Shown here piece after piece: positions 1 to 32,699 of a stretch of 32,699 nucleotides of DNA. Numbering within the stretch: the stretch's first letter is position 1; each line of letters begins with the position of its first letter. Origin of the DNA: Alistipes sp. GTDB taxonomy: Bacteria > Bacteroidota > Bacteroidia > Bacteroidales > Rikenellaceae. The notes under the pieces are model-generated. The model searched no databases. It was not told the origin of the DNA and saw nothing but the letters and a program-made list of their open reading frames with translations. The stretch spans positions 1 to 32,699 of the forward strand of contig JAFNXN010000003.1 in the NCBI GenBank assembly GCA_017379015.1. Reading direction: 5' to 3'. The translations under genes and the position numbers were made by a program.

Positions 1-2
1 AC

Positions 3-1103
3 TCGGCTATCGGTCCTTACAAGGGCGGTTTGCGTTTCCACCCAGCTGTTAACCCTTCAATGTTGAAGTTCCTCGGTTTCGAGCAGACTTTCAAGAACGC
101 TTTGACTACCCTTCCTATGGGTGGTGCTAAGGGTGGCGCTGACTTCAACCCTGTTGGCAAGTCTAACGGTGAGATCATGCGTTTCTGCCAGGCATTCATG
201 CAGGAGTTGTGGAACAACATCGGCGTAGATACTGACGTTCCTGCAGGTGACGTAGGTGTTGGTGGTCGTGAGATCGGCTTCCTCAACGGTATGTATCAGA
301 AGCTTGCTCGCAAGTACCACACTGGTGTATTGACTGGTAAGGGTGAGACTTGGGGTGGTTCTATCCTTCGTCCTGAGGCTACTGGTTACGGTGCTTTGTA
401 CTTCACTGAGCACATGTTGGCTAAGGCTGGCAAGAACATCGCTGGTAAGACTGTTGCAGTTTCAGGTTTCGGTAACGTAGCTTGGGGTGCATCACAGAAG
501 GCTGTAGAGCTTGGTGCTAAGGTTGTTGCTATCTCTGGTCCAGACGGTGTTTGCGAGATCCCTGGTGGTATCACTAACGAGATGATCGACTACATGCTTG
601 AGATGCGTGCTTCTAACCGTAACAAGGTTGAGGATATGGCTACTAAGTATCCTGAGGCTTGTAAGTTCACTGCTGGTAAGAAGGCTTGGTCTGTAAAGTG
701 TGACATCGCTCTTCCTTGCGCATTCCAGAACGAGTTGAACGAGGCTGACGCTAAGGAGCTTTTGGCAAACGGCACATGGTGCGTTGCTGAGGTTTCTAAC
801 ATGGGTTGTACTCCTGAGGCTATCAAGGCATTCCAGGAGGCAGGTATCCTCTTCGCTCCAGGTAAGGCTGTTAACGCAGGTGGTGTAGCTACTTCAGGTC
901 TTGAGATGACTCAGAACTGTATGCACATCTCTTGGTCAGGTAAGGAGGTTGACGAGAAGCTTCACTTCATCATGGAGTCTATCCACGAGGCATGTGTTAA
1001 GTTCGGTCAGCAGCCAGACGGCTCTGTAAACTACGTAAAGGGTGCTAACATCGCCGGCTTTATGAAGGTTGCACAGGCTATGCTTGAGCAGGGTATCATC
1101 TAA
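3..1103 (+). CDS. gdhA: NADP-type glutamate dehydrogenase, 5'-truncated
   Basis: Hexameric glutamate dehydrogenase making glutamate from 2-oxoglutarate and ammonium in the cytoplasm. The reading frame is already open at base 3 (SAIGPYKGGLRFHP), so the start and roughly 80 residues lie upstream of the window; 366 codons remain of the usual 440-450. Visible family marks are the substrate-binding region with the catalytic lysine motif PMGGAKGGADFNP, the DVPAGDVGVGGREIGF segment, and a Rossmann nucleotide-binding turn SGFGNVAWGAS in the C-terminal half. The length and motifs fit the small-hexamer class typical of NADP-dependent assimilation; coenzyme preference is inferred from family. Codons are strongly biased (GGT, GCT, AAG, CGT), as in the glycogen gene, suggesting high expression. 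It ends with a double TAATAA and is followed at once by a structured terminator-like element. Confidence 0.96.
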   Translation, partial: SAIGPYKGGLRFHPAVNPSMLKFLGFEQTFKNALTTLPMGGAKGGADFNPVGKSNGEIMRFCQAFMQELWNNIGVDTDVPAGDVGVGGREIGFLNGMYQKLARKYHTGVLTGKGETWGGSILRPEATGYGALYFTEHMLAKAGKNIAGKTVAVSGFGNVAWGASQKAVELGAKVVAISGPDGVCEIPGGITNEMIDYMLEMRASNRNKVEDMATKYPEACKFTAGKKAWSVKCDIALPCAFQNELNEADAKELLANGTWCVAEVSNMGCTPEAIKAFQEAGILFAPGKAVNAGGVATSGLEMTQNCMHISWSGKEVDEKLHFIMESIHEACVKFGQQPDGSVNYVKGANIAGFMKVAQAMLEQGII

Positions 1104-1110
1104 TAATTTT

Positions 1111-1213
1111 CGATTTTAGAGGGCACCTTTAGCCTATCACAAACAAAACCCCACGGGCTGTACGTGAGTACTATCCCGTGGGGTTTCTTATTGCGATAAA
1201 CTAAATCTGCTCC
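1111..1213 (+). terminator. Structured 3' element copy 1 (terminator-like, covarying stem)
   Basis: About 103 bases just after gdhA. A perfect 12-base-pair stem (1146-1157 with 1175-1186, AAACCCCACGGG/CCCGTGGGGTTT) encloses a second small stem GTAC/GTAC capped by GTGA, then TTTCTTATTG. The same element, with the outer stem changed by compensating substitutions, follows the glycogen gene at 11089-11192. The position after a stop codon suggests a transcription terminator, but the conserved flanks outside the stem are more than a terminator needs. Confidence 0.75.
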
Positions 1214-1409
1214 ACTAAAATCAAAAATTAGGACAACCCTCGGAGTTTTTCTTTTACGATAGTCCACATCTCACGACTTCTGACATCAAATTTTTGGGGC
1301 TAATGTGTGTTATTGCGATAAACTAAATCTGCTCCATTAAAATCAAAAATTAGGACGAGCCTCGGAGTTTTTCTTTTACGATAGCCGGCATTTCACGTTG
1401 TCTATCATC
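1188..1409. repeat. Tandem duplication, 122-base period
   Basis: The stretch beginning TTATTGCGATAAACTAAATC at about 1188 recurs at about 1310, with the shared blocks TAAAATCAAAAATTAGGAC and CTCGGAGTTTTTCTTTTACG. Similarity is very high over the first 75 or so bases and fades towards the end of each copy. The start of the repeat is the downstream flank of the structured 3' element, so part of that element was duplicated. No coding potential. Confidence 0.85.
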
Positions 1410-1446
1410 CTTATTTTCATTAATTTCTCTAGCCTCAATTCATATG

Positions 1447-1483
1447 GTCATTGCGAGGCTTGGTACAAGCCGTGGCAATCTCC
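1447..1483 (+). repeat. REP-like half-element
   Basis: Contains GTCATTGCGAGGCTTGG and AAGCCGTGGCAATCTC, the left half of the longer palindromic element found at 11245-11334 and 26086-26179. The matching right half (GAGATTCCCACG to GGAATGAC) is missing here. Within the half, AGGCTTG and CAAGCC can pair as a small hairpin. Confidence 0.7.
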
Positions 1484-1680
1484 CGAGAGTGAGAACCTAA
1501 GAGAGCTATCTTGTCCGTGACCATCGCTTTGTTATACTGTCACTCTATCTCCGTTAGCGACAACCGCTTCTACGTGCCACTCACTACTTTCGACTCTTAG
1601 TTCTTCTCTTTCGAGGAGATAAATCAAGTCGTAGACATATACTGTGTTAGTATAATTATTGCTTAAAAATAGCGATATTG

Positions 1681-1711
1681 TTGGATTGTTTATCTATTTT
1701 TTATACCTTTA
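1681..1711 (+). promoter_or_regulatory. Possible promoter for the small secreted protein
   Basis: TTGG (1681-1684) and TACCTTTA (1704-1711) are 19 bases apart, close to the Bacteroidota pattern TTTG / TAnnTTTG with one mismatch in the downstream box. The gene starts about 40 bases downstream. Confidence 0.35.
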
Positions 1712-1752
1712 CATAATCAAAATTGAAGATTACAATTTAAAATATTACAGCT

Positions 1753-2286
1753 ATGAAAAAGGTTCTCTCTTTAGTAGTTATGATGCTTGTTGCATCATTC
1801 TCAATGATGGTTTCGGCTCAGGGTATTGTTGGAAAGTGGAAGGTTGACTCAGGGCAGCTTCTAGCAGGTGCAAATGTGGCAGATGTTAAGCTCGACGTTA
1901 TCTTTGAGTTTTCAGCAGATAAGAGTGGTGGTTGCGACTTTAGCGTAGTTATGGTTCAGCCTATTGATAATGCTACCAATATGAAGTTCGAGCTCTTTAT
2001 GGATATGACCTATACGTGGAAGCTTTCGGGTGATCAGCTAACTCTTACCCCTAAGAACATCGATATGAAGCTTGGCGACGTGAAATTTGTTCCCGAAAAT
2101 CCTCAGTATGATGCCATGATCCCATCTTTGCGTCAGATGATTGAGCAGCAGTTTAGCGCAAACAAGGCTGAACTTCTCAGTAGCTTTGGCGTAGGCGGCG
2201 AGGTGTCAAAGGTTGAGTTCCCTGAGCCTAACGTGATGATTATGCAGAGTGAAGATGGTAGTCCTGTTAGACTTAATCGTATGTAA
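1753..2286 (+). CDS. Small secreted lipocalin-like protein of unknown function
   Basis: 177 residues. A classical signal peptide (positive start MKK, hydrophobic core about 4-20, likely cleavage after VSA at 21-22) points to export. The mature part begins GIVGKWKVD, a G-x-W opening often seen in small lipocalin-like or copper-resistance-like beta-barrels of Bacteroidota, followed by alternating polar/hydrophobic strands and a central methionine-rich stretch. No catalytic motif is recognised and no specific family is assigned. It is a single-gene unit: an A/T-rich promoter region precedes it and a strong hairpin follows 18 bases after the stop. The ATG at 1753 is chosen because it begins the signal peptide and is preceded by an A/T-rich leader. 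Confidence 0.85.
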   Translation: MKKVLSLVVMMLVASFSMMVSAQGIVGKWKVDSGQLLAGANVADVKLDVIFEFSADKSGGCDFSVVMVQPIDNATNMKFELFMDMTYTWKLSGDQLTLTPKNIDMKLGDVKFVPENPQYDAMIPSLRQMIEQQFSANKAELLSSFGVGGEVSKVEFPEPNVMIMQSEDGSPVRLNRM

Positions 2287-2304
2287 TCACCCTACTTTTA
2301 ATAT

Positions 2305-2346
2305 AATGAGGGGATGGCTTTCTTAATAGCCATCCCCTCATTTTGT
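2305..2346. terminator. Bidirectional intrinsic terminator
   Basis: A perfect 15-base-pair stem (2305-2319 with 2328-2342, AATGAGGGGATGGCT on the left arm) with an 8-base loop, followed by TTTGTG on plus and by TTATATTAAAAG on minus. It lies between two convergent genes and can serve both. Confidence 0.85.
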
Positions 2347-2365
2347 GTTGTGAACGGTGTGCCTC

Positions 2366-4711
2366 CTACATAAAGAGCTTAACACCAAAGAAGTATGTGC
2401 GTGGTAGCGAAGGACCGTAGATATATGCCGAGTCGCGGCCAGCACCTACGTCTAGGTCGCGCTGGTATGAGTCAAATATATTCTTCACGCCAAGGTTAAC
2501 CTCGATGTTTACCACGTCGCTGAGGTTAAAGGTGTAGCCTAGCTTAAAGCCAAAGTCCCAGAATGACTCGGTGCGCTTCTCCGAGTCGGGGTGCTCAACA
2601 CCACTAATATCGGTGTATGCGGCGTGCTGAACGAGCATAGGTCCGGTGAATGTGCCGAAGAGTGAGGCGTTAAAGTTATCAGTGATGGTGAAGTTCGTGT
2701 TCATATATCCGTAGTGGTCGGGCGAACGGAACATGGTGCGCTGTGCCTCAACATCCTCAGACCACCTCTCAAGCTCGACGTAGCGGCTCTTCTGGAAGGT
2801 GTAGCCCACCTGTACGTCGAAGATAGATGGGATGCCCAGTTTAAGCTCTGCTGTGATACCTCCTACATTTGCACCAGCAGCGTTGCGACGTATCTTATAT
2901 ATATAGTTGTTGCCCTCATCGTCGGTTGTTTCATGAGTGTTTTCGAGCGTGAAGACATCGTCAAGCATCGTGTAGAAGCCCTCTATGAGTAGGTTTGCCT
3001 GTAGACGACCAAATGTGCGGTAGTAGTCTGCCGAGGCACTTAGCGAGTGCGAGAACTCGGGACGTAAGTTGGGGTCGATCTCGATGATTGACACTGAGTG
3101 GTTTCGCGCATCAATGTGAAGATCCTCGTTGTAGGCCTGTGGTGCTCGGTAGCCACTCGAGTAGCTAAGACGAAGACCAAGATCCTCGATAGGGCTGTAG
3201 CGCACGTTGGCGCGAGGTGCGAAGATTGGAGCGTCAATCATATTGTGCTTATCGAGGCGGAAGCCTACCAAGATGTTGATCTTCTCGCTCTTCCACTCGT
3301 TCTGCGCAAAGAGACCTACGGTTGATGTGTGCTGCTCGAGGCGGCGATTTGTCGCATGGTATATGTCGTTGAGCATATTGTAGTTATACTCGATGCCGGC
3401 AGTAAGCTCAGCGGGAAGCCCCGCCTTGTAGTTGTAGGTGTACTGACCACCACCCACCATCGTGAAGTCGCTTGTCGAGCCGTAGGCATTAGGGTTCATG
3501 TCGGTGCCAAAGTAGCTTGAGCGACCGATGCCCTGTGCCGAGAGGTAGATGCTCGCGCGATGACGCATGTTGGGGAATAGGTCGAAGCGCAAGCCACCGC
3601 CGTCGATGTTATGGTCGAGCTGCTCGCAGATCATCGCCTTGTGGGGAGCCTCCATGTGTTTGTCACCTCCGCGGCGGAACTCATGAATGTGGTGATACTC
3701 GGCGGTGAGGCGTGAGTGTGCCGAGGTCTTGTAGTAGGCGCGGAAGCCCACAGTCTCTGAGCGTAGCTTGGTGATGTCCGAGAAGCCATCGTCGTTGCGG
3801 TCATAGCCATCGCGCGCCTTCACCTGACCGAAGACGTATGCTCCCATCTTGTAGTCGTCCGAGACGAATGCACCACCCAGCGAGGTGTTGATGTCGGGCG
3901 TGCCATCCTCCATGATGTTTGTCGTGTTTGATAGTGATAGGGTGTTGCGCACAGGATCCTTAGTGATGATGTTCACCACGCCACCAATAGCATTTGACCC
4001 AAATAGGGCAGATCCGCCACCACGTATCACCTCCACGCGCTCAACCATCGCAACAGGCATAAGGTCAAGACCATAGACGCCCGCAAGTGATGAGAATATC
4101 GCGCGGCTGTCGAGCAAGATCTGTGAGTACTGACCCTCAAGACCGTTGATGCGTAGCTGTGGAGCACCGCAGTTTCCGCATGTATTCTCAACGCGTAGTC
4201 CCGACTGGAAGTTCATCGCCTCCGAAAGTGCTGATGAGGCTGTGCCCTCGAAAAGCTTTGTTGAGGCTACATTCACCACGGTAGATGTCTGACGGCGATT
4301 TGTCTCGTTGCGTGTTGCCGAGACCACCACCTCGTCAACGAGTGTTGAGGATTCGTTAAGTGAAAAGTTTAGCTCGATGGATGTCTCGCGCTCTATGTTT
4401 ATGAGCACCTCCACACTCTCGTAACCTAGGGCTGAGGCAACCACAAGATGCTCGCCCTCGGGCATATTATTTATAATATAGTGTCCCGAGCTATTTGCTG
4501 CGCAGCCTATAGTCGTACCCTTGATGGAGATTGTGGCGTAGGGTATATGTTCCTCTGTCTCAGCGTCTAGAATATGTCCAAAGATATTTGAGTCGGTATT
4601 CTTTGATACTTTGTGTCGAATGATCTCAACGTTAGGCGAGATGGGCTTGTTCTCTATGGCAAAAGCAAGCAGAGGCATTGTTAGTATAATGAGTGTAAGT
4701 AGTTGTTTCAT
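2366..4711 (-). CDS. TonB-dependent outer-membrane receptor, probable metal or metal-chelate uptake
   Basis: 781 residues. Signal peptide about 1-18; a carboxypeptidase-regulatory-like beta-sandwich about 43-118 (ILDAETEEHIPYATISIKG); a plug domain about 125-255 (DEVVVSATR, then VERVEVIRGGGSALFGSNAI); and a 22-strand barrel to the C-terminal aromatic ...FFGVKLFM. This is the BtuB/FepA-like single-receptor architecture, not SusC, and no SusD partner is present. The plug carries a CGNCG motif (Cys178, Cys181), unusual for a plug and suggestive of metal-related substrates. The gene follows a His-rich membrane protein on the same strand with a 96-base gap, so the two are likely cotranscribed. Substrate is inferred from the neighbour and the Cys pair; a siderophore or cobalamin cannot be excluded. 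Confidence 0.92.
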   Translation of the reverse strand: MKQLLTLIILTMPLLAFAIENKPISPNVEIIRHKVSKNTDSNIFGHILDAETEEHIPYATISIKGTTIGCAANSSGHYIINNMPEGEHLVVASALGYESVEVLINIERETSIELNFSLNESSTLVDEVVVSATRNETNRRQTSTVVNVASTKLFEGTASSALSEAMNFQSGLRVENTCGNCGAPQLRINGLEGQYSQILLDSRAIFSSLAGVYGLDLMPVAMVERVEVIRGGGSALFGSNAIGGVVNIITKDPVRNTLSLSNTTNIMEDGTPDINTSLGGAFVSDDYKMGAYVFGQVKARDGYDRNDDGFSDITKLRSETVGFRAYYKTSAHSRLTAEYHHIHEFRRGGDKHMEAPHKAMICEQLDHNIDGGGLRFDLFPNMRHRASIYLSAQGIGRSSYFGTDMNPNAYGSTSDFTMVGGGQYTYNYKAGLPAELTAGIEYNYNMLNDIYHATNRRLEQHTSTVGLFAQNEWKSEKINILVGFRLDKHNMIDAPIFAPRANVRYSPIEDLGLRLSYSSGYRAPQAYNEDLHIDARNHSVSIIEIDPNLRPEFSHSLSASADYYRTFGRLQANLLIEGFYTMLDDVFTLENTHETTDDEGNNYIYKIRRNAAGANVGGITAELKLGIPSIFDVQVGYTFQKSRYVELERWSEDVEAQRTMFRSPDHYGYMNTNFTITDNFNASLFGTFTGPMLVQHAAYTDISGVEHPDSEKRTESFWDFGFKLGYTFNLSDVVNIEVNLGVKNIFDSYQRDLDVGAGRDSAYIYGPSLPRTYFFGVKLFM

Positions 4712-4751
4712 CGTTGTTTGTGTTAATGATTAATGCGTCAAAGTAGCTGCA

Positions 4752-4769
4752 TCATGCCATGCGGCATGA
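4752..4769 (-). promoter_or_regulatory. Hairpin between His-rich gene and TonB receptor
   Basis: Perfect 7-base-pair inverted repeat TCATGCC/GGCATGA around a four-base loop, lying in the 96-base spacer. There is no U-rich tail on the minus strand, so it is more likely an mRNA-stability or processing hairpin than a terminator. Confidence 0.4.
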
Positions 4770-4807
4770 CGTAATTTCCCCGTAAGGGTGGATGTTTGGA
4801 TTAGAAA

Positions 4808-5149
4808 TTATGCTACCTGTGGGGGTGCGCGCAACGATGAAATGCCGCCACTATACTCGGTGACGTTGCTAGGCTTGCTTGTCGCAAATATTAGAAGTGA
4901 GCAGTCGATCCAGCTACTAAGGCTAAATGCTTGAGTTATAACGGCTTCGCTTATCGTCTGTCGTGAAATTATGTCAAGCGACGATGCTGTGTGACTGTGC
5001 GAGTCGGGGCTACTCGCAAATGGATGCGAGTGGACAATGATTTGCTCGTTGAGAAGGTGCGTATGCAAAAACAACGTGGTACTCGTGAGGTTAAATATCG
5101 CCACGAGAAGGAGCATCACACTAAATATGTTGCGCTTAGTTGTTTGCAT
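4808..5149 (-). CDS. Small His-rich membrane protein upstream of TonB receptor
   Basis: 113 residues from the ATG at 5149; an upstream in-frame ATG at 5197 is rejected because it lies before the promoter box at 5178-5171. The N-terminus is a basic segment followed by a hydrophobic helix (about 9-27), a periplasmic-looking stretch with clustered histidines (HTH at 29-31, HSHPF at 40-44, HSHT at 51-54), a second hydrophobic segment (about 65-90), and a C-terminus ending SSLRAPPQVA. No named family is assigned. Histidine clusters in an exported small protein suggest binding of zinc, copper or nickel, and its place directly before a TonB receptor suggests a joint role in metal acquisition or sensing. 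The role is inference; the gene itself is well supported by promoter, composition and spacing. Confidence 0.8.
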   Translation of the reverse strand: MQTTKRNIFSVMLLLVAIFNLTSTTLFLHTHLLNEQIIVHSHPFASSPDSHSHTASSLDIISRQTISEAVITQAFSLSSWIDCSLLIFATSKPSNVTEYSGGISSLRAPPQVA

Positions 5150-5170
5150 AAATAAATTATAATCAGCGCG

Positions 5171-5178
5171 CAAAGATA
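5171..5178 (-). promoter_or_regulatory. -7 box TATCTTTG for the His-rich/TonB operon
   Basis: A perfect TAnnTTTG on the minus strand, 21 bases before the ATG at 5149. The upstream box is weak (TGTG at the expected spacing). Confidence 0.55.
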
Positions 5179-5203
5179 TAAAAAATATTGATAACACACA
5201 TTC

Positions 5204-5231
5204 TTGAAACCGATCTTTTTATCTATCTTTG
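5204..5231 (+). promoter_or_regulatory. Promoter for MATE exporter
   Basis: TTG (5204-5206) and TATCTTTG (5224-5231), spacing 17. The downstream box ends only 7 bases before the first ATG (5239), so the transcript would have almost no 5' leader. Confidence 0.5.
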
Positions 5232-5238
5232 TGCCCTA

Positions 5239-6612
5239 ATGATGAGTATTAGAGAATATATACCGTACTACAAGCGGGTGTTGAGGCTTGCTTCTCCTGT
5301 TGTTATTGCACAGGCAGGTCAGCTCACCACACAGTTTGCCGATACCGCCATGGTGGGTAACTTTGGAGGTGAGGATCCTGTGCCTCTGGCTGCCGTGTCG
5401 CTCGGCAGCTCACTCTTTCTGCTTATCTATCTCGCCTCGCTTGGACTCGCTCTTGCCATCACCCCTTTGGTTGGTGAGCACTATGCTCGTAACGATCGAG
5501 CTGAGGTGGGACGCATATTTCAGAATAGCATCGCCTATAACCTCATAATAGGTCTTTTCGCAACGCTGTTTGCCTACTGTTTGCGACCATTTATCGGTGT
5601 GCTTGGTCGCTGGATGTCAGGCTCCGGAGAGAGTGTTGAGCAGGTGGCTGAGATGGCTCTCCCGTACTACGATATGCTGGTGTGGAGCCTTATTCCGCTG
5701 ATGGTTTTCCTTGCCGTAAAGCAGTTTTTAGAGGGTATCGGCAATACGCAAATCGCCATGTGGATAACTCTCGGTGGTAATGTGGCTAACATCGTGCTTA
5801 ACTACATGTTTATCTTCGGCGAGTGGGGTGCTCCAGCACTAGGTGCCGAGGGTGCAGGTGTTGCCACGTTGCTTGCTCGCATAGGTCAGATGATAGCCAT
5901 CGTTGTGGTCTTTTTTGCTTGGCGAAGGTTGCGCATTTATCGCACGTTCTTTAGTCGTAATGCGTTGAAGATTAGCTATATATATGCACTGCTAAAGATC
6001 GGATGTCCGATCTCGTTTCAGATGGTACTAGAGTCGGCGGCCTTCATCCTTACATCGATCCTTGCACTCTCGTTTGGTGAGGTTGCAGCAGGCTCGATGC
6101 AGGTGGCATTCAGCATTGCAAATATAGCGTGGATGATAACCGTGGCGATTGGCTCTGCTTCGACGATCTTAGTTTCGCATATCTATGGTAGCGAGAGCCG
6201 TTCGGAGCTACGTCCTACGGTGATGGCGACATATCATCTTGGGCTACTTTGGGCAGCTATAATGGCAGTTGTCTTTGTGGTGCTGCGCGAGCCGATAGCC
6301 TCGATCTTTACCGATAATCGAGAGATTATTTCGCTTACCGTGGAGCTTATGTTGCTTATCGCCGTATATCAGTTTTCGGATAGTGTTCAGGGCTTGTCAA
6401 TCAGCATGTTGAGAGGATTGCAGGATGTCAAGATTATCATGCCGATAGTTATGTGTAGCTATCTTCTGATCAACATCCCCGTGGGTCTTATTCTCGCCTA
6501 TGTGTTTGAGATGCAGTGCCATGGTCTTGTCATAGGTCTTATAGCTGGTCTGAGTGCCGCGGCGTTGCTCACCGCTATGCGTCTTAACCGCAAGGTAAAG
6601 AGTCTTTTGTAG
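5239..6612 (+). CDS. MATE family multidrug/cation efflux transporter
   Basis: 457 residues from ATG 5239 (or 456 from the adjacent ATG at 5242). The protein has about 12 hydrophobic helices in two related halves, as in NorM/DinF-type exporters that expel drugs or metabolites in exchange for Na+ or H+ at the inner membrane. Recognisable marks are the first-helix region SPVVIAQAGQLTTQFADTAM with MVGNFGG, and the matching second-half region CPISFQMVLESAAFILTS. Earlier in-frame TTG starts are rejected because they precede the promoter. The gene is monocistronic, divergent from the His-rich/TonB pair. The substrate cannot be read from sequence. Confidence 0.93.
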   Translation: MMSIREYIPYYKRVLRLASPVVIAQAGQLTTQFADTAMVGNFGGEDPVPLAAVSLGSSLFLLIYLASLGLALAITPLVGEHYARNDRAEVGRIFQNSIAYNLIIGLFATLFAYCLRPFIGVLGRWMSGSGESVEQVAEMALPYYDMLVWSLIPLMVFLAVKQFLEGIGNTQIAMWITLGGNVANIVLNYMFIFGEWGAPALGAEGAGVATLLARIGQMIAIVVVFFAWRRLRIYRTFFSRNALKISYIYALLKIGCPISFQMVLESAAFILTSILALSFGEVAAGSMQVAFSIANIAWMITVAIGSASTILVSHIYGSESRSELRPTVMATYHLGLLWAAIMAVVFVVLREPIASIFTDNREIISLTVELMLLIAVYQFSDSVQGLSISMLRGLQDVKIIMPIVMCSYLLINIPVGLILAYVFEMQCHGLVIGLIAGLSAAALLTAMRLNRKVKSLL

Positions 6613-6709
6613 TCGATCTTTGCTTTGGCGGTGTGGAGTTCCGTTCACTCCCAAAATCCGTCCATTCGGACTATTAATTCTACCACTTATTAAAAAACTT
6701 TAAAAAAAG

Positions 6710-6740
6710 TTTCCCTTATTAAATAATTGTATTACCTTTG
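6710..6740 (+). promoter_or_regulatory. Promoter of glycogen synthase/phosphorylase
   Basis: TTTC (6710-6713) and a perfect TACCTTTG (6733-6740), spacing 19. The predicted transcript starts near 6745, leaving a leader of about 95 bases. Confidence 0.65.
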
Positions 6741-6763
6741 CACTCTGAGAATTTATACCCCTG

Positions 6764-6803
6764 CGACCACCTTATTAATATTGTGGTCGTACGTTTGTTT
6801 TTT
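6764..6803 (+). promoter_or_regulatory. Leader hairpin with T-tract, possible attenuator
   Basis: Within the predicted 5' leader of the glycogen gene, CGACCAC (6764-6770) pairs with GTGGTCG (6783-6789), and the stretch TTTGTTTTTT (6794-6803) follows a few bases later. The shape resembles an intrinsic terminator placed before the start codon at 6840. The stem is only 7 pairs, so it may be a weak or conditional stop, or only a stabilising hairpin. Confidence 0.35.
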
Positions 6804-6839
6804 AAGACGTAGGTAATTTTTGTAATAAAAATCGATAAT

Positions 6840-9800
6840 ATGAGTAATGTAAATCTTACACCCAACTATTTGTTTGAGGTAAGTTGGGAGGTGTGCAATA
6901 AGGTGGGCGGCATTCACACCGTCATCGCCTCTAAAGCACCCACTGTAAAGCGTCAGCTGGACGATAAGTACATCACTATCGGTCCAGACTTCTCGCAGGA
7001 TGCTGCAAATCCCGAGTTTAAAGAGGATACCACCCTTATGGCAGCATGGCGCGAGTCGCTCTACAAGCAGGGCGTTCGCGTTCGTATTGGTCGCTGGGCT
7101 ATCAAGGGTGAGCCTATCGCAATACTTATTGACTTTAAGTCATTCTTCTCGCAGAAGGATGAGATCCTTAAGCGTCTTTGGGAGACATACCACGTAGACT
7201 CGTTGTCGGGTCAGTGGGATTATGTTGAGCCAGTGTTGTTTGGCTATGCTGCAGGTGTTGTTATCGCTTCGTTTGCCGAGAACATCGCTGTATCTGCCGA
7301 CAAGATCGTTGCCCACTTCCACGAGTGGATGGCTGCTGCTGGTTCGCTCTATCTTCGCGACAATGCTCCTTACGTGGCAACAGTATTCTCAACCCACGCT
7401 ACAGTTATGGGCCGTTGCATCGCTGGCAACCGCCTTCCACTATACAACGACCTTCACAAGTTCAATGCTGACGAGCTTGCTCGCCAGTTCAACGTTATGG
7501 CAAAGCACTCGCTCGAGAAGTCGGCAGCAACCTATGCTGATGCCTTCCTCACTGTGAGCGAGATCACTGCTAACGAGTGCCGCTACTTGCTTGGTCGCGA
7601 GGTAACACGCATCACCCCTAATGGCTTTGAGAACGACTTTGTTCCTAAGGCTGAGGAGCTTGCCGCTATTCGTGAGAACTCTCGTAAGCGTATCATCGAG
7701 GTTGCTTCGGCTACTTGGGACTATGAGTTCCGCACCGAGCCTATGATCGTGGCTACGAGTGGTCGCTATGAGTACCGCAACAAGGGTATCGACGTATTCC
7801 TCGAGTCGCTTAAGCAGCTTGCTGCATCAAACCTCGAGCGCGAGATCATCGCCGTGGTTGCAGTTCCAGCAGCATCTATGGGTGCTCGTCAGGATCTTGT
7901 GGCTCACCTCGAGAATAAGGAGGCAGCTATCGACCCATCACAGCGTCGCTACCTCACTCACTACCTTGAGAATGAGGCTTGGGATCAGGTGTGCCAGTCT
8001 GTTGATGGCAGCATCCTCTCTACCACAGCTTCTCGCGTTAAGGTTCTCTTCGTTCCTACATACCTCAATGGTCACGATGGCATCTTCAACATGCCTTACT
8101 ACAACTTGCTTGCAGGTGTTGACCTCTCGGTATTCGCATCATACTACGAGCCATGGGGTTACACTCCACTTGAGTCAGTAGCCTTCGGTGTTCCTACCGT
8201 TACTACAACCCTCGCTGGCTTCGGTCTTTGGGTTGCTAAGCACTCGTCACACGACGGTATCGACATCGTACGTCGCGACGACTATAACGAGCGTGAGGTT
8301 GTTCTTCAGATCACCGACGTTGTTAAGCACTACCTTGGCATGAGTGCCGACGAGATGGCTGAGGCACGCGCCGCAGCACAGGAGATGTCGTCGACAGCTC
8401 TCTGGAAGAAGCTCTTCAAGGAGTATATGATGGCCTACGAGGAGGCTATGGACAACTCTATCTCGCGTACTAACCGTGTCCTTATCGATGGTGGCGACCG
8501 TTCGGAGCAGATCAACTTCGTGCGCCAGCAGCTCACCTCAAATCGTCCTTCATGGCACCGTTTGATGGTTGAGAAGGGTATTCCTGAGCGTTTGAAGGCT
8601 CTTGAGGAGCTTTCGCGTAACTTGTGGTGGTGCTGGACTGCTGCTGCCCGCGATCTGTTTGAGTCGGTTGACGAGGAGCTTTGGGTAAAGGTAGACCGCA
8701 ATCCTATTGCGCTTCTCGACAAGCTCTCTACGGCACGTTGCGAGGAGCTCTGCGCTGATAAGGATTTCCTCAAGCGTATGGATGCTGTATATAAGGAGTT
8801 CACCGAGTATATGGCTGAGAAGCCATCGCCCGAGCACGCTAAGGTAGCTTACTTCTCAATGGAGTATGGTTTGCACTCGTCGCTCAAGATCTACTCTGGT
8901 GGTCTTGGTATCTTGGCTGGTGACTACCTCAAGGAGGCTTCTGACCGCAACGTACCTATGGTTGCCGTGGGTCTTTTGTATCGCTATGGCTACTTCACAC
9001 AGCGTCTTTCGGCTCAGGGTGCTCAGGAGGCTACTTACGAGGCACAGAACTTCTTTAAGCTTCCTATCTCGCCTGTACGTGACGAGTTTGGCAACTGGGT
9101 GACAACACAGGTTGCTTTGCCTGGTCGTACACTCTACGCACGTGTTTGGAAGTGCCAGGTTGGTCGTACCGACCTCTTCTTGCTCGATGCTGACTACGAG
9201 GCTAACCTCGAGGAGGATCGTCAGGTTACCTACTACCTCTACGGTGGTGACTGGGAGAATCGTCTTAAGCAGGAGATCTTGCTCGGCGTAGGTGGTATCC
9301 GTGCCCTCGTGAAGATGGGTATCAAGCAGGAGGTTTACCACTGCAATGAGGGTCATGCAGCCTTCATCGGTGTGGAGCGTATCCGCAACCTCATCGCTAA
9401 GAAGCACCTCTCGTTCTCTGAGGCTATGGAGGTTATCCGTTCGTCGTCGTTGTTCACAACACATACCCCAGTGCCAGCAGGTCACGACGCATTCCCTGAG
9501 TCGATGATCCGTCAGTATTTGTCGCACTATCCAGATGTTCTTGGCATCACCTGGGATCAGTTTATCAACTTGGGTAAGACCAACCCAAGCGATCCTAACG
9601 AGAAGTTCTCGATGTCGGTGCTTGCATGTAACCTCTCGCAGGAGGTTAACGGTGTGTCATGGCTCCACGGTGAGGTGTCTAAGGACATTCTCGGTAACAT
9701 GTGGCCAGGCTACTTCAAGAACGAGCTCCACATTGGCTATGTGACAAACGGTGTTCACTTCCCAACATGGGTTGCATCGAACCTTCGTCGCTTGTATGCT

Positions 9801-11084
9801 AAGTACTTTGGCGATGCCTTCTCGGGTCACACCTATAACATCCCTGACTGGCAGAACGTTCATAAGATCGACGATAAGGAGCTTTGGGCGGAGCGTATGA
9901 TGCTTAAGGAGTGTCTTATCAAGACCATCCGCAAGCGTTTTAGCGATCCTACACAGGTGCGTCTTCAGTCGCCACGCCAGATGGTTCAGGTTACTGAGAG
10001 CATCAAGCCTGATGTGCTTACTATCGGTTTTGCGCGTCGTTTCGCAACATATAAGCGTGCATACCTCCTCTTCACCAACCTTGAGCGTCTCTCGGCGTTG
10101 GTTAACAACAAGGAGCGTCCTGTGCAGTTCATCTTTGCTGGTAAGGCACACCCTAACGATAAGCCAGGTCAGGATCTTATCAAGCGTATCGTTGAGGTTT
10201 CGGCAATGCCAGAGTTCGTAGGCAAGATTGTCTTCTTGCAGAACTACGATATGGAGCTTGCACGTCGCATGGTTCAGGGTGTTGACGTATGGCTCAACAC
10301 TCCTACACGTCCTTTGGAGGCTTCGGGTACTTCGGGCGAGAAGTGTGTTATGAATGGTGTTATGCAGTTCTCAGTTCTCGACGGCTGGTGGGTTGAGGGC
10401 TACAAGGAGGGTGCTGGCTGGATGCTTCCTATGGAGCGCACATACGCCGACCAGCGTTTCCAGGACGAGCTCGATGCCGAGATGATCTACAACACTATCG
10501 AGGAGCAGATCGTGCCATTGTACTACGATCGCGCCGAGGATGGCGTGCCACACCGCTGGGTTAACGCTGTTAAGAAGTGTGTTGCCGACATCGCGTCGAA
10601 CTTCACCACTAACCGCATGCTTATCGACTACGAGGAGCGTTTCTACAATAAGCTTGCTGCACGTAAGCGACTTATCCTCGACAACAACTATATGATGGCT
10701 CGCGAGATCGCTCAGTGGAAGCGTAAGGTTTCTGCAGCATGGGATAACATTGCTATCCTCGATGTTAAGCGTGCCGAGATCGAGTCTGAGGCAATGTACG
10801 TAGGTAAGAAGTACCGCTTCGAGCTTACTCTCGACCTCGCAGGCTTGTCTAAGGAGGATATTGGTGCTGAGCTTGTTGTTGCTACTCAGATCGAGGCTGG
10901 TCAGGCAGCAAATGTTGTTGAGACACGCCGCCTCGATGTTGTTGCTGAGGAGGGTAACACTGTTACCTTGGCTCTCGACTACTCACCTGAGCACACCGGT
11001 ACGTTCGACGTTGCTTTGCGTGTGTTCCCAGTGAACGAGAAGTTGGAGCACCGTATGGACTTTGCGCTTGTTAAGTGGGCGTAA
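6840..11084 (+). CDS. Fused glycogen synthase (GT3) / alpha-glucan phosphorylase (GT35)
   Basis: 1414 residues. Residues 1 to about 560 are an eukaryotic-type glycogen synthase of family GT3: opening FEVSWEVCNKVGGIHTVI and the retaining glycosyltransferase pair Glu437/Glu445 in EPWGYTPLE. Residues about 582-665 match the DUF3417 cap (LEELSRNLWWCWTAA, from 588) that precedes short-type alpha-glucan phosphorylases; about 665-1300 is the phosphorylase, with the pyridoxal-phosphate lysine Lys1168 in EASGTSGEKC and the LDGWWVEGY segment. The last 100 residues look like an all-beta domain. One polypeptide therefore carries both the chain-building (sugar nucleotide dependent) and chain-degrading (phosphate dependent) activities. 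The frame is unbroken and codon usage is uniform, so a sequencing artefact is unlikely. Single-gene unit with its own promoter, leader hairpin and a structured 3' element. Both activities are inferred from motifs. Confidence 0.95.
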   Translation: MSNVNLTPNYLFEVSWEVCNKVGGIHTVIASKAPTVKRQLDDKYITIGPDFSQDAANPEFKEDTTLMAAWRESLYKQGVRVRIGRWAIKGEPIAILIDFKSFFSQKDEILKRLWETYHVDSLSGQWDYVEPVLFGYAAGVVIASFAENIAVSADKIVAHFHEWMAAAGSLYLRDNAPYVATVFSTHATVMGRCIAGNRLPLYNDLHKFNADELARQFNVMAKHSLEKSAATYADAFLTVSEITANECRYLLGREVTRITPNGFENDFVPKAEELAAIRENSRKRIIEVASATWDYEFRTEPMIVATSGRYEYRNKGIDVFLESLKQLAASNLEREIIAVVAVPAASMGARQDLVAHLENKEAAIDPSQRRYLTHYLENEAWDQVCQSVDGSILSTTASRVKVLFVPTYLNGHDGIFNMPYYNLLAGVDLSVFASYYEPWGYTPLESVAFGVPTVTTTLAGFGLWVAKHSSHDGIDIVRRDDYNEREVVLQITDVVKHYLGMSADEMAEARAAAQEMSSTALWKKLFKEYMMAYEEAMDNSISRTNRVLIDGGDRSEQINFVRQQLTSNRPSWHRLMVEKGIPERLKALEELSRNLWWCWTAAARDLFESVDEELWVKVDRNPIALLDKLSTARCEELCADKDFLKRMDAVYKEFTEYMAEKPSPEHAKVAYFSMEYGLHSSLKIYSGGLGILAGDYLKEASDRNVPMVAVGLLYRYGYFTQRLSAQGAQEATYEAQNFFKLPISPVRDEFGNWVTTQVALPGRTLYARVWKCQVGRTDLFLLDADYEANLEEDRQVTYYLYGGDWENRLKQEILLGVGGIRALVKMGIKQEVYHCNEGHAAFIGVERIRNLIAKKHLSFSEAMEVIRSSSLFTTHTPVPAGHDAFPESMIRQYLSHYPDVLGITWDQFINLGKTNPSDPNEKFSMSVLACNLSQEVNGVSWLHGEVSKDILGNMWPGYFKNELHIGYVTNGVHFPTWVASNLRRLYAKYFGDAFSGHTYNIPDWQNVHKIDDKELWAERMMLKECLIKTIRKRFSDPTQVRLQSPRQMVQVTESIKPDVLTIGFARRFATYKRAYLLFTNLERLSALVNNKERPVQFIFAGKAHPNDKPGQDLIKRIVEVSAMPEFVGKIVFLQNYDMELARRMVQGVDVWLNTPTRPLEASGTSGEKCVMNGVMQFSVLDGWWVEGYKEGAGWMLPMERTYADQRFQDELDAEMIYNTIEEQIVPLYYDRAEDGVPHRWVNAVKKCVADIASNFTTNRMLIDYEERFYNKLAARKRLILDNNYMMAREIAQWKRKVSAAWDNIAILDVKRAEIESEAMYVGKKYRFELTLDLAGLSKEDIGAELVVATQIEAGQAANVVETRRLDVVAEEGNTVTLALDYSPEHTGTFDVALRVFPVNEKLEHRMDFALVKWA

Positions 11085-11088
11085 TTTC

Positions 11089-11192
11089 CGATTTTATAGG
11101 GCATCTTTAGCCCATCCCAAACAAAATCCCGAAGGCTGTACGCTGAGTACTATCCTTCGGGATTTCTTATTGCGATAGACTAAATCTGCACC
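11089..11192 (+). terminator. Structured 3' element copy 2 (terminator-like, covarying stem)
   Basis: Second copy of the element after gdhA, starting 5 bases after the stop codon. Outer stem 11124-11135 with 11154-11165 (AAATCCCGAAGG/CCTTCGGGATTT) is again perfect over 12 pairs although four pairs differ from copy 1. The inner stem GTAC/GTAC is kept, with loop GCTGA, and the downstream TTTCTTATTGCGATA and CTAAATCTGC are shared. Confidence 0.75.
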
Positions 11193-11200
11193 TCCTCATC

Positions 11201-11334
11201 GTCATTGCGAGAGCCGTTAGGCTCGTGGCAATCTCCCCCTCATCGTCATTGCGAGGCTGCTAAGCCGTGGCAATCTCATCCTAAGCGCGCTAACAAGGAG
11301 ATTCCCACGGTCGCTAAAGCTCCCTCGGAATGAC
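11201..11334. repeat. REP-like palindromic repeats (half plus full copy)
   Basis: A half copy GTCATTGCGAG...CGTGGCAATCTC (11201-11236) is followed by a full copy (11245-11334). In the full copy the left ends GTCATTGCGAGG and CGTGGCAATCTC are imperfect inverted repeats of the right ends CCTCGGAATGAC and GAGATTCCCACG, one mismatch each. The same design recurs at 26086-26179 and half of it at 1447-1483. This is a short non-autonomous REP/MITE-type repeat; no transposase lies in the window. Confidence 0.8.
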
Positions 11335-11415
11335 GAGCAGTCTGCTCTCTCCCTCTCGTCTCTCTCGTCCCTCTCGTCTCTCTCGTCTCTCTCGTCCCTG
11401 TCCTCTCTCTCGTTT
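11335..11415. repeat. CT-rich low-complexity repeat
   Basis: Imperfect short repeats of the type CTCTCGT(C/T)CCT, about ten units, with irregular spacing. No spacer structure as in CRISPR. Possibly unstable in length. Confidence 0.7.
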
Positions 11416-11488
11416 CTTTGCTAGTCAGAACAAAAAAAATGCGCCCGGCACAAGCCGAGCGCAAAAGATATTAGATTGTATTAAGTTA

Positions 11489-14400
11489 TTATTCCCAAGT
11501 ACAACCAGTGTAAGTAACTGTTGCTCGAGTTGTATCAACAGTATAGCCTGGGCAGAAAGTACAGTTTACAAACTCAGTATTTGAGTATGGACGGCAGTAC
11601 TTGTAGCCTGAACCCTCACCGAATGAGCAGTTAACGAACTTTGCCTCGCCAGCTGTTTTAGCGTATGATGTCCAACCGTTGAAAGTACAGTTAGTAGCCT
11701 CGATACCCTGGTTCATACCCTGGTCGCAAGAGATGGTATAAGTAGTGCCGGTGATTGTTACGTTCTCCAAAACTACCTTCTCAGAGTAAGAACTATTGTG
11801 GTTGATGAAGATACCTCGGAATGAGCCAGTAACAGTAAGGTTCTTGATAAGACCACCAGTAGTGTTGATACCTGAATCCCAAGTACCACCAGCACCATTG
11901 ATGTTTAGAGTGTGACCGTTACCATTGATTGTCTGACCATTCTTTACATTGATACCAGTCTTACCATAAGCGTTACTCATTGAAGCAGGATCAATCGTGA
12001 TATCGTTAGCAAAGGTTACATCCTCGTTTGCCTCCAAAGCTGCTACAAGCTCGTCTGCTGTTGAAACAATAGTGTTTCCATCAACATCAGTAATTTTCGC
12101 GTTGTTAACATTCGAAACCAATGTGCTAAGATTCTCATTTGTCAAAGCAACACCGTTAATAGTACAGTTTATTAACTGAATCTGACCCTTAGGATCAATT
12201 GTGTAACCCTCGCAGAAGTCGCAATTTACGAACTTTGTAGGACCATAAGGACGGCAGAACTTGTAGCTTGAACCCTCACCGAATGAGCAGTTTGTGTAAA
12301 CTACCTCCTTGTGAACATCTGAGTGAGATGTCCAGCCATTCAATGTAGAATTAGAGATGTAAACACCATAGTTCTTATTACCAGCATCTGAGTTGAATGT
12401 ATAAATTACATTCTTAAATATCACGTTATCAATGAATACATCACCAGTAGCACCTGGCATAAAAATACCACGCATAGCACCAGCAACTGTCAAGTTCTTA
12501 ATTGTACCATTAGTTGCAGCAATTGCACAATCCCAAGTAGCATTAGCTTCAGTAATAGTCAAGGTGTGATCAGCACCATCAAGAACAGCTCCATCTGCAA
12601 CCATTAGACCAGTTGCACCATAACCAGAATTTGCCTTTGTATCAGACGCCTTTGCTGTGATATCGCCGCCCATTATAGCATTGCCGCCATTAGCAAGGGC
12701 TGCTTCCAAAGCTGCAATACCCTCAACAGTAGTATAATGTCTAATAACATATGCACCATGATCTAGCTCTAACTTATAAGCTGCTGGAACGTTGCCAGTC
12801 AAAATTTCGCCATTTACAGCAGATGCCGCGATAGATACCTCAACAGGCCACTCAGTAGAGCCAGCTGTTACATAGAGGTATACATCACCATTAAGAGTTG
12901 CACCCTCGTTTACAACCAATGTACCAGTGTTAGCATTTGCGCTTGGATCCTGCATCCAGATAGACTTGTTAGCACCCTCGATAACAGCGCCTGCGTTTAC
13001 AGTAAGGCTGTTGTTTGCCTCAACACCATTGAGGAACTGACGAATTGCACGGTAAGGAGACTTAACTTTAACACCATCGCCAATTGTTGCAACAGCTGAA
13101 GAACCCTTACCATTTGTGAGGTTGTCGATACCGTAAGCCATATCAGTACCACCAAGGTGCTCAAGAGTTACACCAGTAACGGTAAGATTACCACCAACAG
13201 TGTTAGCAATAACTGCTGAGTAGGAATTCCAACCTCTATTGATAGTAGCCTTAACAGTGAGTTTACCGCTACCCTCGACTGTAAGATTACCCTGATTCTT
13301 AATAAGCTCGAAGTTCTTATTGGTATTATCAACGATGCTCAATACTACGCCCTCATTGATTGTAAGCTTCAACTCCTTGCCATTTGCAAGTGCGAGTGGC
13401 TGCTCAAGTGCTACGCTTGCACCTAGAGTGTACTCACCACCATTAGCAAATGCTTGAACAAGACCTGCGTAGTAGTTAGTCACTTCACCATTAACAACAT
13501 TATTGTCGATGTCGTTACCAGTGATTATAACATCACCACTGTTGTTCTGAATAGCACCATTCTCGAGGTTACCGCCCTGAATCTCAACATCACCACCGTT
13601 GTTCTCGATAGCACCCTCTTCGATGTTACCGCCCTCGATAGTTATGTTACCACTGTTGTCAATACCAGCATTGTTACCAACCTCGATCTTACCTGCCTGA
13701 TTCTCAGACTCATCCTTGATAATAAGAGTATTGTTCGATGGAATCTCTACCTTAGTGTTATCATCAAATTTAAGTGTGAAGCCGTTAAGGTTGATTGTGG
13801 TTGTATTGCCACCAGTTGCACGTGTCTGTGCATAGTAAGCAAGATCACCAGTAGTGATAACGATATTGCTACCCAAAATGATCTCGCCACCATTTGCCAT
13901 GGCAACTAGTACCTCATAAGCCGATGTGATGATATTCGTTTCGTAGTCTGGATTTGTGCCACCAGCATTCACGAAAGTATCCTCGATAGTAACCTGGAAG
14001 CCCTTACCGTCAGTAAGGATGTTACCCTTGATAGTGGTCAAGTAGTTGCGCTGAACGTTGATATCGGTCTGGAATGCGTTCGACTTGATAAGATCATCGT
14101 TCTGATCGTATACGTCAAGGTTGAACTTAACGATGTCGCTCTCAGCGAAGAAGTAGTCAGAGAAGATGGTCATTGTGCCCTTAGAGACATTGTTATCCCA
14201 CTCATTAGCATAGGTTGTAATAGTGTAGGTGTGAGTCTTAGCCTCGAGTGATGCATTAGCAGCCTTACCAGTAAGAGCGTTGAATGCTACGCGGTGAGAT
14301 GTGGTGTAGGTTGCAGTTGCCTTAGAAGGAGTGATCTTGATGTTGCTAAGAGCTTCCATGTCGGTAGTCACAACACGAAGCTTAGCGAAAGGACGATAAA

Positions 14401-14935
14401 GAGACATGTCAATAGACATAGCACCATTGTAGTCCTCGATAAGCTCGGTAGCGGTAAATGCATCGCGGCTCTCGTCCATGGCGTTCCAATTACCTATGAG
14501 GGTGATTTCCTCAAGATTAGATGTGTCGTAGTGGTTGTCGGTGTCGTTCTTACCATCGGCTACAACATCAGCCCAAACAACGAACTTGTAGTCACGATCA
14601 GGAACAAGGCGAACCTCAAATGCTACGCTCTTGCCATCGCTGTACTCAACCTTACGCTCAGTAGATGGTTTGTACTTTTCTACGCCATTCTCCATGGTCT
14701 TGTAGTACACCTGAAGGATGTAACGCATAGTGGTGTTGTCTGTCGCATCACCAAGGATGCCATTGTTGAATACGCCGATACCACTATTTGTAGCACGGGT
14801 CTCAGCCTCAGGGATTGTGACATTGACGATAGCGTCGATCTCGCCACCGACATTTACGTCGAGACCCTCAGGCTCTGTCTGACATGATACTACACCTAGT
14901 ACCAATGCCAAAAGAACTAAAAATTTTGCTTTCAT
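11489..14935 (-). CDS. Large surface lipoprotein: fimbrillin-like (DUF6562) N-terminus plus duplicated beta-helix modules
   Basis: 1148 residues. The signal ends in VVSC with Cys18 as the probable lipidated residue. Residues about 20-310 resemble the 270-residue neighbour: RYILQVYY, YKFVVWADVVAD, ESRDAFTA, RPFAKLRVV, FSDYFFAESD, NYLTTIKGNIL, the pattern I associate with DUF6562 fimbrillin-like proteins. From about 330 on the protein is rich in N, G, T and I in beta-helix fashion, with short near-repeats around 420-490 (GGNIEEGAIENNGGDVEIQG type). Two long modules of about 190 residues (about 733-920 and 957-1148) are repeats of each other; each contains GTWDxxI-type, NGWTS and a Cys-rich end with CSFGEGS, CRPY and FVNCxFCxGYTxD. 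No PorSS C-terminal domain is seen. Likely an outer-membrane surface adhesin or pilus-associated subunit. Cotranscribed with the upstream paralogue (146-base gap, no own TAnnTTTG box). Function is inferred. Confidence 0.85.
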   Translation of the reverse strand: MKAKFLVLLALVLGVVSCQTEPEGLDVNVGGEIDAIVNVTIPEAETRATNSGIGVFNNGILGDATDNTTMRYILQVYYKTMENGVEKYKPSTERKVEYSDGKSVAFEVRLVPDRDYKFVVWADVVADGKNDTDNHYDTSNLEEITLIGNWNAMDESRDAFTATELIEDYNGAMSIDMSLYRPFAKLRVVTTDMEALSNIKITPSKATATYTTSHRVAFNALTGKAANASLEAKTHTYTITTYANEWDNNVSKGTMTIFSDYFFAESDIVKFNLDVYDQNDDLIKSNAFQTDINVQRNYLTTIKGNILTDGKGFQVTIEDTFVNAGGTNPDYETNIITSAYEVLVAMANGGEIILGSNIVITTGDLAYYAQTRATGGNTTTINLNGFTLKFDDNTKVEIPSNNTLIIKDESENQAGKIEVGNNAGIDNSGNITIEGGNIEEGAIENNGGDVEIQGGNLENGAIQNNSGDVIITGNDIDNNVVNGEVTNYYAGLVQAFANGGEYTLGASVALEQPLALANGKELKLTINEGVVLSIVDNTNKNFELIKNQGNLTVEGSGKLTVKATINRGWNSYSAVIANTVGGNLTVTGVTLEHLGGTDMAYGIDNLTNGKGSSAVATIGDGVKVKSPYRAIRQFLNGVEANNSLTVNAGAVIEGANKSIWMQDPSANANTGTLVVNEGATLNGDVYLYVTAGSTEWPVEVSIAASAVNGEILTGNVPAAYKLELDHGAYVIRHYTTVEGIAALEAALANGGNAIMGGDITAKASDTKANSGYGATGLMVADGAVLDGADHTLTITEANATWDCAIAATNGTIKNLTVAGAMRGIFMPGATGDVFIDNVIFKNVIYTFNSDAGNKNYGVYISNSTLNGWTSHSDVHKEVVYTNCSFGEGSSYKFCRPYGPTKFVNCDFCEGYTIDPKGQIQLINCTINGVALTNENLSTLVSNVNNAKITDVDGNTIVSTADELVAALEANEDVTFANDITIDPASMSNAYGKTGINVKNGQTINGNGHTLNINGAGGTWDSGINTTGGLIKNLTVTGSFRGIFINHNSSYSEKVVLENVTITGTTYTISCDQGMNQGIEATNCTFNGWTSYAKTAGEAKFVNCSFGEGSGYKYCRPYSNTEFVNCTFCPGYTVDTTRATVTYTGCTWE

Positions 14936-15065
14936 AAAAATGTAAATTAAAAAGTTGTGGTTTGTTTGTTTTTGTTTATTAAAATTTTAATGAGTTAATA
15001 AATGTTTCTATCTAATCCACCATGTAAGTGCGTCTCAAACATGGCGCTTTGTACTCGTTGTACGG

Positions 15066-15086
15066 TGTAGCTGGGCTAGAGCTACA
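15066..15086 (-). promoter_or_regulatory. Hairpin at the stop codon of the small fimbrillin-like gene
   Basis: TGTAGCT/AGCTACA, 7 pairs with a 7-base loop, overlapping the TAG stop (15084-15082). No U-tract follows. It may cause partial termination or mark an mRNA processing site and so set the ratio of the two lipoproteins. Confidence 0.35.
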
Positions 15087-15894
15087 GGATGCCTCCCTTA
15101 ATAGTGGTAAGCGTGTTGCGCTTGATGTTCACCGTGGTGCTAAGCTCCTTACGGGTGTTGTTGCCAGCATCGTAGAGCGTGAGTTTAAGGCTCAGTGGCG
15201 AGGGCTGCTCATCGGCAAAGATGTAGTCGCTGAAGATAACCTTATCGCCAGCAGCACCACAACCCGCAAGGGCATACTGCGCAAAGCTCCTATCGTTGAA
15301 GTTGTTGAACTTTCCACTGGCAGCATTGAACGTGGTGGCAACCTGCGTAGAGTAGCTCACAGCAGCCTTAGTAACATCGGCATTAGCGTTGGTAGCCACA
15401 ATCTGAACCTTGGCAAATGGTCGCTTGAGATTAAGGTCGATAGTCGAAGAGCTTGAGAAGCTCTGAACGCTGGTAAAGCCCGTGAAGGCGTCGCGATGAT
15501 CGTCGTTAGCAACCCAGTTCTTGATGCTGATCTGATTTAGACCATTCTCGGTGGTGTAGTAGGGGCTCTCAGTAGCCTCTGCCGCAACGATGTCGACCCA
15601 TGCCACAAAGGTATAGGCGCGGTTGGGAGGAAGGTTCACCTTGAAGGCCGTTGAGGTGCTAGTGTCATACTGCACCTGGCGTGAATACTTGCCATTGTGG
15701 TAGACCTCGAGGATGTAGCGGTAGCGATAGCCCGCATCGAGCGTCTGAAGCTCAAGACCAGCATCGCCACGTGTAGCCTCGTCAAGGTTGAGAGTGATCG
15801 TATTCTCGACACCCAAGACAAGATCCATATCTTGATCTTTGTTGCATGCCACAAGAGCAATAATCGCAAAAATCAGCAATAACAGCTTTTTCAT
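15082..15894 (-). CDS. Fimbrillin-like lipoprotein (DUF6562-like)
   Basis: 270 residues. A lipoprotein signal ends LVAC with Cys17 (MKKLLLLIFAIIALVACNK). The rest shows the same landmarks as the N-terminal third of the 1148-residue neighbour: RYRYILEVYHNGK, YTFVAWVDIVAAE, DDHRDAFTGF, LKRPFAKVQIVAT, VIFSDYIFADEQ and the ending RNTLTTIKGGIL. That architecture, a lipidated two-domain beta-sandwich, is seen in FimA/Mfa-type fimbrillin relatives of Bacteroidales. It is the first gene of a two-gene unit on the minus strand and may be a short subunit with the neighbour as the large, possibly tip, subunit. The paralogy is seen in the sequence; the pilus role is inference. No usher, anchor or other fim gene is nearby. 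Confidence 0.87.
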   Translation of the reverse strand: MKKLLLLIFAIIALVACNKDQDMDLVLGVENTITLNLDEATRGDAGLELQTLDAGYRYRYILEVYHNGKYSRQVQYDTSTSTAFKVNLPPNRAYTFVAWVDIVAAEATESPYYTTENGLNQISIKNWVANDDHRDAFTGFTSVQSFSSSSTIDLNLKRPFAKVQIVATNANADVTKAAVSYSTQVATTFNAASGKFNNFNDRSFAQYALAGCGAAGDKVIFSDYIFADEQPSPLSLKLTLYDAGNNTRKELSTTVNIKRNTLTTIKGGIL

Positions 15895-16174
15895 ATTAGT
15901 TAAAAATCTAACTTAAGCAATTTAAACCTTTCTAAACACCTACAACCCCACCACAGTAGCACCCAACGCGCGCACATTGATCCTAAAAGGTCCTCTCTAA
16001 AGATGAGCATGTGCGACGTTAACCCCACAACTGTGATTGGTGCGGGAGGGTGGCGTTAGTATGTGTTAGAACATCATCTGAGTGTTATCTGCTTGATATT
16101 TCGGCGGTATAGCAGACAATATGTGCCTAGGTCGCGCAGCACAAAGCCACATCATAGACCTAGATACACCTATG

Positions 16175-16205
16175 CAAAGATAGCACATAATTCTTATTTT
16201 GCAAA
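16175..16205 (-). promoter_or_regulatory. Promoter of the fimbrillin-like operon
   Basis: On the minus strand TTTG (16205-16202) and TATCTTTG (16182-16175) are both perfect with 19 bases between them. The start codon is about 280 bases downstream. Confidence 0.7.
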
Positions 16206-16398
16206 AATATGCGATTAAAATACCTTATAAAAAAATCGTGGTGGGGTGGTGCTTTGTTCTTAAAAGGTGGAAAAATGGTCTATATGGGAGCTGTGGTTTG
16301 GTGCGGAAATGCTCTCATTAAAAGAATATAAAATTATAATAAAAGTCCATATTGATGGTTTAAAATTCCAAAAATCGTTATTTACGTATTTTTACTAC

Positions 16399-16428
16399 TT
16401 TGTTAATTTGGAAATTACGCTAACTTTG
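16399..16428 (+). promoter_or_regulatory. Promoter of the porin/YeiH operon
   Basis: TTTG (16399-16402) and TAACTTTG (16421-16428), 18 bases apart, with the porin ATG 22 bases after the box. Confidence 0.6.
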
Positions 16429-16450
16429 CCCCAAAATTAAATCATAAACT

Positions 16451-17455
16451 ATGAAAATTAAACATCTACTACTACTAATCGTAGCACTGACAATCGGCAT
16501 TACGGCTGAGGCTCAGACGACAAAGAGCGAAAAGGCAGGCATGTTTGCTGACGCTAATCTCAAACTCTCGGGTTATCTCCAGACAGGTTTCTCGTGGGAC
16601 GACAACGAGGGCTCATCATTCTATATCAAGCGCGCGCGTGTAAGCCTCACGGGTAACTTCGCCGAGGAGAAGTTCGACTACCGCCTTCAGGTAGACATGG
16701 CAGGAACGCCCAAGATCTGTGACCTCTACTTGCGCTACAAGCCACTAAGCATGGTCAACGTGCAGCTTGGTCAGTTTAAGCTCCCATTCTCGTTGGAGAA
16801 TGAGCTCTATGGTCCTACAACATTCGAGTTTATCGAGTACTCGTACCTAACGCTCTACATGGCGCGTAACAACGCACGTTACGATGGCATCGCAGCTACG
16901 GGTCGCGACCTCGGCATGCAGCTCTATGGCGGCTTCGTGGAGCGCGATGGCTACAACCTTATCAACTACAACATCGGCGTATTTAATGGCGCTGGAATAA
17001 ATGTCAAGGACAACAACAAGTCGAAGGACTTCATCGCACGTGTTATTGTGAAGCCCATAGCTGGATTGTCGCTCTCGGGATCGTATATGTACTCAGAGGT
17101 GAAGCATGGCGGAAACAACTATATGAAGGCTCCACGTTGGTCGGTAGGTGCTATCTACGACGTGCGCCACTGGATTGCCCGCACCGAGTTTGCGCAGGCT
17201 AACTTCGGTGGTAATACCACTAACACCTTCTATGCCCTTGCTGGTCACCACTTTGAGAAGCCTTGGACCGTGGCAGCACGCTATGAGTTTGTGCGTGACG
17301 AGCTACGAGTGCTCGACGAGCAGCGTGTGACACTCGGTGCGGCATACAAGCCATTCAAGTTCTTGCGCCTACAGCTCAACGCATCGTACACGATGAACGA
17401 CATCGTGAAGCGAAACACGCTGGGTGCTAACTTTATGGCAACCGCTATCTTCTAG
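16451..17455 (+). CDS. Phosphate-selective porin O/P-like outer-membrane channel
   Basis: 334 residues. A signal peptide of about 21 residues ends AEAQ. The mature protein opens KLSGYLQTGFSWDDN and continues FYIKRARVSLTGNF, VDMAGTPKICDLYLRYKP and VQLGQFKLPFSLENE, the standard run of OprO/OprP-family porins (anion-selective beta-barrels), ending in an aromatic Phe (ATAIF). Family members are often 350-450 residues, so this is on the small side. The next gene, an anion transporter of the YeiH type, starts 33 bases later, so the pair likely moves an inorganic or sulfonate anion across both membranes. Phosphate selectivity itself is not shown by the sequence. Confidence 0.85.
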   Translation: MKIKHLLLLIVALTIGITAEAQTTKSEKAGMFADANLKLSGYLQTGFSWDDNEGSSFYIKRARVSLTGNFAEEKFDYRLQVDMAGTPKICDLYLRYKPLSMVNVQLGQFKLPFSLENELYGPTTFEFIEYSYLTLYMARNNARYDGIAATGRDLGMQLYGGFVERDGYNLINYNIGVFNGAGINVKDNNKSKDFIARVIVKPIAGLSLSGSYMYSEVKHGGNNYMKAPRWSVGAIYDVRHWIARTEFAQANFGGNTTNTFYALAGHHFEKPWTVAARYEFVRDELRVLDEQRVTLGAAYKPFKFLRLQLNASYTMNDIVKRNTLGANFMATAIF

Positions 17456-17488
17456 TGCTGCGAAGCAATTTTTAAAACTTTTAGAGAT

Positions 17489-18967
17489 ATGAAAAAGCTA
17501 TTAACTGAGGATTGGGTAGTAACATTTCTGAGCATCCCCCTGCTTGTATTTGCTGCCTTGGCATCGCTACTGCCGAATGGCGGTATCTCGGTGTCGGCAG
17601 ATCTTACCGAGCTTACAGCCTGGGTCGATATCGCGCTATTCTTTGTTATTGCTCTTGCGTTGCTTTTCTTAGGTAATAAGATCCTTAATCGCCCACTTAA
17701 AGGTCTTTTGCCATCCTTTGTAGTGGTCTTTGCTATAGCACTTCTAGCACAGTGGATAGCTAAGATCGATGCGGTGAAGTACTATGGCTTTGAGGCTGTA
17801 TTCTTCTCGGTGATCTTTGGACTTATCATTCGCAACGCATTCCATATCCCTGAGTGGCTAAAGCCAGCTATCCAGGGCGAGTTCTTCATCAAGATTGGCG
17901 TAGTCTGCCTTGGTGCTACGGTACTCTTCTCAGATGTCATGAAGTCGGGTGCTGCGGGCCTTATTCAGGCTATATTGGTTGTGGGCATAGTCTGGTTCTT
18001 CGGCTACTGGCTAGCTCGTAAACTTAAGGTGGACGAGGCTACGGCGATGACCCTGGCGAGTGGTTGCTCGATATGCGGTGTCTCGGCGTGTATTACCGCA
18101 GCTGGTGTTGCGGGAACCGAGAAGAAGCAGTTGTCCTACCTTATCTCTGTGGTGCTGATCATCGTTGTGCCGATGATCTACCTCATGCCGTGGTTGGCAA
18201 AGCTCATCGTGCCAATGGTTGTCGACGACCCAATGGTTCAGAACGAGGTTATTGGTGCGTGGATTGGTGGCACTATCGACACTACGTCGGGTGTTGGTGC
18301 ATCGTCGGAGATGGCGGGCGAGCTTGCGCAGAAGACGGCTATCGTGGTTAAGGCTACGCAGAATGTGCTTATCGGCGTTGTGGCATTCTTCATTGCTCTA
18401 TATCTCTCGGCACGCTCGGGCGATGGTGGTAGCTTCAGCCGTCCTTCGTTTGGTATCGTGTGGGAGAAGTTCCCGAAGTTTATCCTTGGCTTTGTGCTCG
18501 CCTCGGCAGTATTCAGCATCTTGCAGTCGCAGGATATGCTTACGCTTAACGAGAAGGGTAAGATAATCGAGACAGCAACGGCTAAAAACTTCTCGACGTT
18601 CTTCTTCTCGCTATCGTTCGTATGTATCGGCATGGATACGCGACTCAAGGAGATTGTCTCGCGCGAAAATCGCCATGCCCTATGGGCATTTATCGGTGCT
18701 CAACTCTTTAATATTTGTGTTACGTTCCTCATTGCCTGGCTGATGTTCGGCGTTGTGAAGCCGGCGTTGTGGCCCTCTAAGATAGAGGTAGAGAGCCCTA
18801 AAGCTGTTGATGTAGAGGAGGCTATAACGGTTGATAATCAGTTTACAATCCCTGTTGCTCCTGCCGCCACAGAGTCTGATGTCAATGTGGTGGAGTTCGA
18901 GAGGCTGACCGTAGAGGAGGTTGAGGAGATTGATGAGGTTGAGGAGATTGAGGAGCCTGTCGAGTAA
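17489..18967 (+). CDS. YeiH/UPF0324-type putative sulfate exporter with acidic C-terminal tail
   Basis: 492 residues, inner membrane, about 10-11 hydrophobic helices. Family marks include FEAVFFSVIFGLIIRN, a buried LASGCSICGVSACITAA stretch, GAWIGGTIDTTSGVGASSEM, VKATQNVLIG, and FFFSLSFVCIGMDTRLKE. These match the Cons_hypoth698 (YeiH) family, described as putative sulfate exporters. Usual members are near 330-430 residues; here the transmembrane part ends at about 430 and a hydrophilic tail of about 60 residues follows, ending in EEVEEIDEVEEIEEPVE, encoded by imperfect repeats of GTTGAGGAGATTGA. It shares an operon with the porin upstream and is followed by a strong terminator. Transport direction and substrate remain unproven. 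Confidence 0.88.
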   Translation: MKKLLTEDWVVTFLSIPLLVFAALASLLPNGGISVSADLTELTAWVDIALFFVIALALLFLGNKILNRPLKGLLPSFVVVFAIALLAQWIAKIDAVKYYGFEAVFFSVIFGLIIRNAFHIPEWLKPAIQGEFFIKIGVVCLGATVLFSDVMKSGAAGLIQAILVVGIVWFFGYWLARKLKVDEATAMTLASGCSICGVSACITAAGVAGTEKKQLSYLISVVLIIVVPMIYLMPWLAKLIVPMVVDDPMVQNEVIGAWIGGTIDTTSGVGASSEMAGELAQKTAIVVKATQNVLIGVVAFFIALYLSARSGDGGSFSRPSFGIVWEKFPKFILGFVLASAVFSILQSQDMLTLNEKGKIIETATAKNFSTFFFSLSFVCIGMDTRLKEIVSRENRHALWAFIGAQLFNICVTFLIAWLMFGVVKPALWPSKIEVESPKAVDVEEAITVDNQFTIPVAPAATESDVNVVEFERLTVEEVEEIDEVEEIEEPVE

Positions 18968-18988
18968 GCTGATTAGCTAGCTATTGTC

Positions 18989-19027
18989 AAATATGGGGTA
19001 GACTATGTAGAAGTCTGCCCCATATTT
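18989..19027. terminator. Bidirectional terminator overlapping a stop codon
   Basis: A 15-16 pair stem (18989-19004 with 19012-19027, one G-T pair) with a 7-base loop, followed by TATATC on plus. The right foot reaches the TAA stop (19029-19027) of the convergent SLOG gene, so the two transcription units end in the same hairpin. Confidence 0.85.
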
Positions 19028-19524
19028 TATATCTCTAGCTCAAGCTGCTGATCACGATATAGGTTCTTTACGTGGCAGCCACTCTTGAGGGCATATCCCA
19101 CGGTCTGCCCCGTGCCACTAGCTCTGCCGTTCCACCATGCGACCAGAAGGTCAGCACCATCAACTAGTGCCTCGTTACGTTGGCGATATACTCCCGTGTG
19201 GTAGCTCTCCGAGATAAATGTTACGGAGTCAGCACTCTCGAAGAGCATCTGATAGGTGTGTCGATCGATGTCGTTTAGGTGGGCATGGAAGTGGGGATAG
19301 GGGATATATAGCTCGATCTTAATGGGATGAGGGCTGCTGCTGCGGAGCTGCTTTACGATGCTCCCTGCGGCTAGGTCGAAGCCCTCTGCCATGCCTATGC
19401 GAAAGCGGCGAGCACCACCCTCGATGAGTCCCTTGACATAGTTGCGAACTATGTCGTCGTGGCTATGGTTGTAGGTGCGGTGGCCGGTGAAGGCTACGAT
19501 GTATGGGGTCTTGGCTCTTTCCAT
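19027..19524 (-). CDS. SLOG-family protein (DUF1273/YspA-like), probable nucleotide-ligand binder
   Basis: 165 residues, cytoplasmic. The opening VAFTGHRTY, the glycine-rich IGMAEGFDLAAG, the IELYIPYPHF strand, the YRQRNEALVDGADLLVAWWNG stretch and a GTGQTVGYAL end follow the Rossmann-like SLOG fold, which binds nucleotide-derived ligands. Relatives occur alone in many bacteria, often with no known function. It is monocistronic here. A perfect TATCTTTG (19536-19529) ends 4 bases before the ATG, so the mRNA could be leaderless. The start at 19524 is chosen because the fold begins at residue 8 and no upstream ATG fits. Confidence 0.85.
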   Translation of the reverse strand: MERAKTPYIVAFTGHRTYNHSHDDIVRNYVKGLIEGGARRFRIGMAEGFDLAAGSIVKQLRSSSPHPIKIELYIPYPHFHAHLNDIDRHTYQMLFESADSVTFISESYHTGVYRQRNEALVDGADLLVAWWNGRASGTGQTVGYALKSGCHVKNLYRDQQLELEI

Positions 19525-19528
19525 GGTG

Positions 19529-19536
19529 CAAAGATA
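19529..19536 (-). promoter_or_regulatory. -7 box TATCTTTG directly before the SLOG start codon
   Basis: Perfect TAnnTTTG on the minus strand with only 4 bases to ATG 19524. The upstream box at the expected spacing is poor, which lowers confidence. Confidence 0.42.
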
Positions 19537-19606
19537 GGTAAAATATGGTTTACTCTATATGTTTGGTCTAAACTTTGCTCATTGTAGTGGCGTACAACAT
19601 TAAACA

Positions 19607-19795
19607 ATGTATGCTATGAAACAATCATCATTTTGTCTGCTCTCGGCGTTAGGAGGTGCTCTCGTCGGAGCTATGGTGGCAATGCTCGTGACACCTCAGT
19701 CGGGCAAGGAGCTACGTGGTAAGATTCGTGAGGCTATAGATGAGGCGCGCGACAATATGCGCCACTCATGTGAGTGTAACCACACGGCTGAGTAG
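19607..19795 (+). CDS. YtxH-domain small membrane protein
   Basis: 62 residues. One hydrophobic segment (about 9-30, LLSALGGALVGAMVAMLVTP) is followed by QSGKELRGKIREAIDEARDN, an amphipathic helix. The glycine-rich helix followed by TPxSGKExR is the usual YtxH pattern, often linked to envelope stress. The tail has CECNH. An alternative start at 19616 would remove three residues. It is followed 23 bases later by a second small membrane protein; the two probably form one unit. Confidence 0.78.
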   Translation: MYAMKQSSFCLLSALGGALVGAMVAMLVTPQSGKELRGKIREAIDEARDNMRHSCECNHTAE

Positions 19796-19818
19796 AGGTA
19801 GTAGAACCGAGCTGCGCT

Positions 19819-20103
19819 ATGTCGTTTCTGCTGTTTGTCGTTATGGCAATCGTGGGATTGTCGATGCTTGGTGCCGCCTGTGTAGTGTGGCTTCAGAGCC
19901 TAACGGGAAGTCTGATTGTTGCCCTGTTGCTTGTCGCGGCACTCTTTGTCGTAATCGCCATTACCATATATCTCGTAGCGATACGCTCGAAGCTCAGGCA
20001 GTGGCAACGACGTCTTTACACGGTCTACGATATGAGTCTTACGTTTGAGATGCTATATCGCGAGGCTGTGACGTTTCTAAAAAAGATTTTGGGAGGCACC
20101 TAG
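19819..20103 (+). CDS. Small membrane protein, partner of YtxH
   Basis: 94 residues. Two hydrophobic helices (about 3-25 and 30-54) are joined by a short turn, then comes a basic amphipathic tail (RSKLRQWQRRLYTVYDM...). It has no recognisable catalytic motif. In Bacteroidota, YtxH proteins are often followed by one or two small membrane proteins of this shape. The stop codon lies inside a terminator hairpin. Whether it is holin-like or a structural envelope factor cannot be decided. Confidence 0.7.
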   Translation: MSFLLFVVMAIVGLSMLGAACVVWLQSLTGSLIVALLLVAALFVVIAITIYLVAIRSKLRQWQRRLYTVYDMSLTFEMLYREAVTFLKKILGGT

Positions 20104-20120
20104 TACCTCCCAATTTTTTT
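20089..20120 (+). terminator. Intrinsic terminator overlapping the stop codon
   Basis: TTGGGAGG (20089-20096) pairs with CCTCCCAA (20106-20113), with a nine-base loop that contains the TAG stop (20101-20103), followed by a run of T to 20120. Confidence 0.8.
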
Positions 20121-20129
20121 ATATGCGCA

Positions 20130-20687
20130 TTACTGAGCAAGGTGCTCTATGAGGATCTTGATGCCTATGGCGATGAGCACAACACCGCCCAAGATGCCCG
20201 CCTTGGAGCCAATCTTCGAGCCTATGGTGCGACCTAAGTAGAGCCCCGATGCCGAGAGTATAAATGTCACCACGCCTATGATAGCTGCTGCAAGCCAGAT
20301 GTTTACACCTGCAAAGGCTAGGGTGATGCCAACAACCAGCGCGTCAATACTTGTCGCCACAGCCATAAGTGCCATCACGCGCCACGAGAAGTCGTTGTCG
20401 AACTCCTCGCTATCCTCAGATAGTGCTTCGCGAATCATGTTGATGCCGATGAGTAGCAGCAGACCGAAACATATCCAATGGTCGATGGAGGTGACGATGT
20501 CGGCAAACGAGACACCAAGAAGGTAGCCCACGAAGGGCATGAGTGCCTGAAATCCTCCAAACCACAACCCCGTTTTGAGCACGTGAGAGCTCTCTATTCG
20601 TTTGAGCGTAAGACCCTTGCCGATGGCTACCGCGGTGGCATCCATGGCTAGGGCAAACCCCAGAAATATCATCTCAATAATCCCCAT
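20130..20687 (-). CDS. mntP: Manganese efflux pump MntP
   Basis: 185 residues from ATG 20687, with six hydrophobic helices. The DUF204/MntP marks are two related halves, each with an acidic residue in a helix: GFALAMDATAVAIGKG in the first and VATSIDALVVGITLAF in the second. The IDHWICFGLLLLIGINMI segment and the C-terminal GGVVLIAIGIKILIEHL also fit. It exports Mn2+ across the inner membrane. The reading frame extends to 20708, but the ATG at 20687 is preferred because it lies 7 bases after the stop of endonuclease IV on the same strand, typical of translational coupling. A further in-frame ATG at 20672 is possible. No mntP riboswitch (yybP-ykoY) is present upstream, in keeping with internal position in an operon. 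Confidence 0.92.
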   Translation of the reverse strand: MGIIEMIFLGFALAMDATAVAIGKGLTLKRIESSHVLKTGLWFGGFQALMPFVGYLLGVSFADIVTSIDHWICFGLLLLIGINMIREALSEDSEEFDNDFSWRVMALMAVATSIDALVVGITLAFAGVNIWLAAAIIGVVTFILSASGLYLGRTIGSKIGSKAGILGGVVLIAIGIKILIEHLAQ

Positions 20688-20694
20688 AGTAGGT

Positions 20695-21540
20695 CTAAAT
20701 ATTGGCAAAATCCTTGAGTTTTGCGATCTCCTCTGCCCAGCGACTCTCGTCTGGGGTCTCGAGCACTAGAGGGATGTCGTTAAATCGCTCGTCCGAGGCG
20801 ATGTAGCGGAAGCACTCCCAGCCGATCTCTCCCTCGCCAAGTGGCGAGTGGCGGTCTATGTGACTGCCAAGTGGGCGCATAGCATCGTTAAGGTGCATGC
20901 CACGAAGATATTTGAAGCCGATGATGCGATCAAACTCTGCAAATGTGGCGTCGCAAGCCTCGCGTGTGCGGAGGTCGTAACCTGCTGCAAACGAGTGGCA
21001 TGTGTCAAGACATACACCCACACGGCTCTTGTCCTCGATGCGATCGATTATGTAGGCAAGATGTTCAAATTTAAAGCCGAGGTTCGACCCCTGACCAGCG
21101 GTGTTCTCGAGCACTGCGGTAACGCCTGTCGAGCGATCTAGAGCCATGTTGATTGACTCGGCAATGCGCTTTAGCGAGCCCTCCTCGTCGATACGTTTGA
21201 GGTGGCTGCCAGGGTGAAAGTTGAGGCGGTCAAGGCCGAGTAGCTCGCAGCGATGCATCTCCTCGAAGAATGACTCACGCGACTTTTGTAGACCCTCCTC
21301 GTCGGGGTGTCCAAGGTTTATGAGATAGCTGTCGTGGGGTAGTACCTGTGAGGCGTTGAAGCCACCATCGTGCATAGCTCTGCGGAACGTATCTATCTGT
21401 GTTGCAGTGAGCTCGGGTGCTAGCCACTGTCGTTGGTTCTTTGTGAAGAGTGCAAAGGCTGTAGCCCCTATACTGAGCGCATTGCTAACGGCATTCTCAA
21501 CACCACCCGATGCGCTTACGTGTGCACCAAAATATTTCAT
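20695..21540 (-). CDS. nfo: Endonuclease IV (AP endonuclease)
   Basis: 281 residues from ATG 21540; the frame continues upstream to 21579 but the fold starts at [13 protein letters not shown] and the promoter box lies at 21584-21577, inside the extension. The enzyme cuts DNA 5' of abasic sites in base-excision repair and needs three zinc ions. The likely metal ligands are visible in [54 protein letters not shown] and LVLETPD. Length matches E. coli Nfo (285). The gene is the first of a two-gene unit with mntP, which joins repair of oxidative damage to manganese balance; that link is suggested only by position. Confidence 0.95.
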
Positions 21541-21576
21541 ATATTGTATGTTCGTTAATTGTTTAGTAAAAATGCA

Positions 21577-21584
21577 CAAATATA
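21577..21584 (-). promoter_or_regulatory. -7 box TATATTTG for nfo-mntP
   Basis: Perfect TAnnTTTG on the minus strand, 36 bases before the ATG at 21540. The upstream box is only TTTC at a suitable spacing. Confidence 0.42.
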
Positions 21585-21606
21585 CGAAATAATTGTGAAA
21601 AAATAG

Positions 21607-21614
21607 TATCTTTG
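21607..21614 (+). promoter_or_regulatory. -7 box TATCTTTG for the DUF3078 gene
   Basis: Perfect TAnnTTTG on plus, 36 bases before the ATG at 21651. It is back-to-back with the nfo promoter, so the two may compete. No clear -33 box. Confidence 0.48.
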
Positions 21615-21650
21615 TAGCCGTAACCGAAAAAAATTAACCAAACAATCTAT

Positions 21651-22688
21651 ATGAAGAAGTTTTACTCTATTTTGGCATTTGCCATGCTCTTTACTGTTGC
21701 CGATCTATCGGCACAAGTCTCTGTTGAGGAGGCTCCTGCCGTTGGCGAGAAGATAGTTTTTGAGGATGTTATCAAGGATACTGGCGTTAGCGTTGGCGAG
21801 AACGCTGAGCTGCGTCGTAAGGCGGATCGCTTGGCTCTACGCAAGGAGCGTAACACGATCGACTTCACCGCAAACCTCCATGGCTCGCTCACGGCCTTTA
21901 GTAAGTCGTGGCAGGCTTCGGGCGATAACACCATCACGGTGCTTGCCAACATGAGCTTCCTGCACACCTACAAAAAGGGTCGTTTCACACTCTCAAACTC
22001 AGCCTCGGCAAAGTTCGGCTATAACAATATGCAGATGGAGCTTGAGGGCGAGCGTCGCGGCGTGTGGTTTAAGAATGTCGATGAGATTGCATTGTCGACA
22101 TCTCCACAGTGGGCAATGGTCAAGAACTGGACCTATGGTGCTAATGTTAAGTTCCGTACGCAGTTTGCTCCAGGCTATGAGAATCGTGGCGATAAGCAGA
22201 TTGGCAATTCGCGCGTCTCGAACTTCATGACCCCTGGCTATTTGGACGCCTCAGTCGGTTTTACCTACGTATTCCCATTTGAGAAGCTACCCTTTAAGCT
22301 TAACCTATCACCATTGGCGATGAGTGCGACATATCGTCATGACTTTGGCACGTCGAACGACTATGGTGTACCTGTGGGCTACAAGTCAAAGTACGAGGGT
22401 GGTCTTTCGGTTCAAGTGGACTTTGATCGTACGTGGGGTAAGAATGGCTGGTTGCGCTATCGTACCACAGCCTATTCGTTCTACGGCTGGATCACTGCAT
22501 TGTCGGCGACTAAGTTCTCGGACATTGTCCCTACGATACGTTGGGAGAATACCATCGACATCAAGGCGACAAAGTATATCTCGACACAGATCTACTTCCA
22601 GCTCTACTATAACAAGGCTGAGATTGATAAACTACAGGTGTCGTCAATGCTTAGCGTAGGTCTTACCTATCGTTTCAATAATAAGTAG
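21651..22688 (+). CDS. DUF3078 outer-membrane beta-barrel protein
   Basis: 345 residues. The signal peptide (about 1-21) ends LSAQ. The mature protein alternates strands with many aromatic residues, as expected for an outer-membrane barrel, and shows ITVLANMSFLHTYKKGRFTLSNS, WTYGANVKFRTQFAPGYE, MTPGYLDASVGFTYV and the terminal SVGLTYRFNNK. These features fit the Bacteroidota family DUF3078, whose role is unknown. A CtpA-type protease starts 49 bases after its stop and the two may share the upstream promoter. Confidence 0.85.
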   Translation: MKKFYSILAFAMLFTVADLSAQVSVEEAPAVGEKIVFEDVIKDTGVSVGENAELRRKADRLALRKERNTIDFTANLHGSLTAFSKSWQASGDNTITVLANMSFLHTYKKGRFTLSNSASAKFGYNNMQMELEGERRGVWFKNVDEIALSTSPQWAMVKNWTYGANVKFRTQFAPGYENRGDKQIGNSRVSNFMTPGYLDASVGFTYVFPFEKLPFKLNLSPLAMSATYRHDFGTSNDYGVPVGYKSKYEGGLSVQVDFDRTWGKNGWLRYRTTAYSFYGWITALSATKFSDIVPTIRWENTIDIKATKYISTQIYFQLYYNKAEIDKLQVSSMLSVGLTYRFNNK

Positions 22689-22737
22689 TTCGTTTGGCAC
22701 TATCGTTGCCATAAATAGTTGATTATCGTAGTATAAT

Positions 22738-24420
22738 ATGTCTGAGGAGGTAAAGAAGAGAGGTGGTTTTTGGCGTGTGGTCATTGCAGTGTTGGTAATA
22801 CTTTCGGCGCTGCTCACGGGTATGCTCATCGAGCGAGGAAGACTATATCATCTGTGGAATGCTCTCTCGAAGAGCAATTCGGAGATGGAGCATGTTGCCT
22901 CGGAGCTTGAGAACCTGGAGCGTTATCTCACGCTGAGCGACAAGATGGTGCAGACGGTGAGTGCCATACGTAACTACTACGTGGACTCGATACGTATGGA
23001 TACCATCTACGATCGCGTGATTCCGAAGCTCCTCTCCGAACTCGATCCCCACTCGGAGTATATCCCAGCCAAGGATTTCCAGAAGGTTAACGAGTCGCTT
23101 GAGGGCGAGTTTGACGGCATCGGCATCGTCTTTAATGCCTCGACCGACACGATCATGGTGCTTAGTGTGATACCTCAGGGTCCGAGCGATAAGGCGGGCT
23201 TGCGCGCTGGCGACCGCATAATACGCATCGACGGCCGCGATGTTGCCGGTCAGAAGATCCCGCAGGACTCTATGGTGCGACTTATGCGTGGCCCTCGACG
23301 TTCGCATGTCAAGCTATCGTTGCAACGCCATGGCTTGAAGGATCTTGTCGAGGTGGATGTTGAGCGTGATGCTATCGAGCTGCACTCAATCGAGACATCC
23401 TTTATGCTCGATCGCGAGGCAAAGATCGGCTTTGTACGCCTGTCGCAGTTCTCACGCACGTCACATGCCGAGATGCGCAAGGCTATTGACGAGCTGCTTG
23501 CCGAGGGCATGAGCTCGCTCATTATCGACCTGCGTGGTAATGGTGGAGGCTTCCTCGATCAGGCGATACTTATCGCCAACGACCTGCTACCCGACGGAAG
23601 GCTTATTGTCTATACGGAGGATCGTCAGGGTGTGCAACAACGTCAGTATAGCCATTCGGGCAAGTACCCTGAGTTGGATGTTGTGATCCTTGTTGATGAG
23701 CTTAGTGCCTCGTCGAGCGAGATCCTTGCTGGTGCCATTCAGGATAATGACCGAGGTCTTGTCCTAGGACGACGCACCTTTGGTAAGGGCTTGGTGCAGT
23801 CGCAGATACCATTTGCCGATGGCTCGGCACTACGTCTTACCGTAGCGCGATACTATACCCCCACGGGACGCTCCATACAGAAGCCATACGTGCATGGCGA
23901 CGAGGAGTCCTACCAGATGGATATTATCAATCGCTACAACCGCAACGAGTTCTTCTCTGCCGACTCTATACATTTCGATAGCTCGCTACGCTATACCACG
24001 CCCGCAGGACGCACCGTCTATGGCGGTGGAGGCATCATGCCCGACATCTTTATTCCGATGGATACGGTGGGCTACACGGCCTACTACAACAAGGTGTGGA
24101 ATAGCAATGTTCTCTACCGTTATACGCTCGAGTTTACCGATCGTCATCGCGAAGCTATCGACCAGCTAGAGAGCCTCGAAGAGCTTGACTCGTTGTTTGA
24201 TAGATATGACCTCATGCGCGACTTTGTAGCCTATGCCGAGCGCAATGGCGTTGCTACACACCGCGCCCAGCTAGCCACGTCGCGTGAGATTATTCGCGCA
24301 CAGATTCGTGCATATATTGGTCGTAATACGCCTGTGGGCGATGCAGCATTCTACTACAACATCTATCCTGTCGATAATGTGTTGCAACGTGCTGTAGATG
24401 AGATCAAAAAGAGAAAATAA
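22738..24420 (+). CDS. C-terminal processing peptidase, S41 family
   Basis: 560 residues. An N-terminal membrane anchor (about 12-30, WRVVIAVLVILSALLTGML) is followed by a PDZ domain at about 115-195 (GEFDGIGIVF, GLRAGDRIIRIDGRD) and the S41 catalytic core (VRLSQFSRTS, IIDLRGNGGGFLDQAI). The Ser/Lys dyad is Ser325 in SASSSEI and Lys350 in TFGKGLVQ, 25 residues apart as in E. coli Tsp, with the matching Asp336. The protease would act on periplasmic or outer-membrane proteins. The ATG at 22738 gives a normal anchor. A small anchored protein begins 12 bases after its stop. Length is typical of Bacteroidota CtpA. Confidence 0.94.
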   Translation: MSEEVKKRGGFWRVVIAVLVILSALLTGMLIERGRLYHLWNALSKSNSEMEHVASELENLERYLTLSDKMVQTVSAIRNYYVDSIRMDTIYDRVIPKLLSELDPHSEYIPAKDFQKVNESLEGEFDGIGIVFNASTDTIMVLSVIPQGPSDKAGLRAGDRIIRIDGRDVAGQKIPQDSMVRLMRGPRRSHVKLSLQRHGLKDLVEVDVERDAIELHSIETSFMLDREAKIGFVRLSQFSRTSHAEMRKAIDELLAEGMSSLIIDLRGNGGGFLDQAILIANDLLPDGRLIVYTEDRQGVQQRQYSHSGKYPELDVVILVDELSASSSEILAGAIQDNDRGLVLGRRTFGKGLVQSQIPFADGSALRLTVARYYTPTGRSIQKPYVHGDEESYQMDIINRYNRNEFFSADSIHFDSSLRYTTPAGRTVYGGGGIMPDIFIPMDTVGYTAYYNKVWNSNVLYRYTLEFTDRHREAIDQLESLEELDSLFDRYDLMRDFVAYAERNGVATHRAQLATSREIIRAQIRAYIGRNTPVGDAAFYYNIYPVDNVLQRAVDEIKKRK

Positions 24421-24432
24421 AAGTCGCTAGAT

Positions 24433-24672
24433 ATGTTAAAACGCATTATTGGAGTGCTCTTTGCACTCTTTGTATTGGCAACGATCCTATGTGCCGCACT
24501 CGAGTATGGCAGCTATGAGTCGATGCTCTTTTCCGATGGTGAGGAGTTTGTGCTTGAGGACCTCATAGAAGATGAGCTTGTCGTTGATCCCAACATAGCG
24601 CCAGATGCCGCACCGCAGATAGCTCCAAATACAGCACCCCAGCAGAGTGCCGAGGGTGCTGATCAACTTTAG
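24433..24672 (+). CDS. Small membrane-anchored acidic, Ala/Pro-rich protein
   Basis: 79 residues. A hydrophobic segment (about 5-23, IGVLFALFVLATILCAAL) is followed by an acidic stretch (DGEEFVLEDLIEDELVVD) and a tail with the short repeat xxAPxxAPQxAPNxAPQ. A Cys follows LATIL but the -1 residue is Leu, so a lipobox is not convincing. No family is recognised. The tight spacing to the CtpA-type protease (12 bases) suggests cotranscription and that it could be a partner or substrate; this is inference. It is also present with clear codon bias, which supports it as a real gene. Confidence 0.65.
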   Translation: MLKRIIGVLFALFVLATILCAALEYGSYESMLFSDGEEFVLEDLIEDELVVDPNIAPDAAPQIAPNTAPQQSAEGADQL

Positions 24673-24677
24673 ATAAA

Positions 24678-24716
24678 AGAGCCCCGCCGCTGTACTGAGT
24701 GCCAGTGACTATGGTT
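24678..24716 (+). repeat. Possible degenerate copy of the structured 3' element
   Basis: After the small gene, GCTGTACTGAGT followed by GACTAT resembles the inner core CTGTAC(G)TGAGTACTAT of the elements at 1111 and 11089. The outer stem is not preserved. May be a remnant or chance. Confidence 0.25.
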
Positions 24717-24771
24717 AGTACCCAAGATATTCGGACTATCTTTAATTAAATTATTTAGATATTAGATAGAT

Positions 24772-26043
24772 ATGACTAGTAACGCATGTAATGAGGTTTC
24801 TTCTGATGCCGAAAGGTGGAACGATGTCAAACAGCTTAATGATATATTCTTAGTACATCAGTATCTTAGGGAGCATCCAAACACTCCATATAAGTCGCAG
24901 GCAGAGTCGCTATTTATCTCGCTCAAGCAGAACGAGATAAGAGAGATGCTCAAACAAAATACCGAGTATGATGCAGAGCGTCTTATCCGCATAATTAACG
25001 AGGGTGTGATCTCCGAGAACGAGATTATCAACTCGAAGGTCGTAACCAAGCCAGTGCTCGAGACTCTTAAGTCTTTAAAGACCGTTCATGGCGATATTTT
25101 AGATATTCATGTAGCCATGAACAGCTATATGGCAGAGTGCAAGGAGGGCTATACTGATGTCTACTTCTTCGGTGTGCCAGCGTCAGGTAGGACCTGTCTA
25201 ATTGCGAGCCTTTTATGCTCAAATTTAGTCCATGTCAATCTTGCTGCCGGCGCTGGTGACTATGCCTTGGCACTCCAACAGTACATAGATGCTGGTCTAA
25301 CAATTCCACGTACCCCAGGTACATTCGTAACGGCCATTGAGACTACAATAAGATCAATGATGTCAGCTGAAGCTGAAGCTAAGGTTAATTTCATTGTGGT
25401 GCCTGGTGAGGAGTACGCGTTGAATATTGCCTTTAATCCTGAGCGAATCTTCGAGTTCGAGGATATGGGTGTTAGTTCTGTAAGGCTACTTCAAAACAAC
25501 AACCGCAAGGTATTCTTCTTTATCATCGATCCTACGCATTACGCGGTGCGTATCAACCGCGATATTGTGGATGGCTACGACGAGAATACTGGCGCGCCTA
25601 TCACTCACCTTGAGTACTGCGTGGTGAACCAGCGCACGTTGATTCAGAAGATGGTTAACATCTTCGAGAATCCAGGCAACGCCGAGATTATGAAGAAGGT
25701 TGACTCAATCAACTTTGTTATGACCAAGTCGGATAGATTGGGCAATGCCGTGGAGCGAGAGAAGAAGGCAAGAGAGATATTTAACAACAAGTTCGCAAAT
25801 AGGATCCTCGAGCCACTTATCAGCCTCTGTAAGAAGTATAATATCAATTCTAGTACAGAGTTCCACCCTCAACTCTACACCTTCTCAATTGGAAAATTCT
25901 ACCCTGGTTGGGTATTTGAGTATGATTCAACAGATTCTGATCGTTTAGCAGAGGCAATAAGGAGTTTTTGTCACAATAATAGGCCTAAGAGATGGTGGGA
26001 AAAGATTAAGGATGTAAGATGGGTTAGGAGGAGCAAATCTTGA
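24772..26043 (+). CDS. GTPase-like protein with degenerate P-loop, unknown function
   Basis: 423 residues, no signal peptide. The N-terminal 110 residues look helical and include LVHQYLREHPNTPYKSQAE, reminiscent of helical repeat or adaptor segments. A nucleotide-binding core follows: beta-strand TDVYFFGVPASGRTCLIASLL, in which the P-loop GxxxxGK(S/T) reads GVPASGRT (residues 134-141), so the usual lysine is Arg140. A later strand ends VMTKSDRLG, a good NKxD-type guanine-binding motif (TKSD, 318-321). The switch-II DxxG is replaced by VPGEE. The protein therefore resembles a TRAFAC-class GTPase that may bind but poorly hydrolyse nucleotide. C-terminus is basic and tryptophan-rich (RWWEKIKDVRWVRR). 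It stands alone, flanked downstream by a REP-like repeat. I do not recognise a named family. Confidence 0.82.
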   Translation: MTSNACNEVSSDAERWNDVKQLNDIFLVHQYLREHPNTPYKSQAESLFISLKQNEIREMLKQNTEYDAERLIRIINEGVISENEIINSKVVTKPVLETLKSLKTVHGDILDIHVAMNSYMAECKEGYTDVYFFGVPASGRTCLIASLLCSNLVHVNLAAGAGDYALALQQYIDAGLTIPRTPGTFVTAIETTIRSMMSAEAEAKVNFIVVPGEEYALNIAFNPERIFEFEDMGVSSVRLLQNNNRKVFFFIIDPTHYAVRINRDIVDGYDENTGAPITHLEYCVVNQRTLIQKMVNIFENPGNAEIMKKVDSINFVMTKSDRLGNAVEREKKAREIFNNKFANRILEPLISLCKKYNINSSTEFHPQLYTFSIGKFYPGWVFEYDSTDSDRLAEAIRSFCHNNRPKRWWEKIKDVRWVRRSKS

Positions 26044-26085
26044 TAGATAGAGTGAAGTAGCGACGACGCGAAGAAAAATCCCTTT

Positions 26086-26179
26086 GTCATTGCGAGGCTT
26101 GGCACAAGCCGTGGCAATCTCCTTCGAGGCGCGCTAATGAGGGAGATTCCCACGCTCGCCTCAGCTCGCTCGGAATGAC
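26086..26179. repeat. REP-like palindromic repeat, full copy
   Basis: Left ends GTCATTGCGAGG and CGTGGCAATCTC, right ends GAGATTCCCACG and CTCGGAATGAC, same design as at 11245-11334. The middle has GGCGCGCTAATGAGG compared with AGCGCGCTAACAAGG in the other copy. Confidence 0.8.
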
Positions 26180-26209
26180 GGGGTGGTTACTCCTATCATC
26201 TTTGCTCTT

Positions 26210-26434
26210 TTATCGCTTCTCTTTCTTCCTGTCATACTCCTCAACAAGGCTATGGCCGATGCGTACGGCGGTCTCCTCCACTCGTTTGTAGGCATCCACC
26301 GTGGCATTCTCAACGGCCTTATAGCCACCTACTGCAGCCCCCTCAACAGCCTTGTAACCATCAACTACGGCGTTCTCAATATTTACATACGCCTTAACCA
26401 CATCTTTCGCGAGACTCTTAACTCTCTTTGTCAT
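26210..26434 (-). CDS. Small 11-residue-repeat amphipathic protein
   Basis: 74 residues built mainly of three to four repeats of the form (A/V)VxGYKAVExA: VVDGYKAVEGA, AVGGYKAVENA, TVDAYKRVEET. The period of 11 is that of amphipathic helices in LEA-like or membrane/lipid-associated proteins, and the shape recalls small proteins with repeated VVxGYKKIE found in gut Firmicutes. Start MTKRVKSLAKDVVKAY. It is highly charged, has no signal peptide and ends in KKEKR. A TACTTTTG box (26477-26470) lies 35 bases upstream. Function unknown; stress protection or membrane association is a guess from composition. Confidence 0.72.
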   Translation of the reverse strand: MTKRVKSLAKDVVKAYVNIENAVVDGYKAVEGAAVGGYKAVENATVDAYKRVEETAVRIGHSLVEEYDRKKEKR

Positions 26435-26469
26435 AATTGTATTGTTTAATTAATTCTGTTTTCAGGGAG

Positions 26470-26486
26470 CAAAAGTACTATCTTTG
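26470..26486. promoter_or_regulatory. Back-to-back promoter boxes between the 11-mer-repeat gene and the AraC regulator
   Basis: TACTTTTG on minus (26477-26470) and TATCTTTG on plus (26479-26486) lie 1 base apart, pointing in opposite directions. Confidence 0.45.
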
Positions 26487-26541
26487 GCTGTGTGAGTAAA
26501 GTGCTGAGAGTCGAAAATAGTGGAGTGATACTCTGCTTGGC

Positions 26542-26573
26542 TTGTTTTATATGGTAGATATTTCTTAACTTTG
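26542..26573 (+). promoter_or_regulatory. Proximal promoter of the AraC-type regulator
   Basis: TTG (26542-26544) and TAACTTTG (26566-26573), spacing 21, about 32 bases before the ATG at 26606. Together with the box at 26479-26486 the regulator may have two promoters. Confidence 0.5.
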
Positions 26574-26605
26574 TGGAGTGATAGTCGAATTAATTATATT
26601 TGCCA

Positions 26606-27475
26606 ATGTTAGCTGAAGTTGTTGAAGAGTATCTTGTGGATGATCGTTGCGCTGTGGTATATAGCATAGGCGATGAGATCTCGCTGGTTGAAAATCCATC
26701 GTTTGCCGTGCTGCCATGCCACCCCTATAAGTCGCCTTTCACTGTGGCAGTATATTGCCGACGTGGATCTGCTACTGGGCGTGTTGGTGCGCGCAGCTAC
26801 GATCTTGAGGCGGGAGGATTGTTCATCGTGCTACCTGGTCAGATTAATGAGCTGGTGTGCCTAAGTGATGATTTTGAGGCCACATATCTCCTTATGACAG
26901 ACAGTTTTACGGAGAGCTTGAGCGTTGGAAATACCTTTGATATGCACAACATCATTTGTTCGCGCCCCTATGCACTTCTCTCGCTGCGGGCGCGTGAGGC
27001 TGTCGAGGACTACCTTAGGATGGCGCGTAACACTATCTCGGTGGAGGAGAACCCTCATCGTCTGGAGATTTTGCGTCTTATGACGCGCGCCTTCTTTTTG
27101 GGGTTGGGCTACTTTCTCCATGAGCATAGTGCGCCAAAGGGCGAGAGTCGTCAATCAAGGCTCACCTCCGAGTTTATTGAGCTTGTCGAGAAGAACTATC
27201 GCACGCATCGCGACCTTAAGTATTATGCCGATAGCATGGGCCTGACGCCCAAGTATATAACAACTGTTGTCAAGGCGTCGAGTGGTCGTAGTGCCATGGA
27301 GTGGATCGAGCGTTATGTGACGCTTGATGCCATTGCGCAGCTACGTTCTACACGCCGTTCAATCAAGCAGATAGCCTACGACCTCAACTTCCCGTCGCTA
27401 TCCTTCTTTGGCAAGTACTTTACGCGGGTAGTTGGTATCTCGCCCGTTGCTTATCGCAATAGGGAGCAGAACTAA
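26606..27475 (+). CDS. AraC-family transcriptional regulator
   Basis: 289 residues from ATG 26606; a TTG two codons upstream is less likely. The N-terminal 150 residues are a cupin-like sensing domain (EAGGLFIVLPGQINELVC is the usual segment). The C-terminal domain has the two helix-turn-helix units: DLKYYADSMGLTPKYITTVVK and SIKQIAYDLNFPSLSFFGKYF, ending GISPVAYRNREQN. This is the common Bacteroidota type with the cupin at the front. It is divergent from the small repeat protein, which may be its target; other neighbours give no hint of the ligand. Confidence 0.92.
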   Translation: MLAEVVEEYLVDDRCAVVYSIGDEISLVENPSFAVLPCHPYKSPFTVAVYCRRGSATGRVGARSYDLEAGGLFIVLPGQINELVCLSDDFEATYLLMTDSFTESLSVGNTFDMHNIICSRPYALLSLRAREAVEDYLRMARNTISVEENPHRLEILRLMTRAFFLGLGYFLHEHSAPKGESRQSRLTSEFIELVEKNYRTHRDLKYYADSMGLTPKYITTVVKASSGRSAMEWIERYVTLDAIAQLRSTRRSIKQIAYDLNFPSLSFFGKYFTRVVGISPVAYRNREQN

Positions 27476-27529
27476 ATGAAGCTGAATAAAAAGTGTATTT
27501 TGTCGTTATACTCGCCCTCAAAATCCTCA

Positions 27530-27592
27530 TTTACGCTTAAGTAAACTCCGGTTTTTCGGGCTTCGCAAGCCTAAAACTACATCTTTTTCTTC
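27530..27592 (+). terminator. Possible terminator of the AraC gene
   Basis: Two small hairpins: TTTAC/GTAAA (27530-27534 with 27541-27545) and GGCTT/AAGCC (27559-27563 with 27567-27571, loop CGC), followed by ATCTTTTTCTTC. I recall similar sequence from intergenic regions of Bacteroidales, but cannot verify that here. Confidence 0.4.
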
Positions 27593-27608
27593 AACTTCTA
27601 AACAATAA

Positions 27609-27640
27609 GGGGATGACTAATTTACTTTTTAGTCACCCCC
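27609..27640. terminator. Terminator hairpin between convergent AraC and panB genes
   Basis: GGGGATGACTAA (27609-27620) pairs with TTAGTCACCCC (27629-27639) with one bulged base and an 8-base loop. On minus it is followed by TTATTGTTT, and it lies downstream of panB. Confidence 0.75.
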
Positions 27641-27664
27641 ATTACCTCAAGTTCTCCTTTCTCC

Positions 27665-28480
27665 TTAGTACTGCTCCTTCTCGTTGGGGAAGTCGCGGCT
27701 CTTAACATCGTCTACATAGTGGCCTACGGCCTCCAAAATCGTCGTGCCAAGGTCGGCATAGCGGCGTAAGAAGCGTGGTGAGAAGGCCTGTGTGATGCCT
27801 AGCATGTCGTGTGCCACGAGCACCTGACCATCTGTAGCACCACCAGCACCAATGCCGATAGTTGGGATGTGTAGCTCCTTAGATACTCGAGCACCCAGCT
27901 CTGCGGGGATCTTCTCCAAGACAAGGGCGAAGCAACCGGCCTCCTCAAGGAGTCGTGCGTCGCGAATGAGCTTCTCTGCCTCCGCCTCATTCTTAGCCCT
28001 AACATTATATGTGCCGAACTTATGTATCGATTGAGGCATGAGTCCGAGATGACCCATCACGGGGATACCTGCCGACAAAATACGATTTACCGACTCCAGT
28101 ACCTCTTCGCCACCCTCAAGCTTAACAGCGTCAGCCTCAGTCTCTTTCATGATGCGAACTGCCGAGTCGAGAGCGAGTTTGGAGTTGCCCTGGTAGGTAC
28201 CAAACGGAAGGTCGACAACAACCAAAGCGCGCTCCACGGCGCGAACAACCGACTTAGCGTGGTAGATCATCATATCGAGCGTTATGGGTAGGGTGGTCTC
28301 AAATCCCGCCATCACATTTGCGGCAGAGTCGCCAACAAGGATGACGTCGACACCCGCCTTATCCACAATCTTTGCCATTGAATAGTCGTACGATGTGAGC
28401 ATAGCGATCTTCTCGCCACGCTGCTTCATCTCGGTGAGTCGTAATGTGGTTACGGCTCGTAGTGTACTCTCTACAGACAT
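27665..28480 (-). CDS. panB: 3-methyl-2-oxobutanoate hydroxymethyltransferase
   Basis: 271 residues, the normal length. The enzyme adds a hydroxymethyl group from methylenetetrahydrofolate to 2-ketoisovalerate, giving ketopantoate in the pantothenate/CoA pathway. The TIM-barrel signatures are clear: [38 protein letters not shown] (metal-binding Asp in VGDS), [15 protein letters not shown] and [11 protein letters not shown], then TIGIGAG and [10 protein letters not shown]. The start at 28480 gives [24 protein letters not shown] promoter lies 25 bases upstream. No other pan gene is adjacent, so the pathway is split in this genome. Confidence 0.96.
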
Positions 28481-28505
28481 ACAGTTTGAGTTTTGAAAAT
28501 TTATA

Positions 28506-28536
28506 CAAAGATAGTCATTAATCGCAAATGTGCAAA
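28506..28536 (-). promoter_or_regulatory. Promoter of panB
   Basis: TTTG (28536-28533) and TATCTTTG (28513-28506), both perfect on minus with 19 bases between. Confidence 0.7.
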
Positions 28537-28594
28537 TTTTATCGCACGACAGATGTCACTTATCTCCAATATACAAAAAAAATACTAATATATA

Positions 28595-28625
28595 TTGTAT
28601 GTTCAGAAAATAATGCCTATCTTTG
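28595..28625 (+). promoter_or_regulatory. Promoter of rimP-nusA-infB operon
   Basis: TTG (28595-28597) and TATCTTTG (28618-28625), 20 bases apart. The resulting transcript would start near 28630, 80 bases before rimP. Confidence 0.72.
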
Positions 28626-28641
28626 TGGCGTTATTAGGCGA

Positions 28642-28665
28642 ATGTAAGGGGACGGGAGTCCCCTT
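28642..28665 (+). promoter_or_regulatory. Hairpin in rimP leader with start-stop codon pair
   Basis: AAGGGGAC (28646-28653) pairs with GTCCCCTT (28658-28665) around a GGGA loop of the GNRA type. An ATG immediately followed by TAA (28642-28647) abuts and overlaps the stem base. A few T residues follow (TTATTTC), so this could also act as a weak terminator or a regulatory site of the ribosome/transcription-factor operon. Confidence 0.55.
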
Positions 28666-28711
28666 ATTTCGTACTTGTAGTCTTGATTACGAAAGAAAAT
28701 ATAATTTATAT

Positions 28712-29179
28712 ATGATTGATCCTAAGTCTGTTATAGATATTGCTGAGCGTCATTTGGCGGGTAGCGATATGTTTGTTGTGGAGTGTAAGATTACCCCTAT
28801 GGGCGAGATTGAGCTCCTAGTAGATAGCGACACGGCAGTTAAACTAGAGGATTGTGCTGCGCTCAACCGCGCTATCGAGTCGGAACTCGATCGTGAGGTC
28901 GAGGACTACTCGCTAATGGTAGCATCGGCAGGCATCGGCTCAGAGCTTAAGCTCCTCAGACAGTTCCACAAGATTTTGGGCAGCGATGTCGAGGTATTGC
29001 TCAAAGATGGTGTCAAGATTTTGGCGAAGCTGGAAAGTGCCGACGAGAGTGGCATCACCCTATCGTACGAGGAGAAGCAGGCCGTAGAGGGCAAGAAACG
29101 CAAGGTAACGGTAGAGGTTACCAAGGAGTACAAGTGGGAGGAGATAAAGTATACGAAGGAGTATCTTAACTTTAAGTAA
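28712..29179 (+). CDS. rimP: Ribosome maturation factor RimP
   Basis: 155 residues from the ATG at 28712; the frame extends 39 codons upstream but that stretch spans the promoter and leader hairpin and is rejected. RimP helps assemble the 30S subunit. Visible marks: VECKITPMGEIELLVDSD, LNRAIESELDREVEDYSLMVASAGIG (the typical Y-x-L-x-V-S-S-PG region, here with AG in place of PG) and a C-terminal Sm-like SH3 fold (LLKDGVKILAKLESAD). It is first in the operon with nusA and infB. Confidence 0.92.
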   Translation: MIDPKSVIDIAERHLAGSDMFVVECKITPMGEIELLVDSDTAVKLEDCAALNRAIESELDREVEDYSLMVASAGIGSELKLLRQFHKILGSDVEVLLKDGVKILAKLESADESGITLSYEEKQAVEGKKRKVTVEVTKEYKWEEIKYTKEYLNFK

Positions 29180-29352
29180 TTTGATTAGGGAATTTAAGGA
29201 GTGTAGAGAGTGTAAGGGGAGTAGAGAGAGTCGGGAAAAAGGAAAAATCACTAAATTCCCTAAATTCATTAAACTCACTAAATTCACAAACCTCCCTAAC
29301 CCCCCCCCACAACAGAGCAAAAACAAAACAAGAACAAAATATATATTAGAAA
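29180..29352. other. Low-complexity rimP-nusA spacer
   Basis: 173 bases, long for this operon. Purine-rich units (GGAGTGTAGAGAGTG) on the left face pyrimidine-rich units (CTAAATTCC, ATTAAACTC, ACTAAATTC) on the right. A perfect 12-base inverted repeat, TTAGGGAATTTA (29185-29196) with TAAATTCCCTAA (29252-29263), could form a stem of the transcript. A run of nine C occurs at 29300-29308. Confidence 0.75.
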
Positions 29353-30582
29353 ATGAAGTACGTTAATCTAATCAGCAACTTTGCTGAGTTTAAAGAGCTC
29401 AAGAGTATCGACAACAGCACGCTCATCGGCGTGTTGGAGGATGTTTTTCGCCATGCGTTGCAGAAGCAGTTCGAGAGCGATGAGAACTTCGATGTGATCA
29501 TCAACCCCGAGAAGGGCGACCTTGAGATTTGGCGCAACCGCACAGTGGTGGAGGATGATGCCGTGGAGAATGTTAACACCGAGATCTCACTCTCGGAGGT
29601 TAAGGCTATCGATGAGTCGTATGAGATTGGTGATGAGTATGTTGACCAGATCGACATGACAAAGTTTGGTCGTCGTGCAGTATTGTCACTACGCCAGAAC
29701 CTCGCATCGCGCATCCTCGATCTTGAGAAGGCAGCCCTCTTCGAGAAGTACTCGGAGCGTGTGGGCGAGATCATCTCGGGTGAGGTTTACCAGGTGTGGA
29801 AGAAGGAGGTATTGGTGCGTGACGACGAGGGTAACGACCTCTCGTTGCCTAAGATGGAGCAGATACCTAATGACTTCTACCGCAAGGGCGACACCATCAA
29901 GGCTATCGTGAAGTCTGTGGAGATGAACAACAACCAGCCACGTATCATCCTTTCGCGTACCGACAACCAGTTCCTCGAGCGTCTATTCGAGCAGGAGGTG
30001 CCTGAGATCTTCGATGGTCTTATCACCATCAAGAAGATTGCCCGCATCCCTGGCGAGCGTGCAAAGGTTGCTGTAGAGTCTTACGATGAGCGCATCGACC
30101 CTGTAGGCGCATGTGTCGGCATGAAGGGCTCACGTATCTACACTATCGTTAAGGAGCTTCGCAACGAGAATATCGATGTGGTGAACTATACGGCTAACAC
30201 CTCGTTGATGATTCAGCGTTCGTTGAACCCTGCAAAGATCTCGTCGATAACCATCGATGAGGAGCGTAAGACAGCAGCTGTATACCTCAAGCCTGAGGAG
30301 GTGTCATTGGCAATCGGTAAGGGTGGTTTGAACATCCGTCTTTCGAAGCTACTCACAGGCTACGACATCGACGTATATCGCGAGATCGAGGAGGAGGATG
30401 TAGCACTTACCGAGTTCTCTGACGAGATCGAGGGTTGGATCATCGAGGCTCTTAAGAGCGCAGGTTGCGATACCGCAAAGAGCGTGTTGGAGCTCTCTGT
30501 TGAGGAGGTAGCGCAGCGTGCCGACCTTGAGATCGAGCAGGCAGAGCAGGTTGTAGCCATCCTTAAGGCTGAGTTTGAGTAG
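29353..30582 (+). CDS. nusA: Transcription termination/antitermination factor NusA
   Basis: 409 residues. An N-terminal RNA-polymerase-binding domain (about 1-130), an S1 domain (about 135-200, SGEVYQVWKKEV), and two KH domains (DPVGACVGMKGSRIYTIVKE and the second LAIGKGGLNIRLSKLL) are followed by a helix-hairpin region (GWIIEALKSAGCDTA...). The E. coli protein has 495 residues with acidic repeats; these are missing, as is usual in Bacteroidota. The gene has no obvious own promoter and starts 173 bases after rimP. ATG 29353 gives MKYVNLISNFAEFKELKS. Confidence 0.95.
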   Translation: MKYVNLISNFAEFKELKSIDNSTLIGVLEDVFRHALQKQFESDENFDVIINPEKGDLEIWRNRTVVEDDAVENVNTEISLSEVKAIDESYEIGDEYVDQIDMTKFGRRAVLSLRQNLASRILDLEKAALFEKYSERVGEIISGEVYQVWKKEVLVRDDEGNDLSLPKMEQIPNDFYRKGDTIKAIVKSVEMNNNQPRIILSRTDNQFLERLFEQEVPEIFDGLITIKKIARIPGERAKVAVESYDERIDPVGACVGMKGSRIYTIVKELRNENIDVVNYTANTSLMIQRSLNPAKISSITIDEERKTAAVYLKPEEVSLAIGKGGLNIRLSKLLTGYDIDVYREIEEEDVALTEFSDEIEGWIIEALKSAGCDTAKSVLELSVEEVAQRADLEIEQAEQVVAILKAEFE

Positions 30583-30608
30583 TGTAACGATTAACGAAAA
30601 GATATTGA

Positions 30609-32699
30609 ATGGAGAATAATAAGAAGATAAGGCTAATACAGGTTGCTAAGGAGTTTAAGGTGGGCTTTAATACGCTTGCCGACTATCTCCAGCGCAAGGG
30701 CTTGCAGAGCGACTGCTCGCCCTCGTCACCTGTGTCAGCAGAGGTATATGAGGCATTAGTAAAGGAGTTTGGTGGTAATCGTCAGTCGGGTGGCGAGCGC
30801 GATGCAGTGCGTGAGCGTATCCAGCAGAAGGGCACAGTGAGCCTCTCGCAGCAGAGCAAGAAGGATGAGGAGGAAGAAGAGGAGGTTATCATCAAGAGTA
30901 ATATGATCAGCGTCAAGGATGAGGTGCGCGGACCTAAGATCTTGGGTAAGATAGACCTTAACCCTAAGAAGAGCGAGCCTGCAAAGGTAGAGCCTAAGCC
31001 CGAGCCAGTGGCTGTTGCTGAGCCTGAGAAGGTTGTCGAGCCAGTTAAGGTTGCTGAGCCAGAGCCAAAGGTCGAGAAGCAGCCTGAGGTGGTAGCACCA
31101 AAGGTTGAGGAGGCACCTAAGCAGGAGGCAGAGGTGGTTGAGCCTAAGCGCGACAGCGTATTCCGTCCCGACGTAGCGCAGCTCGATGGTCCTAAGATCC
31201 TCGGCACGATGGATGTTTCTAACATGGTTCCTGGTGGCAAGCATAAGCGTAAGCGTCTCGAGAAGGAGAAGGTGAACGTAGCCAAGGAGGGCAAGAACGT
31301 TATGAAGCAGGAGAAGGGCGACAAGAAGGGTGGCAATAACAACAACGCTCAGCGTCAGCAGCAGGCGGGACAGCCACAGCAGCCTAACAACAAGAAGAAT
31401 AAGAAGCAGAAGCAGCAGCCAAAGCCTGTGGTACGCCCAGAGGTGTCGGACGAGGAGGTATCAAAGCAGATTAAGGATACCTTGGCACGTCTTACCGCTA
31501 AGGGTACTAAGTCGAAGGGTGCTAAGTATCGTAAGGAGAAGCGTGATGAGGTTCGTGAGCGCATGAACGAGGAGATCGAGCGCGAGGAGATGGAGCGCAG
31601 CGTGCTCAAGGTGACAGAGTTTGTTACCGTGAGTGAGCTGGCTACCATGATGAACGTATCGCCAATGGAGGTTATCTCGGCATGTATGAATCTCGGCCTT
31701 ATGGTATCTATCAACCAGCGTCTCGATGCTGAGGCATTGGTGGTTGTTGCCGAGGAGTTTGGCTTCACCGTAGAGTTTGTGTCGGTGGAGATTCAGGAGG
31801 CTATCGAGACAGATGCCGATAGCGACGACGATCTCACGCCACGTCCTCCAGTAGTTACCGTTATGGGTCACGTAGACCACGGTAAGACATCGCTTCTTGA
31901 TAATATCCGTAAGACCAACGTTACGGCAGGTGAGGCGGGTGGTATCACCCAGCACATCGGTGCCTACTCTGTTGAGCTTAACGGTCAGAAGATCACCTTC
32001 CTTGATACCCCTGGTCACGAGGCATTTACTGCGATGCGTGCCCGTGGTGCTAAGATGACCGACGTAGCTATCATCATCGTGGCTGCCGACGACTCGGTGA
32101 TGCCTCAGACCGTTGAGGCTATCAACCACGCCTCAGCAGCAGGTGTACCTATGGTGTTTGCTATCAACAAGATGGATAAGCCACAGGCTAATGCTGACCG
32201 CATCCGTGAGCAGCTCTCGCAGATGAACATCCTCGTTGAGGATTGGGGCGGTAAGTACCAGTGCCAGGAGGTGTCTGCAAAGCAGGGTCTTAACCTCGAT
32301 AAGCTCCTTGAGAAGGTGCTTTTGGAGGCTGAGGTACTCGAGCTTAAGGCTAACCCTAACCGTAAGGCTACAGGTGCTGTCATCGAGTCAATGTTGGATA
32401 AGGGTCGTGGCTATGTAGCTACAATCATGGTACAGAATGGTACATTGCGCGTGGGTGATGTTCTTCTCTCTGGTACATACACAGGTCGCGTGAAGGCTAT
32501 GTTCGACGAAAATGGTCGCAAGGTTACCGAGGCTGGCCCATCAACACCTGTGCAGGTGCTTGGTCTTAACGGTGCGCCACAGGCGGGTGATACATTCAAT
32601 GTTATGGATGACGACCGCTCAGCACGTGAGATTGCAAACAAGCGTGAGCAGCTCCAGCGTATGCAGGGCATCATGACCCAGAAGCACGTGACACTCGAC
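30609..32699 (+). CDS. infB: Translation initiation factor IF-2, 3'-truncated
   Basis: 697 codons are open to the last base of the window, so the end lies outside. It starts [19 protein letters not shown] with an IF2 N-terminal domain (about 1-50), followed by a long charged linker rich in K, E, P, V and Q (about 75-290), an IF2_N-like segment (about 320-400), then the G domain: P-loop GHVDHGKT (420-427), DTPGHEAF (switch II), NKMD (520-523). Beyond it is the beta-barrel domain II. IF-2 loads initiator tRNA onto the 30S subunit using GTP. ATG 30609 is 26 bases after the nusA stop, consistent with the operon. Because the frame has no stop here it can be missed by ORF callers. Confidence 0.96.

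Follow-up and report, generated by a model that had tools for sequence, protein, structure and literature searches.

A number of interspersed repeats with terminator-like parts have been described in bacteria. SPRITE of Streptococcus pneumoniae is an interspersed repeat that resembles a Rho-independent terminator near gene 3' ends, for which co-option has been suggested (PMC3049150). It has an 18-bp stem with a T-rich tract, AAAA/TTTT ends and 30 copies, is enriched between convergent genes and is present in close relatives only. REP, BIME and REPIN sequences, which occur with TnpA_REP (RAYT), are palindromic, intergenic and high in copy number, and some E. coli REPs lie 15 nt or less from a stop codon (PMC12306157; on the same group see also PMC8266576 and PMC2817692). 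The MITE-type repeats RUP, BOX and ERIC are 100-200 bp long, non-coding, intergenic and clustered, with paired terminal inverted repeats (PMC3049150, PMC10969869; on the same group see also PMC2759123). In Neisseria, inverted pairs of the uptake sequence downstream of genes are used as terminators, according to a passage in PMC3049150.

The window, which is the whole stretch of Alistipes DNA that was analysed (32,699 nucleotides), contains two copies of an element that can be compared with these systems. The two copies probably belong to a spreading, terminator-bearing family of palindromic repeats of about 150 bp that is anchored at stop codons. SPRITE appears to be the closest described kind, since both are terminator-like interspersed repeats near gene 3' ends and limited to close relatives. 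In contrast to SPRITE, the Alistipes element has a nested long palindrome, covarying outer arms, an exact register to the stop codon, tens of copies, no clear convergent enrichment and an antisense wobble bias. REPs are likewise palindromic, intergenic and high in copy number, and some in E. coli are near stops; the Alistipes element is longer, its stems covary and it keeps mainly to one orientation. The RAYT-type Y1 transposase (PF01797, E 0.001) was found in none of 61 genus genomes, compared with five of 14 control genomes, and a REP/REPIN system with RAYT was therefore rejected. The element family is short, non-coding and multicopy with terminal inverted repeats, as MITEs are, and it shares size, intergenic location and clustering with RUP, BOX and ERIC. 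However, no target duplication was seen for it by eye and no parent transposon was found in a search that covered the Y1 transposase family, and its orientation and stop register are largely fixed. A TA-duplicating insertion was rejected because the 3' flank after AAAT varies. Like the Neisseria uptake pairs of the passage cited above, the elements are repeated inverted pairs downstream of genes, probably used as terminators. However, nearly all occurrences of the apex 9-mer GTACTATCC in the sister species fall in elements (G017; 64 occurrences, 61 of them exact apices), less so in the window's own genome (G000; 11 of 18), and a DNA uptake sequence was rejected because of the confinement in G017.

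Reverse transcriptase (RVT_1) is present in 20 of the 61 genomes. Among the 19 copy-rich genomes, those with at least 39 model hits, only six have it; it is absent from 13, including G000, G017 and G051. These 19 are 63-98% complete; as the genomes are drafts, the absence of the transposase, the integrase or the reverse transcriptase from any single one is weak evidence. Mobilisation by a reverse transcriptase was rejected because of the six in 19. A literature search, mainly outside subscription papers, turned up no such element described for Alistipes or Rikenellaceae.

Integron attC sites are hairpins directly behind an ORF, in a fixed orientation. Their bottom strand folds, their structure is kept while the sequence varies, and their terminal core sites are RYYYAAC...GTTRRRY. 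The Alistipes element shares the position directly behind an ORF, the fixed orientation, the better folding of the bottom strand and the preference for structure over sequence. However, it ends GTT...AAC rather than AAC...GTT, and it is located behind dispersed housekeeping genes. Integron integrase (TIGR02249) gave partial matches in all 61 genomes and a match over the cut-off in none. An attC site was rejected for want of such an integrase and of the terminal core sites. A known Rfam family was also rejected, with no gathering-score match to Rfam 15 in the window and none up to E 1 in six copy-bearing loci. Compared with known mobile palindromic repeats that contain terminator-like parts, two features are unusual: the register with the stop codon and the preference for folding of the antisense strand.

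Architecture of the element and its two copies in the window

The following features of the window are referred to below.

3..1103, plus strand: gdhA (glutamate dehydrogenase), host of copy 1; its 5' end is beyond the window
~1104..1230, plus strand: element copy 1 in full, an imperfect palindrome that follows the gdhA stop codon (1101-1103) directly, from the fold and the covariance-model match
1146..1186, plus strand: core hairpin P3 of copy 1, stem 1146-1157/1175-1186, internal loop CT 1158-1159 / TAT 1172-1174, apical GTAC 1160-1163/1168-1171
1184..1192, plus strand: T-rich TTTCTTATT at the base of P3 in copy 1, a putative terminator U-tract
1188..1409 (or from 1183), plus strand: two probable tandem remnants of the 3' halves of further elements, behind copy 1 (a 105-nt direct repeat, 87%, spacing 122)
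6840..11084, plus strand: alpha-glucan phosphorylase gene (TIGR02094), host of copy 2
11082..11192, plus strand: element copy 2, which starts with the host's stop codon TAA (11082-11084) and has lost its outermost 3' arm
11124..11165, plus strand: core hairpin P3 of copy 2, with four compensated pairs

The extra N-terminal part of the alpha-glucan phosphorylase gene product is presumably a glycosyltransferase. The initial annotation had placed two almost identical copies of about 103 bases at 1111-1213 and 11089-11192, shortly after the stop codons of these two genes. Both copies are present there, and the full 103 bases align by BLAST. At 86% identity the wording was slightly strong, and the elements are longer than 103 bases. 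Copy 1 is indeed directly behind the gdhA stop; copy 2 starts at the stop itself. The covariance model matches 1096-1242 with 103.4 bits and 11074-11219 with 73.2 bits. The 12-pair stem reads AAACCCCACGGG/CCCGTGGGGTTT in copy 1 and AAATCCCGAAGG/CCTTCGGGATTT in copy 2 (11124-11135/11154-11165), and the reported four differences, each with its compensating change, were all borne out. The inner GTAC/GTAC and the CT/TAT loop are the same in both window copies, as had been said. The window contains two occurrences of the apex pattern GGCTGTAC-N2..8-GTACTATCC, compared with 0.00 expected from 100 shuffles. Each copy with its surroundings folds as one long hairpin, at -55.1 kcal/mol (z -8.2 vs shuffles) for copy 1 and -43.6 kcal/mol (z -5.8) for copy 2.

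Each element is one imperfect nested hairpin of 110-150 nt with five covarying helices. It is in the orientation of the gene, and in most copies its start is fused to the stop codon or just behind it. A plain terminator, it had been argued, would not need the 35 conserved bases before it and the 27 after it. The conservation is real; these are not separate flanks, however, but the outer arms of one palindrome, conserved because they pair with each other. The claim of a conserved, covarying structure held in an alignment of 70 sequences (A2), made up of the two window copies together with 68 of the 83 others that were eligible, and scored on a structure of 43 pairs written by hand. In this alignment 90.8% of cells are paired, compared with 71.5% when shuffled and 42.8-49.4% when slid. 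Since the 15 eligible copies left out by eye were mostly truncated or had no clear arms, this value describes mostly intact copies. The covariation score is 0.457 (0.136 shuffled, 0.055-0.087 slid), and changes on both sides are found at 32 pairs (26.0 shuffled) and in 510 cells (146.5 shuffled). The P3 helix is 91.6% paired. In the outermost helix, which has the stop codon as its edge, 93.1% are paired, and nine of nine pairs show changes on both sides. Six of the 43 pairs are constant by construction, because the loci of A2 were fetched by the exact apex pattern. Independent support for the apical helix comes from the gdhA element of G051, which has GTAG/CTAC in place of GTAC/GTAC.

The core stem is A-rich on one side and T-rich on the other, with a recurrent asymmetric internal loop near the apex. 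By eye, the common element ends are ATTTSTTGTGATAAG...CTTCTGACAASAAAT. Other subtypes, with internal loops read by eye as AC/TA, CA/AG and AA/GT, share the outer arms and are often second in arrays. The stop-codon position looks as if it prefers one apex subtype. Truncation, considered as a possible mark of reverse transcription, is seen at the 5' side in some copies and at the 3' side in others.

The second elements of the arrays in the sister species (L262-L317) often carry, by eye, the apex subtypes GGGACGTAC/GTACTACCC and GAGCAGTAC/GTACAGCCC. Another palindromic repeat (GTCATTGCGAGG...CCGTGGCAATCTC), apparently unrelated, is intergenic in the window at 1447-1483, 11203-11335 and 26086-26178, and stands closely 3' of the truncated copy 2. 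Tandem arrays with a 9-base unit are located at 11350-11421 and 29244-29297, and similar short repeats are also found behind many elements of the sister species.

Copy number, placement at stop codons and host genes

A covariance-model search had been proposed for collecting copies in relatives, and it finds many; the element is dispersed, as claimed. There are 33 copies in 796 kb of the window's own genome and 79 in 724 kb of the sister species. BLAST in the own genome gives 13 copies with the apex stem, the CT/TAT loop and GTAC-loop-GTAC, the loop being CT (once TT) and TAT (once AAT), along with others that have different apices. The exact-apex pattern is present in 34 of the 61 genus genomes, with 0 to 77 copies each, and a reversed control pattern in none of them. 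Covariance model R1 places elements in 39 of 61 at E 1e-6, with 0 to at least 50 per genome when at most 50 candidates were scored. Copy number is thus patchy among genus genomes, and tandem arrays occur. A scan of named genomes with the exact apex gave at least 119 loci (L062-L180). Among the matches listed, 109 are from Alistipes/Rikenellaceae, mostly from ruminant hindgut samples, and 10 from other groups, which are taken as chance. These repeats of about 150 bp are a family of Alistipes/Rikenellaceae relatives that come mostly from the guts of ruminants. Among 393 genomes drawn from the order, four of them from other genera of the same family, just two, the own genome and G219, have the exact apex; this search covered the exact apex and would miss other subtypes. 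G219 belongs to another family of the order and has two identical matches (G219:C42:52119 and G219:C43:66325). By estimate these are near chance, and they are either chance or a transferred element.

The placement of the copies was determined with gene calls from a simple longest-ORF routine. The upstream gene is on the same strand for 101 of 105 covariance-model elements with a known upstream gene (29 of 30 in the own genome, 72 of 75 in the sister species). One exact register to the stop is found in 55 of these 101 (12 of 29 and 43 of 72). The stop is TAA in 52 of the 55, the gene's TAA thus being the edge of the element. Starts at 22 nt or less from the stop were found for 18 of 29 elements in the own genome and 59 of 68 in the sister species, compared with 3.0 and 9.7 expected under uniform placement in the same gaps; such counts were reached in none of 200,000 simulations. 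More than 60 nt from the stop are nine of 29 and eight of 72, respectively. Element-bearing genes end in TAA in 66 of 72 cases in the sister species and 22 of 29 in the own genome, compared with 351 of 555 and 317 of 562 for genes of the same stretches, a baseline called with a slightly different ORF threshold. In five loci (L089, L094, L097, L106, L126) the reading frame of the gene runs on into the element and ends at the element's TGA.

The named relatives agree. Their placement count used 80 of the at least 119 loci and, after seven of the 10 other-group loci were dropped, 73 loci. Among 83 copies, 62 follow a same-strand gene and four an opposite-strand gene, 10 are in predicted ORFs and seven have no upstream gene on the piece, so that of 66 intergenic copies whose upstream gene is known, 62 follow it on the same strand. 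Copies in predicted ORFs, these 10 as well as two and three in the own genome and the sister species, are outside the same-strand counts. The apex begins 40-63 nt behind the stop in 50 of the 62. Convergent neighbours show no clear enrichment (38 of 65 vs 80 of 153, and 14 of 28 vs 72 of 164), and enrichment between convergent genes was rejected because an initial excess of 33 vs 21 shrank against a gap-matched baseline.

There are 86 host proteins near a stop-anchored element. Of 20 that were scanned, 14 match an NCBIfam model at E 1e-20, several of them scoring lower than the curated cut-off. The named hosts are GdhA, alpha-glucan phosphorylase, an RluF/RsuA-type synthase, pyruvate:ferredoxin oxidoreductase, GcvH, ThiL, EF-Ts, aldolase, a Dcp-like peptidase, ribosome recycling factor, a CdsZ-like protein, a Rid protein, RlmH and GAPDH. 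The initial annotation had suggested a dispersed RNA element on the mRNAs of central nitrogen and carbon genes. The dispersed 3'-end element is there; the specificity is not, and a carbon/nitrogen regulon was rejected because these 14 are general housekeeping genes of mixed function.

Orthologous gene ends and homogenisation within genomes

Copies are homogenised within genomes, and at orthologous gene ends the element interchanges with ordinary terminators, the protein C-termini being mostly unchanged. The gdhA 3' ends were read in 30 genomes. Where GdhA is at least 92% identical, nine of nine have an element or a diverged element, and several subtypes are represented; G011 and G025, which also reach this identity, are partial and outside the nine. 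Among 21 more distant orthologues, G003 has a clear element and G043 perhaps a diverged one, and most have an ordinary hairpin terminator. For the sister species, 19 of its 61 exact-apex elements aligned to the stretches of the own genome, of which one is not a gene end. By reading, the own genome has an element of any subtype at nine of these 18 orthologous ends and an ordinary terminator or none at the other nine.

Nine ends were checked for how homology breaks off (eight of the latter nine and one in the reverse direction). Homology between the two genomes ends about at the stop codon, and resumes close by at one of them (L306/L254). No empty sites comparable across genomes were found at the nine gene ends, and no constant flanking duplication was seen by eye. 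Behind the elements of the sister species there is no clear trace of the own genome's 3' region at nine ends; the best two trace scores were reached by seven and 11 of 200 shuffles. Simple insertion ahead of the old terminator is thus unsupported, which slightly weakens the preferred reading of a spreading repeat, and the missing trace may reflect replacement or simply divergence. In L271 and L305 the element supplies the last codons of the sister species' protein and the TGA behind them.

In the sister species the best match of an element is a paralogue in 60 of 60 (mean 0.94 vs 0.80 across genomes), a comparison that favours paralogues by number. In the own genome it is a paralogue in 10 of 11, though only 10 other elements there compete with 60 of the sister species. 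Six of these 11 have a paralogue at 0.94-0.985; the other five, including both window copies, are at 0.71-0.83, and for each of the two window copies the closest paralogue is the other one, at only 0.79. Two orthologous element pairs are at 0.79 and 0.81. Since paralogues are usually more alike than copies across genomes, and since orthologous ends differ, the pattern is one of spread or homogenisation within genomes and not of simple vertical descent. The alternative that had been raised against a functional RNA, a mobile repeat, is also largely supported, given the homogenisation of copies within genomes and their differences between orthologous sites.

Termination and strand asymmetry

A stable hairpin followed by a T-rich stretch is located 3' of the gene, as in intrinsic terminators, and it stands where relatives keep ordinary terminators. 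The core hairpin therefore likely terminates transcription of the upstream gene. The T-tract TTCTTTT is modest. The T fraction beside P3 is 0.53 and at the antisense equivalent 0.52 (233 elements), and it is 0.54-0.55 after ordinary hairpins, at places that are not exactly comparable. The T content is thus equal in both directions. Because the outer arms are beyond the T-tract, a terminated transcript would exclude the covarying 3' arms, and a pure terminator does not explain them. That the elements are ordinary intrinsic terminators grown alike by convergence, with no element at all, is very improbable. The T-tract and stem, and the ordinary terminators at the same sites in relatives, would suit it; the shared architecture with covarying arms outside the terminator, the stop register, the near-identical paralogues and a strand bias opposite to that of ordinary terminators argue against it.

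This bias is seen in the mismatches. On the gene strand, isolated arm mismatches are A.C in 521 cases and G.U in 69, with 609 others, in 194 distinct elements. A larger set of 233 has 597 A.C/C.A, 94 G.U/U.G and 728 others, or 249 vs 60 when weighted for relatedness; it includes the other-group loci L144, L150 and L157, and the set of 194 omits L142-L180. The antisense strand folds better because A.C mismatches of the gene strand become wobble pairs there. With RNAfold it is more stable in 181 of 194 elements and in 211 of 233 of the larger set (mean 12 kcal/mol). Copy 1 folds at -70.4 kcal/mol antisense vs -53.8 sense, and copy 2 at -50.7 vs -34.5. Ordinary terminator regions of the same stretches are the reverse on average, with antisense better in only 36 of 134 and 34 of 98, and their mismatches are 25 G.U vs 11 A.C in the own genome and 15 vs 12 in the sister species. 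The folded antisense strand would thus appear to be the selected or the moving form.

These results bear on two readings in which a functional RNA is kept. A cis-regulatory RNA in the 3' UTR, acting on the sense strand, stabilising or regulating the message and held by selection gene by gene, would require no mobility. Strong covariation, recurrent internal loops, sense orientation, a largely constant distance to the stop and the lack of insertion traces ahead of old terminators are all consistent with it. It is nevertheless improbable, as the sense mismatches are mostly A.C, which cannot pair in RNA, with G.U on the other strand, a copy usually resembles others of its own genome more closely than those of another genome, orthologous ends may carry an ordinary terminator instead and the host genes are of mixed function. 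In the second reading the functional RNA is made from the antisense strand, as an antisense or convergent transcript with its 3' end at the host stop, for example a barrier to antisense transcription entering the gene. The wobble pairs and better folding of that strand, found also in 31 of 39 model matches above 55 bits that lack the exact apex, argue for it; yet for 41 of 93 elements the downstream gene lies on the sense strand, so that no antisense transcript is obvious, and we regard this reading as unlikely.

In the preferred reading, a spreading repeat family, copies would arrive by insertion or by replacement (gene conversion). The core hairpin would end the transcription of the upstream gene, and the element could therefore replace the native terminator without cost. 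It would also supply its own stops, TAA at the edge and TGA in TTGTGATAA, and tolerance at gene ends may be explained by this terminator and these stops. With less certainty, it may be the folded antisense strand on which dissemination works, since the wobble pairs and the better folding are found there. A bolder form of this reading, which is possible though somewhat doubtful, is a stop-codon-targeting mobile element that is copied via the folded antisense (template) strand by an enzyme other than RAYT, integron integrase or reverse transcriptase. Its edge would be joined base-exactly to the stop, the gene would receive a new stop and terminator, and an Alistipes lineage would have exchanged a sizeable share of its terminators. 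If antisense folding is the moving form, it points to an undescribed route of single-strand mobilisation or conversion. In the preferred reading, gene terminators turn over by the spread of a structured repeat, often with base precision relative to the stop codon, and the elements and ordinary terminators form a natural set of interchangeable terminators. Many 3' regions of these gut bacteria can be annotated with covariance model R1.

The asymmetry is not even along the palindrome. A column-based count on A2 is weaker, with 143 A.C and 65 G.U. By helix, this count gives no bias in the A/T-tract helix (10 vs 11) and a small one in P1 (17 vs 12). The core hairpin alone is nearly balanced (-33.1 vs -34.8), with the antisense strand better in 154 elements and worse in 77.
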